From: Methanolobus sp.
GTDB taxonomy: Archaea > Halobacteriota > Methanosarcinia > Methanosarcinales > Methanosarcinaceae
Assembly (NCBI RefSeq): GCF_016278365.1
Contig: NZ_JADQBZ010000010.1
Location: 1-64,000, forward strand
Reading direction: 5' to 3'
DNA: 64,000 nucleotides
In this document: piece after piece, positions 1 through 64,000 of the stretch
Layout of the letters: each line of letters begins with the position of its first letter
Numbering within the stretch: the first letter of the stretch is position 1
Notes under the pieces: generated by a model
The model's database searches: none
What the model was told of the DNA's origin: nothing
The model's input: only the letters and a program-made list of their open reading frames with translations
Program-made: the position numbers and the translations under genes

Positions 1-54
1 CAGGAAGCTGAGAACTTGAAGTGCAAGCTCCCGACTTCAGTCGGGAGTCGTTGA
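1..54 (+). CDS. tnpB: TnpB C-terminal end (cut by window edge)
   Basis: Frame 1 reads QEAENLKCKLPTSVGSR and then TGA at 52-54. A QEA-type tail that runs into the hairpin-encoded PTSVGS is common at the end of IS200/IS605 (IS1341-type) TnpB proteins. Only the last 17 codons lie in the window, so neither the nuclease core nor its integrity can be judged. The call rests on this tail plus the hairpin at 28-47, and is moderate. Confidence 0.5.
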   Translation, partial: QEAENLKCKLPTSVGSR

Positions 55-60
55 CTCACA
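1..60 (+). mobile_element. Right end of an IS200/IS605-type element
   Basis: Positions 28-35 (CTCCCGAC) and 40-47 (GTCGGGAG) form a perfect 8-bp hairpin with a TTCA loop, followed by a short single-stranded tail (TCGTTGACTCAC). Subterminal hairpins of this kind, next to the tnpB stop codon, mark the right end of IS200/IS605 elements and overlap the 3' end of the guide (omega/re) RNA. The element extends left out of the window, and the exact junction with host DNA (about 50-60) is inferred. Confidence 0.55.
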
Positions 61-665
61 AATCATGTTTCAACAGCGTGATTGAAAACTGGCCTATCTT
101 GCAAAGTACATACTGGAATGAAGACGAGCTGGAATACATATTTCTGAAAAATATCCATTCTGTCATCTCATGCCTTTTCACAGGAAAGGAGCTGAAAGCT
201 GAAAAGGTGCAGGAGTTCCTAATGAATAAATTACCTCTCGAAATAAAACCTTCACCGGAGAAAATGTTCAAAAAAACGATCTGTGATGAGTCTGTCGAAT
301 CAACAGTGTCCTATATTGAAGACATCGATGAACTCGATATGGTCAAAGACGCTCTTGCAATGCAGAACATGACATTCAGCCTCTGCAATATCCTGGACGA
401 ATCGTTGGCCTATCTTTCGGAAAGATACATGAACCGCACCTATGAGGCCAGTAAGCTGGCTGTGGTACATAGTGCAGTAGCGGACACAGAGGATTTTGAG
501 AAGATATATCGGTTGCTTGATGGTATTACAGCAGGTATGGATGAGGAATGTTTTGACATATTTGCTAAAGACCTGTGCGATAAATTCCTTTGCGCATGGA
601 AACCATTCTGGAGTACTAAAGAATACAATGATGCACTTATTAGTGTACTGAACATGCAGTGCTGA
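21..665 (+). CDS. Unknown protein, probably 5'-truncated by the transposon
   Basis: An open frame of 214 codons opens with a GTG inside the transposon end, so its first ~12 codons (MQAPDFSRESLT) belong to the mobile element. The host-like part starts around SCFNSVIENWPILQ and runs to VLNMQC. It is a soluble, acidic, helix-rich protein with no signal peptide, membrane segment or motif I recognise. No ribosome binding site precedes the GTG. The simplest reading is the 3' remainder of a larger gene interrupted by insertion; a fortuitous fusion or an internal start (for example MNKLPLE) are alternatives. Function unknown. Confidence 0.5.
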   Translation: MQAPDFSRESLTHKSCFNSVIENWPILQSTYWNEDELEYIFLKNIHSVISCLFTGKELKAEKVQEFLMNKLPLEIKPSPEKMFKKTICDESVESTVSYIEDIDELDMVKDALAMQNMTFSLCNILDESLAYLSERYMNRTYEASKLAVVHSAVADTEDFEKIYRLLDGITAGMDEECFDIFAKDLCDKFLCAWKPFWSTKEYNDALISVLNMQC

Positions 666-680
666 ACTGAATATAGAAAT

Positions 681-724
681 AAAAAAAATTTAAAAAAATC
701 AAGTGCCTGCCGAAAAAGCAGGCA
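681..724 (-). terminator. Terminator of the S-layer gene
   Basis: On the minus strand, just after the S-layer stop codon, TGCCTGC and GCAGGCA (704-724) form a 7-bp hairpin with a 7-nt loop, followed by a run of seven T and then eight more T within the next 20 nt. It lies between two convergent genes. Confidence 0.6.
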
Positions 725-739
725 TTGAATGGCATCTGT

Positions 740-3349
740 TTATATGCGCTTTCTGGATACCCACAGTGCTACAGCAATCACTATCAACAATGATATCACT
801 ATACCAGCTGCAGGTATTCCCTGGCTCTCTTCCACTTCAAAGGTGCCATTCAGGTTGCCTATAGTTACGTTATAGGTACCTGCTTCTTCCATGCTCACTG
901 TGAAATTCAGAGTCTTTTCCTGATCAGGGTCCAGGATAACCTGCTCAGTTGCCTCAACGTTCCCGTTAATGAGGAGCTGCACATCCTCTTCCCCTGTTTC
1001 TGTGCCGATATTCCTTACAGTGGCAGAAATAGTAACATCGTCACCTGTTTCTGCAAGAAGTGGTTCGATGGCAAGGTTCGAGTAAGAGTATCTGGCCTCA
1101 GGACCCTGAACCTCAATATTTAATTCAGCTTCAAGGTACTGATCCGAGGAAGTGCTTATCCTGTGGACGCCAGCATCCATTACTGTATGGTTGACCATAC
1201 CTTCAGTACCGGTGGTTCCAACCAGCCTGTCATCATAAAACACTTCTACATCTCCTACAGGCCTGCCATCTATCAGTGTTGTCACTGAGATATTAATGTT
1301 GTCTCCTAATGTCACTTCTGAAGGCGATACCCCAATAGCAACCCTTCTGCTGACATTATCAGGGGATATTACCTCGACTTCAGTGCTTCCCGTGGCAAAT
1401 CCTTGTCTATCTGCTGTAACAGTGAATGTACCCACTTCTCCCGGAGTGAATGAAATAGTTCCGTTGGCAGATGTATTGCCTACTTCTGTGTTTCCGAACA
1501 TCACTATAGCATCCTCTACTGCTGCTCCTCTTGAAGTGACCTCTATGTTTACCGACCTGTTCTGTGCGATTGCCCTTGGCATGTTGATCTCAAGAGGATC
1601 ACCATCAGCTGCTGTTGTGACCTCTACATAAGGATAGAACCTCACAACATTGGAATCTGCGACCATGAACCTGATGTTATCCATAACGGATATACTGCTG
1701 TCACTTGAAAGCGTGATGGAACGGTCGCTTGCCATGACGATCTCATCAGAAGAGATACTTGAGACTTCCATCCTTCCGAAAGTTTCACCGGAGTCGATCT
1801 CTATAACATTCTCGGATATCTGGAATATACCCTCGACAAATACGGCATTTGATTCAGTACCTCTGAATATTTCCCTGAAATGCACGATTATTATCGGTAT
1901 ATCATCAGTGTCGCCAACATCTGCTTCATACACATAGTCGCCTCCTGAAGATATTATGCCGGTATCAACTTCGCTTCCGTCCTTTTCCAGTCTCACAAGC
2001 ACTCTTGAACCATCAAGATCAACCTCCTCTATTACGAGTGTGTATCCTTCTTCAAGTATGAGCGAAGAACCCGTAAATAGAGAGGCCTGACTGTCACTGT
2101 CTACAAGGACTTTGGAAAGCTGGCTGCCAGATAACAGGCTTTCATCATCTGTGAATCTATTGTCCACATAACCTGCAAAGTACTTCTCAGCAAGGAAGCC
2201 AATGACATTGAAACTTCCCCATGGCGCATATTCAAAGCTCACTTGCTGCGGGACGCTCCTATATACAAGGTCTCCTGAACCAATGGTCCTGCCACTAAGG
2301 CTTGTGATCTCCAGAGACTCCGTGCCTACACCTTCATCAATGTTATAGTAGAAGCCTTCAAAGTTGAGTGGAGTCCATACGTATCCCTCTCCCTCGGCGA
2401 CAGTTCCTCTGAGCTCATAAGTTCCGGGCTGGGTTGTGTCCACTACCGGGCCAAATCTTAATGTGTCATCGTCCGCCACAACGAATTGCAACCTGCCCAT
2501 GATGTTCATAGTGTTTCCCCTTGAGAGTGATATTGAATTGGAATTCTCCATTGTGATCTCATTTTCACTGAAAGACTGGACCTCCATCCTGCCAAAGTTA
2601 TCTCCGGTCTCTATCTCCACATAATTCTCTGATACCTGGAAAATCCCTTCTATGAAAACAGCATTGGTTTCTGTTCCTCTGAATATATTACTGAAATGAA
2701 CCGCTATCAGGGGAACATCATCCTCCGAGCCGAGCTCAGTATCATAAACATAATCGTTGTTCCCGGAAACGATAGCGGTATCAACGACCTGGCCGTCCCT
2801 TGCCAGATTCACTAAGACACTGTCACCATTAAGGTCCACTTCTTCAATGGTGAGTCTATAACCTTCATTAAGAACAATTGACGAGCCTGCAAAAACAGAT
2901 CTCCTTTCATCCTCATCTATAAGAACCCTTGTGAGCTGCCCATTTGACATGAGGCTTATATCGTCATCTGTGAATTGCGTATTATTGGTATAGCCTGCAA
3001 AGTATCGTTCTGCCATGAACCCGATGACCTGATAGGAACCCCATGCACCGCGGTCAAAATCAGTATTTATTGGCGTAGTGGAGTATTCCAGCGCTCCTGC
3101 CGGTATAGTCCTGCTGGTTTCACTCTGCAGATTCACTGTCAGTGTCTCCGATCCTTCGCCTGTATCAAGGTCAAAGTAAAATCCGGAATAACTCTGGGGT
3201 GTCCAGGTATATTCCAGGGACAGGCTCTCATCTGCAGACCATATACGGTTTCCCGTAGTGTTATTTTGAGCTGTGGCAGGCACTGACATGACAATTGCCA
3301 TTAAAACCAGTACACTTACTAGTAAAGATAAATTTATATATTTCTTCAT
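740..3349 (-). CDS. S-layer protein with tandem Methanosarcina-type S-layer domains
   Basis: An 869-aa exported protein. Residues 1-27 are a signal peptide (Lys-rich start, hydrophobic core, ATA before QNN). Two homologous domains follow (about 35-305 and 310-585); each carries the WTP..GFYY/GFYFD, AERYFAGY/AEKYFAGY, IFRGTE and FVEGIFQ(V/I)SEN motifs of the S-layer duplication domain of Methanosarcinales. Two Ig-like modules (about 600-770) and a CARDB-like module (about 775-840) follow. The C-terminus is a Gly/Pro stretch, one membrane helix and Arg/Lys (VSRKRI), resembling a PGF-CTERM tail but without a clear PGF motif. Likely forms or decorates the surface lattice. It has its own promoter region and a strong terminator. 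Confidence 0.85.
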   Translation of the reverse strand: MKKYINLSLLVSVLVLMAIVMSVPATAQNNTTGNRIWSADESLSLEYTWTPQSYSGFYFDLDTGEGSETLTVNLQSETSRTIPAGALEYSTTPINTDFDRGAWGSYQVIGFMAERYFAGYTNNTQFTDDDISLMSNGQLTRVLIDEDERRSVFAGSSIVLNEGYRLTIEEVDLNGDSVLVNLARDGQVVDTAIVSGNNDYVYDTELGSEDDVPLIAVHFSNIFRGTETNAVFIEGIFQVSENYVEIETGDNFGRMEVQSFSENEITMENSNSISLSRGNTMNIMGRLQFVVADDDTLRFGPVVDTTQPGTYELRGTVAEGEGYVWTPLNFEGFYYNIDEGVGTESLEITSLSGRTIGSGDLVYRSVPQQVSFEYAPWGSFNVIGFLAEKYFAGYVDNRFTDDESLLSGSQLSKVLVDSDSQASLFTGSSLILEEGYTLVIEEVDLDGSRVLVRLEKDGSEVDTGIISSGGDYVYEADVGDTDDIPIIIVHFREIFRGTESNAVFVEGIFQISENVIEIDSGETFGRMEVSSISSDEIVMASDRSITLSSDSSISVMDNIRFMVADSNVVRFYPYVEVTTAADGDPLEINMPRAIAQNRSVNIEVTSRGAAVEDAIVMFGNTEVGNTSANGTISFTPGEVGTFTVTADRQGFATGSTEVEVISPDNVSRRVAIGVSPSEVTLGDNINISVTTLIDGRPVGDVEVFYDDRLVGTTGTEGMVNHTVMDAGVHRISTSSDQYLEAELNIEVQGPEARYSYSNLAIEPLLAETGDDVTISATVRNIGTETGEEDVQLLINGNVEATEQVILDPDQEKTLNFTVSMEEAGTYNVTIGNLNGTFEVEESQGIPAAGIVISLLIVIAVALWVSRKRI

Positions 3350-3522
3350 AATAGACCCCTAACCTCAATAATCCTTCGTTCTTATGTTTAATAAGTTTAT
3401 TCCAGAAAGAGAATACAGCCTATTCTCTTTATTTTGCTAATTGGAAATGTATAAGTCTTAGAGGTATCAAATTTTGTAGCTTCTCTCTCGAAAACCTATC
3501 CCTCCACTGTAAAAGGCGTCAT

Positions 3523-4020
3523 TCACTTTTTCTGCCGGATATATCGGGATTTAGCTTCCTGGATTACTCTCTCAGCTGTTTCCAGGCCATCCCAGCCAAT
3601 GATCTTCACGTGTTTGTGCTCCAAATGTTTATATGTCTCAAAAAAGTGCGGTATCTCCTTTAACAGGTGAGGTGGGACCTGTTCGATAGACTCGATATGG
3701 TTCCAGAGTGGGTCGCTTTCCGGAACACATAGTATCTTTTCATCTCTTCCCATATCATCTTCCATATCAAACAATGCAATAGGGTGTACATCTATCAGGC
3801 ACCCCGGAAACGTAGGTTCCCATGTCAATACCAGAACATCCAGGGGATCACCGTCAAGTGCCAGGGTATCGGGAAAAAAACCATAATCGCAGGGATAGAC
3901 CATTGAAGAGAAAAGCATTCTGTCAAATTTGATCATCTTTTTTTCTTTATCATATTCATATTTGTTTCGGCTTCCTTTCGGAATCTCAATTATAACGCTT
4001 TCAACTTGCCTTTTAGTCAT
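3523..4020 (-). CDS. ppa: Inorganic pyrophosphatase (class I)
   Basis: A cytoplasmic enzyme hydrolysing pyrophosphate to phosphate, which drives biosynthetic reactions forward. The 165-aa length is normal for the family. The signature DGDPLDVLV, with its metal-binding aspartates, is present. Upstream lie the conserved YEYDKE and YPCDYGFFPDT stretches, and D(M)EDDMGRDEKI follows the signature. The ATG is conventional. It lies 36 nt after the Tes-like gene on the same strand, so the two are probably co-transcribed. Confidence 0.93.
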   Translation of the reverse strand: MTKRQVESVIIEIPKGSRNKYEYDKEKKMIKFDRMLFSSMVYPCDYGFFPDTLALDGDPLDVLVLTWEPTFPGCLIDVHPIALFDMEDDMGRDEKILCVPESDPLWNHIESIEQVPPHLLKEIPHFFETYKHLEHKHVKIIGWDGLETAERVIQEAKSRYIRQKK

Positions 4021-4056
4021 CTTAACACTCCTTGATCATTTTCTTGCAGCCTGCAT

Positions 4057-5580
4057 TTAAGTAACATTTTCTGTTTTATATTCTTCAGTTTCTTCTTCCG
4101 GTACGTAAGGCCTTGAAAATTTCGCTTCCACTCTTTCCCGGTGCAGTGTATTATATGTGCAGAAAGGTATGACCTTTCCTTCAGGTGTTGCGTAATGTAT
4201 CCCACATCTCTGTATCCTTTCAAGGTCCAGGTTGTACATGTCCTGGAAGTGCATGGCCCCAAGGAAAAGGCTCTCCCTGTGGAATTGTTTTACCATACTC
4301 TCTCCGCCATCCCTCAGGACATTAAGCAGCATCTTTGTCACGTTAACTGATTTAGGCTCTTTGTCCTTATCTATAAAACCTGGAACCCTGCGCAGCACTT
4401 TTGCCAGAACAAGCAGGTTCCTGCTATCGTGATTAAGCTCATGGGAAGCCTCATCGATCATCTCCATAAACCCTTCCACATCCACAAACTCCGTAATAGG
4501 GATAATGTCCCCATTTTCGACAAACAGGTATGTAGCTGCCCCGCAATGGGGATGCACTGTCATCTCAGGTAAGGGTTTGTGTTGCGCCTTTGCAAGAAAT
4601 CTTGATATGGGTACAACAAAAGGTACGGGGTACCAGGCATCACGGGGTATTTTTCCATCTGTCTGCTCCTCAGTGAGTTTTGCAAGATCCGGAATAGTGA
4701 TCCTGCTCATTTCCCTTTCTTCTTGTCGAATACGTCCCGTGAATGATATCGGCTGGAAATTCACTCCCTTAACAATATCCCTGTTATCCACGGCATATCT
4801 GATCACATCTCCCACCTGATGGTCGTTCACTCCTTTTGTGAGCGTGGGTACAAGGGTGATACTGCGGATGCCTGCCTCGCGTGCGTTTTCTATAGCTTTT
4901 TGTTTAAGTGGAAAGGCATTGAACCCCCTCATTTTGATATAAGGTTCCGGTGTCACTCCATCGAATTGCAGGTATATCGTATGCATCCCCGCCTGCAGCA
5001 TCTTCTCGCCGTAAGAAACGCTCTGGGCAAATTTGATTCCATTTGTAGCTACCTGTATCTGCACGAAACCAAGGTCTTTGGCCATTTTTACAATCTCAGG
5101 TAGGTCCTTACGTACTGTGGGCTCCCCGCCGGAGAACTGTATGGCAAAGCAAGGCACAGGCTGCTGCTTTCTCAGCATGATCATCATATTGCGTATCTGC
5201 TCAATGTCTGGCTCATATATTCTTCCTGATGTCCTGGCGTTTGCAAAACAGACCGGACATGACATATTGCATCTGTTAGTAACATCTATATTTGCCAGGA
5301 TGGTGCCTGTACGATGGGATGTGCATAAACCGCACTGGAAAGGGCAATCAGAATTGAAATTTATATTCGGGTTCAAGAGACCCGATCCAATACTGGCAAA
5401 TTCATCGAATTTCTTGTACATCCCGGCATCTGACCAGTATATCTCCCTGAAATGCCCATGAGATGCACATGTTTTTTCCATGATCATCCTGCCATCTTCT
5501 TCAAATATGACAGCATTTATCAATTCCCTGCAGAGAGGGCACACGGAGTAAGTATGTTCTTTCAGATAAAGTCCCCACAA
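4057..5580 (-). CDS. tes: Radical SAM protein, tetraether lipid synthase (Tes) family
   Basis: A 507-aa radical SAM enzyme. The N-terminal Cys-rich region (CPLC, then C..HG, then CPFQCGLC) precedes the cluster-binding CNMSCPVC at about residues 103-110. The SAM-domain motif FSGGEP follows at about 148-153. This architecture matches the MJ0619/MA_1486 family shown to join archaeol chains into tetraether or macrocyclic lipids, so a membrane-lipid role is the best inference; a related radical SAM methylase-like function is possible. The TTG start at 5580 is weakly supported and the true start may lie a few codons in. Pyrophosphatase follows at 36 nt. Confidence 0.75.
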   Translation of the reverse strand: MWGLYLKEHTYSVCPLCRELINAVIFEEDGRMIMEKTCASHGHFREIYWSDAGMYKKFDEFASIGSGLLNPNINFNSDCPFQCGLCTSHRTGTILANIDVTNRCNMSCPVCFANARTSGRIYEPDIEQIRNMMIMLRKQQPVPCFAIQFSGGEPTVRKDLPEIVKMAKDLGFVQIQVATNGIKFAQSVSYGEKMLQAGMHTIYLQFDGVTPEPYIKMRGFNAFPLKQKAIENAREAGIRSITLVPTLTKGVNDHQVGDVIRYAVDNRDIVKGVNFQPISFTGRIRQEEREMSRITIPDLAKLTEEQTDGKIPRDAWYPVPFVVPISRFLAKAQHKPLPEMTVHPHCGAATYLFVENGDIIPITEFVDVEGFMEMIDEASHELNHDSRNLLVLAKVLRRVPGFIDKDKEPKSVNVTKMLLNVLRDGGESMVKQFHRESLFLGAMHFQDMYNLDLERIQRCGIHYATPEGKVIPFCTYNTLHRERVEAKFSRPYVPEEETEEYKTENVT

Positions 5581-5940
5581 TAAATATGTCCACTACCCAT
5601 AAATGAAATGTATATAGTTGCTTTTGTAGTAATCTTATTTATCTCTTTGTAGTTCCCTCTTTTACAGACATGTGATAGATGTAACATCATTTCTTACTAA
5701 TTTATATGCTACAAAAAATAGATTATTTCTTGCGAGAGGGATTGGAGAAGTAGTATCAAGGGCGAACATCATTGATAACAGATTCAGGAGCAGTTTCTGC
5801 ATGGGTCTATATCTTTAAATACCAAACTATCCACTACACATTGCCACATCGCCCGTCTCTCTCGCCAGTCATCATATCTCAGATACATATCCATCGCCTG
5901 GGCAAAGTATCTTATCGATCTTATATAGCGGGAGTGAATC
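5581..5940. other. Divergent intergenic region
   Basis: It separates the Tes-like gene (minus) from the PRC-barrel gene (plus). A TATA-like TTTAAATA lies near 5814-5821 on the plus side and ACTATATACA near 5608-5617 on the minus side. No convincing ORF or RNA was seen. Confidence 0.4.
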
Positions 5941-6306
5941 ATGGGAACTAATAATATGCGGGGTATCCTGTCCGCAGACAGGATGATTGGCAAGAAAGTG
6001 ATAAATCCTCAGGGTGAGGACCTTGGCAAAATAAAAGAACTAATGATAGACCTGCGATATGGCAGGGTCGCATATGCAGTTCTGACATTCAGCGGCCTGT
6101 TCGGCATCGCGGAAAAATTATTTGCAGTACCCTGGAAATCACTTTTTTTACCCGGGGAAGATGATAATTTTGTTCTTAACGTTGATAAGAGAACTCTGGA
6201 GGATTCAGTAGGTTTTGATCGCGCCAACTGGCCGCTTGCCAATAACAGAAGATGGCTTTGCGATCTCTACGAAGAGTATAAGTGTGAGCCGTACTGGACA
6301 GAATGA
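5941..6306 (+). CDS. PRC-barrel domain protein
   Basis: A 121-aa soluble protein. Residues 6-80 form a PRC-barrel: a RGILSADRMIGKKVIN start, the G(E)DLGKIKELMID turn, then the strand FAVPWKSLFL. Such small archaeal PRC-barrel proteins are thought to bind RNA or partner proteins, in processing or cell-division contexts. The C-terminal ~35 residues (GFDRANWPL, YEEYKCEPYWTE) are extra and have no known role. The ribosome binding site GGGAGTGA lies just upstream of the ATG. It converges on the M50 protease gene with only 7 nt between. Confidence 0.85.
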   Translation: MGTNNMRGILSADRMIGKKVINPQGEDLGKIKELMIDLRYGRVAYAVLTFSGLFGIAEKLFAVPWKSLFLPGEDDNFVLNVDKRTLEDSVGFDRANWPLANNRRWLCDLYEEYKCEPYWTE

Positions 6307-6313
6307 TGCTGCT

Positions 6314-7033
6314 TCAGTACCGGCTGTACCTGCTCTTTACCTGTCTTTCTTCACCGGTTGCACCCATGTAAATGAATATGGCTATCAACACCAGCCAGAT
6401 ACTTATCAGCAATCCTATGATCGCCATAATGAAAGCAAGTATCTTCCCGATGGCCGCTGCTTTTTCGGTGGCCTCCACAAATCCCATGCGTGTGGCAAGC
6501 AAAGCTCTTAGTATCCTTCCGCCATCCATCGGGAATGCAGGGATAAGATTGAAAGCTGCAAGAACTATATTGATGTAACCCAGTATGAATATCACCAAAA
6601 ATAATGCACTCCCTTCCGTAGAGCTTACGGCCGGATTGAAGAGGTAATTGACAGCAAGAAGAAAAATACCTATTATAAGGCTGGAAAAAGGTCCGGCAAA
6701 CGCCATAGCGGCTTCTTTTGCAGGATCCCTGATTTCACCTTCTATTGCAGATACTCCGCCTATCAGGTATAGTGATATTTCCCTTATATTGGCCCCATAC
6801 TTTAAAGAGAGATATGAATGGGATAGTTCATGGACAAGCACGGAAGCAAACAGCAGTATTGATGTAACAAGTGCAAGTGCATATCTTAATGTATCGCCTT
6901 CAATTCCCGCGAATCCATAGGGTTCAGGCTGCTGGGCGAATATCCATGCAAAGAATGGCAGTACGAACAGGAATGATACATGTATCTTGATCGGTATGCC
7001 AAATATCCTGGCTATCTGCAGCGAATTCTTCAT
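6314..7033 (-). CDS. M50 (site-2) intramembrane metalloprotease
   Basis: A 239-aa polytopic membrane protein. The zinc-binding HELSH is at residues 68-72 in a membrane segment. The second motif, PAFPMDGGRILRALL (about 165-179), supplies the Asp ligand. These two motifs define SpoIVFB-like site-2 proteases, which cut membrane-anchored substrates within the bilayer. It ends soon after the last helix (GATGEERQVKSRYSRY) and has no CBS domains, unlike many archaeal homologues. Substrate unknown. Confidence 0.88.
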   Translation of the reverse strand: MKNSLQIARIFGIPIKIHVSFLFVLPFFAWIFAQQPEPYGFAGIEGDTLRYALALVTSILLFASVLVHELSHSYLSLKYGANIREISLYLIGGVSAIEGEIRDPAKEAAMAFAGPFSSLIIGIFLLAVNYLFNPAVSSTEGSALFLVIFILGYINIVLAAFNLIPAFPMDGGRILRALLATRMGFVEATEKAAAIGKILAFIMAIIGLLISIWLVLIAIFIYMGATGEERQVKSRYSRY

Positions 7034-7166
7034 AATAGATTCCTCTTTACTATTTCACAGGCGATTTTCAGTTCTGATATCCACTATCAATGCATGTTCT
7101 ATCCAGTTTTATACTTTTCTTGTGCTCTTCCTTAAGGTGCCGCCTGAACAAAATAGTGGGATGTGT

Positions 7167-8162
7167 TCAGGTGTGCTTCCTGATCAGGGGAAATACATCT
7201 TCAGCATAGGATTTGATAAACCCGAGCTCATCAGGGCCTGCATAGTGGATATAAACATGCGTGAAACCTGTATCTATATATTGCTGCACGTACCTCGCCT
7301 GTTCTTCCGGGTCTGATGAAATACAGGCTTTCTGCTTCAGGGTGTCATAGCCTACAACCTCCCCGTTCTGCTGGGACATTTCGGGTGTATATATCTTATT
7401 AGTGAACAGTGCCGGAATAAAAGAGCCAGCCCAGTATTTATGCATTTTTTCCATTGACTCTTCAAGGTGTTCCCCGTATGCCACGAAGAGTTCAACTGCC
7501 CTTGGCATATTGGTCAGGTCCTTACCTGCACGCTTTACTCCGTTCCCGAATTTCTCTATAATTTGTTTATATGTCTTCATCTTGGAGCCACCAACTGTGA
7601 GCAGGCCATCTCCGTGATATCCTGCAAATTGTGCACTTTCAGGCACCATCGTGGAAATGTAGATCGGTATATCCCGGACAGGAAGTGTGTACAATTTTGC
7701 TTCATGCGTACAATAGTGTATGCCATCAAAACTAACCTTCTCTCCGCTCCATAATTCCCTTATGAGATTTATGGCTTCAGCCAGCATCTCCTGCCTTTCA
7801 TTGTATTCCGGCCACTCGCATGTTACAGGATATTCATTAAGTGCCTCTCCTGTTCCCACTCCCAGGTATGTCCGTCCTCCGGCCAGAGAAGAAACAGTCG
7901 CAGCTGCCTGGGCAATAATGGCAGGATTATACCTCAGGATTGGACATGTAAGGCCTGTTCCGAGTTCTATCTTTTTAGTCCTCGCAGCAGCAGCTCCCAG
8001 CCAGGTCCAGGTAAAACATGACTGGCCTTCCTCACTCCACGGATGGAAATGGTCACTTACATCAATGCTATCAAAACCATTCTCCTCTGCTGCAATCGTC
8101 TGTCTTAGCATCTCGGAAGGCGTATACTGTTCCGGACCTATCTTGTAACCTAATTTTATCAT
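7167..8162 (-). CDS. F420-dependent LLM-class oxidoreductase (G6PD-like subfamily)
   Basis: A 331-aa luciferase-like (TIM-barrel) protein. The start MIKLGYKIGPEQYTP and the stretches DHFHPW, ARTKKIELGTG, NPAIIAQAAATV, GVGTGEALNE and ISTMVPESAQFAG resemble the TIGR03557-type F420-dependent glucose-6-phosphate dehydrogenase subfamily. Coenzyme F420 is the hydride carrier of methanogens, so it probably oxidises a sugar phosphate or alcohol, but the substrate cannot be read from sequence. The gene stands alone; the glycogen gene run lies about 4 kb away. Confidence 0.82.
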   Translation of the reverse strand: MIKLGYKIGPEQYTPSEMLRQTIAAEENGFDSIDVSDHFHPWSEEGQSCFTWTWLGAAAARTKKIELGTGLTCPILRYNPAIIAQAAATVSSLAGGRTYLGVGTGEALNEYPVTCEWPEYNERQEMLAEAINLIRELWSGEKVSFDGIHYCTHEAKLYTLPVRDIPIYISTMVPESAQFAGYHGDGLLTVGGSKMKTYKQIIEKFGNGVKRAGKDLTNMPRAVELFVAYGEHLEESMEKMHKYWAGSFIPALFTNKIYTPEMSQQNGEVVGYDTLKQKACISSDPEEQARYVQQYIDTGFTHVYIHYAGPDELGFIKSYAEDVFPLIRKHT

Positions 8163-8388
8163 TGCTGTACCCCATCCCCATTCATGTTTAATCTAAAATC
8201 CTTTAAGTCCTATATTCATATCTGACTTTATTTAAGGCTGAAGTAAACTAGTATCAGTAGCATTTTTGTAGCAATTCGCTTCCAATTCAGGCCCACTAGA
8301 TTGGCTTACATGTTCATGTGTTCTCTTTTACACAAAGAAATATTACTCATGAACTATTCCTCCCTGCCCGCTTATTGGAAAAAGAGAT

Positions 8389-9675
8389 TTACAATATCAT
8401 TAAACTGCTCCATATAAGGAGAGAAACTGCACCAAGAACTGTTATTATGACAAAGTGGATCGTAACTTTTCTATAAAGTTGGTCAGCTCCTATCAATTTG
8501 ATATAGAGCGGCTTTGCCAGTGTACTTATGAGTCCTGCACTGACAGCTACCTGAGCAGCCTGGTGATAGGAAATAGTACCATTCAATGCGAGCGATGCCA
8601 TAGAAACGGTGACTGCTGAACTGCTCACAATCCCGCCGATAGCTGTTGCATATATTCCGACCGAGCCTCCATGAGATTGGGCAATGTCTGCAACAAGCGT
8701 TATAATCATGAAGAGGATCCCAAACTGTAATGCTGGTACGATGGCAAAAGGAGATCTCAGTTCTATTGTCTCATTAACTGTTGTTGGATGCCGTCTGCGC
8801 AAAACAATCAGAAGGGTAACTATGGACATTACAAGGAAAGGAGGTATCATCAATAGTGCCATCTTTCCGGAGGTATCCACAAGAAAAGCAAAAATGATAT
8901 CCCTTATGACCATAGAAGCAATTGTCAGTAGTGCACCTGTGCATATATGTCCGGTCAGGGAGGTTCTTTTTCTGGAAAGGTTGGATAAGGAGATTACTGC
9001 TGCTCCGCTGCTTGCCAGTCCTCCAAGGAATCCTGAGTAGGCTATACCTCCGCGGGCGCCTATTTTCTTGAGAAGCACATAACTGACAAAACTGATAGAA
9101 GATATGAGCACGATGATAAGCATGGTTGATTTTAGGCTTATAATGCCAAATATCGGCTCGTCAGGGACCACGGGATACAGGATGAAAGCAATAGCTATGA
9201 ACTGGAGTGCATCAATTATATCTCTCTCAGACAGGTTCTCCGCTAAGGAATGCAGAGGTTTTTTTTCGATGAGCAGGAATGTTATGATTACAGAAGTGAC
9301 AATTGCGATTATGAACAGGTCTGCTGCGATCAGTACTCCCAGCAGGTAAGTACAAAAAAGAGATATCGATGTAGTAAGGCCTAAGCTTCCATGTACTCTA
9401 TTGATATTGTATGCAAGGAAGATGCAGGTAACTCCTATGAATATCGTCGTGATAAGCAGGATTGAAGTTCCTGCATAATCTATAAGGAAAGCGGAAAGCA
9501 TGCCAAGGATACAGGTTAGCGTGAAAGTTCTTACACCGGCAAATATCCTTGAGTCTGACCTTTGTCGCTCCCTTTCAAGCCCGATGAGTATTCCGATCAT
9601 CAGTGACAGGAGGATCTTTTGTGTAAAATCCACTATAAGGGAATCCAGGCCAAACCGCAGTACTGTATCTTCCAT
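8389..9675 (-). CDS. MgtC/SapB family membrane protein with DUF4010
   Basis: A 428-aa polytopic membrane protein. The N-terminal ~140 residues are MgtC-like: GILIGLERERQRSDSRIFAG with a conserved Arg/Glu cluster. The remainder, about eight hydrophobic segments, is the DUF4010 module (GFLGGLASSGAAVISLS, GGIVSSSAVTVSMASLA). Such fusions are predicted Mg2+-homeostasis or transport-associated membrane proteins, but the activity is unproven. No close operon partner. Confidence 0.82.
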   Translation of the reverse strand: MEDTVLRFGLDSLIVDFTQKILLSLMIGILIGLERERQRSDSRIFAGVRTFTLTCILGMLSAFLIDYAGTSILLITTIFIGVTCIFLAYNINRVHGSLGLTTSISLFCTYLLGVLIAADLFIIAIVTSVIITFLLIEKKPLHSLAENLSERDIIDALQFIAIAFILYPVVPDEPIFGIISLKSTMLIIVLISSISFVSYVLLKKIGARGGIAYSGFLGGLASSGAAVISLSNLSRKRTSLTGHICTGALLTIASMVIRDIIFAFLVDTSGKMALLMIPPFLVMSIVTLLIVLRRRHPTTVNETIELRSPFAIVPALQFGILFMIITLVADIAQSHGGSVGIYATAIGGIVSSSAVTVSMASLALNGTISYHQAAQVAVSAGLISTLAKPLYIKLIGADQLYRKVTIHFVIITVLGAVSLLIWSSLMIL

Positions 9676-9979
9676 TCTATCTTTCCGTTACTTCCTGCTT
9701 TTGACAGGGTAGTGATACTGTCTGTAGCTGGTCTGGATATATCCATGCTGTTTATACTTTAAATATCTATATATATAATGATATTATAAATATATTTTTT
9801 AAATATAAGGTAGGTTTAAATAATATACTAAATAACCTTCTATGGGAGATATGGGTATATCGTTCTGCATTTTAAATGATCCGCCAGCTGGCACTTTCCT
9901 TGGAACTACTTTGAATGTCAGTCTGTTTGGGTTGTAATACCTGTAGGTAGTATCTTCCTGTAAGGGTGGGAGTAATCAA
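9676..9979. other. Divergent AT-rich promoter region
   Basis: It lies between the MgtC-like gene (minus) and the unknown gene at 9980 (plus). A very AT-rich stretch (9748-9832) contains several TATA-like boxes, including TTTAAATAATATA near 9814-9826. A 32-codon reading frame at 9842-9940 lacks a ribosome binding site and is not claimed as a gene. Confidence 0.35.
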
Positions 9980-10363
9980 ATGGCACAAAGTGGGACAATC
10001 GGTTTTTCGTTGGCAGGTACAGTTGGGGCTGAAGCTGAGATGGATGGAGAGGGCTTACAGAACATTTCTTCTGCGGCTGGTAATGTATACAATGATGAAC
10101 AACGGTACGAAAGAGCAAGGAACCTGAGAGACTGGGCTAAGGATTATTATCGGATCAAGGTGATGCCCAAGAACCGTTTCTCTCTCTTCAGGATAGAGCA
10201 CCTGACAGAGAATGATTCCATACAGATAACAGGTCAATTGGACGACGGGTCATGGGGAACTCAGCAGTGGCTGATAAATAAAAAGGATGTCCACTTTGTA
10301 GATGGAAAACTTGTTGCTGATGACCAGAGGATACAGGACGCAATATATCATATGCAGCATTGA
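9980..10363 (+). CDS. Conserved-looking protein of unknown function
   Basis: A 127-aa soluble protein with an ATG and a nearby GGGTGGGAG ribosome binding site, so expression is likely. It has a Gly/Ala-rich head (MAQSGTIGFSLAGTVGAEAE), a charged helix (YERARNLRDWAKDYYRIK) and a beta-rich tail (FRIEHLTENDSIQITGQL, GTQQWLINKKDVHFVDGKL). No signal peptide or membrane segment. I recognise no family. It precedes the 2-hydroxyacid dehydrogenase by 40 nt on the same strand and may share its transcript. Confidence 0.65.
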   Translation: MAQSGTIGFSLAGTVGAEAEMDGEGLQNISSAAGNVYNDEQRYERARNLRDWAKDYYRIKVMPKNRFSLFRIEHLTENDSIQITGQLDDGSWGTQQWLINKKDVHFVDGKLVADDQRIQDAIYHMQH

Positions 10364-10403
10364 AAAATACCTGTTGCGTTCTTAAAATAAGGGAGGTCTA
10401 TTT

Positions 10404-11402
10404 TTGGAGGAACCTATTGGAATAGTCGTTGCAGATCCGATAGTCCTGCAGCTTGAATATCATAAAGTTCTGGAAAGCCTGGGAGAACTTAAGGTCTACA
10501 ACACATGGCCTTTATCAGATGAAGAGTTCATTGAGAGAATAAAGGATGCAAGCATCGTAATTATTGGCAGATATGGTTTTCCTGCCCAAGCTTTCGAGTC
10601 TGCTGAGAACCTTCGGATGCTTGCGGTATGGCAGACAGGATATGATCACGTAGATATGGATGCGGCCACAAAACAAGGAGTTGTGGTTTCAAATGTACCC
10701 GGCTATGCTTTTGATGCTGTTGCAGAATTCGTTTTTGCCCAGACACTGAACCTGCTGAGACGTTTGCATGAAGCAGACCGCTCTCTCAGGGAGGGAGAAT
10801 TCGAATGGCGGGATTACATATGCGGAGCATATAAAGGCAATCAGCTTTTGGGCAAAACCATGGGAGTCATAGGTACGGGCAATATCGGCCGGCGGGTCAT
10901 AGAAATAGCACATGGTTTCAAAATGGAAGTGCTGGCATACACCGCGCATCCTGACCCTGAGAAAGAGGAAAAGCTGGGTGTCAGGTTCACGGATATGGAT
11001 GAACTGCTTACACGATCGGATATAATTACATTGCATGTACCGCTTACTCCCTCCACCGAGAGGATGATAGGGGCTGAAGAACTGTTGAAGATGAAGCCAA
11101 CTGCCATCCTAATAAACACTGCAAGAGGGGAAGTGATAGATGAAGCGGCTCTGCTTAGCGCCCTGCGAAGCGGTCATATTGCAGCAGCCGGACTTGATGT
11201 ATTCGAAGATGAGCCTCTTCCTCCCAATAGCCCTCTTCTTGGATCAGGTAAGGTGTTGCTGACACCACATATAGCTTTCCTTTCAGAAGAGTCTCTGGAT
11301 GAATGCACATCAGTGACAATAGATAATATCAGGATGTTTTTGCAGGGGAGCCCGCAGAATGTAGTGAACCCGGATGTGCTGGAAAAGGATCAACGCTCTT
11401 GA
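10404..11402 (+). CDS. NAD(P)-dependent D-2-hydroxyacid dehydrogenase
   Basis: A 332-aa soluble oxidoreductase. The TTG start is chosen because GGGAGGT sits 7 nt upstream and the product begins at the expected first strand. The Rossmann motif GVIGTGNIGRRV is at about residues 154-165. The catalytic residues are visible: Arg in NTARGEVID, Glu in FEDEPLP and His in LTPHIAFLS. Family members reduce 2-oxoacids or oxidise 3-phosphoglycerate-like substrates; it lacks the C-terminal ACT domain of SerA. Substrate unassigned. Confidence 0.88.
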   Translation: MEEPIGIVVADPIVLQLEYHKVLESLGELKVYNTWPLSDEEFIERIKDASIVIIGRYGFPAQAFESAENLRMLAVWQTGYDHVDMDAATKQGVVVSNVPGYAFDAVAEFVFAQTLNLLRRLHEADRSLREGEFEWRDYICGAYKGNQLLGKTMGVIGTGNIGRRVIEIAHGFKMEVLAYTAHPDPEKEEKLGVRFTDMDELLTRSDIITLHVPLTPSTERMIGAEELLKMKPTAILINTARGEVIDEAALLSALRSGHIAAAGLDVFEDEPLPPNSPLLGSGKVLLTPHIAFLSEESLDECTSVTIDNIRMFLQGSPQNVVNPDVLEKDQRS

Positions 11403-11785
11403 CCTTGATTAAAACAATATTGAGAGATGTCGTGTGGAACACGGGAATCAGTGAAAATAATATTACTGCGTGGCAGGAAAGTTTAAAAATCATAATAACC
11501 TAACTTTAATGGGGAGTGATTTAAATGCTTTATTGGATAATTCGGATTTTAATTGCCATAATAGTTCTTGTGATACTGTGGCAGATATTGCTGATCTTGC
11601 TATAAGCTATGTTAACAGGTCTGGCAGATTTTAAGGTAAGTGTGAATATTCAAATTGGAGGAAGTTTCTGCATGAAATCAGGCAGGACTTTCAGCCTCCT
11701 TTTTTCCAGGCATACTATATCAGTGCAGCTATAGGGTTGATAACACAATTATGTTTACATTTTCTGCAGGCCGCACTCCCCAACT
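11403..11785. other. Intergenic region with micropeptide and terminator-like hairpin
   Basis: Contains the 26-codon membrane micropeptide at 11525-11605, with a TTTAAAAATCATAATA promoter-like stretch ~35 nt upstream of its start. Further on, GGAGG (about 11660) and CCTCC (about 11696) flank a short arm and precede six T, resembling a plus-strand terminator. Confidence 0.4.
11525..11605 (+). CDS. Candidate 26-residue membrane micropeptide
   Basis: The frame reads MLYWIIRILIAIIVLVILWQ and then ILLILL, and stops at TAA. It is almost wholly hydrophobic, with one Arg and two Trp, consistent with a single membrane helix. A GGGGAGTGAT ribosome binding site lies 4 nt upstream of the ATG and an AT-rich promoter-like stretch precedes it, which makes translation plausible. 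It resembles in kind the tiny subunits or regulators of membrane complexes, but no partner is indicated. The frame could be fortuitous. Confidence 0.45.
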   Translation: MLYWIIRILIAIIVLVILWQILLILL

Positions 11786-11998
11786 TTACTTAAGACTTAT
11801 TGACCAGGCGTTGCCATTTTTCTGCATGCAGATCTTTTCTTCCCTTGCAAGCCATCCGATGGCCATGAAAACCGTCTGTGAATCAAAACCGCTTTCTTTG
11901 AGCACTTTCTTCACATTGGTCAGGTTCGATCCACCATTCTCAAGCAGCCTGTAAACATGGCCGGCTGCATCTCCTATATTGAAACATGCCTCATCCAT
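11786..11998 (-). CDS. Winged-helix protein, DUF2582-like
   Basis: A 70-aa protein. MDEACFNIGDAAGHVYRLLE, then TNVKKVLKESGFDSQTVFMAIGWLAREEKI and a short wing (KNGNAWSISLK) match the small winged-helix DUF2582 family. It probably binds DNA or protein; no effector domain is present. It lies 33 nt downstream of the debranching-enzyme gene on the same strand, so it could be the last gene of the glycogen run and a candidate regulator. Confidence 0.75.
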   Translation of the reverse strand: MDEACFNIGDAAGHVYRLLENGGSNLTNVKKVLKESGFDSQTVFMAIGWLAREEKICMQKNGNAWSISLK

Positions 11999-12031
11999 AT
12001 TAATTACTTCATGTTACTTGTTTATATAACT

Positions 12032-14029
12032 TTACAGGTCACTGTCAGTATCATTTATACCGATATCTTCCACGCAGGCACGCATGATCTCACCTACACT
12101 CCACGCCTGAGAGATGCATCCGCCCGGTGTGTGAGGTGCGTCACCATCGAATACTTCGGAAATGGTTCCAATACCTGCTTCTCCGAGGTGCCCTTTCAAC
12201 GCTTCGAGTAAAGTTATCATTTCCATTCTGCTATTGTTGGAGTCTCCGTTCACTTTTATATGTGCTGTTATGTATGGTCCGAGCAGCCAGGGCCACACAG
12301 TTCCGTTATGATAACTTGCGTCCCTGCTTTCCGTATTTCCTCGATAGACACCTACATAGCCGGGGTCTGAAGGCGAGAGTGTCCTGAGGCCATAAGGTGT
12401 CAGCAGTTCATCTCTGACAACATTCAATATACTCTTTTCAAGCTTCACAGAAAGCATTGTAAAAGGAAGCGACACGGCAAGGATCTGATTTGGCCTCACT
12501 GAGGCATCTTTCTGGTTAGTCTGGCCTGCTCTGCCTGAGTTTTCCGGGCCGGGAATGTAATCGTAGAGACAGCCTCTGTCCTCGTTCCAGAACTTTTCCT
12601 TATAGTTCTCCTTTGTGAGTTCAGCAAGCTCATGGAAACCGGAAGTTCCCATACCAAGCTGCTCTCCCATTAAAGATGCCTGCATCAGGGCATTATACCA
12701 GAGGGCATTTATTTCGCATGCTTTTCCTCTACGGGGAGTGATCTCCCTGTCCCCCACTTTCGCGTCCATCCAGGTAAGCTGCCCGCCATGGGATATCAGG
12801 CCATCCCTATCCATCCGGATGTCGTACTTTGTGCCTTTGTGGTAGTATCCGATGATGTCTTCTACGGTGTCCCACATGGTCCTGACGGAGTCCAGGTCGC
12901 CAGTATAGTCCAGGTACTTCCAGAGGGCATGAATAAACCACAGGGAAGCGTCCACTGTATTGTACACAGGCGGCTGGAACGGGTCATCCGGGAAAAGGTT
13001 GGGTATAAGCCCCTCATTGCAGCTGGATGCGAATGTTGTGAGTATTTCTCTGGCAACATCAAACCTTCCGGTAACAAGTGTCAGGCCGGGTATTGCTATC
13101 ATAGCATCCCTCCCCCAGTCTGCGAACCAGTGATAGCCCGCTATTAGTGACCTTGAGCCGGTGGACTGCCGGCTTACTATGAAAGAATCTCCTGCAGTAG
13201 CGAGCCTGTTGAGAAAATTCCCTTCTTGCCACAAATTCAGAGTGAGCTTGTTCCTTCGCTGGAGTTCACTTTCAAATAACCGGTTGACACCTTCTATATC
13301 AAGATGTTCTCTCATTGTAGTAGACGCAGAGACGAAGAAGGAAGAATTCCCTTTTCCAATATCCACCTCAAAGTACCCGGGATTGAAGTTGTCCTCTTGA
13401 TATGGATAACCTCTTGACCGTTCCTCTTCGTATTCGAGGTTATAATACCACCAGGCCTCCGGTATGAAATCCATATCTGAATGTAATTCCAATGTGCTCT
13501 GCCCGGATCTGATTAAAGTGCCTGTTTTGTGTGGATGCTGCTCAAACTCAATATTCCCTGATTTTGTCAGTCCGTGTATGTTCCTGTTATTAACAAGCGG
13601 GAATATCCTGAGGGTAGCACTTTTGCTATGCGGGTTTGAGGTATCATAGCGGATAACAGTCGTATTCTCCCCGTAAACCATCATTATGGTTTTTCTGAGT
13701 GCGACGTTTTCCATAAGATATTGGCATGCTGGAAAAGGCTCTGCAGAAAAATCATGCAGATAGCGGTAGCCTTCCGGGTATACAGTGCCGGGGTACTGGT
13801 GAACTGCAAGCTTATGTGTTTTCCCATTAACCTGTATCTCTTCGTCAAGGGACGAGAGTAACACCCTTCTGTTAACAGGAGGGTTCAGGGGTGCTACCAG
13901 CAGACCATGATACTTACGGGTGTTCATTCCGGTAACAGTGGATGAAGCATAGCCTCCAAGGCCGTTGGTGATTATCCACTCTCTGTCCGCACTTTTTTTT
14001 AACCAGGGTTCTTTGTCGGTAGTGGCCAT
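12032..14029 (-). CDS. Archaeal glycogen debranching enzyme (amylo-alpha-1,6-glucosidase)
   Basis: A 665-aa cytoplasmic glycoside hydrolase. The N-terminal module starts with EWIITNGLGGYASSTVTGMNTRKYHGLLVA, typical of the archaeal-type GDE N-domain. The C-terminal (alpha/alpha) barrel has HWFADWGRDAMIAIPGL, SLWFIHALW, TWMDAKVGD, and RPNQILAVSLP near the end. It removes alpha-1,6 branch stubs from glycogen. It is the last enzyme gene of a minus-strand run and follows the GH15 gene by 45 nt. Confidence 0.9.
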   Translation of the reverse strand: MATTDKEPWLKKSADREWIITNGLGGYASSTVTGMNTRKYHGLLVAPLNPPVNRRVLLSSLDEEIQVNGKTHKLAVHQYPGTVYPEGYRYLHDFSAEPFPACQYLMENVALRKTIMMVYGENTTVIRYDTSNPHSKSATLRIFPLVNNRNIHGLTKSGNIEFEQHPHKTGTLIRSGQSTLELHSDMDFIPEAWWYYNLEYEEERSRGYPYQEDNFNPGYFEVDIGKGNSSFFVSASTTMREHLDIEGVNRLFESELQRRNKLTLNLWQEGNFLNRLATAGDSFIVSRQSTGSRSLIAGYHWFADWGRDAMIAIPGLTLVTGRFDVAREILTTFASSCNEGLIPNLFPDDPFQPPVYNTVDASLWFIHALWKYLDYTGDLDSVRTMWDTVEDIIGYYHKGTKYDIRMDRDGLISHGGQLTWMDAKVGDREITPRRGKACEINALWYNALMQASLMGEQLGMGTSGFHELAELTKENYKEKFWNEDRGCLYDYIPGPENSGRAGQTNQKDASVRPNQILAVSLPFTMLSVKLEKSILNVVRDELLTPYGLRTLSPSDPGYVGVYRGNTESRDASYHNGTVWPWLLGPYITAHIKVNGDSNNSRMEMITLLEALKGHLGEAGIGTISEVFDGDAPHTPGGCISQAWSVGEIMRACVEDIGINDTDSDL

Positions 14030-14074
14030 GGAAGTCCTTCAATTCAATTATGGATGTCTGAAGTGAAACGTGAA

Positions 14075-16012
14075 CTATTGCAGACTATCAAGCATCAGTA
14101 TGTTGTCGATCATGAGGGCGCAGCTCCAGCTCAGGGGGATGGCCCAGGCAGGTTTTCCGCTATGTTTGTTTACCTGTTCCGGTAACAGTCCCGTACTTGT
14201 TGTGCCTCTGAGAGCCCATTCTATATATTCAAGAGCCTCTTCAAGCATTTTCCTGTATTCCTGTTCATTCCCTTTTCTTCGGGCTGACCCTGCAATCTCA
14301 AGCAAAGCTTTAGAGACCCAGAGTGTTGTTACAACCCAGGGATTGCCTTCAATATAATTATCTGTCTCGTAACGTTTTATCCCTTCATGGCCGTTCACAT
14401 GCACTGCGAGCTTTCTCTGAATTGTACGAATAGTGGAAAGGATCATTTCCCTTTCGTTTTCATCATCTGCGTTAAGCATGCCAAATGGCATGAACGCTCC
14501 CAGGATACTGGCATCGATCTCAGTGTCCAGCCTGCCATCAATCCTACCCCTTGCGAAATACCCCTCAGGCAGCCAGAACTCCCGGATAGTTGCTTCCTTG
14601 ATGATATTCGCTCTGTCAAGCCATCTTTTCCCGAGTTCCTTCTCATCGTATCCTGAAGCCATGTTAGCAGCCCCGGCAAGGCCTCCGTATATGGCAGCGT
14701 TTGTGTAGGTGAATATGCCTTTATATGATTCCCAGAGGCAGGTACATGGCTCATGAAGGCCGCCGATCGATCTCCTCATAAGATATTCGGCAGCCGGTAA
14801 AACACTTGGCCATATCTCGTTCAGGAAAGCGGTTCTGAGCGAAGGCTCCAGGCTTTGGTAATATTTGTCCATTGCAAAGAGTGTTGATCCTGTCTCATCT
14901 ATCTGGGTGGAGAAGTTGAAGTTCCCCCATGAAGAACCAAGGCTTCCATCCAGCCAGTAGCGCTGGAACCATGAGCCATCGGACATCTGGGTCTTCCTGC
15001 ACCATCTGAAGAAACGTAAGCAGAAGTCGGGATAACCGGCGTTGAGAAGCGCAACCACAGTTTCAGCAGCATCCCTGTTCCAGCAGTAGCCATAGCCTCC
15101 ACTCAGTTCAAAATCATGGTCAAATTCAGGCGCCGCTACAAAAGAGCCTTCTTTTGGGTCATTGAGAAGGGACAGGATCAGTAAAGAACGGTTGAAAGCG
15201 TTGATAAGATTCTCTCGGCTCTTATCTTCAAGTTGTGGCAATGTGATCTCTCTTTTTTGGGACAGCCAGCTGGTCTGATCCTCATACTCCTTCTGCACCC
15301 TCTTTTCCATAGTCTCATCGCTTATTGCTTTCATTTTACTGTAAAGCATCTCCCTTGTGGGCGCGGCACCAATAAAAATTGTTATTTCTTTAATTGAACC
15401 CGGCCCGATATCCAGTTCCCATCCAAGGGCACTGTTGAGCCTGCCTATTTCCTCACGTTTGTTCTGTAATTGCCCGTCCTGCATGTCGTGCAGGGCATTG
15501 GTCCATACATCCGAATCAAGTGCCCTGCCTATCTGCCATTCCCCGAACATGGGCTTTGAGGTGAGTCCCAGATGATAATTCCTTTTGTAATGTACAAGTA
15601 TGCCAGAATCAGGGTCGTAAAAGGCGGAATTCTTCTTTAGCGTCTCCCCAACCTGGAACTTCGAGTAATAAAAGAATTTACCCTTGAAACCTTCAGAAGC
15701 ACTTATCCTGTAATTACGGACCAGTATGGGAAGAGTGGGATGAGTGAGATCCAGGATGTCCATGCTTAGCCCGTCGGTGCGACTGAGGCGCGTGATCACA
15801 ACATTTGTATCTTCGATGTATCTCTGGGTAGCCTGCCACTCCTGATCCTCGGACCAGATAAGCCTGTTCCGGTCATACAGGCATGCCTGGGACTCTTCAA
15901 CATGCTGGGCAAAGTCCCTGCCCGGATAAAAGAATCCGAAAATCTCTGCTTTCTTTCCCATGGTAACAAGCAGTTCCCTGTTACCAAGTATCACGTTAGG
16001 TTGTCTTATCAA
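14075..16012 (-). CDS. Glycoside hydrolase family 15 (glucoamylase-like)
   Basis: A 645-aa protein. The N-terminal beta-sandwich (about 1-260) is followed by an (alpha/alpha)6 barrel with GGYGYCWNRDAAETVVALL, WFQRYWLDGSLGSSWGNFNFSTQIDETGS and CLWESYKGIFTYTNAAIYGG, the usual GH15 landmarks that include the catalytic acids. It likely releases glucose from alpha-glucans; trehalase activity in this family is an alternative. The TTG start has a GGGGGAGAT ribosome binding site close upstream. No signal peptide, so it is probably cytoplasmic. Follows the GH57 gene by 36 nt. Confidence 0.85.
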   Translation of the reverse strand: MIRQPNVILGNRELLVTMGKKAEIFGFFYPGRDFAQHVEESQACLYDRNRLIWSEDQEWQATQRYIEDTNVVITRLSRTDGLSMDILDLTHPTLPILVRNYRISASEGFKGKFFYYSKFQVGETLKKNSAFYDPDSGILVHYKRNYHLGLTSKPMFGEWQIGRALDSDVWTNALHDMQDGQLQNKREEIGRLNSALGWELDIGPGSIKEITIFIGAAPTREMLYSKMKAISDETMEKRVQKEYEDQTSWLSQKREITLPQLEDKSRENLINAFNRSLLILSLLNDPKEGSFVAAPEFDHDFELSGGYGYCWNRDAAETVVALLNAGYPDFCLRFFRWCRKTQMSDGSWFQRYWLDGSLGSSWGNFNFSTQIDETGSTLFAMDKYYQSLEPSLRTAFLNEIWPSVLPAAEYLMRRSIGGLHEPCTCLWESYKGIFTYTNAAIYGGLAGAANMASGYDEKELGKRWLDRANIIKEATIREFWLPEGYFARGRIDGRLDTEIDASILGAFMPFGMLNADDENEREMILSTIRTIQRKLAVHVNGHEGIKRYETDNYIEGNPWVVTTLWVSKALLEIAGSARRKGNEQEYRKMLEEALEYIEWALRGTTSTGLLPEQVNKHSGKPAWAIPLSWSCALMIDNILMLDSLQ

Positions 16013-16048
16013 GCTATATCTCCCCCAAGATGTGCTACATTCTTGCTG

Positions 16049-17251
16049 TTAGTGCCTGATTTCCTTTAATTTTCGGAATACCATTTCCTTGAAATCCATC
16101 ATTGCAGCCATGAAATTGATTCCTGCCTCATAGGGTGAGGAGTGTATACTGAAATATGAGTGTATGTCACCATCACCTAGCCACTTTGTGCTCATGTAAT
16201 AGTAGTGGTCCGAGGTTAGCAGGTGTTTCCATATCTTTAGGAGCTCCGGATCCCCGGTGGCTCTCACATAGGGCCCGAGCAGTTTAGCTTCCTCGAAGCA
16301 GCGCCGTTGCATATCATTGCCAAGCCAGGCGCTGGTATCTCTTTCAATATCTGCCCATGAAATGGTGGAGAAATCCCCTGCATCGATATCACCTGCAGGG
16401 GTGTATCTGCTTACAGTCTCCGAAGGAGTAAGGAATTGCATTCCACGGTCTATGACCTCGCCCGGGAGCGCTCTCAGGAAGGCGAATATGCCTGTATCCA
16501 TCCACTGGTGCTCTCCGAATGTCTCGTAATCCATAAAGATGTTGGCCGTCTCCCCTGCACTGCGGGACACCCAGTCAGCCCATTTATTTGCAGTTAGCGG
16601 ATACTCTTCCCACCAGCGCGATGAAAAGCGATAACCAATATCATCGCTTAACTTATAGTTCCTGAGCAGTACTGCTATGTTGCCATCTCTGGCTTTGTAT
16701 ACATGATTTGGCGAGCGGCCTTCAAGAACCCTCTCAATACCTTCTGTAAGTATGGCTTTGTATCCCATTTTTTCAGCAAGGGCAGCTATGCTGTTGTTGT
16801 ACAGCAGTTCTGTGTTCCTGAACACCTTAGGTTCAAAACCCAGCAGAGTTGACATTGCTGCACGGTGTTCCGTCACCTGTTCAATGAACTCGTCACCTGA
16901 CTCGAAAAGTGATGCAAGGGAATGATAATAGGTCTCATCGATGAATTCCATGCACCCGGTATCAGCAAGGTCCCGGAATGTTTCCAGCACATCTTCTCCC
17001 CATCTTTCACACTGGCTCAGGAGAGTGCCTGTGACAGACATACTTAGTTTCAGCTTCCCTTCGTTCTCATCGATAAGTTCCAGTATGGTGCGATTTGCAG
17101 GCAGATAACATTTTTCTGCAACCCTCCTGAATATCTCCTTATTGACATCATCATCGAAATATCTTCCAAAGCCTGCTGACTTGCTGTCAGGCCAGAACCA
17201 TTTGAGCCTGTATGGCTGGTGCACCTCAAAGTAGAAACAAACGGATCTCAT
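16049..17251 (-). CDS. GH57 alpha-amylase-type enzyme
   Basis: A 400-aa cytoplasmic glycoside hydrolase. Conserved region 1 (FEVHQP, residues 8-13) is intact. The presumed nucleophile is Glu148 (FRNTELLYNN) and the presumed acid/base is Asp241 (FMDYETFGEHQW). This is the GH57 alpha-amylase layout seen in methanogens (MJ1611-like). It likely cuts internal alpha-1,4 links of glycogen. Its ATG overlaps the stop codon of the upstream GH57-like gene by 4 nt, so the two are translationally coupled. Confidence 0.87.
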   Translation of the reverse strand: MRSVCFYFEVHQPYRLKWFWPDSKSAGFGRYFDDDVNKEIFRRVAEKCYLPANRTILELIDENEGKLKLSMSVTGTLLSQCERWGEDVLETFRDLADTGCMEFIDETYYHSLASLFESGDEFIEQVTEHRAAMSTLLGFEPKVFRNTELLYNNSIAALAEKMGYKAILTEGIERVLEGRSPNHVYKARDGNIAVLLRNYKLSDDIGYRFSSRWWEEYPLTANKWADWVSRSAGETANIFMDYETFGEHQWMDTGIFAFLRALPGEVIDRGMQFLTPSETVSRYTPAGDIDAGDFSTISWADIERDTSAWLGNDMQRRCFEEAKLLGPYVRATGDPELLKIWKHLLTSDHYYYMSTKWLGDGDIHSYFSIHSSPYEAGINFMAAMMDFKEMVFRKLKEIRH

Positions 17252-18378
17252 TTGCCTGCCTCTGTCAAAGCACGTTTCATATCAGAAAGTATGGAGAAAT
17301 TATTGACCGCTTTCTCGTATCCCAGACGCTGGCTTTCAGCATTCATCTCAAGGAAGATGTCGCTCTGCTGAAGGTAGCGGTATATGGTCTGCAGCTTAGT
17401 ATGGTCATCATGCATTTTAAGTTTATCAAGTTCCTCCCCGATGCTCTGCAATTCATGCATATAGAGATGCTGAGCATGATTTCCTAAAAGATTATGCATT
17501 CCATAACGTGCAGTTTTCTTTGAATGCAGGGAAGGTAATTCTTCCTGCCTGAACCTGCTGGCGGCATCTTCCGGGAACACCATCTCAATACCACGTACTG
17601 ACAGGCTTCCCGGCAGGTCTTTCAGGAACTGCACGATTTCAGCATCTCTCTGCAGGTGGATATGAAGTGAATCATACCTGATGTATAACGTTATTACATC
17701 CCCTTCCATGGCAGCTATCCATGAAGCGAATTTTTCGGCTATCAGCGGGTATCCCGGCCATTTCCTGTCCGAGAGCCTTTTCTCAACATCCTCGCTCAGG
17801 TCAATTTGACGCAGCAGGGTTGGAACACTATTTTTGTACACATAAGCCGGACTACATCCGTTCACTATATTATGAGATCCTTCTGAGATAAAACACTTAA
17901 AACTGAAATCCCTGCAGACCTCAATTGTCCTCTGTTCAAGAAGCAGTTCCGGATTGATGAACACAGCAGGTTTTATACCGAACAGCTCTTTCAGGGAATC
18001 CATGTGCATACTGACCTGCCCCTTAAACTCTTCAAGACCTGGGAATAGGGGACAGACCGAATGATAGTAAGGGGATGCTGCAAGGTTTGCCCCTCTATTC
18101 ACAAGCTGCCTGAAACTGTCAAGTATCGCAGGCTCCCATTTGCATTGTTCCAGAAAGACCCCGGATATATCAAGGGTGTACCTGCCTCCGGCTTCCATGG
18201 AATCCATTAATGCATTATTCAGGATACTGACATCCTCTTTCAACCTGATGAAACTATTGTATGTTTTTTCCATCTCAAAATACTTTTCAAGAGCCGGAGC
18301 TCCATATCCCTCGCGCGGCCAGTACCATCTAAGGGGTAATGGAAGATGGACCTCAAAACACACGCAGACAGCTTTCAT
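17248..18378 (-). CDS. GH57-like protein with degraded catalytic site
   Basis: A 376-aa paralogue of the next gene, alignable along most of its length (FEVHLPLPLRWYW; PYYHSVCPLF; INPELL; PAYVYK). The nucleophile-position Glu144 is kept (NPELL). The HQP motif is HLP, and the segment matching FMDYETFGEH reads LYIRYDSLHI, so the acid/base Asp is Arg234. It is therefore probably not a normal hydrolase; alpha-amylase-like homologues lacking one catalytic residue are known in GH57. A glucan-binding or partner role for the coupled active GH57 is the natural inference. It ends in a 4-nt overlap with that gene. Confidence 0.82.
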   Translation of the reverse strand: MKAVCVCFEVHLPLPLRWYWPREGYGAPALEKYFEMEKTYNSFIRLKEDVSILNNALMDSMEAGGRYTLDISGVFLEQCKWEPAILDSFRQLVNRGANLAASPYYHSVCPLFPGLEEFKGQVSMHMDSLKELFGIKPAVFINPELLLEQRTIEVCRDFSFKCFISEGSHNIVNGCSPAYVYKNSVPTLLRQIDLSEDVEKRLSDRKWPGYPLIAEKFASWIAAMEGDVITLYIRYDSLHIHLQRDAEIVQFLKDLPGSLSVRGIEMVFPEDAASRFRQEELPSLHSKKTARYGMHNLLGNHAQHLYMHELQSIGEELDKLKMHDDHTKLQTIYRYLQQSDIFLEMNAESQRLGYEKAVNNFSILSDMKRALTEAGK

Positions 18379-18390
18379 TTGCTTTCTCTC

Positions 18391-19317
18391 TCATTCCTTT
18401 GTTCCTTCCTGCAACTGAGGGAGGTTATTTGTCATCTCTTCTGTCAGAACATCACTTTCTTCTTCAGGAAGATGATCTTTTCCATTGCCTGAAAGTTTCC
18501 TTGTCTGTAATTCGCCTGCGAACCACACGGTCCTCTGCGGGAAGGGTATCTCTATCCCATGTTCTTCCAGTGTCTTTTTAATGACCAGGAGAAGCCTGGT
18601 TTTCATCTCGTACCACTCTGTGATCGGAGCCCATATCCTTACTATTATATTGATCGAGTTATCACCAAGGTTGTTCACAAAGATGCTGGCGGGAGGATCT
18701 ATCAGAGCAAAGGGTTCGCTATCTATGATCTCCTGAATGATACGGATAGCTTTTTCCGCATCATCGCTATAGCGGATTCTCACAACATACTCAAATCTCC
18801 TTGTAATGTTAGCAACGTAATTAGTTATATTAGTTGTGAATACCGTCTGATTAGGTATCCGCATGTATAGTCCTTCATAGGTCCTTATGATTGTGGAGAA
18901 TATGTTGATATCCTCCACGAATCCGACATTATTGTCAATACTGACCTGGTCACCTATCTTTATAGGTCTTTCAACTATCAGGAAAAAACCCGATATAAGG
19001 TTTCCCACAATGCTCTGGCTCGCAAAACCAATAACTATACCCAGCACTCCTCCTGTAACCAGAATGCCTGAGCGTTCTATTCCTGTCAGCGGGAGAATGA
19101 ACACTACAATAGCCAGTGTTATTATACCGTAATAGCCTACCTTAAGCAGGATATCAAGATGTCCCTTGTCGATCTTGTCCTTAAGCGATCTCTGCAGGTA
19201 TATCGTCAACCCTTTTCCAATGGCAATGGCAATAATGAGTACAAATACTGCACCTACCGTGTTGAACACGATACCAGGAATGGTTGGCAGGGAGCTGATA
19301 ATTTCGGTAACGTTCAT
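18391..19317 (-). CDS. mscS: MscS-type mechanosensitive channel
   Basis: A 308-aa membrane protein with three N-terminal helices. The pore helix is Gly/Ala-rich (GGVLGIVIGFASQSIVGNLISGFFLIVE, about 92-118). The beta domain follows (RPIKIGDQVSIDNNVGFVEDI, RIPNQTVFTTNITNY), then the alpha/beta domain ending IPFPQRTVW. The channel opens under membrane tension and lets solutes escape on hypo-osmotic shock. It overlaps the upstream DUF432 gene by 4 nt and lies 12 nt downstream of no other gene but the GH57-like gene it precedes, placing it inside the glycogen run. Confidence 0.9.
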   Translation of the reverse strand: MNVTEIISSLPTIPGIVFNTVGAVFVLIIAIAIGKGLTIYLQRSLKDKIDKGHLDILLKVGYYGIITLAIVVFILPLTGIERSGILVTGGVLGIVIGFASQSIVGNLISGFFLIVERPIKIGDQVSIDNNVGFVEDINIFSTIIRTYEGLYMRIPNQTVFTTNITNYVANITRRFEYVVRIRYSDDAEKAIRIIQEIIDSEPFALIDPPASIFVNNLGDNSINIIVRIWAPITEWYEMKTRLLLVIKKTLEEHGIEIPFPQRTVWFAGELQTRKLSGNGKDHLPEEESDVLTEEMTNNLPQLQEGTKE

Positions 19318-20033
19318 ATCCCATGCTCCATAATGCCTTTAATGCTGCTAAGCGTCAGCTTACGGGCAGTGTATAGTTCCATGGACCTCCTGAATTCAGG
19401 TGTCGTAGTATATGTCATGAAGCCAGTTTCAGCCAGGTTCCTGCTAACAACCCTCATGAAAGCTCTCATTGATGTGCGATCAGTTCCGTAATATATTTTC
19501 ATGCCAAAGGCATTGAACACGGATTTCTTCACTTCTATCCAGTTATTTGTGTCATTTATGATATCAAGTTCGATATCTCCCTCGTATCTGATGTCCAGAT
19601 TGGGGTAGGATGCGAATACTTCGCTCTTCCAGTACCTGCACATTATCCCATGGTTCGGGGTCCCATAAAGGGTGTATTTGGACATGTTGAGGGTGAACAT
19701 ATCGATAAGTTCGTGTTCTCCTTTCCTGCTACTGATGAATATACCCATTTCCACAGGGAATGTAAGGTATATCTTTTGCTTGCTTGCGGGCCCTATCATT
19801 ATCGGCCGTTCGAAATCTATAAGCAGGAAAGATGTTATCGGCTTTGGCAGGTTCACAGGCTCGATGGGGTTGATCAGGAAATCCCCGTCAGCATCAAGGA
19901 TCAGCTTTTCGGTGGTCTCATAAGCGCAGGTCCTTCTGTATATCAGGTTCCCTTGCTCTTTTTCCACCGATATCTCATGGCCTTCGTAATTAATAGTGAA
20001 AGGGGGAGTATATTTGTCAAACATTTGGATCAA
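19314..20033 (-). CDS. DUF432-like protein
   Basis: A 239-aa soluble, beta-rich protein without signal peptide or obvious membrane helix. Its extended pattern (PPFTINYEGHEISVEKEQGN, KPITSFLLIDFERPIMIGPA, KIYLTFPVEMGIFI) resembles the archaeal DUF432 family, which I recall next to MscS genes in methanogens. Function unknown. The 4-nt overlap with mscS supports a linked role, perhaps as a channel accessory. Starts TTG 20033 or ATG 20024; neither has a well-spaced ribosome binding site. Confidence 0.65.
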   Translation of the reverse strand: MIQMFDKYTPPFTINYEGHEISVEKEQGNLIYRRTCAYETTEKLILDADGDFLINPIEPVNLPKPITSFLLIDFERPIMIGPASKQKIYLTFPVEMGIFISSRKGEHELIDMFTLNMSKYTLYGTPNHGIMCRYWKSEVFASYPNLDIRYEGDIELDIINDTNNWIEVKKSVFNAFGMKIYYGTDRTSMRAFMRVVSRNLAETGFMTYTTTPEFRRSMELYTARKLTLSSIKGIMEHGI

Positions 20034-20040
20034 CTATTGT

Positions 20041-21105
20041 TTAAAGCCACCTTTTCCTGCGGAAATACACTAACATTGAAACGGATATCAGCGCCATTAT
20101 TGTCCAGGCTGCCGGATATCCCCATTCCCAGCCCAGTTCAGGCATATGCTCGAAGTTCATGCCATAGACACCTGCTATGAAAGTTAGCGGGATGAAAATG
20201 GTGGCTATTATCGTCAGGGTTTTCATGACCTCGTTCATCTTATTACTAACGCTCGAGAGATAAACATCCATTATGCCGGAAGTAATATCGCGATAAGTTT
20301 CTGCAGTCTCTATTATTCTTATGGTGTGATCATACAGGTCCTTGATGAACACCATTGTCACGTTCTCGATAAGCGGAGACTCGGAGCGATCCAGCCTGTT
20401 TATGACTTCTCTAAGAGGCCATACAGACCTGCGAAGATAGATTATCTCTTTTTTGATCCCATGGATATCCTGAAGGATCACAGGTGTGGGATTCTCTATC
20501 ATATCATCCTCAAGCACTTCCAGTAATTCTCCTATCTTTTCCAGCACAACGAAATAGTTGTCTACTATCGAGTCCATCAATGCATAAGCAAGGTAACTGG
20601 AACCTACTGAACGGATGCGACCCTTTGAGGTCCTTAATCTTTCTCTTACGGCATCGAAAGTATCTCCTTCGGCTTCCTGGAAGGAGATGACAAATCCCGG
20701 ACCCAGAATGATACTGACCTGTTCAGCTTTCACGTCCGAAGTGTCCTCGTCGAACTGCAACATCTTCAGTACCAGATAGATGTAGGACCCGAAGTCCTCC
20801 ATCTTGGGACGCTGGTCTGTGTGGACGATGTCTTCCATTACCAGGGGATGCAGTCCAAAGTGCGCTCCTACCTTCTCAATGATCTCTACCTGATGCACAC
20901 CATCGACATTTATCCAGGATACGGTTTCTGTGTCCTTACAGAGGAAGCAGTCTTCGATGTTCTCTACGGTTTTTTCCTCAAAGGTATCCTTATTATAATC
21001 GATCAGAGTGATCCTGGGATTACCAGTTTTTGCCTCGCCTACATGGATGATTGTTCCCGGAGCAAGACCTGCTTTTTTCGACGCTCCTGATGCTATTTTT
21101 CTCAT
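20041..21105 (-). CDS. corA: CorA-type Mg2+/divalent cation channel
   Basis: A 354-aa protein. A large N-terminal cytoplasmic domain (about 1-290) includes VMEDIVHTDQRPKMEDFGSY. Two C-terminal helices follow, with the signature YGMNFEHMPE (GMN at about 321-323) between them and a basic tail (YFRRKRWL). This is the homopentameric CorA design. It overlaps the upstream GT4 gene by 4 nt, so Mg2+ entry is translationally linked to glucan synthesis genes. Confidence 0.93.
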   Translation of the reverse strand: MRKIASGASKKAGLAPGTIIHVGEAKTGNPRITLIDYNKDTFEEKTVENIEDCFLCKDTETVSWINVDGVHQVEIIEKVGAHFGLHPLVMEDIVHTDQRPKMEDFGSYIYLVLKMLQFDEDTSDVKAEQVSIILGPGFVISFQEAEGDTFDAVRERLRTSKGRIRSVGSSYLAYALMDSIVDNYFVVLEKIGELLEVLEDDMIENPTPVILQDIHGIKKEIIYLRRSVWPLREVINRLDRSESPLIENVTMVFIKDLYDHTIRIIETAETYRDITSGIMDVYLSSVSNKMNEVMKTLTIIATIFIPLTFIAGVYGMNFEHMPELGWEWGYPAAWTIMALISVSMLVYFRRKRWL

Positions 21106-22265
21106 TCGATTGCCTTCAGGTAGACCTCGGTTGTTTTTTCTGCTATCTTGTCCCAGTTGTATTTATCCTTAAGGAGTTTCCTTCCTTCCATGCCAAGCTG
21201 CCCGTCAGCATAATTGTCAAGCACATGATTGATTCCCCATGCAATGGAATCAGGTGTCTGGTATACTGTCACTCCATTATGGAAGTTGTCAATAAGCTCT
21301 ACTGCATTTGTCGCAACAATATTCTTACCTGCATCCCATGCTTCCAGCAGCACTATCCCGAATGGCTCGTTACGGCTTGGAACGCACATAAGGTTACAGG
21401 AGTTCACCCACTCCTTTTTCGTATTTTCACTTGCATAGCCCAGAAAGTGGCAGCTGCTGTAAACACCAAGCTTGCGTGCAATATCCTCGCATACTGGTCG
21501 CATCTCACCTTCACCTATGAGGACGAATCTCACATCCCACCTGTTCTCAAGGACTTTCGGTATGGCCCTGACGAGAAGGTCCGGTCCTTTCTGATAGTTC
21601 ATACGGCCCACGAACAGGACCACAGGTGCATAAGGGTGAATGCCATAAGCGGACTTCACTTCTCCCGGAACGACCTCCATCCTCATCTTGTTCTCAGTGA
21701 GTCCGTTGGGTATTATCGATATCTTGTAGTCGGGTATCTGGTAGAGGTGCTGGATCTCAGCTTTCAATGCCCGGGAGGTGGAAATGACCTGCGATGACTC
21801 ATATCCTTCTCTCCATTCCCTGTGGCTGATCTCAATAGCTTCCTGCCAGTTGCCATGAACGTTGCCGTTCCTTCCCCACTCTGTGCTATGGTAAGTAGTA
21901 ACAAAAGGTATACCTGCTTCAGCTTTTAGCCTGCTGACCACATTCACAGGATGCCAGTCATGTACATGCACAACGTCAAAATTGCCGAACCTGTGCACAC
22001 TTTCCCAGAAAGCAGAGTGCATGGCATCACACATGCTGTCCATCTGTTGCACTATACCTCCATAGAGCGAATGATCTACCCTGTGATAATGGACCCCGTT
22101 GACAATATCATAGGGGTTCATATCTTTATTTCGGGTGAATATGTGTACTTCATGGCCTCTTTCTGCGAGGGCTTCTGCAAGTTCTGAAACATGAGGGGCA
22201 AGTCCTCCCACATTCACCGAGTAAAGGCTTTCCCATGCGAACATCGCAATTTTTAATGTTTTCAT
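21102..22265 (-). CDS. GT4 glycosyltransferase, glycogen-synthase-like
   Basis: A 387-aa GT-B enzyme. The N-terminal nucleotide-sugar domain begins KIAMFAWESLYSVNVGGLAPHVSELAEALAERGHEV. The stretches DVVHVHDWHPV, TYHSTEW, ISIIPNGLTEN, LFVGRMNYQKGPDLLVRA and the EX7E-like PSRNEPFGIVLLEAW are all present. It transfers a glucosyl (or other) residue from a nucleotide sugar; glucan elongation is inferred from the neighbouring glycogen genes. Downstream overlap with corA by 4 nt; upstream gap of 98 nt to the GT3-like synthase. Confidence 0.85.
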   Translation of the reverse strand: MKTLKIAMFAWESLYSVNVGGLAPHVSELAEALAERGHEVHIFTRNKDMNPYDIVNGVHYHRVDHSLYGGIVQQMDSMCDAMHSAFWESVHRFGNFDVVHVHDWHPVNVVSRLKAEAGIPFVTTYHSTEWGRNGNVHGNWQEAIEISHREWREGYESSQVISTSRALKAEIQHLYQIPDYKISIIPNGLTENKMRMEVVPGEVKSAYGIHPYAPVVLFVGRMNYQKGPDLLVRAIPKVLENRWDVRFVLIGEGEMRPVCEDIARKLGVYSSCHFLGYASENTKKEWVNSCNLMCVPSRNEPFGIVLLEAWDAGKNIVATNAVELIDNFHNGVTVYQTPDSIAWGINHVLDNYADGQLGMEGRKLLKDKYNWDKIAEKTTEVYLKAIE

Positions 22266-22363
22266 AATATTACTCCCATCAAATAATATATTTCAGGCTC
22301 TGTTCAGAAGGTGATAAATGCAGTGTATGATAAGGAAATAATGATTATGTACTTCTGACATGT

Positions 22364-24160
22364 TCACTCCATCCTTGTTCCCGTGAGAAGTTCATAATAT
22401 TCCCTGGTCGGTGCTCTCCAGTTCATGTCTTTTGCAAGCAGGCTGGCCTCCTGGCAGAGCAGGTTGTACTTGACCTTGTCAGCGATGTAAGTGTCTATAA
22501 AATAATCCATGGCAAGAGCATAGTCAGCTATGGATTCAATATAGGCAAGATTGATGTTGTCAACAACGATCACCCCTCCCATTCCCATAACAAGTCGTTT
22601 GAGAGTATTGAGGGCGTCGCTGAAACCGCATATTTTGCTAACTATGCTTGGTGTCGCCTCTTTCCCGGCTTCCAGTCCAGTTAGCAGGAAGGGTTCATAC
22701 TTCGAAGGGAAGATACCGGCAATGCAGCCAGACATAAACTCATCAGTGGTCATATTAAGTCCGCCGTCATGCTCAGAGAGCCACTGGGGATAAAGTACTG
22801 CAGCAACATGCCTTTTTCCATCCGGAACATGAGTGCAATCAAGTCCTTTGGATTCTATCATTTGCTGGAGTCTTATCTCTTCTCCTATAAGGACCTCTTC
22901 AGGCAGATAAATGGGAAAGTTCTCAGGAGTATTTGTTTTTGGTCCATGGGCAGCTACAATGAAACAGATCACTCTGTAATTCTCGTCAAGTTGCCCTGCA
23001 TCTATCTCGGTCTTTACCATTCTGTCCAGTACGACAAGGGAATCAAGCAGGTCCGGATAACCTTTATTCTCGACCTCGATACGGGAGATAGAGAAAATAG
23101 GCACGATCCTGTCCGGAGGGATGACCTTGCTGTCAAATACGTTGTATATTTTCTCTGAAAGGAATTCCTGTATCTTCTTTCGGTTAGCGGTCTTTTTGGC
23201 CCATTGGATGTCGCTGCTGGGTAGGTCTATGCCGTTACGTACTACTATTGGGTCAATGCCGTAGAACAGTTTCACTTCTTTGCGTGTAGAGTCCCCGACA
23301 GCGGTAACTACATCGGCATGTGATGAAAGGGATTCAAGTTTTGCGAAACTGGCGGGTACTCCGCTGTCCCAGGAACTGTCCTTTTCTCTCACTTTTCGGA
23401 CCGAGCGGTGGCCTGCGACCCTGCCGGGTATCGTAGCATGGTACGTTGCAACAGTATGTACACCCGCCCCCAGCTTCTCAAGCCGTGCGGCCGCATAGAA
23501 TACCCCAAATTCATGGCAGTGAAGGGAAACCTGCACTGATGGCAAAAGAGAGGCTGCAAATTCTGAGACTGCCTTATCACTATATTCCGAGTCATCTTTT
23601 CTACCGGCGTTTACAAGTAAGCGGACAAGTTCCGATATAGCATAGGACAGATTGAGATAATGTGTGTATTCCATACCATTATTCAGGCTTTCATAATGCA
23701 GCGAGTCCAGTCCAATGAGATCATATGCCTCAGCTTTTACCCTGCTTGAAAGGCACATGCGCTCTTGCTTGTATTCAGAACTGATAACATTAAAGTCGTT
23801 TGTTTTGAACATAACATAAATAATATCAATATCACTCACTTTGCCGGAACCCACATGTGTCTCTATGCCCTGGGAATTAAGCTGTTCCAGAGCGGAAAGG
23901 AGTTCTTCTTCGGGCTCATAGTCACTGAAGATACTCATATCAGTGATACGGTTCAATCCCTTGTTCCAGTCAGCTCCGCTGTGCCCGTAGTAAGGTCCTG
24001 CAACTATGATCCTCGGTACTTTTCCTTCCCCTATGTCACCGTCCTTTATCATTTGTGCAAGGTTTCTTGCTTCAGCATCAATAACATTCCAGATGCCTCC
24101 CATCTTATTCGATCTTGGCCCTGCTTCTTCACCTGCTATGACTATGAACCTGCTTTCCAT
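22364..24160 (-). CDS. GT3-like glycogen synthase
   Basis: A 598-aa GT-B protein resembling the eukaryote-type (GYS) glycogen synthases. Visible landmarks are the N-terminal EEAGPRSNKMGGIWNVI (nucleotide-sugar loop), SLHCHEFGVFYAA, TYHATIPGRVAGHRS, VVRNGIDL, and FMSGCIAGIFPSKYEPFLLTGLEAG as the donor-site loop. It would extend alpha-1,4-glucan from UDP- or ADP-glucose. It is the first enzyme gene of the minus-strand glycogen run, with a GGAGCT-like ribosome binding site. Confidence 0.83.
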   Translation of the reverse strand: MESRFIVIAGEEAGPRSNKMGGIWNVIDAEARNLAQMIKDGDIGEGKVPRIIVAGPYYGHSGADWNKGLNRITDMSIFSDYEPEEELLSALEQLNSQGIETHVGSGKVSDIDIIYVMFKTNDFNVISSEYKQERMCLSSRVKAEAYDLIGLDSLHYESLNNGMEYTHYLNLSYAISELVRLLVNAGRKDDSEYSDKAVSEFAASLLPSVQVSLHCHEFGVFYAAARLEKLGAGVHTVATYHATIPGRVAGHRSVRKVREKDSSWDSGVPASFAKLESLSSHADVVTAVGDSTRKEVKLFYGIDPIVVRNGIDLPSSDIQWAKKTANRKKIQEFLSEKIYNVFDSKVIPPDRIVPIFSISRIEVENKGYPDLLDSLVVLDRMVKTEIDAGQLDENYRVICFIVAAHGPKTNTPENFPIYLPEEVLIGEEIRLQQMIESKGLDCTHVPDGKRHVAAVLYPQWLSEHDGGLNMTTDEFMSGCIAGIFPSKYEPFLLTGLEAGKEATPSIVSKICGFSDALNTLKRLVMGMGGVIVVDNINLAYIESIADYALAMDYFIDTYIADKVKYNLLCQEASLLAKDMNWRAPTREYYELLTGTRME

Positions 24161-24253
24161 TATTTCCAGCTCCCGTTTTCACATTTTCTTTATATTGACT
24201 ATGATATATCAAAATATCTGAAAAGTTTGAATTGGAATCGTTTTCCAAAAGTA

Positions 24254-26968
24254 TTACCATCCGAGCAAATTACGGACTCGTGCTGAGCCATGGTTTATGA
24301 GATATTTCCTTATCTCATCTGCTGCAAACAGTAGCAATGCAAATGGCACTGCCAGCAGTACATATTCCAGTGGAATAGGTGCAGTATTGAATATCGTGTT
24401 TGCAAAAGGATAGAAGATTATGAAGGCCAGTATCAACAGTTCACTGGCTATACCAATGAGTACCATCCTGTTGCTGAAAATCCCCTTTGTGAAAACCGAC
24501 TGTCTACGAGTCCTTGATGTGAACACGTTTGCTATCTGACATATGATCACTGCGGCAAAAAAAGCCGTTATGGCCTGCCGGTAAAGGGGGTCTGCAACAT
24601 CAAGCTGTTGTCCCCAGCTCCAGCCTCCATCTGTCAGCACTGCAAAGTAGCAGACAAAGCCCGCAGCCGCTTCTATCGGACCTTTAAGCCCGTAGGATGT
24701 CAGTAACACCTGAGGTGTGAGAAGTTTCTCTTTGCCTGAGCGGGGTGGACGTTTCATGATATCCCCTTCGCCTCTTTCCACGGCAAGTGCGATCGCTGGC
24801 AGTATGTCCGTACCAAGATCTATTGCGAGTATCAACTGCACGTTCATGGGCAGAGGTAGTGCGAGTAACATAAAAGCTATGAAGGGAAGTATTTGGGGGA
24901 CATTGCTCGTCAGGATATATGCAATGAACTTTTTGATATTGTCAAAGACTGTCCTTCCCTCTTCCACAGCATTGACAATAGTTGCAAAGTTATCATCAAG
25001 CAGGACCATGTCTGCAGACTCTTTCGCAACATCGGTACCGCTGCCCATGGCAACTCCCATATTTGCATTCTTGATAGCAGGGGCATCGTTAACACCGTCC
25101 CCTGTCATTGTGACTATTTCGCCCGCCGACTGGAAAGCTCTTACTATCTTTAGTTTCTGTAAAGGGGATGTCCGGGCGAATATTATACTTCTTGCCTGTA
25201 GTCTGTGGCCGAGCTCCTCCGCTGACAATAACTCAAGTTCCGGACCTGTTATCATTACCGGCTCACCTTTCTCATTGGTGAGCCCAACCATCGAGGCTAT
25301 GGACCTTGCTGTTACAGGGTGGTCCCCTGTTATCATAACAACTTTTATTCCCGCGCGGTAACATCTGTTGATCGCATCTTTTGCCTCGGGACGCGCAGGG
25401 TCCAGGGCGCCGGAGAATCCCAGAAAAATGAAGTTTTCCTGATATTCTCTCACCTCTCCGGCTTTCCTGAATGCATATGCAAGTACCCTCTCACCCCTTT
25501 TTGCCATTTTCAGGTACTCATTCTCCAGTTCCCTTTTATCCTTTTCAGTGAGCTCCTTCTCTTTTTCTTCTACCATTATTCGGTTACACATTTCGAGGAG
25601 CACCTCAGGGGCACCTTTTAGATAAGAATCCATATTCCCTTCAGGGGTCTTGCAGATAACCTGCATTCTTTTTATTTTAGAATCGAAAGGATATTCGGCT
25701 AATCTGGGATACTCGCTCTGCAGATTCTGGATATCTTTGAATCTGTCTATGTAGACGAGCAGTGAGCCTTCAGTGGGATCACCTCTGTATCCCGGCTGTT
25801 CATCCGACAGTCTTGAATTATTGCACACAACAGCAACACGTAAAAGCATTTCAGGCGGTATTTCGTCTTTTTTGGCATCCGTGTAACCGGAACCTGTATA
25901 CACTGAGTTCACAGCCATTTTGTTCTGTGTAAGTGTTCCTGTCTTGTCGGTACAGATGACCGTGGTCGAACCCAGGGTCTCTACTGATTCAAGCTGCTTT
26001 ATCAGGGCATTCCTTTTAGCCATCCTTTTGGAGGCCAGGCTCAGGGCAAGCGTCACTGTAGGTAAAAGTCCTTCGGGAACGTTAGCAACGATAATACCGA
26101 TGGCAAATATAAGGCTGGCAAGAAAAGTATCCTGGATAAAAAAACCAAGTATGAAGAATACTATTCCCAGAAAGATAGCAATTGAGGATATTATCTTGAC
26201 AAAACGGTCCAGTTCTTTACGTATGGGAGTCTGTAGTGATGTCGTCTCTTCTGTAAGCAGGGACAGTTTTCCTATCTGTGTATCAGAACCCGTACTAAAA
26301 ATGACGGCTTCCCCGTTGCCTGTCTGCACAAGGGTACTGGAGAATACCATGTTCCTGCACTCCAGCATGTCATCATGTGTACATTCAAGGGATCTTAACT
26401 GGGGTTCAGCTTCCCCGGTTATCGGTGAATTGTCAACTTTCAGGCTGTTCTGGAGGATAAGCCTGCCATCGGCCGGTACCTTATCACCCTCTTCCAGGTA
26501 AACGATATCGCCTACTACTATCTCAGAGGCAGGAAGTTCTACTATGTTTCCATCACGCCGTATCCTGGCAGTTGGCGGCATGAGATTCTGGAAACTTTCC
26601 ATTATCTTTTCGGCCTGGTATTCCTGTATGAACGTGAAGGTTGCGTTAAGTATGACAACTCCGAGCAGGGCGATAGCAATGAATATGTTGCCCTGTCCCG
26701 GGTCCAGGTATTCAGCAGTGAATGATAGTGCAGAACCAAAAAGCAACAGAATAGCAAAAAAGTTCCCGTATTGTTTGAAGTACTTTCTCAGCAGGCTTTC
26801 TTTCTTCTTTTTCTCAAGTACGTTAGCGCCACATCTCTCTTTTCGCCGCAGTGCCTCTTCCGACGAGAGCCCTTCAGCTCTTGTATTAAGCCTTTCAAGT
26901 AACTCTTTAGATCCGATAGTATGCTCGTCACCTATAGAGGTGCACTGAAAGTTCTCCTTTTTTGCCAC
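24254..26968 (-). CDS. P-type cation ATPase, Na,K-ATPase-like (P2C)
   Basis: A 904-aa membrane pump. The phosphorylation site CTDKTGTLTQNK has Asp341; TGEAEP is the actuator loop and MTGDGVNDAPA the hinge motif. Subtype clues: helix 4 reads VANVPEGLLPTVT and the helix 5-6 region reads YILTSNVPQILPF with IDLGTDILPAIALA and DIMKRPPR. These match Na,K-ATPase alpha subunits more closely than SERCA or PMA pumps. It probably exports Na+ (perhaps exchanging K+ or H+). GTG start with GGGGAGCA upstream. It precedes the glycogen run by 93 nt. Confidence 0.87.
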   Translation of the reverse strand: MAKKENFQCTSIGDEHTIGSKELLERLNTRAEGLSSEEALRRKERCGANVLEKKKKESLLRKYFKQYGNFFAILLLFGSALSFTAEYLDPGQGNIFIAIALLGVVILNATFTFIQEYQAEKIMESFQNLMPPTARIRRDGNIVELPASEIVVGDIVYLEEGDKVPADGRLILQNSLKVDNSPITGEAEPQLRSLECTHDDMLECRNMVFSSTLVQTGNGEAVIFSTGSDTQIGKLSLLTEETTSLQTPIRKELDRFVKIISSIAIFLGIVFFILGFFIQDTFLASLIFAIGIIVANVPEGLLPTVTLALSLASKRMAKRNALIKQLESVETLGSTTVICTDKTGTLTQNKMAVNSVYTGSGYTDAKKDEIPPEMLLRVAVVCNNSRLSDEQPGYRGDPTEGSLLVYIDRFKDIQNLQSEYPRLAEYPFDSKIKRMQVICKTPEGNMDSYLKGAPEVLLEMCNRIMVEEKEKELTEKDKRELENEYLKMAKRGERVLAYAFRKAGEVREYQENFIFLGFSGALDPARPEAKDAINRCYRAGIKVVMITGDHPVTARSIASMVGLTNEKGEPVMITGPELELLSAEELGHRLQARSIIFARTSPLQKLKIVRAFQSAGEIVTMTGDGVNDAPAIKNANMGVAMGSGTDVAKESADMVLLDDNFATIVNAVEEGRTVFDNIKKFIAYILTSNVPQILPFIAFMLLALPLPMNVQLILAIDLGTDILPAIALAVERGEGDIMKRPPRSGKEKLLTPQVLLTSYGLKGPIEAAAGFVCYFAVLTDGGWSWGQQLDVADPLYRQAITAFFAAVIICQIANVFTSRTRRQSVFTKGIFSNRMVLIGIASELLILAFIIFYPFANTIFNTAPIPLEYVLLAVPFALLLFAADEIRKYLINHGSARVRNLLGW

Positions 26969-27044
26969 CCTGCTCCCCTAACTAAGAAAGTATGCAGGGA
27001 TGCCATAAAAATGTTACTCATCATTTGTAATTTAAATGCAATGT

Positions 27045-27683
27045 TTACGGAGTACTGAATGATAAATATGTATCCCATAATCCGGTTGCGATAAAATTAA
27101 CGGCCAGGGCTGCAAGCAGAAGGCCCATGAGTCTTGTGAATACCAGCATCCCGGTGTATCCCATGAATTTGTATATCCTTCTTGAGAACCTGAAAAGTAC
27201 AAGGCTGATGGCGAATGTAATTAATATGGATATAATCACACTGATACTTTGCACCACGGAAGCTGCACTGCTCATCAACACGATCACCGTGGATATAGTG
27301 CCAGGTCCCGTAAGAAGAGGCAGAGCTATCGGGAATATCCATATGTCGCTGCGGTCAATGGAGCTATCTATCTCGTTTGCAGTTATGCTTTCGCGGGAAA
27401 CTTTCCCAAGTATCATATCAAACGCCACTACAAAGAGAAGGACACCGCCAGCTACCCTTAGTGAGTGTATGGTTATGCCGAAGAAATCCAGGATGAGACC
27501 TCCTGTAATTGCAAAAAAGAGGGCGATTATGCAGGCAAGTGTCACTGATTTATTTGCAATTGTATTCTTTTCATCAAACGTTATGCTATTTGTGAGTGAG
27601 ACAAAGGTCACCACTCCGCTCAGGGGACTGACTATAGCGAAGAGGGAAAGAAAAGAACCAAGGAAGAATGCCATGTCCTGCAC
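27045..27683 (-). CDS. MarC family membrane protein
   Basis: A 212-aa polytopic protein with six predicted helices. The MarC/UPF0056 pattern is visible: FFLGSFLSLFAIVSPLSGVVTFV, FGITIHSLRVAGGVLLFVVAFDM, FPIALPLLTGPGTISTVIVL and RLMGLLLAALAVNFIATGL. Transport activity is unproven in this family. GTG start with GGAG upstream; ATG 27674 is an alternative. Monocistronic as far as can be seen. Confidence 0.87.
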   Translation of the reverse strand: MQDMAFFLGSFLSLFAIVSPLSGVVTFVSLTNSITFDEKNTIANKSVTLACIIALFFAITGGLILDFFGITIHSLRVAGGVLLFVVAFDMILGKVSRESITANEIDSSIDRSDIWIFPIALPLLTGPGTISTVIVLMSSAASVVQSISVIISILITFAISLVLFRFSRRIYKFMGYTGMLVFTRLMGLLLAALAVNFIATGLWDTYLSFSTP

Positions 27684-27941
27684 TGTGATTACTCCATACG
27701 TTTTTAAAAGACATTCTTACTATACATATCGTTTGTGGTCTGGAATAATTCATTTGTGGGAGTATTCAGATTCATTATTCAGTATTTAAATTACTTATCA
27801 TAATTAACTACATTTATTCTTTATTTTAGTTACTTAAAAAAGAAGTGCTGAAGTTCCAACGGCGTTATAATAAATGGCTTTGTATGAATATAGTATGTCT
27901 GGTCCTATTCAGTAGCCATGCATAATTCACCAAGGTTTAGG
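27684..27941. other. Intergenic region upstream of ncRNA copy 1
   Basis: AT-rich DNA with no convincing ORF, ending at the TATA box of the ncRNA. The segment 27861-27910 shows no paired element that I can support. Confidence 0.3.
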
Positions 27942-27949
27942 TTATATAA
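27942..27949 (+). promoter_or_regulatory. TATA box of ncRNA copy 1
   Basis: TTATATAA lies ~22 nt before the predicted RNA start at 27968, the normal archaeal spacing. The second RNA copy has TTAAATAA at the same distance, and the DNA between box and start is also similar. Confidence 0.6.
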
Positions 27950-27967
27950 AAACAGATCCTAGTATAT

Positions 27968-28090
27968 GTTGCGGGCAGTGGGGTGCTCGCAAATGCGGGA
28001 GTGGATTAATTGAGAGATGTTGGGGAACATCTCGGATTCGTAAGGAGAGAGGCGCCTTAAAGCGTGGTGGTTTCCAGGCGCCTCATCTTA
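27968..28090 (+). ncRNA. Structured ncRNA, copy 1 (three hairpins)
   Basis: About 123 nt with three consecutive stems. Stem 1 pairs 27969-27977 with 27984-27992 (9 bp, one G-U). Stem 2 pairs 28014-28021 with 28026-28033 (8 bp, GGGG loop). Stem 3 pairs 28049-28056 with 28077-28084 (GAGGCGCC/GGCGCCTC, 20-nt loop with GUGGUGGU). No ORF of note. A homologue lies on the minus strand at 54122-54247; ~50 nt around stems 2-3 are nearly identical, and stem 2 differs by A-U versus G-U, so pairing is kept. I cannot assign it to a known family. Confidence 0.75.
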
Positions 28091-28234
28091 TCTTGAATTG
28101 TACTGTTTTACCTTCAAAAGTGAATACTACTATAAAAGTGAATCGAATTCTTCGTCACATTTGCCTGAGAAGGGCATATTCCCAATGATTATCTTTCCTT
28201 TTATCCGTTTCAGGTACTTTTCTCTGAACGACAT

Positions 28235-29191
28235 TCATACCTGTATGCTGCATTTGCCGGAAGCCTCTTCAGGCTCAACATGAATTGTCGTGCCGGAAAG
28301 ATATGTCACATGCCGTGTCAGTGAGTCCCTTACTTCTCTGGTTATGTCATGACCTTCTTTTACAGAAAGACCGGAATCTACAGCAATCGTTATTTCCGCA
28401 TGCATCCTGTGACCTATCCATCTGACCTTTACATCGGTGATCTCCATGACTGTTTCTATGTGATCGATGGCATGTAATATATCATCAACTACTTCCGGAT
28501 CGACACTGTCCATTAGCCTTCCAAAGACCAGTTTCCCCGAATCCCAGAAGACTTTCAATATGGCGACGGTTATGAAGATCGCGGCTATTGGGTCTGCAAA
28601 CGGATAGCCAAGCCAGACCCCGATGGCTCCCAGCAGGACTGCCAGGCTTGTCAGTCCGTCGCTACGGGCATGATATCCATCTGCCATAAGTGCGGCGCTA
28701 CCAATCTCCTTTCCAATCTTTATCCTGTACTGTGCTATCATTTCATTGCCTGCAAAACCCACTATGCCCGCCAGAGCAACAACTTCCACGTAGGCTATAG
28801 TCCTCCCTGGATCAAGCAGGAGTGTAGTGGCGTTATATGCAGCAAATAATGCGCTGAAGAGGATCAGGGCGACTATGGCCAGTCCGGCTATATCCTCCGC
28901 ACGCCCATATCCGTATGTGAACCTTCGGTTTGGCTTCCTGTTAGCTATAGAAAAGGCTATCCATAAAGGTACGGTAGTCACGGCGTCGCTAAAGTTATGA
29001 AACGTATCTGCAAGCAGCGCCGCACTGCCTGATATATACACAATGACAACCTGAATAACTGCAATCACAGCCAATCCCATAAAAGATATTTTGACGGCTT
29101 TTTTTCCCTTCTCCGTACTCAGGATCAAAGGGTCGACAGTCCCATGCTCGCCTGCATGTGCAGCGTTTGGCTTATCGGGAAATACTTTCAT
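28235..29191 (-). CDS. CDF-family cation efflux protein
   Basis: A 318-aa protein with six N-terminal helices (about 28-215) and a cytoplasmic ferredoxin-like C-domain. Metal-site motifs are present: LLADTFHNFSDAVTT (helix 2, H and D) and ALMADGYHARSDGLTS (helix 5, H and D). The HNFSD/HARSD pattern fits Zn/Fe/Co-type exporters. It exchanges cytoplasmic divalent metal for protons. Transcribed alone, convergent with ncRNA copy 1. Confidence 0.9.
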   Translation of the reverse strand: MKVFPDKPNAAHAGEHGTVDPLILSTEKGKKAVKISFMGLAVIAVIQVVIVYISGSAALLADTFHNFSDAVTTVPLWIAFSIANRKPNRRFTYGYGRAEDIAGLAIVALILFSALFAAYNATTLLLDPGRTIAYVEVVALAGIVGFAGNEMIAQYRIKIGKEIGSAALMADGYHARSDGLTSLAVLLGAIGVWLGYPFADPIAAIFITVAILKVFWDSGKLVFGRLMDSVDPEVVDDILHAIDHIETVMEITDVKVRWIGHRMHAEITIAVDSGLSVKEGHDITREVRDSLTRHVTYLSGTTIHVEPEEASGKCSIQV

Positions 29192-29781
29192 AATAACCTG
29201 TCCTTTGCTCCATACTCCAAGTCCTGACCCCCTCTCCTTTTCTTCTTATGAGCGATATTTATATATCTCATTTCCGGTTTTGCATTATTCCAATCTGTCA
29301 GGCGGACCTGCATTCTCCTTTAATGTTATTACTGGCGGAGGTATGCATAAATCCGGTTAAATCAAACTCACTTGTGCTATTATCTCACTTATCAATAATA
29401 TTTTGTGCATATCTATATATATAAGTTATTCCTATTACCGCCTCAACCGGAGTGAAGTAATACTCGGGTATTAGTGGCATGGGGTCTATTTCCATCAAAA
29501 CTACCTCCAATACTACCTCCAACATACTACCACCATTTGCCCATCCACTAAGGGAGGGCTCTGCCAATGGCCGAGCTCTCTCCTCCACACAATTCCCTGC
29601 ACCAGTTTACTTGCTTTTCACTCATACCTTAAGGTAAGTCGTTTTCTTTCTTGCAAGCTACATGATCACAATTTTAGATAAAAGCTCCAGCTCTGCGAAT
29701 CCACACTCAACAAGCAAGTAAATCGCATTTTCAAAAACAAATGACCAGTGAGGGATAATTTAACGAAAAAAGATAAAGGGG
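29192..29781. other. 590-nt intergenic region
   Basis: Mostly without structure. On the minus strand around 29497-29530 a TTGGAGGTAGT-like unit is repeated, and its last copy acts as a plausible ribosome binding site for the small frame at 29385-29495. Nothing else supportable. Confidence 0.35.
29385..29495 (-). CDS. Candidate 36-residue small protein
   Basis: The frame reads MEIDPMPLIPEYYFTPVEAV and then IGITYIYRYAQNIIDK. GGAGGT lies 7 nt before the ATG. It is aromatic-rich and mildly amphipathic with no recognised family. A longer frame exists upstream but starts within the repeated GGAGGTAGT units and looks less natural. May be fortuitous. Confidence 0.25.
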   Translation of the reverse strand: MEIDPMPLIPEYYFTPVEAVIGITYIYRYAQNIIDK

Positions 29782-30651
29782 CTATTCTGAGATCAGTCCG
29801 CTATGAACTCTGTGCCAGATGTCCTGAACAGTTCCTGCAAAAGAATCATCTTTATATTCAATGACTGTTTTACCTTCCAGCATCGCTTTAGTGGGAATCT
29901 CGCTTAGTGGGAGTTTCCCTACAACATTGACATCTTTTTTCCTGCAATATTCTTCAATATATGCTGTCTTTTCTTTATTGATGTCATATCTATTGATGCA
30001 TACAACCGTCTTTATCCTGAAATGGGCAGCGACCTCAATTACTCTTTCAAGGTCATGTATCGCTGAGACACTTGGTTCAGTGACGATGAAAACAAGGTCT
30101 GCGCCGGAGATGGAAGCTATCACGGAGCAGCCGATTCCCGGGGGTCCATCTATAATGATCAGGTCGGTATTATGCAGTGCAGCCATCTCTGTCGCGTTTT
30201 TCCGCACCATTGAGACCAATTTACCTCCGGTCTCTTCTCCGATCCCTAAACGTGCATGAACGAAAGGACCGAACCGGGTCATGGACCTGTATATCTCCCC
30301 TGATTTATGTTCCTTCATTACGATCGCCTCTTGCGTACAGACAAGCGCACAAACTCCACAGCCTTCGCAGGCATGTGCATCGATGACAAAGTTTTCAGTG
30401 ATGGCACCAAATCTGCATCCTTTTCTGCATAATCCACAAACAGAACATCTATTCTGATCGATCGAAGCAACTTTCATGCCATAGAAATCCAGCTTGCTGG
30501 TCATTACAGGATGCAGTAGCAGGTGAAGGTTCGCTGCATCCACATCACAATCTGCTATAATGGCGTTACCTGCAAGAGAAGCAAAAGCTGCTGTGAGGGT
30601 GGTTTTACCTGTGCCGCCCTTTCCACTGATAACAGTTATTTGTTTTATCAT
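29782..30651 (-). CDS. MinD-superfamily ATPase with two ferredoxin-like 4Fe-4S motifs (B)
   Basis: A 289-aa P-loop protein. The deviant Walker A is GKGGTGKTT (about 10-18). An inserted ferredoxin module follows with CSVCGLCRKGC (about 74-84) and CEGCGVCALVC (about 104-114), then the switch IIDGPPGIGC. This MRP/MinD-ferredoxin type travels with NifX/NifB-like proteins and is inferred to handle Fe-S or metal-cofactor carriers. It begins 1 nt after the sister gene's stop, so the pair is surely co-transcribed. Confidence 0.87.
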   Translation of the reverse strand: MIKQITVISGKGGTGKTTLTAAFASLAGNAIIADCDVDAANLHLLLHPVMTSKLDFYGMKVASIDQNRCSVCGLCRKGCRFGAITENFVIDAHACEGCGVCALVCTQEAIVMKEHKSGEIYRSMTRFGPFVHARLGIGEETGGKLVSMVRKNATEMAALHNTDLIIIDGPPGIGCSVIASISGADLVFIVTEPSVSAIHDLERVIEVAAHFRIKTVVCINRYDINKEKTAYIEEYCRKKDVNVVGKLPLSEIPTKAMLEGKTVIEYKDDSFAGTVQDIWHRVHSGLISE

Positions 30652-30652
30652 C

Positions 30653-31498
30653 TCAAAACCTGCCTGTCAGTTCCTGCAGCTGCCTGAATGTATCTTGGAA
30701 CCTATCTTTCCAGTGAGGCATTCGAAGCACAAAAGGAGTACCCTCAGAGTATAATTGAGCTATCCTTATATCGTAGGGTATCTTCATAAGCACTGGAATG
30801 CTGTTCTCAGAACAGTAGTCCTCCACTCCATCATTGCCGGTGCCATACCTGTTGATAATCACTCCATGTGGTAATTGCAGATCTTTTACAAGGTCTACAG
30901 CAAGCATCAGATCGTGCAATCCAAAGGGAGTCGGTTCTGTGACAAGTATGCAGTAGTCTGCCCCTGTTATAGAAGAGATGACCGGACAAGAAGTACCCGG
31001 GGGTGAATCTATGATCACTGTTCTGCTATTATCAATGTGACCTTTCAGGGTACGTATAATGGGCGAAGCCATCGGTTCACCGATATTCAATACTCCCTGA
31101 TATAGTTCTATTCCATGGGTATGAGAAGCTGATCTTTCAATGGAACCAATCACCTGGATCGTTTCGGAGATTGCACCTTTCGTGCATGCAATGGAACATG
31201 CGCCGCAGCCGTGGCATAGTTTGGGAAAGAGAATGACACCTGTTAATAATACGGCAAGGGCATTGAAGCGACATGCTTCTGCACATTTGCCGCATGAAGT
31301 GCACTTATCTTTAGAAATCGCAGGTACCTGTATCCCTACATCCTCTACTTTTTGAAGTGGGTGACCAAGGAACAGGTTGCAGTTTGGTTCCTCTACATCG
31401 CAGTCAAGGAGCTGGACGTTTTCCAGGGACAGTGCAAGGTTCACGGAGACAGTAGTCTTGCCGGTTCCGCCTTTCCCACTTGCTATTGCTATCCTCAT
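30653..31498 (-). CDS. MinD-superfamily ATPase with two ferredoxin-like 4Fe-4S motifs (A)
   Basis: A 281-aa paralogue of the following gene, with the same layout: GKGGTGKTT at about 8-16, ferredoxin Cys sets CTSCGKCAEAC and CHGCGACSIAC (about 65-105), and IIDSPPGTSC. Paired paralogues suggest a heterodimeric ATPase. The upstream neighbours (two NifX-like proteins, 46 nt away) suggest metallocluster delivery, but the target is unknown; no nif structural genes are in the window. Confidence 0.87.
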   Translation of the reverse strand: MRIAIASGKGGTGKTTVSVNLALSLENVQLLDCDVEEPNCNLFLGHPLQKVEDVGIQVPAISKDKCTSCGKCAEACRFNALAVLLTGVILFPKLCHGCGACSIACTKGAISETIQVIGSIERSASHTHGIELYQGVLNIGEPMASPIIRTLKGHIDNSRTVIIDSPPGTSCPVISSITGADYCILVTEPTPFGLHDLMLAVDLVKDLQLPHGVIINRYGTGNDGVEDYCSENSIPVLMKIPYDIRIAQLYSEGTPFVLRMPHWKDRFQDTFRQLQELTGRF

Positions 31499-31544
31499 GG
31501 AGCCTCAGCTACTTGCACGAATAAGTATGAAGGGTCAGATCGGT

Positions 31545-31967
31545 TCAGTGATGGTGATGGTGATGGTGATGGTGGTGGTCGTGGTCGTGGTCGTGGTCGT
31601 GATGATCGTGGTTGTCGTGTGAACTGCAGGCATTGTCCTGATTTGCTTTTTCCAGCTTTCCTTCTTTCCACGCATTCAGAGCATCCTGGATAGTTCCCTG
31701 TGCTCCTACAAATACTTCTATTCCGTACTCATCGAACATTGCAACAGCTTTTCTACCCAGTCCACCACAAAGCATTATATTCACAGCGTTCCGGGACATC
31801 AGTTCAGGAGGCAAACCTACTCCTCCATTGTGTTCACTGGTGTTGGGTAGTATTGAAGTTTCCCCGGTCTGCGTATCATAGACAATGTAGTTTAAAACTT
31901 TCCCGAAATGCTGTCCTACCTGGTCTTCCAGGCCGCTTTTACCCATAGATGGTATACTGATCTTCAT
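31545..31967 (-). CDS. NifX/NifB-type protein (PF02579-like) with poly-His tail
   Basis: A 140-aa protein. The start MKISIPSMGKSG is preferred over an upstream ATG because AAAGGTGA precedes it and the overlap with the upstream gene disappears. Residues 1-105 are the dinitrogenase iron-molybdenum-cofactor fold (LEDQVGQHFGKVLNYIVYD, GGVGLPPELMSRNAVNIMLCGGLGRKA). The last ~30 residues are His/Asp-rich, ending in ten His, encoded by a repeated GTGATG-type tract at 31545-31612. The tail probably binds Zn, Ni or Co. Confidence 0.85.
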   Translation of the reverse strand: MKISIPSMGKSGLEDQVGQHFGKVLNYIVYDTQTGETSILPNTSEHNGGVGLPPELMSRNAVNIMLCGGLGRKAVAMFDEYGIEVFVGAQGTIQDALNAWKEGKLEKANQDNACSSHDNHDHHDHDHDHDHHHHHHHHHH

Positions 31968-31977
31968 ATTTTCACCT

Positions 31978-32301
31978 TTAACTATCATTATTTGCAAGGA
32001 ATGCCTGAACAGCTTCCATAGCTTTCATTTCAGGGAGTTTCACTATCTTTATGCCCGCAGCTTCCATAACTGACATGGAGTTTGGGCCTGGATTACCGCA
32101 AATAAGTACATCGGCTCCCCTGCCTGCAATATACTGCGCGGCCTGAACACCTGCACCTTGGGATGCAGTAGCATACGGATTATCGGCAAATTCAGTCTGC
32201 AGGCTATCCGTATCGATGAACATAAAATACATGCATCGTCCTAGATGCGGGTCAGTTCCTGCTTCAGGACCCTTGTCCTTTGTGGTAACGCATATCTTCA
32301 T
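31978..32301 (-). CDS. NifX/NifB-type protein (PF02579-like)
   Basis: A 107-aa protein. The start MKICVTTKDKGPEAGTDPHLGRCMYFMFID is family-typical; an upstream in-frame start adds only MLAYRHVPKKVSK and is rejected. The motif GAGVQAAQYIAGRGADVLICGNPGPNSM is the conserved dinitrogenase-cofactor-binding core. It leads a four-gene minus-strand operon with its poly-His paralogue (10-nt gap) and two MinD-type ATPases. Cytoplasmic; precise ligand unknown. Confidence 0.85.
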   Translation of the reverse strand: MKICVTTKDKGPEAGTDPHLGRCMYFMFIDTDSLQTEFADNPYATASQGAGVQAAQYIAGRGADVLICGNPGPNSMSVMEAAGIKIVKLPEMKAMEAVQAFLANNDS

Positions 32302-32474
32302 TTTACTCACTTTTTTAGGCACATGCCTATATGCCAGCAATCATCTTTTTTGCTGAATATGTTCTAATATGAGGGAATATATTTAAGGTTAATCCATAAT
32401 ATTTATGTATTTATTCATTAATGAGGTATATCGCAAGCAATGATATAACCAAACTCATGAGAAAGTATATATGA

Positions 32475-32813
32475 TTGATGACCTTTGAGAAAAATACTAT
32501 GAAGGAAAGAGGACGTCCGAAATGCCCAAGGCGTGTGGAACACACTCCGGAAGTGGTCTATTTTAAACCAAGGGGAGTGCCTTTATGTGAGCTGGAAGTG
32601 GTTGCCCTCGCAGTAGAGGAACTTGAAGCTCTGCGCCTGGTGGATATAGAAGGTCTCACGCAGGAAGATGCTGCATATCAGATGGGGATATCCCGGAGGT
32701 CTTTCTGGGAAGACCTGCAAAGTGCCAGGAAGAAGGTGGCTATCGCCTTAACGACCGGGAAAGCTATAGAGATAGCAGGCGGAAATTACGTAAGTACTAA
32801 GGAACATACTTAA
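32475..32813 (+). CDS. DUF134-family predicted DNA-binding protein
   Basis: A 112-aa protein. [23 protein letters not shown] is the DUF134 opening, followed by a sigma-70 region 4-like helix-turn-helix ([40 protein letters not shown]). DUF134 genes habitually neighbour NifX-like genes, and here it is divergent from that operon, so it is the obvious candidate regulator of it. Start: TTG 32475, ATG 32478 or ATG 32499 (MKERGRPK); the last gives the family-typical N-terminus. Confidence 0.88.
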
Positions 32814-32868
32814 CCGGCTATGCAATGATGATTACTTATCCGTCAGGATAAGTTAGCACCCGGTTAAG
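32809..32868. terminator. Nested double-stem hairpin between convergent genes
   Basis: CTTAACCGG (32809-32817) pairs with CCGGTTAAG (32860-32868), and inside it ACTTATCC (32834-32841) pairs with GGATAAGT (32846-32853) around GTCA. It includes the DUF134 stop codon and ends before the hydantoinase stop. There is no long T-run, so it may act as a bidirectional stop or RNA 3'-end stabiliser. Confidence 0.5.
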
Positions 32869-32879
32869 TATTCACAATT

Positions 32880-34814
32880 TCACTCCTTTATGATCATCAT
32901 GGGATTACCCACGCCCACAATCGTGATCCTGGTTTCCAGAGGCGGATAGGACCAGTTCTCCGGGGAAATATTTACTACAGATACTTTCACCTCTGTTTCT
33001 TCCTTGCTTACACCACAGCGCGTTTCATATTCATGCACCATTTCCAGTCCTATCTCTCTTGCCCTATCAAAGGCTTCTCTATAATCTACGATCTGCTCCC
33101 TTCCTCCCGGGTAGAAGATAAGGAAATCCTCTGCAGGTTTTTCGATGGACGCCGGCATAATTAGTACTTCCACTCTTTTGACACCTTTACCTGCAAGAGC
33201 TCCAACTGCATTTCCGACGTCTGCATGGTCCGGTACTATTATCTCGCCATCAAGGAAAGCGGCCATTTCCTTAGCATATGCCCCTACAGGCCCTCCCAGC
33301 AATACAATAGGCAACTTCACACTGAACTTTGCCGGATACAGGCCACTAAGCATCTCGTCCACAAAAGGCCTGGCCCTTTCAGGTAAGAGAAATGTCATCT
33401 GGTTATGGGCCATGTTCCTTGCAACGTGTTCTTTAACAGATGTGGAAAACTCATATTTCTTTGTGTCAGTATAACGGCAGAGAAGTTCAGCACCTGCATG
33501 AGAAGCATCTGTGCTCCAGGCAGTATACTCTCCTCTCACATGCAGGGCATCCGTTGGTGTAAAACCGATAGCTTGCACAAGTCTCTTCTTTATAAGTGAG
33601 TCTATTGCCTTGCCTGAAGGCATAGCATGCAGCGCTTCATTAAGTTCATTTATACTTACCGGCTCATTCCCGATATGCTGCAGTATCTCAGCTTCCTCTT
33701 TGCTCAGGCCATTGACGCTGTATTCGGTCCTGACCAGGAACTTCGTAGGCTGGTAATTCTCACTCAGTGATTTGCGTGGGATCAGTCTCATGAGGTTGAG
33801 CTTCTGCAACAGGCCGGCATACGTGACAGCAGCAACACATAGGGGAATGACGCGCCTGGGGCCGATCATCACTTTACCGTCCATGACCCATACATGGCTG
33901 TCACCGCCAGTTGCCGAAGTTTCCATCTTCATGGCTTTTACGCGTGTTTTCCATCCGCCTATAACTGAACCCGAAGCACTTATCTCAGGCACGCCACGAT
34001 ATATTGCAGATATGTCCGTACTGGTCCCTCCTACATCTATGGCGGCGCATGTATCCAGTTTCGCAAGATAGGATGCACCCAGAAGACTTGCAGCAGGCCC
34101 GGAGAAAATGGTCTCGATCGGTTTATCAAGCGCATCCTCCAGATTGTATACTGAACCGTCGCATTTGAGCATCAACATCCTTGCACTGATGCCCCTGTTG
34201 CGAATATCTGCCATTACGGCGCTGACAAAATGATGGGTGATAGGGATCAATTGGGCATTCAGAACAGCAGTCACTGCTCTTTCATAGGCCCCCAGCTCCT
34301 GACACAATTCATGGCCACAAACGACCGGTTTACCTGTAATCTCCTGAATTATAGATTTGGCCTTAAGTTCGTGTTCAGGGTTCCTTGTGCCAAAGAAGGC
34401 GGATATGGCATATGCTGATACTCTGTCCCTGGTCCGGCTGCTAAATATCCTGATAGATTCTATATCCAGGGCTGCTTCTTCCTCGCCACTCGGACCATGG
34501 CCTCCGGACACGACTACGAGGTCCGGCGTAGGAAATTCAAGATCAGCAGGATGCTGGCCTATGAGCACAAGTCCTACCGGGGTTCCCGTACCTTCAAGCA
34601 ATGAGTTAGTTGAAAGGGTGGTAGAAACGGATACCAGGTTTACCTTGTGGAGCAGGTCCTGATCAAGGGAATCCAGAACCATACTTATACCGACCTGCAG
34701 ATCCGGATAGGTGGTAAATGCCTTTTTTGAATCTACGACAACACCATCGGACCCCCTCAAAAGGACCGCGTCTGTGTAAGTTCCGCCGGTGTCAATACCA
34801 AGACCGTAATGCAG
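32880..34814 (-). CDS. Hydantoinase/oxoprolinase family protein, non-ATG start
   Basis: A 644-aa ATP-dependent ring-opening enzyme family member (HyuA-like). The first ATG in frame (34760) would drop the essential N-terminal phosphate-binding motif. Upstream the frame reads HYGLGIDTGGTYTDAVLLRG, the normal family start, preceded by CTG at 34814-34812 and a near-perfect ribosome binding site AGGAGGAGAT. CTG is therefore proposed as start (ATT 3 nt earlier is possible). Other landmarks: GPAASLLGASYLA, AIDVGGTSTDISAIYRG. Substrate unknown; no HyuB partner beside it. Confidence 0.82.
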   Translation of the reverse strand: MHYGLGIDTGGTYTDAVLLRGSDGVVVDSKKAFTTYPDLQVGISMVLDSLDQDLLHKVNLVSVSTTLSTNSLLEGTGTPVGLVLIGQHPADLEFPTPDLVVVSGGHGPSGEEEAALDIESIRIFSSRTRDRVSAYAISAFFGTRNPEHELKAKSIIQEITGKPVVCGHELCQELGAYERAVTAVLNAQLIPITHHFVSAVMADIRNRGISARMLMLKCDGSVYNLEDALDKPIETIFSGPAASLLGASYLAKLDTCAAIDVGGTSTDISAIYRGVPEISASGSVIGGWKTRVKAMKMETSATGGDSHVWVMDGKVMIGPRRVIPLCVAAVTYAGLLQKLNLMRLIPRKSLSENYQPTKFLVRTEYSVNGLSKEEAEILQHIGNEPVSINELNEALHAMPSGKAIDSLIKKRLVQAIGFTPTDALHVRGEYTAWSTDASHAGAELLCRYTDTKKYEFSTSVKEHVARNMAHNQMTFLLPERARPFVDEMLSGLYPAKFSVKLPIVLLGGPVGAYAKEMAAFLDGEIIVPDHADVGNAVGALAGKGVKRVEVLIMPASIEKPAEDFLIFYPGGREQIVDYREAFDRAREIGLEMVHEYETRCGVSKEETEVKVSVVNISPENWSYPPLETRITIVGVGNPMMIIKE

Positions 34815-35058
34815 AATAAATCTCCTCCTTTTTCTCTATATCTCTTATTAAATCCTATTTGCGAATTAATACTTAAATGCTTTGCAATATTATTATATAT
34901 TTCTTCCCTTTTGGGGAAAATAAGCTGTTTTTTGGTATGAACACTCTGCAAATAGTCTTTTCATTTTCAGAATGAATCCATGTGCCAATATTTTTCATCT
35001 CCCTGGGTAAGGCTTTTATATTTATTCTCAGATGGGTATTATTACAAGTAATTGTGGA

Positions 35059-35775
35059 ATGAAGATGAAGCTAACAGTCATTTACGATAATGAGGCAAGA
35101 AACGGTCTGAAAAATGGCTGGGGTTTTTCTTGCCTGATCGAAACTACCGAACATAATATCATATTTGATACCGGATGGGACGGCCATGTATTGCTGGACA
35201 ACATGCGCACGCTCTCACTATCTCCGGAGGATGTCGATATCCTCGTGCTTTCTCATCAGCACTGGGACCATATCGGAGGTGCGCCGACTTTCCTGAATGC
35301 GAACTCGGATGTTGATATCTATGTCCCGACGAGTTTCTCGAAGAATCTGAAGAAAGAGATGTCTACAAGGCAAAGTTATTCGGGTACCTCCGAATCTCTT
35401 TCAGGGAGGGATATTCCCATTTATCCAAGAGTGCATGAGGTACAAGCTCCCCGGGAAATATGTAGGGATGTCTACACGACAGGAGAACTCGGAACCGACA
35501 TTAAGGAGCAATCCTTAGTACTTGATTCAGGCAAAGGGCTGTATGTTATTGTAGGATGTGCACATCCCGGTCTCTCTGCAATACTGGGATCTGCGACATC
35601 CTTTGGCACTGTTGCTGGCATTATTGGCGGTTTTCATGATAGTCGGGAGTATGACCTGCTCAAAGACCTGCAGTTGGTCGGGGCAGGTCACTGCACAGCT
35701 CACAAGGATGGGTTCCGGCAGATGTATCCTGGGAAGTTTGCGGAGATATTTGCAGGATACTCGCTCACAATTTAA
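35059..35775 (+). CDS. MBL-fold hydrolase, dihydropterin/RFAP-synthase-related
   Basis: A metallo-beta-lactamase-fold protein of 238 aa. It starts MKMKLTVIYDNEARNGLKNGWGFSCLIE and has the metal-binding SHQHWDHIGG, C-terminal GCAHPG and the late His of GAGHCTAH. This arrangement is that of the MJ0301-like family, often annotated as dihydropteroate-synthase-related or 7,8-dihydropterin-6-methyl-RFAP 5'-phosphate synthase; such a role in methanopterin metabolism is inference. An upstream start at 35032 adds nine atypical residues and is not preferred. Confidence 0.8.
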   Translation: MKMKLTVIYDNEARNGLKNGWGFSCLIETTEHNIIFDTGWDGHVLLDNMRTLSLSPEDVDILVLSHQHWDHIGGAPTFLNANSDVDIYVPTSFSKNLKKEMSTRQSYSGTSESLSGRDIPIYPRVHEVQAPREICRDVYTTGELGTDIKEQSLVLDSGKGLYVIVGCAHPGLSAILGSATSFGTVAGIIGGFHDSREYDLLKDLQLVGAGHCTAHKDGFRQMYPGKFAEIFAGYSLTI

Positions 35776-35785
35776 ATAAATGATT

Positions 35786-36571
35786 TCAGATCATAGTCAG
35801 TGGCACAGAACTGTTCTGATAATACTCAAACAGATCATTTCCCCATTTAAGAGCATCCGGATTGCAGCATCGAATGTGTTTGTTATCAAACTCCCCATCT
35901 TCTCTCAGGGGGCTCATCATCAAGCAATAATCATTATGCATAAAAGATAAGAAGTCCATCTTTTCATGATGAACAAAAAAATGAACAAATTTGTTATTTA
36001 TCAATTCTGCGAGATCTGTATAATTGTCAGTTCTCAGTTTGTCGAATAACTCGCTGGACATTATTACATAGATATGTACGTTGTTTGAAATGAGCTCCTG
36101 GAATAATCTGGGAAAATGCGGGTGAAATGCGGCAGTAATTGCAAAATGGGATGTGGACTTTTTAGAAATCTCGTAGAAATCATCATGAATTTCATACATC
36201 TCCTGAATGGTTGGATTTATTTTCTTGCATATTCCCAGTTCATCCAATCTTTTCAAAAGATGTGGTGGTATGAAATCAAGTTTACGGGTCCCCCAATAGT
36301 CAACATCTACATCCAAAACTTCAACAGTACTTAATAGAGGGATCATTTCATCAACAATTAACTTTCCGATGTTCGTTAAATCATAAATGTCATCATAATG
36401 AAGAATCAGGTGATATTCTTCCAGTGTTCGTATCTGTGGAAGAAGTGCTTGCCTTGTAGTGTTAAGATACTCAAGGATAACTTCCATTTCCTTATGGCCA
36501 CTTTTCAAAAAAAGGAGTACTTTCTTTCTTTTCTCGGAAGCAAATAGCACGTCAAGTAAAGCTTTCTTCAT
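35786..36571 (-). CDS. FilR1/DUF1724-type transcriptional regulator (1)
   Basis: A 261-aa regulator. An N-terminal winged helix (MKKALLDVLFASEKRKKVLLFLKSGHKEMEVILEYLNTTRQALLPQIRTLEEYHLI, about 1-55) is followed by the FilR1 middle domain with YWGTRKLDFIPPHLL and a C-terminal CNPDALKWGNDLFEYY. This family is expanded in Methanosarcinaceae, where Msr members control methylotrophic genes. The start at 36571 matches the other two copies; the upstream ATG adds six residues only. Target not evident; neighbours are convergent MBL and an unrelated membrane protein. Confidence 0.85.
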   Translation of the reverse strand: MKKALLDVLFASEKRKKVLLFLKSGHKEMEVILEYLNTTRQALLPQIRTLEEYHLILHYDDIYDLTNIGKLIVDEMIPLLSTVEVLDVDVDYWGTRKLDFIPPHLLKRLDELGICKKINPTIQEMYEIHDDFYEISKKSTSHFAITAAFHPHFPRLFQELISNNVHIYVIMSSELFDKLRTDNYTDLAELINNKFVHFFVHHEKMDFLSFMHNDYCLMMSPLREDGEFDNKHIRCCNPDALKWGNDLFEYYQNSSVPLTMI

Positions 36572-36694
36572 AGCCAACACTATCCTCAACCTATATTCCC
36601 AATGAGAATTTGTCAGTGATGATATAAATAATGAATTGTATTTAACTGTCTGATGTTATCTTTTATCTCTTTTCTACAGAGCCGGCCATTGTAA

Positions 36695-37555
36695 TCAATT
36701 GAACAGGCTTCGATAACTATTGATGAAATATCCTGCTGTCATGTTAATGCCTGAGAATATTACTGACAAGGCTGTAAACGCCAGGAGATACATATTATAC
36801 AGGAATGTTCTGGTCAGTGCCTCTTCTGTGTTCACGTCAAGTGCATATGCCAGGATATTGGCTAACACAATAAGCAGGAATAAAGCAGGTAGTCCCTTTG
36901 CTGCGCCTTTGAGATCGGCAGTGCTCAGGGCAATATGGGATGAAACTCCAAAAGCCAGGAAGATGTATATCCAGAAACTGATGTTGCCAGCATTAGACAG
37001 ATCGAACAGGCTTGATACTATGCTCAACAGAAAACCGGCTATGTACTCCAGGCCCGAAGGACCGAATGCGGTCATGCTGCTAAACAGCAGCATCTGACCA
37101 GTAATCTCCCTGAAAATCTCTGGCAGCAGCAGATACATGCTCACGATTAGAAATACATTGGCGCTTAATATGGGCCCTATCCCAATGAAGAAATTTCCCA
37201 CACTCTGGTAAAGGCTTTTCCTGTTATAGCTATGCCTGACGTAGCCAAGGGTGCCATCCTTGCTCTTGAGGTCCAGAAGTTTCACTTTTGTGACTTTATG
37301 CCTGAACAGCCAGCACATGAGCAGGTGTCCGACCTCATGCACTGGCACTCCTATCCACGCGGTCAGAAGAAGGGCCTTGTTTCCTATATTTTTTCTAAAG
37401 TATATGTTTGCACGTTTTTCCATGCTGCCCAGCAGGAGACCCAGCAGTAGTACGGGACCTACGAATGCCAGCAGTTCCAGCAGGCTCAGTTCCAGTATCT
37501 TTAAGAGCTCCGGTATCATCAATTGTCTCATAATCCTGTTTTCAGGCTTACTCAA
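36695..37555 (-). CDS. Polytopic membrane protein with HEVGH, possible M50-like protease
   Basis: A 286-aa protein with about six to seven hydrophobic segments. GVPVHEVGHLLMCWLF (His73, Glu74, His77) is a zinc-protease-like motif inside or near a helix, typical of site-2 proteases. A clear second motif (NPDG or DGG) is not seen, so activity is uncertain. The following segment KVTKVKLLDLKSKDGTLGYVRHSYN contains KSKDGTLG. I do not recognise a specific family. Alone on its strand. Confidence 0.65.
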   Translation of the reverse strand: MSKPENRIMRQLMIPELLKILELSLLELLAFVGPVLLLGLLLGSMEKRANIYFRKNIGNKALLLTAWIGVPVHEVGHLLMCWLFRHKVTKVKLLDLKSKDGTLGYVRHSYNRKSLYQSVGNFFIGIGPILSANVFLIVSMYLLLPEIFREITGQMLLFSSMTAFGPSGLEYIAGFLLSIVSSLFDLSNAGNISFWIYIFLAFGVSSHIALSTADLKGAAKGLPALFLLIVLANILAYALDVNTEEALTRTFLYNMYLLAFTALSVIFSGINMTAGYFINSYRSLFN

Positions 37556-37829
37556 TTCCTTTCTTTGGGAAATATGCCTGGCTACTGATATTTTGAAATT
37601 TACCTTTATATGTTGGTATTCATTGCCTGTTTTTTTAGCTAGTGTAAATACCAGGGTATATGATCAGCTTTTTAATTTAAATCTTATAGGGAATTATCAC
37701 TAATAATAGTAACTTAAATATAATATTAATAATTATCATTACTATTACTATTATCTGAACATTATAATGCCGGTTGTTAAGACCGGTAGTAAATTCTTCT
37801 GATTTGATCTTTATGACAGGTGTTATATT

Positions 37830-38750
37830 ATGAGTAATCTTAAAAAAATAGTTTGTGTTCTTTCCCTGGCTGTTCTGGTGATGGCAGTTGCCGGTTGTGT
37901 GCAAGCGGAAGATTCGGCCGTTTATGAATTGGAACATGAGAACATTGTTGAAGAGATTAATGAAGGGCAAAGCGTTTTATCTTCTCACAAAGAGGATACA
38001 ATGACCCTGGTGAACGAAGCCGTTGAACTGATGAATGAAAAAGGTGAGCTTGCATTTGATGAATTCAGAGAAAAGGATAGCAAGTGGTATCACAACAGTA
38101 CTTATCTCAGTATCTGGACAACTGAAGGAATACGCGTGGCCTATGCTCCAAATGTAAGCAGTGAAGGCGAGAGCGTGATAGGTCTTAAAGATTACAATGG
38201 TGATGCTTTAGATGAGCTTTTTATAGGTACTGCCCTGAGTGAAGAAGGCGAGGGATGGATCAGTTACCAGTGGCCAAAACCCGGTGAAACTTCTCCTGCC
38301 CTGAAACACACCTTTGTCAAGAGGGCTTCGATCGGTGATCAGACCTACGCCGTGACCTCCGGTTTCTATGTAGATGACCACGTTTACACCAATAATCTTG
38401 AAGACATTGAATATTTCACACGCTTTGGAAACGTATCTATTGGGAATGTCCTCCATCCGGCAGTCATTGACAGGGATCTCGGTGTGGATTACAGCATTGC
38501 TCATACCATTATCAAACCAGGCGGTTCCATTGGAGCTCACATGATGAAGAATCCTGAAGCGCATTATGTTCTTGCAGGCGAAGGTATGCTCTACATAGAA
38601 GATGTGCCATTTGAGCTTAGTAAGGGACAGTTCGTTCTCGTACCTGCAAACTCAAAACAATATACAGTGAATACCGGGGAGAAAGATCTTGAGTACTTTG
38701 CTATAGACCAGCCTGCATGGTCAGAGGAGAATGAGAAAATGTTGGAGTGA
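37830..38750 (+). CDS. Secreted lipoprotein with Cache-like and cupin domains
   Basis: A 306-aa protein. Residues 1-22 are a lipoprotein signal peptide with lipobox VAGC (Cys23 region). The middle (about 35-180) has helix then sensor-like sequence: LVNEAVELMNEKGELAFDEF, YLSIWTTEGIRVAYAPN, and TFVKRASIGDQTYAVTSGFYV, which is Cache-like. The C-terminal ~95 residues are a cupin: IIKPGGSIGAHMMKNPEAHYVLAGEGML, with His residues placed as metal ligands, and FVLVPANSKQYTVNTGE. Anchored outside the membrane. Fusion of a Cache sensor with a cupin is unusual; function unknown. Confidence 0.75.
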   Translation: MSNLKKIVCVLSLAVLVMAVAGCVQAEDSAVYELEHENIVEEINEGQSVLSSHKEDTMTLVNEAVELMNEKGELAFDEFREKDSKWYHNSTYLSIWTTEGIRVAYAPNVSSEGESVIGLKDYNGDALDELFIGTALSEEGEGWISYQWPKPGETSPALKHTFVKRASIGDQTYAVTSGFYVDDHVYTNNLEDIEYFTRFGNVSIGNVLHPAVIDRDLGVDYSIAHTIIKPGGSIGAHMMKNPEAHYVLAGEGMLYIEDVPFELSKGQFVLVPANSKQYTVNTGEKDLEYFAIDQPAWSEENEKMLE

Positions 38751-38999
38751 TCTCCCACTACGATTCTTTCTCTTGTTTACAGAGGTCTTGATCTTTTATG
38801 GATTAGATCCTGTTTTCCTTTTTTTTTAAAGTATTTCACCAATTGAGGTAATAATATGATATCTCCAGTGTGCTGCGTATCTCGTGGTTAATTACTTATT
38901 CGATGAACATAGGATGTTCTTTATTGTGGGGGATATTCAGCTGTCGGGACATATTCTGTCATGCAGGCTCTACTCCACAGTTTATAAGTGGTGATATAT

Positions 39000-39857
39000 A
39001 TGGGTGAGAAAAAGGATACACGAAAATATATTGAAGAGCAGTTCAGGGAATTGAAGGATAACCTATCCCGCAACATCAAAGAGATGGAACTGGATAAGGA
39101 ATTCGACAAGCAAACCAAAGATATAACCGAATATGTGGATACGAGCATCCGCAGGGTAAAGGAAAGTATTGCAGAAAGGACAGCGGGTGAGTCCCCGGTA
39201 ACTTTCATGCCTTTAATAGGTGACGATGCACCTTCATTCAAAGCAGTCACGACTGCGGATGAGATAAATTTCCCAAGGGATTACAACGGCAAATGGGTAG
39301 TCCTTTTCAGCCATCCTGCAGATTTCACTCCGGTGTGCACTACAGAATTCATGACATTCGCAAGCATGGAAAATGAGTTCAACGCTCTCAACTGCCAGCT
39401 TATCGGCCTTTCCATCGATAGCATCTATGCACATATCGCATGGCTTCGGACCATCAAGGAGAAGATAGAGTACAAGGGAATGAAAGATGTAGAGATCACT
39501 TTCCCTGTGATCGCAGACCTCAAGATGGATATTGCAAAGAAATTCGGTATGCTTCAGCCAACTGCTTCTGACACTCAGGCTGTAAGGGCCGTTTTCATGA
39601 TCGACCCAAAGGCCAAGATAAGGGCCATACTCTATTATCCGCTATCAAACGGCAGGAATATGGACGAGGTCATGAGGCTGCTTAAAGCCTTGCAAAAGTC
39701 CGATGCGGAGGGTGTTGCGACACCGGCAAACTGGCAGCCGGGCGATGATGTAATTATCCCGCCACCCGGTTCATGCGGAGTAGCAAAGGAAAGAATGGAA
39801 TCCGCTGAAGATGGCAAATACTGTCTTGACTGGTTCATGTGTTTCAAGAAACAGTAA
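39000..39857 (+). CDS. Peroxiredoxin (Prx6-like) with N-terminal helical extension
   Basis: A 285-aa protein. The start at 39000 has GGTGAT just upstream. Residues 1-65 are a charged, probable coiled-coil extension (YIEEQFRELKDNLSRNIKEME, TEYVDTSIRRVKESIAER) absent from typical ~210-aa homologues. The peroxiredoxin core follows, with peroxidatic Cys113 in HPADFTPVCTTEF. A C-terminal arm has PPGSCGVAKE and CLDWFMC, giving further Cys as possible resolving residues. It reduces peroxides in the cytoplasm. Followed by a clear terminator. Confidence 0.9.
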   Translation: MGEKKDTRKYIEEQFRELKDNLSRNIKEMELDKEFDKQTKDITEYVDTSIRRVKESIAERTAGESPVTFMPLIGDDAPSFKAVTTADEINFPRDYNGKWVVLFSHPADFTPVCTTEFMTFASMENEFNALNCQLIGLSIDSIYAHIAWLRTIKEKIEYKGMKDVEITFPVIADLKMDIAKKFGMLQPTASDTQAVRAVFMIDPKAKIRAILYYPLSNGRNMDEVMRLLKALQKSDAEGVATPANWQPGDDVIIPPPGSCGVAKERMESAEDGKYCLDWFMCFKKQ

Positions 39858-39867
39858 GATATGGATT

Positions 39868-39898
39868 GACGGATCTTATTGATCCGTCCTCTTTTTTG
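39868..39898. terminator. Terminator between peroxiredoxin and thiC
   Basis: GACGGATC (39868-39875) and GATCCGTC (39881-39888) form a perfect 8-bp stem with a TTATT loop, followed by CTCTTTTTT on the plus strand. It separates convergent genes. Confidence 0.75.
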
Positions 39899-39914
39899 AA
39901 ACTGCAGAAAATAT

Positions 39915-41201
39915 CTACTTTTTGTTCTCTTCTTCTTCCAGTGCCTTGCTGACAATTTTCATTGCACATAGGTCACCACACATGGAACATGCACCGCTGT
40001 CGGTTATCCTGCTTTCCCGGATATGTCTTGCGCGCTCGCCATCGATAGCAAGGCTGAATTGCGTTTCCCAATCAAGGTTCTTACGGGCGTGTGCCATCTT
40101 GTCATCAAGAGCCCTTGCACGTTCCCTTTGCCCTTCTTTTGCAAGATCTGCGGCGTGGGCTGCTATTTTTGTCACGATTGTACCTTCCCTGATATCATCA
40201 TTGGTCGGAAGGGCCAGATGCTCGGCAGGTGTGGTCATGCACAAAAAGTCGGTACCGCACATGCCGGCAAATGTCCCTCCGATAGCACCTGTTATGTGAT
40301 CGTAACCAGGGGCTATATCGGTAACCAGGGGCCCGAGCAGATAGAGCGGGGCATTGTCGCACAGGCTTTTCATTCCTTTGACGCTCAGCTCTATCTCATC
40401 GATTGGTACATGTCCGGGGCCTTCCACAAAGCACTGCACGTTTGCTTCCCGGGTCCTTTTCACAAGTTCTCCGAGGGTGATGAATTCCATGAACGATGGC
40501 CTGTCTGAGGCATCATGGATGCAGCCGGGCCTCATGCCGTCCCCCAGGCTCACGGCCATATCGTATTCACTGGCGATGTCGAGAAGGTAATCATACTCGG
40601 AATAGAACGGGTTGTCCTCTCCGTTGTGGAGCATCCAGGCGACTGTAAATGAGCCTCCTCTGCTGACAATGTTGGTGATCCTGTCTCCTTTCTTGAGGCG
40701 CTGCATGGAATCAAGGTTAACACCTGCGTGTACCGTAACAAAGTCTACTCCATCCTTTGCGTGTTTGCGTACAGCGTTGAACATATCATCTGAGGTCATA
40801 TCAACTACGGCCTTCTGGCTGGCTGCTGCCTGGTAAATAGGGACAGATCCTATTGGCAGTTCCACAGCATCCATTATTCTCTTCCTGATAAGGTCCAGGT
40901 CCCCTCCGGTAGAGAGATCCATAAGGGCATCAGCCCCGTATTTCTGTGCTGTTCTTGCCTTTTCCACTTCGTCGTCTATATTTATGTAGTCCCTGGACGT
41001 GCCTATGTTCGCATTGATCTTGGTACTGAGATATTTCCCGATACCTATCAGCCTGCACTCCCTTTGAGTATTATTGGGAATCGTTATCGTGCCTTTTGCA
41101 ATGCAGGAGCAGACAGTCCTGGATTCAATTCCCTCGTTCCTGGCGACTATCTCCATTTCGGGAGTGATCATGCCTTTCTTTGCATCTTCCATTAATGTCA
41201 T
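39915..41201 (-). CDS. thiC: Phosphomethylpyrimidine synthase ThiC
   Basis: A 428-aa radical SAM enzyme converting aminoimidazole ribotide to the HMP moiety of thiamine. The archaeal-type ThiC pattern is clear: [57 protein letters not shown] and the C-terminal cluster motif CSMCGDLC. Archaeal ThiC lacks the ~150-residue bacterial N-domain, so this length is normal. Monocistronic, with no TPP riboswitch that I can recognise upstream. Confidence 0.96.
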
Positions 41202-41549
41202 TCTTACTACTCCTGCGTTGGTGCCTTTTTACGGCTGCAAGTATAGTTTAGATAGATATATACGTTTCACATTCTTATGTCTGTGTCATTATTAGGTTTA
41301 AGAGCAGTCTGCCATTTTAATAAATCAGCCATATTCAGAGGAAAAACAAGAGTGAAGTGATGCAGATGACGGAATCTTAAACGAAAGAGTTCTTCACATT
41401 TCATATACAAACATCAAAGTATAATATCTTTATAACAATAGTAATAGTTTTTATATTTGATTGTATTTATGGCAGGAGTTTTCAACAGGGCGCGATGATA
41501 ATATTACTTTCACTCCGCAAGCTTAACTCTTATCTAATAGCAACTCATA
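41202..41549. other. Divergent intergenic region, thiC/topA
   Basis: AT-rich between 41400 and 41470 with TATA-like boxes (ATAATATCTTTATAA, TTTTTATATTT) that could serve topA. No ORF or conserved RNA was seen. Confidence 0.35.
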
Positions 41550-43883
41550 ATGGCATGCATGTCCATCGTCGTATTCACGGAGAAGAACAAAGCTGCGGCT
41601 CAGATTGCGGGTATACTGAGTGAAGGGGGGTTCAACCGGGCATCAATAGAGGGTATTCCGGTATACGACTTCAAAAAAGGCGGAAAGGAATGGAGGATAA
41701 TGGGGTTATCGGGTCATATCATGGGATATGACTTTCCTCCGGAGCTCAATAACTGGAGAGGCTGCGATCCTGCAGTGCTTCTTGATACCCCTCCTGTGAA
41801 GAACGTTACCAAGCAGCCCTATGCAGCAGCCATAGCATTAGTTTCAAAAGGCGCCGATGAGATAATACTTGCATGTGACTTTGACCGGGAAGGGGAGAAT
41901 ATTGGCTTTGAGGCCAGGTCCCTTGCGGAGAAGGTATCAAAGTCCCCGGTGAAAAGGGCGCGCTTTTCCTCTCTGTCCGAAAGCGAGATCCGGCAGGCAT
42001 TTAGCAATCTTGTGGAACCGGACTTCAATCTTGCGATGTCTGCAGAGGCACGTCAGATACTGGACCTTAAGATGGGTGCAGCCTTCACCCGGTTCCTGAC
42101 CCTGGCAGTCCAGCAGAGAGCGCGTACCAAGGATATCATATCCATCGGTCCCTGCCAGACACCTACATGCGGGTTCGTTTACGAGCGTGAGAAGCTGATA
42201 CTTGATTTCAAGTCGAAGGACTTCTGGAAAATAGAGGGGACCTTCAGCCATTCAAAAATCGATTTTACAGGTACCCATCGCAGCGGCCATATCCAGGATA
42301 AAGCAAAGGCCGATGAGATATTCAACCGCATAAAAGGCTCCAAAACAGGCATCCTTGAAAAGAAAAGTGTAAAGGAATCCACTACAAGTCCTCCTTATCC
42401 TCTTAACACTACTGAGTTCCTCAAGCGTGCTTCCAAATTCCTTGGGATAAGCCCGGAAAATGCCCTTGAGATAGCAGAGCAGCTTTACCTGTCTGGTTTT
42501 ACCAGCTATCCGAGGACCGAGACCAATAAGTATGCCGATGATTTCGATTTCAAGCTAAAGGTCCTGGGTTTTGCTTCAGGTGAATACCGGGAATATGCTA
42601 TGGCCATTCTTTCCCGGCCGCCTATTACATGTAGGAACGGGACCCGTGACGGGCATGACCATCCGCCCATACATCCTATCCGGGCAGCTACGAAAACAGA
42701 TATCGAGAAGAGTGTACGAATGCCGGATGCCTGGAAAGTGTATGATCTGGTATCCCGGCATTTCCTTGCTAACCTGATGCAGCCTGCCCTCTTTGAAAAG
42801 ACGCATCTTGAGATCAGCGTCAAAGGGGAGATATTCGATGCCACGGGTTCGGTAATGAAGGATGCAGGCTGGATGACAGCATATCCTTTTGAGACAAAGA
42901 ACGACAAATTCCTTCCTGATATAGCTGTGAACGAGGAAATAGCGATCAAGAAACTGAGCAATACCAAGTCACAGACAACCCCTCCCAAAAGGCTTACAGA
43001 GGCCGAGCTGCTGACCCTCATGGACAAATACAAGATCGGTACAAAAGCAACAGCTCCCTCTCATATCGAAACCAATAAAAAACGCGGATATTTTGAAACA
43101 AAGGGCAAGACCATCTCAATCCTTGATACAGGGTTTACACTTATGGAGGCCCTTGATACCACGGTTCCGATACTTGTGAAGCCTGACGTCCGGTCTCGTA
43201 TTGAGGCTCTTATCCAGGATGTGGAAGATGGGAAGAAAGGATTTGAGGCTGCGCTTGAAGAAGGTTCCGTGCTTATCAGGGATATGTATTCACATCTGGT
43301 TATAAACAAGGAACAGATAGTCAGGAAAATGGCAGGGACGATCACCGATGAGCAGGTCGCGGCGGACAAGAAGAACTTCATCGGCCAGTGCCCGGAATGT
43401 GACCGGCTGTTGCGCATTGTCAAGACCGAGAAGGGCAGGTTTGTAGGATGCAGCGGTTATCCGGATTGCAGGAAAACTTATCCGCTACCTAAGGAGGGTG
43501 CTCTTGTAATAGCCCGGTCAAAGCAGTGCAGCAAGTCCGGCATAGCTGTCCTGAAAGTGGGTACAAAGTACTACTGGTCTGTGGGTATAGGTCCATGTTT
43601 TACTTGTGAGCTTGAGAAAGAGTGCTTCCCGCCTGATGTAATAGGCCCCTGCCCTAAATGTGAGGGTTCGATGTTCATTCTTGCCATGAAGGAGACTCGT
43701 TTTCTGGCTTGTACCAAGAAGTGTGGATTTACACAATCCCTTCCCAAGGAGGGCAAACTGACACTGGCAGGTGAGTGTGAGCAGTGCGGCTGGAAGAAAC
43801 TGGGTATAAAAGAAAAAGACAAGGATGCAAGGGAGTTCTGCATAAATCGGCAGTGCGCCTCCAGGAAGTTAAAACAGGTCTAA
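41550..43883 (+). CDS. topA: DNA topoisomerase IA
   Basis: A 777-aa type IA topoisomerase relaxing negatively supercoiled DNA. The TOPRIM domain has ACDFDREGENIGFEA (about 109-123). The active-site region is LSGFTSYPRTETNKYADD, with the nucleophilic Tyr at about residue 320. Between 600 and 777 lie several four-Cys zinc-ribbon modules (CPECDRLLR...CSGYPDC; CPKC...C; CEQCGWKKL...C). ATG 41550 or 41559; no clear ribosome binding site, so it may be leaderless. Confidence 0.94.
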   Translation: MACMSIVVFTEKNKAAAQIAGILSEGGFNRASIEGIPVYDFKKGGKEWRIMGLSGHIMGYDFPPELNNWRGCDPAVLLDTPPVKNVTKQPYAAAIALVSKGADEIILACDFDREGENIGFEARSLAEKVSKSPVKRARFSSLSESEIRQAFSNLVEPDFNLAMSAEARQILDLKMGAAFTRFLTLAVQQRARTKDIISIGPCQTPTCGFVYEREKLILDFKSKDFWKIEGTFSHSKIDFTGTHRSGHIQDKAKADEIFNRIKGSKTGILEKKSVKESTTSPPYPLNTTEFLKRASKFLGISPENALEIAEQLYLSGFTSYPRTETNKYADDFDFKLKVLGFASGEYREYAMAILSRPPITCRNGTRDGHDHPPIHPIRAATKTDIEKSVRMPDAWKVYDLVSRHFLANLMQPALFEKTHLEISVKGEIFDATGSVMKDAGWMTAYPFETKNDKFLPDIAVNEEIAIKKLSNTKSQTTPPKRLTEAELLTLMDKYKIGTKATAPSHIETNKKRGYFETKGKTISILDTGFTLMEALDTTVPILVKPDVRSRIEALIQDVEDGKKGFEAALEEGSVLIRDMYSHLVINKEQIVRKMAGTITDEQVAADKKNFIGQCPECDRLLRIVKTEKGRFVGCSGYPDCRKTYPLPKEGALVIARSKQCSKSGIAVLKVGTKYYWSVGIGPCFTCELEKECFPPDVIGPCPKCEGSMFILAMKETRFLACTKKCGFTQSLPKEGKLTLAGECEQCGWKKLGIKEKDKDAREFCINRQCASRKLKQV

Positions 43884-43972
43884 TCAAGCAAACTTGATTT
43901 ATCATTAAATCAACAAATCTTGTATTACTCCAAATTTAACAAAAATTTAAATATATGAAACACATTCTAAGA

Positions 43973-44092
43973 CTTGGAGACGAAGACTGTCCATACTACA
44001 CAATAAAGATAAATCGCAATCATACCCCTTCTTTGGTTGGGTCTGCGAAAAATCTACCTCCTTTCTCCACAATCATTGTCTTCGTCTCCAAG
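43973..44092. repeat. 120-nt element with 15-bp perfect inverted-repeat ends
   Basis: CTTGGAGACGAAGAC (43973-43987) is exactly repeated in inverse at 44078-44092. The 90 nt between have no useful ORF. An AT-rich TATA-like box (TTTAAATATAT) lies 11-22 nt upstream. It could be a small non-autonomous transposon remnant, a long hairpin RNA, or a 3'-end element for the convergent topA and nitroreductase genes. Confidence 0.5.
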
Positions 44093-44103
44093 CCTCCATA
44101 TAT

Positions 44104-44628
44104 TTACTTCCACTCTTCTGCATACTTTTCTTCATAACATATATCCTGTATGTCCTTCCTTGAAGCTCTGGTGTTTTCTATCTTTGGGTGCCCTATGGCC
44201 AGTACGGCCATAAGTTCCATGGACGCGGGACAACTAAGAATCAAGTTAACTTTCTCTTTGTTGTTCAATATCTCTCCGAGCCAGACTGCTCCAAGTCCCA
44301 GCTCGCAGGAGGCAAGCAGCATGTTCTGTATGGCAGCGCCCACTGCCTGCAGGTCCTTTGTCCGGTTGTACATTGTGTTCTGGTCAAGATACACAGCTAT
44401 TAGAAGGGGCGCATTGCTTACGATCTTGCTGTAATGAGTGCATTCGGCCATCTTTTCCATTGTCTCTTTATGCTGGACGACTATGAATTTCCATGGCTGA
44501 TTGTTAAGTCCCGAAGGTGCCCATCGTCCTGCGTTAAGGATGGTGGTTATGTCTTCCCTTGGGACCTTCGTTTGCGTGAATTCCCGTATGCTGCGTCTTG
44601 ATAGAATAGTATAGATAGTTCCTGGCAT
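44104..44628 (-). CDS. Nitroreductase-family flavoprotein
   Basis: A 174-aa FMN protein. The N-terminus RRSIREFTQTKVPREDITTILNAGRWAPSGLNNQPWKFIVV is diagnostic, and GLGAVWLGEILNNKEKVN carries the second family motif. It reduces nitro or quinone-like compounds, or serves in flavin/F420 metabolism; no natural substrate can be deduced. A standalone gene between topA and ilvC. Confidence 0.9.
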   Translation of the reverse strand: MPGTIYTILSRRSIREFTQTKVPREDITTILNAGRWAPSGLNNQPWKFIVVQHKETMEKMAECTHYSKIVSNAPLLIAVYLDQNTMYNRTKDLQAVGAAIQNMLLASCELGLGAVWLGEILNNKEKVNLILSCPASMELMAVLAIGHPKIENTRASRKDIQDICYEEKYAEEWK

Positions 44629-44693
44629 TGCAAACCTCCGGTTAATGGTGAGTACTTTGTAATCAAAAATAGAAAAAGATGTAGGCTGAAGGC

Positions 44694-45701
44694 CTACTTT
44701 TCGTTAAGTCCGCTGTTGAGCCAGGGCATCTTTGCTCTGATCTGTTTGCCGATGACTTCCACAGGGTGCTCTCTGTCCATTCTTTCCATGGCTGTGAGCA
44801 CAGGTCTGTTCGCTCTGCCTTCAAGCACGAACTCACGGGCAAATTCTCCGTTCTGGATCCTTTCCAGTGCATCATACATGGCTTCCCTGGACAGTTCGTT
44901 TATGACCTTTGGTCCGACTGTCATGCCACCATATTCTGCAGTGTTGGATACGGAGTACCACATCTTCTCGAGCCCTCCCTCATAGATGAGGTCGATTATA
45001 AGCTTGAGCTCGTGGCATGTCTCAAAGTATGCCATTTCAGGCTGGTATCCTGCCTCGGTGAGCACTTCAAATGACATCTTGATAAGTGAAGCAACGCCGC
45101 CACATAGGTCAACCTGCTCTCCGAAGAGGTCGGTTTCGGTTTCCTCACGGAAGCTTGTCTCGTATACTCCGGCACGTGTGCATCCGACACCCTTTGCGTG
45201 TGCAAGTGCAAGTTTCTTTGCATTGCCTGTGGCATCCTGGTAAACTGCGATAAGGCCGGGTACTCCTGCACCTTCCCTGTAGGTCCTTCTTACCAGGTGT
45301 CCGGGGCTCTTTGGTGCTACCATGTAAACATCGATATCACTCTGGGGTACGATCTGGTTGTAATGGATGTTGAATCCGTGTGAGAACACAATAGCGTTCC
45401 CTGCTTCAAGTCCTGGCTCTATCTCGCTGGCGTATACCTGGGATTGTGTCTCATCGGGCAGAAGTATCTGTATGATATCCGCAGCCTTTGCAGCATCTGC
45501 TACTGTCATGACCTTAAGGCCATCATCCTCAGCCTGTTTCCAGCGTTTGCTGCCCTTTCTTAAACCGACGACCACGTCAAGACCGGAGTCATGTAGGTTC
45601 TGTGCCTGGGCGTGCCCCTGGCTTCCATAACCCATAACTGCTATTTTCTTACCTTTCAGTACATTCAGGTCTGCGTCATTATCATAGAACATCTGTGCCA
45701 T
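44694..45701 (-). CDS. ilvC: Ketol-acid reductoisomerase
   Basis: A 335-aa class I enzyme converting acetolactate/acetohydroxybutyrate to dihydroxy acids for valine, leucine and isoleucine. The NADPH-binding [18 protein letters not shown] is at about 24-41. Family stretches [20 protein letters not shown] and [20 protein letters not shown] hold the metal ligands. Last gene of the cimA-ilvB-ilvN-ilvC order. Confidence 0.97.
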
Positions 45702-45792
45702 TATCTAGTACCTCTTTATGTGAATATTTGCGTGAATATTTATGTAAATGAATTTCATCTAGTAAATGAAAATTAGGCTGTAAACTGTACTT

Positions 45793-46284
45793 TCAGCTTG
45801 AAACACCTTTCGCTCCTCTCCTCAGGGCTACCTTGCCGGTCCTGACCATTTCCTTTATCCCGAAGGGGCGCAGGAGCTGCTCGATGGCCTCTATCTTGGT
45901 TTCGTCACCTGTCACTTCCACGATCATCGATCTTGGAGCCACGTCTATTATCCTCGCGCGGAATATGTCTACTATCTGCATGATCTCGGACCTGTTGTTG
46001 ACGTCCGAGCTCACTTTGAACAGCGCCATCTCTCTTTCAACGGTGTCTTCTGCTTTAAGGTCGCTGACACGGATAACATCGATGAGCTTGTTGAGCTGTT
46101 TTGTGACCTGCTCGAGGACCTCGTCATCGCCCCTGACCACAATTGTCATACGGGAGATTGTGGGGTCTTCCGTGACCCCGACAGTCAGGCTGTCAATGTT
46201 ATATCCTCTTCTTGCGAACATACCTGCGACCCTTGCGAGTACACCGTGCCTGTTCTCAACCAGAACTGAAAGTGTATGTCTCAT
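45793..46284 (-). CDS. ilvN: Acetolactate synthase small (regulatory) subunit
   Basis: A 163-aa protein. The N-terminal ACT domain ([33 protein letters not shown]) and the C-terminal ACT-like half ([23 protein letters not shown]) are complete. It binds the large subunit and confers branched-chain amino-acid feedback. It overlaps the ilvB stop by 4 nt and precedes ilvC by 91 nt. Confidence 0.96.
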
Positions 46285-47975
46285 TCTTTCCTCTCCAGGT
46301 CAAGTATCTCATTGATAGCAGCGCCAGCCGGGACCATGGGTGAAACATTCTCCTCGCACTCGACTATGAAGTCTATCAATGTAGGCCTGCCTGATGCGAT
46401 GGCCTTTTCAAGGGCAGGGCGGACCTCATCACGTGTTGTTGCCCTTATTCCCAGAGCACCGTACGCTTCGGCAAGCTTGACAAAGTCAACGCTGTCCCTT
46501 ATACAGGTAGAGGAATACCTCTTACCGTAGAATATCTCCTGCCACTGCCTGACCATACCCAGGAATCCATTATTGAATATGGCTATGATGACCGGGATAT
46601 TGTTCTGAACGATGGTGGCCATTTCCTGGGAGTTCATCTGGAAGGAACCATCACCTGAAACGTCAATAACAACCTTGTCAGGCCTGGCTACCTTTGCTCC
46701 TATAGCGGCAGGGAACCCATATCCCATGGTCCCGAGCCCGCCTGATGATATAAATGTCCTGGGCTCGGTGTATTTAAAATACTGGGCAGCCCACATCTGA
46801 TGCTGGCCAACCTCTGTTACTATGATAGCATCGGGGCAGACAGCGTTGATCTGCTCGACGATATACTGGGGTTTGATCTCGTCCCCGGCAGGTTCCATAT
46901 AGTGGAGAGGATACTGTTTTTTCCAGCCGTCAATCTTTTCAATCCATTCCTCTGACTGCGCTTTCCCTGCGTATTTAATAAGGTGGGCAAGTATCCATTT
47001 TGCATCTCCCACTATTGGTATGTCAACCTTTATGTTCTTGGATATCTCTGCGGGATCGATATCGATGTGGATTATCTTTGCGTTTGATGCAAATGATTTT
47101 ATTTTGCCGGTGACCCTGTCATCGAATCTCACACCGACGGCAATTAGCAGGTCTGATTCCTGGATCGCGTAATTTGCATACTTTGTGCCGTGCATGCCTG
47201 GCATTCCCATGAAAAGGGGATGATTCCCCGGAAACCCACCCATGCCAGTGAGGGTTGTGGTCACGGGGATCTGGGCCTTTTCGGCAAATTGTTTTAGTTC
47301 AGCAGCAGCATCCGCGCTGATGACTCCTCCGCCTGCATATATTACCGGGCTCTTTGACTTCCCGATCTCTACGGCAGCTTTTTTGATCTGTTGAAGGTTA
47401 CCTTCATAGGTAGGGTTGTAACCTCTCAGTTCCACCTTGTCCGGATAATGGAAGTCGATCATATCTGTTGTAATGTCCTTGGGCAGGTCGACAAGGACCG
47501 GCCCGGGTCTTCCGGTGGATGCTATGTGGAATGCCTCTTTGATGATCCTTGGGAGTTCCTTAACATCCTGTACAAGGTAATTGTGCTTGGTGATGGGCAT
47601 GGTTATGCCCGTAATGTTCGCTTCCTGGAATGCGTCATTACCTATCATTGAACTGGGTACCTGCCCGGTAAGTGCTACCATGGGTATGGAGTCCATGTAT
47701 GCGTTCGCTATGCCTGTGACGAGGTTGGTTGCCCCTGGCCCGGAGGTTGCAAGACATACGCCTGTCTTTCCGGTGGCCCTTGCATAACCTTCCGCAGCAT
47801 GTGCTGCAGCCTGCTCGTGCCTTACCAGTATATGGCGGATATCGGAACTGTACAGTTCATCATAAATAGGGAGCAGAACTCCTCCGGGGTATCCGAAGAT
47901 GGTATCAACTCCTTCCCTGTACAGGCACTCAATGAGGGCTCTGGCTCCTGTCATTCTTTCGGTAGGTCCGGTCAT
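46281..47975 (-). CDS. ilvB: Acetolactate synthase large subunit
   Basis: A 564-aa thiamine-diphosphate enzyme condensing pyruvate with pyruvate or 2-oxobutyrate. [16 protein letters not shown] begins the Pyr domain; the catalytic Glu lies in [20 protein letters not shown]. The C-terminal ThDP motif [38 protein letters not shown] is intact. It shares a 4-nt overlap with ilvN and lies 52 nt after cimA. Confidence 0.97.
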
Positions 47976-48027
47976 ATGAATCCTCTGATATGATTTTTTA
48001 ATGAATATGCGAAATTTGCGGTCCTTT

Positions 48028-49494
48028 TCAGATAAGGCGATTGATGCCGTTCAGCACAGCTTCCACAGATGCCATAACAATATCTGTGCGTGCACCTCTG
48101 GACGTCACCATTTTTCCATCCTTGGAGAGCTTTACAAGCACTTCTACAAGCGCATCGGTACCGCCGGTAATAGCATCCACATGATACTCCTCAAGCTGCA
48201 CATCACCAAGGCTTTTGATACCTTTCTTGATGCTGGCAAGGGTTGCATCTACGGGCCCGTCGCCAGTGCTTGCCACTATGACCTCTTTCCCGTCCACCCT
48301 CAGTCTCACAGAGGCTGTCGGGATTACCCTGTTGCCTGAAACAACCGTGTATTCTTCCAGGACTACCTTTGCTTCTCTCTGGATATTGAGCACTGTCTCC
48401 GTAATGGTCTGCAGGTCTGCATCGGTCACTCTCTTTCCGTGGTCCCCAAGCTCCTTTACCCTGTCGAGCACTTCCTGCAGCTGGACGTCATCAACACTCA
48501 GTCCCATCTCTTTCACTGCAAGGGTGACCGAGCTTTTGCCAGCATGCTTGCCAAGTACTATCTTGCGCTCCCTGCCTATCACTTCGGGCCGGATGGGCTC
48601 ATAGGTGGATGTGTCTGCCAGAAGGCCATGTACATGGATACCTGCTTCATGGGTGAATGCATTCCCTCCGACGAGGGATTTATTAGGCGCTACGGGTATG
48701 CCTGTCAGCCTGCTCACAAGCCTTGAGGTCTTGAAGATCTCTTTTGTATTAATGTCGGTCTTACATTTGTACAGCCACTCAATGGCCATTACCACTTCTT
48801 CCAGTGAGGTGTTACCAGACCTTTCACCAATGCCATTGATTGTCACATGTGCCTGTCTGGCACCTGCGCGCAGGGCTGCAATGGTGTTTGCGGTACCGAG
48901 TCCGAAATCATCGTGGCAGTGAATACTTACAGGTGCGCTGACTGCGGATGTGATATCCCGGAATATGGCTTCTGTCCGCTCCGGGACAAGCAGTCCTACA
49001 GTATCACAGAAGCATAACCTGTCTGCACCTGCCTGTATCCCATCAATGTAAAGGGACTTAAGGAAATCCATGTCTGCCCTTGAAGCATCCTCGCCGCTCA
49101 GCTCTACGATGAGCCCGTGCTCTTTGGCATACTCAGTGGTCTCAATGGCCATCTGCCTCACGGTTTCCCTGTCCTTGCGTAACTTTACCTGAATATGGAG
49201 GTCGGATACGGGCGCCACCAGGTGGATCGAGTCCACGTCACATGCCAGGGCAAAATCCACATCCTGCTTCATGATCCTGCAATAACTGCAGATCTCAGCG
49301 TTCAATCCTTCAGCTGCCACTGCTCTGATGGACTCGCGCTCACCTTCGGATGTGATGGCAGAGCCTGCCTCGATCACATTCACACCCAGCTCATCCAGTT
49401 TTGTAGCAATAGCTATCTTATCTTCACTGGTAAGCGCTACACCTGGTGTCTGTTCACCGTCTCTGAGAGTAGTGTCTAAAAACCGAACATTATT
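48028..49494 (-). CDS. cimA: (R)-citramalate synthase; N-terminus lacks an in-frame canonical start
   Basis: An HMGL-like enzyme condensing acetyl-CoA and pyruvate in the methanogen isoleucine route. The coding frame continues 5' of the first GTG (49383) through [20 protein letters not shown], which contains the catalytic Arg-Asp, so the true N-terminus is near 49490. No ATG, GTG or TTG exists in that frame before a TGA. An ATG at 49490-49488 is one base out of frame; an extra G after it would give MVRFLDTT, as in MJ1392. The LeuA-type dimer domain is at the C-end ([17 protein letters not shown]). Start of the ilv operon. Length fits CimA (~490 aa). Confidence 0.85.
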
Positions 49495-49652
49495 AAATAA
49501 TATAATCCCTCACATTTTGTTGTCTGTTCAAATAACAGCGTAGAGGGATATACTGAAGTGCTATATATGTATGACGATTATTCTATCACGATTCTTCATG
49601 TGATCCAAATTCAATCATCTGAGGACATTCTTCAGCCAGGCCTTATATAAAG

Positions 49653-49746
49653 CACGGATTAACGCCGATTTACACAGATTTCCTACTTCAGGATTCTGAT
49701 AACAAGTGTTTTTCAGGAATCCGTGTTCATTTGTGTAAATCTGTGT
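49653..49746. repeat. Dispersed-type intergenic inverted repeat
   Basis: CACGGATT (49653-49660) and ACACAGATTT (49672-49681) recur in inverse as AATCCGTG (49718-49725) and AAATCTGTGT (49737-49746). Because the order of the pairs is not nested, the arms look like two inverted copies of one short unit rather than a single hairpin. Confidence 0.45.
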
Positions 49747-49779
49747 CTAAAACAAAGCTTCGGAAAAGAATCACTTATG

Positions 49780-49820
49780 ATGGGCAAAAAATAAAAAAGG
49801 AAAAGGGGATGAACCCCTGT
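49780..49820 (-). terminator. Terminator of the M42 aminopeptidase gene
   Basis: On the minus strand AGGGG-TTCAT-CCCCT (49804-49818) is followed by TTTCCTTTTTTATTTTTTG. It follows the stop codon directly. Confidence 0.65.
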
Positions 49821-49824
49821 CCGC

Positions 49825-50871
49825 TCAGAAATAGTCATTCACACTGAGCATTGCCTTTGCTATGAGGTCGGAGCAATGCTTCAGGTCGGCAACATCAAGA
49901 ACCTCTACCGGGGAGTGGATGTATCTTGTTGCAACACTGACCACGGTGGAGGGGATGCCCTCTCTTGTGAGGTGTATGGCGGTGGCATCTGTTGTACCAC
50001 CATCTCCCACATCAGTCTGGTATGGGATATCGTTCTTCTTTGCGGTCTCGATAAGCCATTTGACCACTTGCGGTGCGGCTATTAAGCCCCTTCCAGCTGC
50101 ATCGGCGATCGTGATAGCTCCTCCTTTGCCGATATCCAGCACGGAATCCTTCTTATCAATACCGGGATGATCTCCGGGAATGGTCGTGTCGATAGCTATG
50201 GCAAGGTCGGGGTTGAGTCCGAATGCGGATGTTCTGGCACCCTTGAGGCCTACTTCTTCCTGCACCGTACCAACCGCATAGACGGTTGCCTTGATGTCCA
50301 TCTTTGATATCTGGCGCATGACATCGATAATAATGGCGCAGCCTGCCCTGTTATCAAATGCCTTTCCGGTTATCTTCCCATTTGCAAGCTTTTTGACCTC
50401 ACGGTCCATGGAAACAGGGGTACCTATAGTGATTCCCATATTCAGTGCATCTTCCTTGTCGTTGGCACCCACATCAATGAACATGTCATCCGCATTGACC
50501 GGTTTCTTCCTTTCCTCGTCCTTCATGACATGCGGAGGCTTTGAACCGATGACCCCTGGTATGGGACCTTTCTCTGTATGGACTATGACCCTCTGGCTGT
50601 GCAGGGTAGGATCGAACCATCCTCCTATTTTCACGAACCTAAGGAAACCCTGGTCGTCGATATACTTGACCATGAGTCCGATCTCGTCCATGTGTGCCGC
50701 GAGCATAATTGATGGGCCATCGCCTTTTTTGACCGTGATGAGATTGCCCATTTTGTCCACCCGCATTTCATCTACATAGGGTCTGAGCTCCTCTTCAAGA
50801 ATTGCTCTGATGTTCCCTTCGCTGCCTGAGATGCCGTGAGCATTTGATAATTTAGTGATCAGTTCTTCCAT
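49825..50871 (-). CDS. M42-family aminopeptidase (TET-like)
   Basis: A 348-aa cytoplasmic metalloenzyme. Zinc-site motifs: AAHMDEIG (about 58-65), AFDNRAGCAI, VQEEVGLKGA (catalytic Glu pair) and the late His of TRYIHSPVEVLD. This is the M42 pattern of self-compartmentalising tetrahedral aminopeptidases that finish peptide degradation after the proteasome. Often mis-annotated as endoglucanase. Monocistronic. Confidence 0.92.
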   Translation of the reverse strand: MEELITKLSNAHGISGSEGNIRAILEEELRPYVDEMRVDKMGNLITVKKGDGPSIMLAAHMDEIGLMVKYIDDQGFLRFVKIGGWFDPTLHSQRVIVHTEKGPIPGVIGSKPPHVMKDEERKKPVNADDMFIDVGANDKEDALNMGITIGTPVSMDREVKKLANGKITGKAFDNRAGCAIIIDVMRQISKMDIKATVYAVGTVQEEVGLKGARTSAFGLNPDLAIAIDTTIPGDHPGIDKKDSVLDIGKGGAITIADAAGRGLIAAPQVVKWLIETAKKNDIPYQTDVGDGGTTDATAIHLTREGIPSTVVSVATRYIHSPVEVLDVADLKHCSDLIAKAMLSVNDYF

Positions 50872-50970
50872 AGTATCATCTTCTGGTATTTTCAGAAAAG
50901 AATGGGGTTGCAGGAATATAAGGTTTGAGTAGTGAGAAAAGATAACAGAAAAAAAGAAAGGAAAAAGATG

Positions 50971-50990
50971 AGAGTAAGTTATTTACTTAC
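50971..50990 (-). terminator. Stem overlapping the stop of PEF-CTERM gene 1
   Basis: AGAGTAAGT and ACTTACTCT form a perfect 9-bp stem with a 5-nt loop, including the TAA stop codon, followed on the minus strand by a T-rich stretch (CATCTTTTTCC). The second PEF-CTERM gene has the same element at 54934-54952. Confidence 0.55.
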
Positions 50991-51496
50991 TCTTCCTTGC
51001 GGCGCTGCATGAAGAATGCAAGACCGAGGATCGCTGCTACCGGGAGCGCAATGGTTGGGAACTCAGGGATCTCGAAGTTCCTTGCTGCTGAGCCTACATC
51101 AAGAGTGTTGGTGTCTTCTCCTGCAGTGACGGTTACTCTCCACTTTCCTGTTGCAGGTGCATCTTCGCTGAGACTGATTGAAATTACGCCTACATCAGTG
51201 TATGGGTCTTCAATTCCTGGTTCAAAGTTTGCCTTTGAAATGACAACTGTCATATCCGATGGATCTGCTCCAGTTCCTGGAAGTGCCTGTACATTGTATG
51301 AATAAGGCATTACCTGGTTAGGTGCAGCGAAGTTTGCTCCATGGTAACTGAATATCTGTGTCTGTCCTGGCTGGAGGACAATGGGGTTTGTAACAGCTGC
51401 AGTTCCTGCAGCATTCCATATATTTGCATCATATGCGTATGCTGTTCCTGCCATAGCAATTATTGCTATGAATAGGAGTGATATTATTTTCTTCAT
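50987..51496 (-). CDS. PEF-CTERM surface protein 1
   Basis: A 169-aa exported protein. The signal peptide (about 1-21) is MKKIISLLFIAIIAMAGTAYA. The body is a single beta-sandwich-like domain (YDANIWNAAG, QIFSYHGANF, PYTDVGVISISL). The C-terminus is a sorting tail: PEFPTIALPVAAILGLAFFM then QRRKEE, that is PEF motif, helix and basic end. Archaeosortase C is thought to cleave such tails and attach the protein to lipid; the archaeosortase gene is 9 kb away. It pairs with the paralogue at 54949. Confidence 0.87.
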   Translation of the reverse strand: MKKIISLLFIAIIAMAGTAYAYDANIWNAAGTAAVTNPIVLQPGQTQIFSYHGANFAAPNQVMPYSYNVQALPGTGADPSDMTVVISKANFEPGIEDPYTDVGVISISLSEDAPATGKWRVTVTAGEDTNTLDVGSAARNFEIPEFPTIALPVAAILGLAFFMQRRKEE

Positions 51497-52025
51497 TTTG
51501 TACCACCTTTTACATTAGTAAGATTTATCTTAATCAGTTGTACTCATCTGTATTCCTATATAAACATTTGCAAAAAGAGTTCGAAGTGCTCATCATCATA
51601 ATGATGAGGTTCTCTTATTTACACAGTTTTAGAAATATCCTTTTTTGTGTTTTTCCACGCTAATAGAAGGTAAAAGATTGTTCGATTTTATCACGGCCTT
51701 TTTTTGAGCTCTTATCAGTTAGCGGACAAATACAACATAATTTATTGTCATGGACTATGTTTATGCAGTTGGGGCAAATGTCCTTCGGATGTGCAGGTTT
51801 TTGTTGCATCTGAATATGATAAAACTAAGATGACGCTTTAATCCTCGCAAGTTCCTGTTTAGAGTAAGATTTGATTATAATTGGGATTAACATGAATTTC
51901 TATAGGTCAGCTCTGTAGAAGACTTATCTAAATAATAGGCTACGAAGCACAATTTACAAATATTACCAATAATTGGCAGTACTTTATAGATTATTGTACT
52001 TTAATTACTACTCTAATATGGAGGA

Positions 52026-52154
52026 CTTTTAGAGAGGCTAAGTACCATCTAGAATAGGTAGCAGCAGCATGACCTCTAAAGGTGTAAATGTTTTGACCGA
52101 GGTGCGCGTTGTTGGGAGTGGGTGTTGGGGGTGGTAAAAGAGAACACGCACCTC
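52026..52154 (+). ncRNA. Candidate structured RNA upstream of FilR1 pair
   Basis: TTTAGAG (52028-52034) pairs with CTCTAAA (52074-52080). Then 52099-52110 pairs with 52143-52154 (12 bp, one mismatch; GAGGTGCG/CGCACCTC) around a 32-nt G-rich loop ending GGUGGU. The loop GGUGGU recalls loop 3 of the two-copy ncRNA. There is no strong U-tract. The strand is uncertain; a hairpin in DNA folds on both. Confidence 0.35.
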
Positions 52155-52162
52155 TATAGGGA

Positions 52163-52186
52163 GTTAACGGCGTTAACATATATAAA
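52163..52186 (+). promoter_or_regulatory. Palindromic operator and TATA box
   Basis: GTTAACGGCGTTAAC (52163-52177) is a 6-bp inverted repeat around GGC that touches ATATATAAA (52178-52186), covering the BRE position. A repressor or activator bound there would control transcription starting near 52210, presumably of the FilR1-type gene at 52376. Confidence 0.5.
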
Positions 52187-52375
52187 GTTCGTCGCCGCAA
52201 AGATTTTGCATCGGTAATTACAATTTAAGTACCGGTTTCTTATTCTTTTTGAGCTTCGTAAACCTTTAATCTACACAGCTAATTCTCGCCTAAAATACTA
52301 TAAATAGAATTAGCCATACAAACATTACTATGTAGTTATTCTATAGGTCGTATGTTCTCACAGGAAGTAGAGACA

Positions 52376-53161
52376 ATGAAGAAGCCACTGCTTGATGTTC
52401 TTTTCATGTCTGAGAAAAGGAAGAATGCTCTTTTACTACTGAACGATGGACCTCAGGAAATGGAGTATCTTCTTAAATCTCTTGGCACCACGAGACAAGC
52501 ATTACTTCCACAGATAAGAGTACTTGAAGAGCATCACCTTGTAACCAGCGATAAAGACATATATCAATTAACAACACTTGGAAAGCTCATAACGAAGGAC
52601 ATGATCTCTCTTTTAGATGTGGTTGATTTTCTTGATGTCAATATTGAGTATTGGGGTACTCATAAGCTCGATTTTATGCCACAACATCTCTTTGAGAGAA
52701 TGGATGAACTGAAGGCATGCACCGTTATTGAAATTCCTTTGCATGAAATATTTGAGGAAAATAAGCAGTTCACTGAAGGAGCAAAGAAGTCAAAAGCCGT
52801 ATACACTGTCACATCATATTCATTTCCTAATTTTGAGAGAATACTTTCTGAGTTAATTGCAAATAACGTTTCCATATCAATAATTATCACAGAAGAGCTC
52901 TTCAGGAAACTGTTTAATGAACATTTTGATAACACGCAGGCATTGATTAAAAGTCCAAACATTAATTTGTATATGTACAGTGGCAGCTTTGATTTCTTAT
53001 CTTTTTCAATCAATGACTATAACATGCTACTGCAATTGTTAACAAAAGACGGTAATCCTGATAATAAGGATGTCATTTGTTCAAGTAAAAGTGCGCTTCA
53101 ATGGGGAAAAGAGCTCTTTGAGTACTACTTGAAAGATTCAAAACTAATAACTGAACTTTGA
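52376..53161 (+). CDS. FilR1/DUF1724-type transcriptional regulator (2)
   Basis: A 261-aa paralogue of the regulator at 35786. The winged helix (MKKPLLDVLFMSEKRKNALLLLNDGPQEMEYLL, TTRQALLPQIRVLEEHHLV) is followed by the middle domain with YWGTHKLDFMPQHLFERM and CSSKSALQWGKELFEYYLK. The start at 52376 equalises all three paralogues; the upstream ATG at 52352 adds eight residues. Tandem with the next paralogue (90-nt gap), which suggests recent duplication. The operator-like palindrome upstream hints at autoregulation. Confidence 0.85.
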   Translation: MKKPLLDVLFMSEKRKNALLLLNDGPQEMEYLLKSLGTTRQALLPQIRVLEEHHLVTSDKDIYQLTTLGKLITKDMISLLDVVDFLDVNIEYWGTHKLDFMPQHLFERMDELKACTVIEIPLHEIFEENKQFTEGAKKSKAVYTVTSYSFPNFERILSELIANNVSISIIITEELFRKLFNEHFDNTQALIKSPNINLYMYSGSFDFLSFSINDYNMLLQLLTKDGNPDNKDVICSSKSALQWGKELFEYYLKDSKLITEL

Positions 53162-53251
53162 CACTAGAATTTTAAACCCCTAAAGTTTTGTGCTTGTTTC
53201 GGCTTACATTAAATATCATTGTCAACATATGAAAATTAGGGAGTGAGCATA

Positions 53252-54037
53252 TTGAAGAAACCCCTGATTGATGTAATATTTGCCTCTGAGAAAAGAAAAG
53301 GCGTGCTCCTCTTATTACAGAATGGCCCCAGACAGATGGAGGATATTCTCAAATCTCTTGATACAACACGACAATCTTTACTTCCTCAGATAAGGATATT
53401 GGAGGAACATTACCTGATATCCCATTTTGATGACTCCTATGGTTTAACAAAGATTGGTAAACTAGTGGCTGAGAGAATACCACCTCTTGTAGAGACAAGT
53501 GAAACACTTGACATTGATATTGATTACTGGGGGACTAGTGATTTAAACTTCATTCCTTCACATCTTGCAGATACAATATCCATGCTTAAAAGATGCAGTA
53601 TCTTAACCCCCAAACTTAGTGACTCATACAATGAAAATTTCCAATTTCATGACGCTTCTAAAATATCCCATTCTGTTTATGTGATGACGGAATTCCTATT
53701 TCCAAATTATATGGAACTGTTTAATGACCTGGTTTCTAATGATGTTAACATTCATTTCATAATCTCCTCCAGTTTATATAATAAATTGAAGTCCCATGGC
53801 AATAGCGAATTAAACCAAATTATCCAACACAAAAGAGCAAACTTCTACACTTATGTCGGAAAAGTCGGTTTTTTGTCATTCGGATTAAATGATTATTACA
53901 TAATCATGCGCTTACTAAGAACAGACAGTAAAAGCAATGTTAGTTTTATTTGGTGCAATAGTTCAAATGCACTTGAGTGGGGAAAAGCACTATTTGAATA
54001 TTACCTGAAAGACTCAACACCCATAACAGGACTGTAA
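53252..54037 (+). CDS. FilR1/DUF1724-type transcriptional regulator (3)
   Basis: A 261-aa paralogue. The TTG start at 53252 gives MKKPLIDVIFASEKRKG, matching the other copies, with GGAGTG 7-12 nt upstream; GTG 53243 overlaps that ribosome binding site. Winged helix (TTRQSLLPQIRILEEHYLI), middle domain with YWGTSDLNFIPSHLA, and CNSSNALEWGKALFEYYLK at the end. Effector unknown. It converges on ncRNA copy 2, 85 nt away. Confidence 0.85.
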   Translation: MKKPLIDVIFASEKRKGVLLLLQNGPRQMEDILKSLDTTRQSLLPQIRILEEHYLISHFDDSYGLTKIGKLVAERIPPLVETSETLDIDIDYWGTSDLNFIPSHLADTISMLKRCSILTPKLSDSYNENFQFHDASKISHSVYVMTEFLFPNYMELFNDLVSNDVNIHFIISSSLYNKLKSHGNSELNQIIQHKRANFYTYVGKVGFLSFGLNDYYIIMRLLRTDSKSNVSFIWCNSSNALEWGKALFEYYLKDSTPITGL

Positions 54038-54121
54038 TCAAAATATTCCTCGTATGAAAACATTTTCGATAACGAGACTATTTTATACTAAAAAATCCTT
54101 TTTGGTCTAGTTGTGAATAGA

Positions 54122-54247
54122 GGATGAGGCGCCGGACAAACCACCACGCTTTAAGGCGCCTCTCTCTTTGCGAATCCGAGATGTTCCCCAACATCCCTCA
54201 ATTGATCCACTCCCGTTGCGGTTCATTTTCCCCCACGACCCGCAACA
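54122..54247 (-). ncRNA. Structured ncRNA, copy 2 (three hairpins)
   Basis: Homologue of the RNA at 27968-28090. On the minus strand stem 1 pairs 54246-54240 (GTTGCGG) with 54221-54215 (CCGCAAC), stem 2 pairs 54197-54190 with 54185-54178 (one G-U where copy 1 has A-U) and stem 3 pairs 54162-54155 with 54133-54126 (GAGGCGCC/GGCGCCTC). Loop lengths and the central ~50 nt are nearly the same; the 5' stem has different bases but still pairs. TTAAATAA lies 54266-54273, the expected promoter distance. The ORF that overlaps it on the plus strand is a shadow. Confidence 0.75.
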
Positions 54248-54265
54248 CCTACTAAGTCAGTTTTC

Positions 54266-54273
54266 TTATTTAA
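54266..54273 (-). promoter_or_regulatory. TATA box of ncRNA copy 2
   Basis: TTAAATAA on the minus strand, ~20 nt before the predicted start at 54247, matching the geometry of copy 1. Confidence 0.55.
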
Positions 54274-54948
54274 CCAAACCTGATTTTAATATCGGATGGA
54301 GCTTTATTTTTGTAAGGGCTCTTTTTTTCTACACGAAGCTTATTTTGGTAAAGGGGTCTATATTTCAATCAGATGCTATTGTTCGATACCTTCGTAATTT
54401 CAAGTCCCATATCGAAGGTGGTTTAGAAAATAATCTTAGGGACTCTAGGGCCAATTATATTTGACATCTCAGGAATGCCTTATTGGCTTGTGGGAATCTA
54501 TTGAAATCAACATCATCTGGTTATTTTCTTTCAAACCGATCAACGAGGGGAACTATTTTCCAAGTGAAACTTGCTCATGACGACGGCTTCGACGGAGAGA
54601 GTACATAGCCATTGGGTAACTCTACAGAAAACATTGCGTAATTAATGCAGACCATTACACAATCACTGAATAGTTCTGAACTAGAATCCCGTGTAAATGT
54701 GTTAGAACAGAAGTTAGAAAAGATAACAGAAACTTTAGAAAAGTTAAGTGGGCCCGAGGAGATTCAAGTTTCTGACCCTCGTTGTGTAAGGGCTAAGCAC
54801 ACTCGAAGTTGATGGAACAGAATGTAGGACAAATATTTTAGGTGGTATGATATTGTTCATCTGATATAATGAGTCCAAGAAGTAATACTGAGGAATGTCA
54901 AAAGTAGTTGCTTTCTAAAAAGAAAAAAAGGGGGAGTAAGTTATTTCC
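54274..54948. other. Gene-poor region with probable coding remnants
   Basis: The plus strand carries fragments that read like protein (IVRYLRNFKSHIEGGLENN near 54380-54440; SGYFLSNRS and KLAHDDGFDGEST near 54515-54600) interrupted by stops, then a 55-codon coiled-coil frame. This looks like decayed coding DNA; no parent family was identified. Confidence 0.35.
54645..54812 (+). CDS. Small coiled-coil frame, possibly a gene remnant
   Basis: A 55-aa frame starting MQTITQSLNSSELESRVNVL and continuing EQKLEKITETLEKLSGPEEI to a basic tail. Leu/Val/Ile recur with heptad spacing, predicting a coiled coil. No good ribosome binding site. It may be the C-terminal part of a broken gene rather than a functional small protein. 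Confidence 0.25.
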   Translation: MQTITQSLNSSELESRVNVLEQKLEKITETLEKLSGPEEIQVSDPRCVRAKHTRS

Positions 54949-55461
54949 TTACTCTTCCTTGCGGCGCTGCATGAAGAATGCAAGACCGAGGATCGCTGCT
55001 ACCGGGAGTGCAATGGTTGGGAACTCAGGGATCTCTGTGTTAACATACCTTGATGCAGAGTCGACCTCAGATTCTATTGTGACCGGGCCTGCACCGATGC
55101 TAACCCTGTAGATAGTGCCTGCAGGTGCATTAGCAGCTATACTGATAGTGATGGCGCCGACATCCGTATATGTACTTGCTTCAGGAACTGTTACATTCTC
55201 AGGAGTTGTGATCACGATGTCAGATTCAGATCCGCCTCCGCTGACCACTGATACCTGTTGGGTGTAATTCAAAACCATTCCGTACTCTACACTGCTAATG
55301 CTCTGCATCCTGTAACTAAGGACAACTGTGTCTCCAGGGCTGAGTTTGAGATCTCCGATGGGACCCTCGCCTGCAGCATCCCATACATCCGGAGTATATG
55401 CTGAAGCAGTTCCGATCATGGCGATAAGGGCCATAAGAGCTACTATAATTAATCTTTTCAT
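54949..55461 (-). CDS. PEF-CTERM surface protein 2
   Basis: A 170-aa exported paralogue of the protein at 50987. The signal peptide is MKRLIIVALMALIAMIGTASA. The shared opening Y.P/AD.WDAAG and the DVGAITISI-like strand show homology, but the bodies differ strongly. The tail from EIPEFPTIAL to QRRKEE is identical at the protein level and almost identical in DNA. Presumed archaeosortase substrate. Monocistronic with its own terminator. Confidence 0.87.
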   Translation of the reverse strand: MKRLIIVALMALIAMIGTASAYTPDVWDAAGEGPIGDLKLSPGDTVVLSYRMQSISSVEYGMVLNYTQQVSVVSGGGSESDIVITTPENVTVPEASTYTDVGAITISIAANAPAGTIYRVSIGAGPVTIESEVDSASRYVNTEIPEFPTIALPVAAILGLAFFMQRRKEE

Positions 55462-55596
55462 TTTTGTACCACCTTTGAAATATAAATCAATTATATATCG
55501 TCCCTATGTCTCTTTGGTTCTTATATAAACTCTTCGGAGAGTTGGTATGTGATTATGATGATGACAATCATACACGCTAACACACTTTGTTCCCGC

Positions 55597-58335
55597 TCAG
55601 GCGGAATTGACCACAAATGTCCAGGTCTTTTCTCTACTGTTACCTGCCTGGTCGGTTACGCTCAGATACACCTCTACCTGTCCGTTATCAAGCCCGGCGG
55701 CTGTGTATAAGACGGAGCTTGAACCCACTTCCGCGGAGGACGTCACATCAATGCCATTGACGCGCAGTATTACTCTGCTCCTCTCTATTCCGGCACGGTC
55801 ATCGGAGTACGATGCCTTGATAGTCGGACTGTCCGTGTTCACCGTCTCGCCACTGTCAGGGGTGTTGCTCTGTATAGTGGGCTTGACCCTGTCAATAATG
55901 AAGGTCTCTTCCTCATAGAGACTCTCTGAATTGCTGGTCTTTGCCGTAGCTGTGATCCGTCCCACACCATCAGCAATATCATCATCTACTGTTACAGTAT
56001 AAATATACTCATTACCTGACAATTCTTCATAATCCACTTCAAGGACCTTGCCGTTCCTGTCCCGTACAGTGACCTTTGGTGTATCCTGCAGGGCGAAAGA
56101 AGGAGTGATCCCTATCTCAAAATCTGATGATGTCTTTTCCGGATAAGCTCTTATTACAAGTTTCTCAAGCGAAGTATCGGAGTAGATGGTACCGAATGTA
56201 TATGCGGTGTTGTTCGAGTAGTCTTTACCCAATACCTCTACATTGAAATTATCTTTAACTTTGAGGGTGTACTTGCCAGTCCAGGTGATACCGCCATCCT
56301 TGGTGGTCAGCTTGAGAGTGTCCGATACTCCGAAGTTCTGAGAGTTCAGGTTGCAGGTGACCTCACTTAGCGGCCTGGTCGCCTCGACTATCAGGTTCGT
56401 GGATTCGCTGGTGGGGTTTGGAGTGATGTCCAGTGTCACTTCCAGCCTGGCAACGTCTATGGTGGTGCTGGTGTCAGGCAGAAGATGCATGGGCTCCCGG
56501 TTCTGGGCGTTGTCTACTGCCATTGACCTGAAGTAATATGTAGTGGCAGCTTTTCCGCTGAACTGAGCAGTGGTCTCTGTCGTCCCGCTAAGCCATCTCT
56601 GCCAGGTAGTGCCGTCTGTACTGTAGTCTATATTGTAATATGCTATTCCCGAACCAATGTCTGTCCCGTTCCAGCTGACAATGAAATTTTCGTTGCTGAT
56701 TGATTTTGCAAGTGGGAGGACCTTTGATACAGGCAGGTCGAACTCAATGGTGTAGTCTTCCCTGAGATATGGGGATACCTCTGAAGCCGGCTGGAAACTG
56801 ATTTCGTCAATTATCATTTCGACTGGCTCAAGCAGCTGGTTCCTGTTCTGCATCAGTGTGAACGCTAGAGTGTTTGTTCCCTCAACCAATGTTACAGGCA
56901 CTTGCAAACGCTGCCATCCTTCATTGCCGTTGATACCGTCTGTCCAGACAACAGCCCCGTTGAGAAGTACCTGCTTGGATTGGGCCTCGTCTTTTCCGGC
57001 AGTGCCTTTTGTATAGGTGTCTTTCAGGTACACTGAAAGAAGCACATTCTCCTCCCTGTCGCTTTGGAACTCCTGGGAGATGTAGTGCCTGTTGATGAGT
57101 GGCAACAGTCCCTGGTATGAGCTGTTGATGACATATGCTCTGCCGGAATATATGCCTCCTCCGTCCACGTATGAGCCGCTGGCAACGGTCTCATTGGTGG
57201 TTGTGAATTCCCATCCGCTGTCAAGGTCCATGGAGGGATTATCCATGGTGATGAAATCTATCACTGTATCAACCACTGTATCAACAGTGTCCTCAGGCAC
57301 TACCTGAGAGCCGAATTCCTGTGTGACCCACAGATGGACTGAACGGTATGCTCCTCCGGTAGCTGTCTCCTTATACAAGAGGAAGTCCAGCCTTTGCCTG
57401 CCCTGTTTGTAAGCTGCCGTTTTTATCTTAAGTTCCTGTTCCCACTTTTCTTTATGCTGCAGGGATATCTCTTTCTGACCAAGTACAGTCCCGTCCAGCC
57501 TTACCTGAAGTATGTAATTAACGTCCTCATGCTCGTAGTTCTCAATACCTGCTATGATGCTTGTAGGCTGGGTCATCGAAAGCGTGGAAGGATAGTTCTC
57601 TGCCTTTCCACCGTCTCCCAGTATGTAAAGTGCAGTGAAGGTCTCTTTTTCTCTTGTTTCCTTTGCATAGACGAACATTGCACCCGCAAGGATGATGGAA
57701 AGTACCATTGCGATCATCAGGGCCTTTGTCACTGCAGGGGGTATCCTGTCCGGTATGTTCTTCTCAGAGCGTGGTAGCTTTCTTTCAGGAGCTGTCTTTA
57801 CAGTGGATATCTTTGTACGGGTCTTTGCCCTGAATTTCTTGTTATTCGATTGTAGCGTGTCCTGTTCAGGCTCTTCTGAACCTTCCTGTCCTTCAGGGTC
57901 GTTCTCTTCTTCTTTCAGGGACTGGACAAAGGCTCCATATGAGAAACTGAACTGTTCCTCATGGGGAAGACGGCTGCGTGAAAGGTATGCCAGAAGCACG
58001 AATGCAAAAGTTAGGAGTGAGAGTGATATGGTTATAGAATCCGGCCTAAACTTCCATTGGGTAACGCTGATGATGAACCCGTCAAAGACCATTATCACTA
58101 TGCTGAAACCTACGCTCAGGGTGAATCTCTCGATGCCTGAGATCTCCCGGTTGCCGGGGAATAGGGCTGATATGAAAGCGTATCCTGGTATAAAGAATAT
58201 GATCAGCAGTGCGAAAACTATCCTAAGCGGCGTCTCATTGAAAGGAGATACCAGAATAAAGACAATCGACAGAAGGGATAGGACCAGCATGAGCAACAGG
58301 TCCTGTGTGTACAGACATTTTTTAGAGCTTGGCAT
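55597..58335 (-). CDS. DUF1616-type membrane protein with large extracellular region
   Basis: A 912-aa protein. Residues 1-120 hold four helices with the DUF1616 pattern (FNETPLRIVFALLIIFFIPGYAFISALFPG, IERFTLSVGFSIVIM). A basic linker (about 140-200) leads to a further helix (about 203-225). The remaining ~690 residues are outside: DUF1616 C-part, a carbohydrate-binding-like segment, a fibronectin-III-like stretch (GSGIAYYNIDYSTDGTTWQRW) and Ig-like repeats ending TWTFVVNSA. No sorting tail. It may anchor or process surface proteins; the archaeosortase locus follows. Confidence 0.8.
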   Translation of the reverse strand: MPSSKKCLYTQDLLLMLVLSLLSIVFILVSPFNETPLRIVFALLIIFFIPGYAFISALFPGNREISGIERFTLSVGFSIVIMVFDGFIISVTQWKFRPDSITISLSLLTFAFVLLAYLSRSRLPHEEQFSFSYGAFVQSLKEEENDPEGQEGSEEPEQDTLQSNNKKFRAKTRTKISTVKTAPERKLPRSEKNIPDRIPPAVTKALMIAMVLSIILAGAMFVYAKETREKETFTALYILGDGGKAENYPSTLSMTQPTSIIAGIENYEHEDVNYILQVRLDGTVLGQKEISLQHKEKWEQELKIKTAAYKQGRQRLDFLLYKETATGGAYRSVHLWVTQEFGSQVVPEDTVDTVVDTVIDFITMDNPSMDLDSGWEFTTTNETVASGSYVDGGGIYSGRAYVINSSYQGLLPLINRHYISQEFQSDREENVLLSVYLKDTYTKGTAGKDEAQSKQVLLNGAVVWTDGINGNEGWQRLQVPVTLVEGTNTLAFTLMQNRNQLLEPVEMIIDEISFQPASEVSPYLREDYTIEFDLPVSKVLPLAKSISNENFIVSWNGTDIGSGIAYYNIDYSTDGTTWQRWLSGTTETTAQFSGKAATTYYFRSMAVDNAQNREPMHLLPDTSTTIDVARLEVTLDITPNPTSESTNLIVEATRPLSEVTCNLNSQNFGVSDTLKLTTKDGGITWTGKYTLKVKDNFNVEVLGKDYSNNTAYTFGTIYSDTSLEKLVIRAYPEKTSSDFEIGITPSFALQDTPKVTVRDRNGKVLEVDYEELSGNEYIYTVTVDDDIADGVGRITATAKTSNSESLYEEETFIIDRVKPTIQSNTPDSGETVNTDSPTIKASYSDDRAGIERSRVILRVNGIDVTSSAEVGSSSVLYTAAGLDNGQVEVYLSVTDQAGNSREKTWTFVVNSA

Positions 58336-58538
58336 CGACTCACGTTATCCTGAATAATTTCATAGCATCCGGAATTGTTTTCGTATTTATGGCATTTATA
58401 TTGCTGGCTGAAACTAATTATTTGCTAAAATATATAAGTATGGTTTGCTATTCTACGTATAAATAATTATAAAACTAATTATACAAATAGTTATACAGCC
58501 AAAGTAAGATAAAAAGAGGTATTATTATATATAAACGA

Positions 58539-59393
58539 ATGTACGTTCTGCTTGGTATACCTTTACTGGCAATAGTTCCTGTTGCTTTTTATTTTGGCGG
58601 TCCCTATATAGCGGCTGCCTCTCTTATACTGGCGCTGTTGCTTAGTATATCTGTTTATCGATATTCTCCCAAACTCCTGCTTAAGTGGTATAAATGCAGG
58701 AAGATGCCTCCAGCCAGAAATGCTGAGCTGAACCCTTCATTGACCTTCCTTGCATCAGAGTTCTCCATTCCGTGCCCAGAAGCTTATACATTTGCATCTG
58801 CCGTGCCTATCGTGTTCACAGTGGGAAACGGCAGGAATTACTCTGTGGTCATTTCCGAGGGTGCGCTGGATATACTGGATGAGGATGAGATGAAAGCAGT
58901 GCTGACCTGCGAGACTGCAAAGATAGCAAGCGGATCTGTTCCATTGAACACGGTTGTGGCCCTTGTTGCAGGGACTGTCGCATCGCTGTCCACTGTGGCC
59001 ATGTGGATGTCCATGCTTGCCGGCTTTGGCCAGGAGAAAGATGCTGCTCCCCGCTTTGCCAGGTTCCTTGGCATGGGTCTTGTATCCCTTCCTGCTGCCC
59101 TGCTGGTGCACCTGTTCAGTGTCAACTCTACTTTCAGGTCTGATGAGATGGCGGCCAGGGTTATGGCAGATGTAAGCTATCTTTCAGGCTCCCTGTGCAG
59201 GATGAACAATTATATCCGGCTGCATTGCATAGAGGACTTCAATCCGGGCCATGTTCATATGTTCTTACTGAACCCCCTGCGGGTCAATGACGTGTTTGAT
59301 GTCTACTCTTCAATGTTCATGATCAAACCGGACTTTGAGCGGCGCTTGAGTGCGATAGGAAAAATAAGCGATACATGTAACTGCCAAGGGTGA
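58539..59393 (+). CDS. Degenerate M48 (HtpX-like) membrane peptidase homologue
   Basis: A 284-aa protein. Two N-terminal helices, a linker, then the M48-like core: TFASAVPIVFTVGNGRNYSVVISEGALDILDEDEMKAVLTCETAK. In active M48 enzymes the last segment reads HExxH; here it is CETAK (124-128), so both zinc His are lost. FRSDEMAARVM keeps the Asp/Glu region of the third ligand. Two further helices lie at about 135-155 and 178-193. Probably a non-catalytic scaffold or regulator. It overlaps no gene but leads the 59398 gene by 4 nt. Confidence 0.78.
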   Translation: MYVLLGIPLLAIVPVAFYFGGPYIAAASLILALLLSISVYRYSPKLLLKWYKCRKMPPARNAELNPSLTFLASEFSIPCPEAYTFASAVPIVFTVGNGRNYSVVISEGALDILDEDEMKAVLTCETAKIASGSVPLNTVVALVAGTVASLSTVAMWMSMLAGFGQEKDAAPRFARFLGMGLVSLPAALLVHLFSVNSTFRSDEMAARVMADVSYLSGSLCRMNNYIRLHCIEDFNPGHVHMFLLNPLRVNDVFDVYSSMFMIKPDFERRLSAIGKISDTCNCQG

Positions 59394-59397
59394 TATT

Positions 59398-59640
59398 ATG
59401 TTTGCGATGCTATCTGATCTCTTCAGATCCATAAAAAACTGGAAAAAGGCTTTGCTTTTCAGTTTTGTCTCTTACATGATGGTGCTTTTCGGTATCATTG
59501 TGGCCATTGTCTTCATCCTTAAAGGCTTTTCCAGGAACCTGCCTATATTGATGGGCACAACTGTTGTCTATACGTTCCTGCTTTTATTAGCACTACTGAT
59601 AGCCAGGCACCTGTTCAAAAAGAGACTTATCGAAGAGTGA
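59398..59640 (+). CDS. Small two-helix membrane protein
   Basis: An 80-aa protein. A short amphipathic start (MFAMLSDLFRSIKNWKK) is followed by two membrane helices (FSFVSYMMVLFGIIVAIVFIL; TVVYTFLLLLALLIARHLF) and a basic end (KKRLIEE). No recognised family. Its start lies 4 nt after the pseudo-M48 stop, with GGGTGATATT as ribosome binding site, so they form an operon and probably a complex. Confidence 0.7.
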   Translation: MFAMLSDLFRSIKNWKKALLFSFVSYMMVLFGIIVAIVFILKGFSRNLPILMGTTVVYTFLLLLALLIARHLFKKRLIEE

Positions 59641-59943
59641 GGCCTATGCCTTGCTATTTTTTTGGAGGATTGTTAATTACGGTTACCTTAATGTTTTTGT
59701 GTAACTTTTATTGAGCGTGTCCTTTGTTTTAGTGGAACCTGTGTTGCCTGAGGTTTTGTAGAAATCTCATGAATGTAAATTAGTAAAATATTTGTTCTCT
59801 GTATTCTCCCTGTTTAGTGATTAAGATGCATGTTTTCTACAGAGCTTCAATTTAAAAATGGTGAAATGTGCCGCCTTGGGCGTGTGGTTGTATTGTTTTT
59901 CTTATCTGCGACCCTAGGATGGACCGCAGATTCATTGACGAAG
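59641..59943. other. Intergenic region, convergent genes
   Basis: It lies between the small membrane protein (plus) and the archaeosortase (minus). No paired terminator is obvious; T-rich stretches occur (TTTTTTTGG near 59660, TTTTTGTG near 59694). No credible ORF. Confidence 0.3.
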
Positions 59944-60789
59944 TTATTTACGGAGCAGATCTTTGCGGTTCATGATGTACATAATAAGACCTGCAGTACC
60001 TGCAAAGAGTATCCATCCCAGGTGTGTGTGGAATACCATCATTGTTTCCATTCCGTAATAATAAGCTACCACGTACAGGGTGAACACCCTCACAAGATTG
60101 GCGATATAGGCCACACATACGGCGAAAAGGAGTATCATAAGTGACTTTTTAAGCTGGATTCTCTCTATGCGGGAGTAAGCAGCTACTATTCCTATCAGCA
60201 GGAACATGGAGTATAGTCCGGAGCAGGGCCCGCCGATAATAATGGTCATTGTTTCCTTGATACCGTACAGAGTGATGGTCTCAATGGCAACTATCTCTAC
60301 AGGAATGCCGGTGAACTTCAGCAGGGACACCGTCGGCATAAGTACGAAGTAGTGATTGAACAGATGAACAAAATCTATATTGAACAATCCGAAGAATGTG
60401 TAGAATACAAGGTACAATGCTGTGAAAACGACAGATATGTACAGGCCGAATTCCCCGAGCTGTCTCATGTCCTTCCTGGCAGTACCTATTGCAAGAAGTG
60501 AGGCACCTATGAGGAATGTCATGGAGTCCAGGGTGCCTATGCTGCTCCTGGTGGCAAGGTTGAATACTGTGACCGCCGCCATGATGAACAGACCCGCGAA
60601 AAGATATGTTTTTGAGTTCTTGAGAGCTGAATTCTCTCCAGTGAGCTTGATCCTTGAAATGAGGAGTGCTGCCATTATGAACAGAACAATGCCAATGATG
60701 GTTGAACCTTCACTAAGCTCGATGGTAGCTCCCGTGAAAAGTGCAAGCACAAGTAGAATTAGAACTATGTTTTTGTTTTCACCCTGCAT
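59944..60789 (-). CDS. artC: Archaeosortase (PEF-CTERM type, ArtC-like)
   Basis: A 281-aa protein with about eight helices. The catalytic triad of the exosortase/archaeosortase superfamily is present: Cys in GGPCSGLYSMFLL, Arg in NLVRVFTL and His in FHTHLGWILF. It is predicted to recognise C-terminal PEF-helix-basic tails, cut them and pass the protein to a lipid. The two PEF-CTERM genes nearby supply likely substrates. Promoter-like ACTTATATCC lies upstream on the minus strand. Confidence 0.88.
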   Translation of the reverse strand: MQGENKNIVLILLVLALFTGATIELSEGSTIIGIVLFIMAALLISRIKLTGENSALKNSKTYLFAGLFIMAAVTVFNLATRSSIGTLDSMTFLIGASLLAIGTARKDMRQLGEFGLYISVVFTALYLVFYTFFGLFNIDFVHLFNHYFVLMPTVSLLKFTGIPVEIVAIETITLYGIKETMTIIIGGPCSGLYSMFLLIGIVAAYSRIERIQLKKSLMILLFAVCVAYIANLVRVFTLYVVAYYYGMETMMVFHTHLGWILFAGTAGLIMYIMNRKDLLRK

Positions 60790-61030
60790 ATTGTGACCTT
60801 GCCTAATATGAGTGTTGTTTATTGCTTTCCAAAGGATATAAGTCTAATGACTAAATTTTTATTAAGTTGGTATCGTGTGAGGCCATTTTTTTATCACGTT
60901 TGAGTAAGAAAACCACCGTGTTTATATGGTGGATGAATTATGTCCATTTTCTCTCTAAGAGATGTCTAGAATCATAAATGATTGTTAAACATTAAATATA
61001 TATGCTATTGACACGTAAAATACTTTGATT

Positions 61031-62143
61031 ATGTTAAGAGCCTACAAATATCGATTATATCCTAATAGTTCCCAGAGAGAACTCTTTGAGAAACAGTTTG
61101 GTACTTGTCGATTCGTATACAATTGGGCATTGGATCTGAAGAGCACAACATATCTGAATGATAATAGATCAGTAAATAAGAATGATCTCAAGAAAATGCT
61201 TCCTGGTCTTAAGGCCCAATACAACTGGTTGAAGGATGTCAATTCCCAATCTTTACAGGGTTCGATTGACAACCTGGATAAAGCTTTTCAGAAGTTCTTC
61301 AGGAAAGAAGCAGAATATCCTGCGTTCAAGTCAAAGAACAATCCTGTTCAATCGTTCCATATTCCACAGCATTATGTAGTGGACCTCGATAACGGCATGA
61401 TTAAATTGCCCAAGCTAAAGGAGCCTGTCAGGGTCAAATTCCATCGCAGATTTGAAGGGGAAACAAAGACTGCTACGGTATCCAGAACACCAACTGGCAA
61501 GTATTTCATAAGCATACTGGTTGAAGATGGTCGGGAAATTCCAGAGAAAGTTAGTTCGGGACCAAGCATCGGAGTTGATGTTGGTATTAGTCACTTTGCA
61601 ATTCTTTCGACTAGTGAAAAAATCGAGAATCCTCGATATCTGAAGAAATCCCTCAGGAAATTGCAACATGAACAACGGGCGTTGTCTCGTAAGAAAAAAG
61701 GATCAAGTAACAGGAAAAAACAAAAGTTGGTTGTGGCTAAACTACATGAGAAAATAGCCAGCCAGCGAAATGATTTCCATCATAAGTTATCCAACAGGTT
61801 GGTAAACGAGAACCAAGTTATCGTCCTGGAGGATCTGAACATTTCAGGAATGGTCAAAAGCCACTGCTTAGCACAGGCAATCTCGGATGTTGCCTGGGGT
61901 AGTTTCATAATGAAATTGAAATATAAGGCAGAGTGGTGTGGTAAGACCATTCAACAAATCGGTAGGTTTGTGCCAAGTTCCAAATTGTGTAGTATTTGTG
62001 GCTATAAAAACACTGATCTGACGTTGAACGATAGAAGCTGGGAATGTCCTTCGTGCCATACAAAACATGACAGAGATGTTAACGCAGCTATCAATATCCT
62101 GAATATCGCGCTAAACAATACCGCCGCAGGGACTGCGGTCTGA
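61031..62143 (+). CDS. tnpB: TnpB RNA-guided nuclease (IS1341-type)
   Basis: A 370-aa protein; the ATG at 61031 gives the typical MLRAYKYRLYPN and is preferred to the TTG at 61025. The RuvC core is intact: GVDVGISHFAIL (first Asp), VIVLEDLNISGM (Glu) and HDRDVNAAINIL (last Asp). The zinc finger CSICGYK..CPSCH is present. TnpB proteins are guide-RNA-directed DNA endonucleases that help the element persist. No frameshift or stop, so it is probably functional. Confidence 0.92.
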   Translation: MLRAYKYRLYPNSSQRELFEKQFGTCRFVYNWALDLKSTTYLNDNRSVNKNDLKKMLPGLKAQYNWLKDVNSQSLQGSIDNLDKAFQKFFRKEAEYPAFKSKNNPVQSFHIPQHYVVDLDNGMIKLPKLKEPVRVKFHRRFEGETKTATVSRTPTGKYFISILVEDGREIPEKVSSGPSIGVDVGISHFAILSTSEKIENPRYLKKSLRKLQHEQRALSRKKKGSSNRKKQKLVVAKLHEKIASQRNDFHHKLSNRLVNENQVIVLEDLNISGMVKSHCLAQAISDVAWGSFIMKLKYKAEWCGKTIQQIGRFVPSSKLCSICGYKNTDLTLNDRSWECPSCHTKHDRDVNAAINILNIALNNTAAGTAV

Positions 62144-62215
62144 GCTTGTGGATGTATTCTCGCTGGAGAAACAGATGAAGCAAGAAGCCACTCTATTTAT
62201 AGGGTGGTAGTTCAC
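62110..62215 (+). ncRNA. Predicted TnpB guide (omega/re) RNA 3' region
   Basis: By family knowledge the guide RNA overlaps the end of tnpB and runs to the element's right end. Here that stretch contains CCGCAGGGACTGCGG (62123-62137) and the right-end hairpin 62188-62207. The guide would be the host DNA just beyond ~62215. Boundaries are inferred. Confidence 0.45.
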
Positions 62216-62315
62216 ATAGTATAATGTAATACATTTAAGAAAAATAATTCCTGATAAAACCGGAACCATTTGATGTAACGTTGTTCCTTTAAAGTTAAAA
62301 AACCGAGGTCTGAGA

Positions 62316-63128
62316 GTGCGAGATTTCACATTGTCCAAATACAGAGAGCTTCTGGAGACCATACTCTCGGTGGATTACCTTCCAATGCCGGTACATGATC
62401 ATCTTGTGGCACCTGCAAAGAGGTCTGTCATCCTGCGCCACGATGTGGACCGGGAGGTCGGGCGCAATCTTGCAATGGCCCGCCTGGAGCACAGTATGGG
62501 CATCAGGTCCACTTACTACTTCAGGCATATGAAGGATGTCTTTATCCCCGAGGCCATCAGGGAGGTTGCTTCCATGGGTCACGAAGTGGGATTCCATTAC
62601 GAGGTCATGGACAAGGCAAAGGGCGATACGCAAAAGGCCCTGGAGATCTTTAAGCAGGAGCTTGAAGACCTTCGAAAATATGCGCAGGTCACAACTGCCT
62701 GCATGCACGGCAACCCTCTCGCTTCATGGTCCAACAGGGACCTGTGGGAAGATTACGATTTCAGGGATTTTGGGCTGATTGGAGAACCCTACTTTTCTCT
62801 GGATTACTCCCGGGTGCTATACCTCACAGACACCGGCAGGACATGGGCTGACAGGAAGATACGTGTCAAGGACGTCCTTAACGAGTGCTCAGGCGGTTCA
62901 AACAGCAGGCTCGCCTGCAAGGTAAGGACCACAGATGATGTGATCCGGCTGGTCAAAAGCCGTGAATTCGCACAGATATGCATCCTCGCCCATCCCAACA
63001 GGTGGTGCGACGGTATGTCCGGGTGGACTAAGGAACTGGTAATGCAGAACGTGAAGAACGTGGGTAAAGCGGGGATCATCCACTACAGGAAGATCTCAGG
63101 CGAACGTGCCAAAAGCAGGACTGGATGA
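62316..63128 (+). CDS. Polysaccharide-deacetylase-like protein (NodB/WbmS-like)
   Basis: A 270-aa cytoplasmic protein. GTG start with GAGGTCTGAGA upstream. The NodB-like motif VILRHDVDRE (about 38-47) and GHEVGFHYEVMD (about 88-99) supply the metal and catalytic Asp/His residues; MHGNPLASWSNRDLW is a later family stretch. Such proteins, when outside secretion pathways, modify surface-sugar precursors. It is followed 6 nt later by a FemAB-like acyltransferase, so they probably act on the same glycan. Confidence 0.8.
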   Translation: MRDFTLSKYRELLETILSVDYLPMPVHDHLVAPAKRSVILRHDVDREVGRNLAMARLEHSMGIRSTYYFRHMKDVFIPEAIREVASMGHEVGFHYEVMDKAKGDTQKALEIFKQELEDLRKYAQVTTACMHGNPLASWSNRDLWEDYDFRDFGLIGEPYFSLDYSRVLYLTDTGRTWADRKIRVKDVLNECSGGSNSRLACKVRTTDDVIRLVKSREFAQICILAHPNRWCDGMSGWTKELVMQNVKNVGKAGIIHYRKISGERAKSRTG

Positions 63129-63134
63129 TGTGCT

Positions 63135-64000
63135 ATGATCGAGATTACAGATTCTATTGATGTTTCCCGCTGGGAAGATTTCGTTCTTTCCCACCCTCAG
63201 GGTAATGTTTTCCAGTCTTCGATAATGACAGGGGCCTATAGGAAGACCAGGAATTATAATCCGGTATGCCTTGCAGCGGTGGACTCTGTCTCCGGAGATA
63301 TACTTGCAGTCATGCAGACAACTATCATTTCAGAGTTTGGCGGCTTGCTGTCCGCGTTCTCATCCCGCTCGATACTGCAGGGAGGCCCACTTTTCGTTGA
63401 TTCGCCGCCAGGCCGGGAAGCTGCCAGGCTGTTGGTGGAGCACTATAACCGTCTTGTTGGTAACAAGGTCGTTTACACCCAGGTACGTAACATGTGGGAC
63501 ACGCAGGATTCTGCTGGGATGCTTGCTGCCCTTGGGTATGAATATGACCAGCACCTGGATTTCCTGATAGACCTTGACAGGAATAAGGATGATATATGGC
63601 AAAACATTCACAAGTCCCGCAGGAAAGGTATAAACCGTGCTGAAAAGAACGGTATGGTCGTCCGAAAGGTCAGCAGCATGGAAGAACTCACAGCCTGCTA
63701 TGACCTGGTGGACGACACTTACAAAAGGTTCAAGGTTCCCATTGCAGACATATCCCTTTTCAAGGCTGTCTACGGAGATCTCGCACCGGCTGGCTTTGCA
63801 GACTTTTTCATAGCAATGCTGGACAATGAGCCTGTAGGCACAAGGATCACGCTGAACTATAAGGACATGGTCTACGACTGGTACGCAGGGTCAAAGCCGG
63901 AGATCGACTATGTTGATGAGCTTCTCGTCTGGCATGTCCTCAAGGAAAATGCGGGTAAGTACAAGGTCTTTGATTTCGGTGGAGCCGGTCACCCCGATAA
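63135..64000 (+). CDS. FemAB/GNAT-like acyltransferase (3' end outside window)
   Basis: At least 288 codons, starting ATG 63135. Early segment ISRWEDF-like: DVSRWEDFVLSHPQGNVFQS, then IHKSRRKGINRAEKNGM and FFIAMLDNEPVGTRITLNYKDMVYDWYAGSKPE, which are hallmarks of FemAB-related aminoacyl/GNAT transferases of exopolysaccharide or cell-wall loci. The frame is open at the window edge. It likely adds an amino-acid or acyl group to a surface sugar; substrate unknown. Confidence 0.75.
   Translation, partial: MIEITDSIDVSRWEDFVLSHPQGNVFQSSIMTGAYRKTRNYNPVCLAAVDSVSGDILAVMQTTIISEFGGLLSAFSSRSILQGGPLFVDSPPGREAARLLVEHYNRLVGNKVVYTQVRNMWDTQDSAGMLAALGYEYDQHLDFLIDLDRNKDDIWQNIHKSRRKGINRAEKNGMVVRKVSSMEELTACYDLVDDTYKRFKVPIADISLFKAVYGDLAPAGFADFFIAMLDNEPVGTRITLNYKDMVYDWYAGSKPEIDYVDELLVWHVLKENAGKYKVFDFGGAGHPD

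Follow-up and report, generated by a model that had tools for sequence, protein, structure and literature searches.

The window analysed here is a stretch of 64,000 nucleotides from a Methanolobus sp., whose genome measures 2.87 Mb and is 99.89% complete. It carries a glycogen gene string of nine minus-strand genes in succession, running from 24160 to 12032. Following the direction of the string, these encode a GT3-type glycogen synthase, a GT4-type glycosyltransferase, a protein that we take to be of the CorA type, a DUF432 protein, an MscS-type channel, two GH57 proteins, a GH15 protein and an archaeal debranching enzyme (Table 1). The first of the two GH57 proteins is a paralogue without the acid/base aspartate and the second is an intact enzyme; we refer to them as INACT and ACT, respectively. 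Similarity to PF03065 places INACT in GH57, and NCBIfam assigns no family to INACT or ACT.

Table 1. Coordinates of the GH57 pair, its sites and the neighbouring glycogen genes in the window.
Feature	Position	Strand	Evidence or remark
GT3-type glycogen synthase	22364..24160	-	PF05693 58.3 bits, cut-off 27
GT4-type glycosyltransferase, same gene string	21102..22265	-	PF00534, PF13439
INACT, 376 aa, GH57 paralogue lacking the acid/base Asp	17248..18378	-	ORF; Pfam PF03065 166.1 bits, cut-off 21.2
Leu12 codon of INACT (HQP to HLP)	18343..18345	-	alignment and orthologues
Glu144 codon of INACT (nucleophile position retained)	17947..17949	-	alignment and orthologues
Codon for Arg234 of INACT, where ACT has the acid/base Asp	17677..17679	-	pairwise alignment
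C-terminal helical part of INACT, residues ~287-369	17272..17520	-	12 of 35 conserved positions specific for INACT lie here
GAGG, Shine-Dalgarno-like motif of ACT within the end of the INACT coding sequence	17259..17262	-	7 bases before the ACT ATG
ATGA, overlap of INACT stop and ACT start, 4 bases	17248..17251	-	same overlap in 89/98 genomes
ACT, 400 aa, GH57 enzyme, catalytic pair Glu148/Asp241 complete	16049..17251	-	ORF; PF03065 288.2 bits; residues
Asp241 codon of ACT (acid/base)	16529..16531	-	alignment and orthologues
GH15 glucoamylase-type protein, next after ACT	14075..16012	-	PF00723; TIGR01577 709.5 bits, below cut-off 820.7
Archaeal glycogen debranching enzyme (amylo-alpha-1,6-glucosidase)	12032..14029	-	PF06202, PF12439; TIGR01561 632.7 bits, cut-off 364.15

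Distribution and layout of the gene pair

An order-wide search covered 185 genomes and gave a match in 108, from 98 of which INACT could be extracted (the copy at L097 is cut by a contig end). ACT is located directly downstream on the same strand in all 98, either whole or cut by a contig end or N. The gap between the two genes is -4 bases in 89 genomes, 2 to 13 bases in eight and 122 bases in one. A Shine-Dalgarno-like tetramer precedes ACT in 97 of the 98, any of six loose G-rich tetramers being counted without a chance control. An earlier note on this DNA had proposed translational coupling of INACT with ACT, and the overlap and constant adjacency agree with such a layout; since the conservation spans 98 genomes, chance is ruled out for this observation.

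The other ten matching genomes comprise six of family f4 with a single ACT-type match and four of family f1 (G075, G076, G174 and G184). In G075, G174 and G184 contig ends are found where INACT would lie, and second, weaker matches were also counted in these genomes; in G076 the contig covers no more than the initial 21 residues of a GH57 gene. Altogether, the 111 genomes of family f1 divide into 90 with the pair, 17 with neither gene and four cut by contig ends.

The class search covered 237 genomes and the phylum search 392 genomes drawn from a larger group. In both, all rows with at least 394 bits belong to families f1 to f3, and the next rows score 296 and 286. Two f6 genomes, belonging to the same class, carry a distant INACT orthologue, which likewise immediately precedes ACT (313 columns against the INACT profile, E 4.6e-40). 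For the phylum's other families, 18 stretches surrounding ACT-type genes were examined, and no INACT was detected at E 1e-4. ACT-type genes without INACT are present in the six f4 genomes and in most f7 genomes having a match. Eleven f7 genomes were inspected closely, with one ACT-type match in ten of them and two in G187; second matches were also counted in G194 and G220. In one f6 genome (G185; L139/L179) the ACT gene contains an in-frame TAG, which could be a sequencing error, next to an open INACT gene, and ACT is open in the sister genome G186. Three Bacteroidota GH57 records from a plasmid collection, including NZ_OY725759.1 (48683-49828), are distant relatives with 25-29% identity.

The surroundings of the pair vary between genera. 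Just before INACT, the window has the MscS-type channel and the DUF432 protein within the glycogen string (18391-20033); an MscS gene adjoins INACT mainly in the genus of the window and in g12 (L050, L053), hinting at a link between glycogen and osmotic state. In other genera, a protein of about 270 amino acids is encoded between the GH57 enzyme and GH15 (L138:636-1442, minus strand; also L137), and in the window GH15 follows the GH57 enzyme directly. The L138 copy contains the domain named ACT together with a V4R domain, and this protein may regulate the glycogen genes in response to a ligand.

Absence of the pair coincides with absence of other glycogen genes. The debranching enzyme (TIGR01561) was found in 94 of the 111 f1 genomes, and the 17 without it are the very genomes without the pair. 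GT3 was found in 86 of the 111 and is absent from all 17 pairless and from eight pair-bearing genomes, counts obtained partly by subtraction with five of the 25 negatives unlisted. Pair-bearing genomes without a GT3 glycogen synthase match include G138, G103, G104, G145 and G171 (the last by subtraction), which are 97-99% complete. Because the joint absence covers the whole glycogen module, it does not single out ACT as the partner of INACT. In genus g10 the pair is present in three of eight genomes. According to PMC6491703, glycogen enzymes are predicted for just two species of Methanohalophilus; this would agree with the pattern if g10 is that genus.

Rather than being a subunit of ACT, INACT might bind glucan as a free-standing protein that belongs to the glycogen particle or to glycogen synthase, with its adjacency to ACT resulting from origin by tandem duplication and from a shared operon. 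Its location in one string with GT3, GT4, GH15 and the debranching enzyme, its joint absence with the whole module and the retention of 32 enzyme-wide positions (see below) are all consistent with such a protein. However, ACT is the neighbour in 98 of 98 genomes, whereas the debranching enzyme is located elsewhere in g13 genomes, and eight pair-bearing f1 genomes (one by subtraction) have no GT3 match. We therefore regard a free-standing function as a doubtful possibility.

Active-site residues and fold

INACT and ACT are identical at 92 of 285 positions in a pairwise BLASTP (32%, E 7e-55). The earlier note had read from the sequence that HQP is changed to HLP in INACT, that the acid/base Asp241 is replaced by Arg234 and that the Glu at the nucleophile position is retained. 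All three readings are borne out by the alignment, in which ACT Asp241 pairs with INACT Arg234, ACT Glu148 with INACT Glu144, and Leu12 stands in place of Gln. Glu148 and Asp241 of ACT in turn correspond to Glu123 and Asp214 in the solved 4-alpha-glucanotransferase of T. litoralis (weak match, E 0.022); we take the latter two to be its catalytic residues. Throughout the 98 ACT orthologues, the His, Gln and Pro of HQP as well as Glu148 are present in 97 of 97 readable sequences and Asp241 in 94 of 94.

The picture for INACT is different at the acid/base column, where the 98 orthologues have Asn (43), Lys (35), Asp (15), Arg (4) or Ser (1). The nucleophile column contains Glu in 92, Gln in four and Asp in two, and Leu occupies the position of the Gln of HQP (position 12) in 85 of 98. 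On the tree at least seven changes are needed in the acid/base column among 46 INACT rows, and Arg is confined to one clade. The orthologue alignment, a check that the earlier note had itself suggested, shows that Arg234 is not a conserved feature, and with only four of 98 orthologues from a single clade a role as a functional substitution was rejected. Arg234 itself is incidental; the widespread trait is the loss of Asp (83/98) within a broader loss of active-site residues.

This broader loss was delimited by comparing 97 INACT, 93 ACT and 36 outgroup rows (35 from INACT-free genomes and one f6 ACT). Forty-four positions are conserved in at least 95% of ACT and at least 80% of the outgroup rows and are found in less than 20% of INACT, including Asp241, most of CSR-4 and His349/Tyr351/Tyr352. 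Deletions contribute to these losses: a five-residue gap in SWADxERD and a 12-residue gap behind the tyrosine pair. Conversely, 32 enzyme-wide positions are retained in at least 90% of INACT. Active GH57 alpha-amylases have both the catalytic Glu and Asp, and INACT of the window has Arg234 instead of the latter. They also have two tyrosines at the end of CSR-5; Tyr351/Tyr352 of ACT, which in our own mapping onto the available part of PMC6037648 are CSR-5 positions 35/36, correspond to Leu343/Glu344 in INACT. In missing at least one catalytic residue, INACT resembles the GH57 alpha-amylase-like group.

INACT could nevertheless still be an enzyme, using another acid residue or catalysing a different reaction with Glu144 as nucleophile. 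Glu is present in 92 of 98 orthologues and Asp in 15, and six INACT proteins of family f2 (L098-L103) retain HQP, Glu and Asp together, while their other site residues are gone. In the window protein, Asp236 lies two residues past Arg234. An alternative Asp in the acid/base position, which would have contradicted the earlier note, is not what Asp236 represents, since its column is not conserved (Asp 35, Thr 23, Ser 15 and Gly 10 in 97 rows), and it was rejected as a substitute acid/base. In addition, the nucleophile is Gln in four and Asp in two of the 98 orthologues and His in the f6 proteins of both genomes with matches, which also have a shortened barrel, and the tyrosine pair and two enzyme-conserved segments are replaced or missing. 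For INACT in general we consider remaining catalysis decidedly unlikely. The residues of the f2 branch leave activity conceivable there, and the f2 proteins are likely intermediates between enzyme and pseudoenzyme.

When solved structures were searched by sequence, the INACT match was no better than chance (E 0.61) and the ACT match was weak (E 0.022); because of this weakness structure models were used. The models are of moderate confidence, with a mean pLDDT of 72 for INACT and 68 for ACT. The INACT model matches 7e1y best (Z 25.2, rmsd 4.4, 343 aligned residues) and also 9ihu (Z 23.7, rmsd 4.1, 326 aligned), and the best solved match of the ACT model is 9ihu (Z 24.2, rmsd 3.7, 328 aligned). 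We take the first 18 rows of the INACT comparison to be GH57 proteins, by title or by family. Both models have the GH57 fold, and its incomplete barrel and helical bundle are present in that of INACT.

Thirty-five positions are specific for INACT (at least 90% in INACT, less than 15% in ACT). Twelve of them are located in the C-terminal part, which makes up about a quarter of the length and contains long conserved motifs; this excess is only mild, and a concentration of INACT-specific positions there was rejected. The f6 orthologue retains seven of these 12 positions versus five of the 23 in the barrel. With so slight an excess of INACT-specific positions, the C-terminal part can be proposed only very tentatively as the contact surface of INACT. 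On the side of ACT, 22 positions reach at least 95% conservation in paired ACT and less than 15% in the outgroup, including Asp313, Arg316 and Arg317 in a bundle helix and Trp357, Leu358 and Asp360; they are candidates for a contact surface and no more. Covariation of ACT column 313 with INACT column 301 was dismissed, as there is too little variation in the 92 pairs (D/H 84, D/K 4, Y/H 2, D/N 1, D/R 1).

Age and selection

In a tree of 48 rows INACT forms one side of a single branch (SH-aLRT 100). ACT of the paired genomes likewise forms one side of a branch with a support of 76, or 93 when the f6 ACT is added, and the f4 ACT-type rows are placed elsewhere. The tree comes from a quick search and covers only ACT-type relatives among GH57, and the program warns of long branches meeting between INACT and ACT. 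An interpretation of f4 as a case of INACT loss was rejected, since the f4 ACT-type genes lie outside the paired clade; f4 may never have had the pair.

In 15 comparisons per gene, some with high dS values, dN/dS ranges over 0.06-0.21 in INACT and 0.03-0.11 in ACT. Outside the nearest relatives, local identity to the window proteins is 37-64% for INACT versus about 63-83% for ACT. INACT is therefore an old gene that changes more quickly than ACT and is subject to purifying selection. Its faster evolution and the lost catalytic residues are also what a decaying duplicate without function would show, but the low dN/dS, a single open frame in each of the 98 genomes (L097 being cut by a contig end) and the long conserved C-terminal motifs make such decay highly improbable. 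The GH57 paralogue without acid/base residue postulated in the earlier note is thus, by sequence, a selected and non-decaying pseudoenzyme; it stays adjacent to ACT and is absent jointly with it in 17 of 111 f1 genomes.

Role of the pair and comparison with known systems

On balance, we lean towards INACT being a non-catalytic partner of the GH57 enzyme ACT, and the dead GH57 copy is probably a helper of the live enzyme in methanogen glycogen metabolism. An old GH57 duplication would have given rise to INACT, which would then have lost its catalytic apparatus. INACT would be translated just before ACT, probably by coupling. We infer that it most likely binds ACT in a physical complex, plausibly via the C-terminal helical part as surface, that it may hold an alpha-glucan chain with the partly retained barrel residues His11, Trp18-Tyr19-Trp20, Asn142, Glu144 and Trp207, and that it would stabilise, activate or direct ACT on glycogen.

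It might also be possible that the two proteins are subunits of one enzyme that branches glycogen or transfers glucan, in which INACT would hold the acceptor and ACT would cut and transfer the donor chain. A whole-genome search of the window genome gave no match for GH13 or for the BE_C domain (PF09210), and the only two GH57 matches are INACT and ACT, yet a debranching enzyme is present. This makes the pair a candidate for the missing branching enzyme of GH13-less Methanosarcinales. The BE_C domain typical of GH57 branching enzymes is lacking in both GH57 proteins of the window. A GH13 match is present in 29 of the 90 pair-bearing f1 genomes and in none of the other 61, some genomes being incomplete, and because the M. 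acetivorans control genome has a GH13 match as well, the link to branching is loose. We consider a two-subunit branching enzyme unlikely. A 2024 review (PMC11046441, section 3.4.2) raises the question of whether the GH57 amylases of archaea are the branching enzyme that is missing, and refers to a mutant of the GH57 amylase in Sulfolobus whose glycogen is strongly reduced.

That GH57 homologues with incomplete catalytic residues exist, as the earlier note had stated, is documented: Table 1 of PMC6037648 counts 126 GH57 alpha-amylase homologues missing one or both catalytic residues, 60 of them archaeal. These alpha-amylase-like proteins resemble INACT in the missing residues; in the available parts of that paper they are handled as sequences, with no gene pairing or subunit role, whereas INACT is encoded by a paired gene. 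The sole characterised GH57 alpha-amylase in the same table is the one from Methanocaldococcus jannaschii, which is presumably of the type of ACT. The legend of an archaeal table in PMC11046441 mentions 'one inactive isoform'. PMC11708016 was discarded as a precedent for a pseudoenzyme in glycogen metabolism, since its available part concerns a PLP synthase.

Searches of open-licence papers yielded no report of a coupled, co-lost pair with a subunit role and no prokaryotic dead partner subunit in alpha-glucan metabolism; the statement of the earlier note that a paired operon role is not established agrees with this. Should INACT be an obligate subunit, a function would be gained for GH57 'like' proteins dismissed as inactive. 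Assays of Methanosarcinales GH57 enzymes that used only the active gene would then have measured an incomplete enzyme, and the question of glycogen branching in these methanogens would become testable by co-expression of the two genes.

Plants offer known examples of dead partner subunits in alpha-glucan metabolism. In the ISA1/ISA2 pair, an alpha-glucan hydrolase likewise has a homologous partner, ISA1 is catalytic and each protein is destabilised without the other, according to the available part of PMC3787081; in contrast to INACT and ACT, these are plant debranching enzymes of GH13 with a proven complex. In trypanosomes, the live enzyme is activated when it assembles into a heteromer with its dead paralogue, as described for AdoMetDC/prozyme and for deoxyhypusine synthase in the available parts of PMC5201418 and PMC3663545; these pairs differ from INACT and ACT in being unrelated, eukaryotic enzymes without operon coupling. 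The methanogen pair shares with such heteromers that a homologous dead partner is retained with the live enzyme, adjacent in 98 of 98 genomes and, in f1, together in 90, both absent in 17 and cut in four. Possibly, INACT and ACT work in a manner similar to plant ISA2 or the trypanosome prozyme.

Follow-up and report, generated by a model that had tools for sequence, protein, structure and literature searches.

A multi-copy, three-hairpin RNA family with its own promoter and a genomic link to FilR1-type regulators in Methanolobus

The two related sequences in the window, the 64,000-nt stretch of a Methanolobus genome (2.87 Mb) that was analysed, are members of a gene family of non-coding RNAs (ncRNAs) of about 125 nt, each with three hairpins, and with promoters of their own. 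The family was structured, present in many copies in a part of the genus and linked to genes for FilR1-type winged-helix regulators. Its most likely role would be that of a high-dosage, cold-inducible RNA acting in trans, the loops of which bind one shared, putative partner. We hold with moderate confidence that such a high-dosage RNA with one shared partner is linked to regulation by FilR1 subfamily B. For the whole explanation, in which a multi-copy structured RNA acts in trans on one partner, gains its dosage from copy number and is tied to subfamily B, the probability was put at about 0.5. The trans action, the partner and the control by FilR1 are what we infer from conservation and linkage.

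The features of both copies are listed in Table 1. Stem 1 of copy 1 comprised 9 bp (27969-27977 with 27984-27992), stem 2 comprised 8 bp (28014-28021 with 28026-28033), and stem 3 comprised 9 bp (28049-28057 with 28076-28084) together with an inner stem of 4 bp. The stems of copy 2 were laid out in the same way, except that stem 1 contained a G.A mismatch and the outer stem 3 comprised 8 bp. The two copies could be aligned over the full transcript length, and the folding energy of each was better than that of 200/200 dinucleotide shuffles (z of -4.2 and -3.9 for copies 1 and 2, respectively). The end-to-end alignment and the fold scores agreed with the original prediction, which had described a three-hairpin element in two copies on opposite strands; its A-U versus G-U difference in stem 2 and its stem-1 sequences that differ and still pair were also seen. 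No match to Rfam 15 was found within the window; with a relaxed threshold the best score in the copy 1 region was 13.7 bits against a cut-off of 50, below the gathering threshold.

Table 1. Positions of the ncRNA copies, their promoters and the adjacent regulator genes in the window (CM, covariance model).
Feature	Positions	Strand	Basis
Copy 1 promoter, upstream box and BRE/TATA (ATTCACCAAGGTTTAGGTTATATA)	27925-27948	+	Promoter alignment; genome-wide pattern match, 1 mismatch
Copy 1 TATA box	27942-27949	+	
Copy 1 ncRNA (model positions 1-129)	27966-28091	+	CM match 137.9 bits, E 4e-34
Copy 1 predicted 5' end	near 27968-27972	+	
Copy 1 hairpin 1, type-1 sequence, loop GUGGGG 27978-27983	27969-27992	+	Fold and covariation
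Copy 1 hairpin 2, loop GGGG 28022-28025	28014-28033	+	Fold and covariation
Copy 1 hairpin 3 with inner stem, loop GUGGUG 28064-28069	28049-28084	+	Fold and covariation
Copy 1 downstream TATAAAA element	28132-28138	+	
Second FilR1-type regulator, in tandem	52352-53161	+	PF08350 E 4.9e-28; subfamily B
FilR1-type winged-helix regulator, convergent with copy 2	53243-54037	+	PF08350 E 6.5e-20, HVO_A0261_N E 7.1e-10; subfamily B in tree
Copy 2 downstream TATAAAA element	54081-54087	-	
Copy 2 ncRNA, three hairpins	54248-54119	-	CM match 135.1 bits, E 2.3e-33; copy in model seed
Copy 2 TATA box	54273-54266	-	
Copy 2 promoter (ATTAAAATCAGGTTTGGTTAAATA)	54267-54290	-	Pattern match, 1 mismatch; promoter alignment

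The covariance model was built from a seed of 21 copies, in which copy 2 was included and copy 1 was left out. What had been taken for a two-copy family proved to have about 16 copies in the window genome (15 BLASTN matches and 16 covariance-model matches) and up to 32 matches in another genome. Carriers made up 11 of the 27 Methanolobus genomes, that is, the window genome and 26 further genomes of the genus. The P-type ATPase encoded in the window had its closest relatives in Methanolobus and Methanosarcinaceae records. The copy number was roughly 10-30 per genome in one Methanolobus group, with 24 matches in the genome G026, for example at 214413, 324494-, 602256-, 760271-, 1537469-, 1863140, 2445667, 2840067-, 2934051 and 3071988. 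A covariance-model search had been proposed as a check of the original prediction; carried out in substance over 112 Methanosarcinaceae genomes, it favoured a real RNA family and gave no credible match outside Methanolobus. The matches outside Methanolobus came from G093 and G095: two weak full-length ones in another genus were rejected for lying inside coding sequence, and a third (L326) was partial and weak, with 18.5 bits. The carriers are mostly one Methanolobus clade: in a P-ATPase tree, the eight carriers having the gene, G015 aside, formed one clade with a support of 100/100. The carrier G015 lay outside this main clade and possessed two weak ncRNA copies, and the carriers G021 and G023 had no orthologous P-ATPase gene and were therefore absent from the tree.

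The covariation supports a common structure of the family. In an alignment of 73 distinct rows, which was fitted to the structure and hence leans towards pairing, two-sided changes occurred in 22 of the 29 base pairs, a number reached in none of 500 shuffles. In the same alignment 95.8% of the cells assigned to pairs were paired, as compared with 32-48% when the partner was slid, and the two-sided cells numbered 180 against 48.4 +- 5.7 in shuffles. The seed alignment, made with MAFFT from sequence alone, showed 97.7% pairing, and its two-sided cells numbered 9, as compared with 1.9 +- 1.2. Covariation was found in all pairs of stem 1 (8/8), and two-sided changes in 6/8 pairs of stem 2 and 7/9 pairs of the outer stem 3. 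Conservation of the three G-rich loops equalled or exceeded that of the stems: the identities of loop 1 (GUGGGG), loop 2 (GGGG) and loop 3 (GUGGUG) were 0.90, 0.97 and 0.97, and those of stems 1, 2 and 3 were 0.74, 0.89 and 0.90, respectively. Over all columns, the unpaired positions (1.21 bits) were not more conserved than the paired ones (1.38 bits); this was due to variation in the tail and in linker 1, of all segments the least conserved (0.68). That the loops were held while the stems varied by compensation suggests contact of the loops with a common partner.

At the locus of copy 1, orthologues were present in the genomes G026, G006 and G023 with an RNA identity of 82-85%. The upstream flank beyond the promoter was only 46-63% identical, one gap-aligned segment excepted, and the downstream flank, which takes in a neighbouring coding gene, was more conserved. 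Many copies, tandem pairs, degenerate copies and patchy loci are what a mobile or selfish repeat of the MITE or REP kind, folding by chance, would also show, but such an origin is highly improbable. The shared sequence spans the promoter box, the RNA and the downstream element, with boundaries that coincide with these; all helices carry compensatory changes; and syntenic copies are kept between species in these three genomes while the non-coding flanks diverge. Furthermore, the family had no match in phage and plasmid collections, and eight 17-mer matches in viral contigs were rejected as chance by the covariance model.

Several copies had irregular forms. The type of the first hairpin of copy 1 differed from that of the orthologues (L050, L022 and L021) in G026, G006 and G023, which suggests that this hairpin was exchanged between paralogues. 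In tandem pairs, the second copy had no promoter and a shorter first hairpin. Degenerate ncRNA remnants stood behind the same promoter box at L233 (G000:C7 near 8456), which adjoins a FilR1 gene, and at L239 (G026 near 2928000). In addition, a truncated copy (L243, G026:887435-887535) was continued by sequence complementary to a second 5' hairpin with promoter-like sequence, which gives the impression of a head-to-head junction of two copies.

The family has a dedicated conserved promoter. In 46 aligned promoters, ATTAA, five variable bases, GnT and GGTTAWATA followed each other at fixed spacing, with GGTT starting mostly 26-27 nt ahead of the model start. The pattern had 21 and 18 matches in two genomes, as compared with 1 and 2 for the reversed pattern, and the matches mostly preceded ncRNA copies. 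The promoters of the two window copies matched it, with TATA boxes about 20-25 nt ahead of the predicted start, in agreement with the TATA box originally noted before each copy. Downstream, TATAAA followed 22 of the 32 copies within 110 nt, usually at +28 to +46, as compared with 4.2 on average and 11 at most in shuffles. The TATAAAA element after ncRNA copies, those of L035-L061 included, occurred with or without a FilR1 gene; it may belong to the RNA, serve as a second promoter or, on the opposite strand, form a T-rich terminator. As for a T-run terminator, runs of four T were found in 24/32 copies against 17.3 +- 2.6 in shuffles, a weak excess, and runs of five T showed no excess. Moreover, leaders with a similar promoter and GUGGGG hairpins were observed at L231, L237 and L242 ahead of a short ORF that is rich in Cys and zinc-ribbon-like (KQLKECPECKARLHD...), and they possibly belong to the same regulon as the ncRNA.

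Copy 2 and the nearer of two tandem FilR1 genes face each other 3' to 3' with a gap of 81 nt. Such proximity was frequent: 10/17 ncRNA loci in G026 (expected 3.4%; p 3e-11) and 9/15 in G000 (expected 3.9%; p 8e-10) had a FilR1 gene (PF08350) at a distance of no more than 1.5 kb, with p values that treat the loci as independent, though some are recent duplicates. At several loci the convergent gap was about 73-78 nt as measured from the ORFs and about 79-82 nt by a second estimate. Recurrent gaps of about 73-82 nt would be expected if the element were only a 3' antisense or terminator structure in cis for convergent FilR1 genes. This explanation has very little to recommend it, since the RNA has its own conserved promoter, about 40% of the loci, copy 1 among them, are not near a FilR1 gene, other orientations occur, and the FilR1 stop codon lies beyond the end of the RNA model. 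Across the 27 genomes, the copy numbers of ncRNA and FilR1 were correlated (Pearson 0.91, Spearman 0.73; 0.84 within carriers), a correlation that is in part phylogenetic because the carriers are mostly one clade.

The FilR1 genes adjacent to the RNA were of one kind. All 20 adjacent FilR1s of G000 and G026 fell in subfamily B, and none of the 11 others did (Fisher p 0.0016). Subfamily B had its own recognition helix, TTRQALLPQIRILEEHY, which was nearly invariant in members near the RNA, far from it and in non-carriers, while the rest of the protein varied. Since the subfamily was present also in genomes without the RNA, in lower number, the RNA and FilR1-B are separable. A carrier-only FilR1 clade, seen in a first tree, was dropped when fuller sampling put non-carrier members in it. 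The ncRNA promoter motif was not found upstream of FilR1 genes, bar one weak site at L041_5. The LtrK/LtrR thermosensor was rejected as a relative of FilR1, LtrR being of different architecture.

Other features of the neighbourhoods were also observed. In the window, the FilR1 pair is flanked by ORFs (50987-51496 and 54949-55461) for two small secreted proteins, which are paralogues and carry PEF-CTERM-like C-termini (EIPEFPTIALPVAAILGLAFFMQRRKEE). At 29782-31997, two ORFs for MinD-like ATPases contained Cys-rich inserts and were accompanied by a protein the C-terminus of which is rich in His, a gene set that is ordinary for iron-molybdenum or iron-sulfur maturation clusters. In addition, ORFs of one shared cluster lay 160-230 nt downstream of tandem ncRNA copies at L039 (5438-6001) and L049 (5390-6019), and the L039 member contained a TIR_2 domain.

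The expression of the family was approached through the literature. Li et al. (2015, PMC5378194) mapped the transcripts of M. psychrophilus R15 at 8 and 18 C and reported 195 intergenic sRNAs; nine of these showed high conservation and induction in the cold and had a 'cold box' upstream. The genome G026 is probably the R15 genome, with matching coordinates: its position 26,651 lies inside a PAS-HisKA-REC kinase, as the paper states for R15. Two Hsp20 genes of G026 agree in position with genes of R15, the one near 863 kb with Mpsy_0869 and the one near 77 kb, only weakly supported and below the Pfam cut-off, with Mpsy_0075; a third Hsp20 match, in addition to these two, lay at 2.10 Mb. The nine cold-box sRNAs are probably members of the present family, an identity drawn from this correspondence, and the upstream ATTAA/GKTT box is probably their 'cold box'. 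Transcription and cold induction of the ncRNA in R15 are thus probable by way of this identification.

The proposed mechanism would be as follows. Each gene, from its own promoter with the upstream ATTAA/GKTT box, would yield an RNA of roughly 125-160 nt that presents its G-rich loops on three hairpins. Since the loops stay much the same from copy to copy and between species while the stems drift by compensation, a single partner would most likely be addressed in trans by all copies, the number of which would set the dosage. An expanded FilR1 subfamily with one DNA-binding helix would most plausibly sense the signals and work through the promoter box that the genes have in common. The original prediction of a duplicated regulatory RNA with perhaps redundant copies is favoured by loops common to all copies; for its suggestion of opposite roles nothing speaks.

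We think that a protein or the ribosome (anti-Shine-Dalgarno) is likelier as the partner than a set of copy-specific mRNAs. Base-pairing sibling sRNAs, like M. mazei sRNA154 or the bacterial Qrr RNAs, would use the G-rich loops or linkers to control many mRNAs; the loops are both exposed and well conserved, archaeal sRNAs that act in this way are known (PMC5867862), and the Shine-Dalgarno (SD)-like segments could pair with C-rich sequences. This possibility, which the original prediction had raised for the loops, is a tentative one: the translation-initiation and 3' regions of FilR1 mRNAs showed no excess complementarity to the ncRNA, and loop complements were not enriched near gene starts in the 141 kb around the loci. 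Alternatively, the RNA might be an SD mimic associated with the ribosome, which occupies the 3' end of 16S rRNA and lowers translation in the cold. The predicted pairing energies with the 16S 3' end, GGAUCACCUCCU, were -10.3 kcal/mol for linker 1 and -9.4 kcal/mol for loop 3, near that of one SD-containing control (-10.7 kcal/mol) and far from the -22.4 kcal/mol of a full complement. Pairing would be energetically possible and unspecific. The multi-copy dosage and the cold induction reported for R15 would fit a mimic, which is nevertheless unlikely: nothing in the sequence demands it, any C-rich stretch will pair with G-rich RNA, linker 1 is itself the least conserved segment, and loop 2 pairs poorly.

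Within the preferred reading, a trans-acting RNA tied to FilR1-B, a more specific circuit can be drawn, in which many paralogous sensors of the FilR1 subfamily, sharing one helix, would act on one promoter box and so on 10-30 copies of one trans-acting RNA. This circuit is doubtful; if true, many signals would meet in the dose of one RNA, in a lineage-specific, archaeal arrangement.

To our knowledge, archaeal sRNAs with known function are few. The family stands outside Rfam; its covariation is strong, its copies are unusually numerous, and both its promoter and its genomic link to one regulator family are specific. The bacterial sponge RNAs of the CsrB/RsmZ type and the Qrr siblings occur in several copies, with repeated G-rich loop motifs and a dosage logic; by description, the present family resembles them in all three respects, with loops GGGG and GUGGUG as compared with the A(N)GGA consensus of the CsrB/RsmZ type. 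We know of no CsrA/RsmE partner for it. Among archaeal RNAs, sRNA154, sRNA162 and sRNA41 of Methanosarcina mazei are known trans regulators (PMC5867862). Like the present family, they are intergenic sRNAs of Methanosarcinales with stem-loops, and they are set apart from it by their descriptions, which are not those of large multi-copy families. The FilR1 of Methanosaeta (PMC3991700) and other PF08350 regulators belong to the same protein family as the neighbours of the RNA; the literature searched on FilR1-type regulators gave no link to an RNA. Unlike those regulators, the RNA-linked subfamily B is expanded and has its own recognition helix. The R15 cold-box sRNAs share with the present family the genus, several conserved sRNAs and a conserved element upstream of the promoter; the paper text counts nine of them, without structure, covariation, FilR1 linkage or distribution. 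The present results therefore offer a structural and genomic frame for these cold-induced sRNAs, within which the question of the partner can be tested with one tagged RNA.
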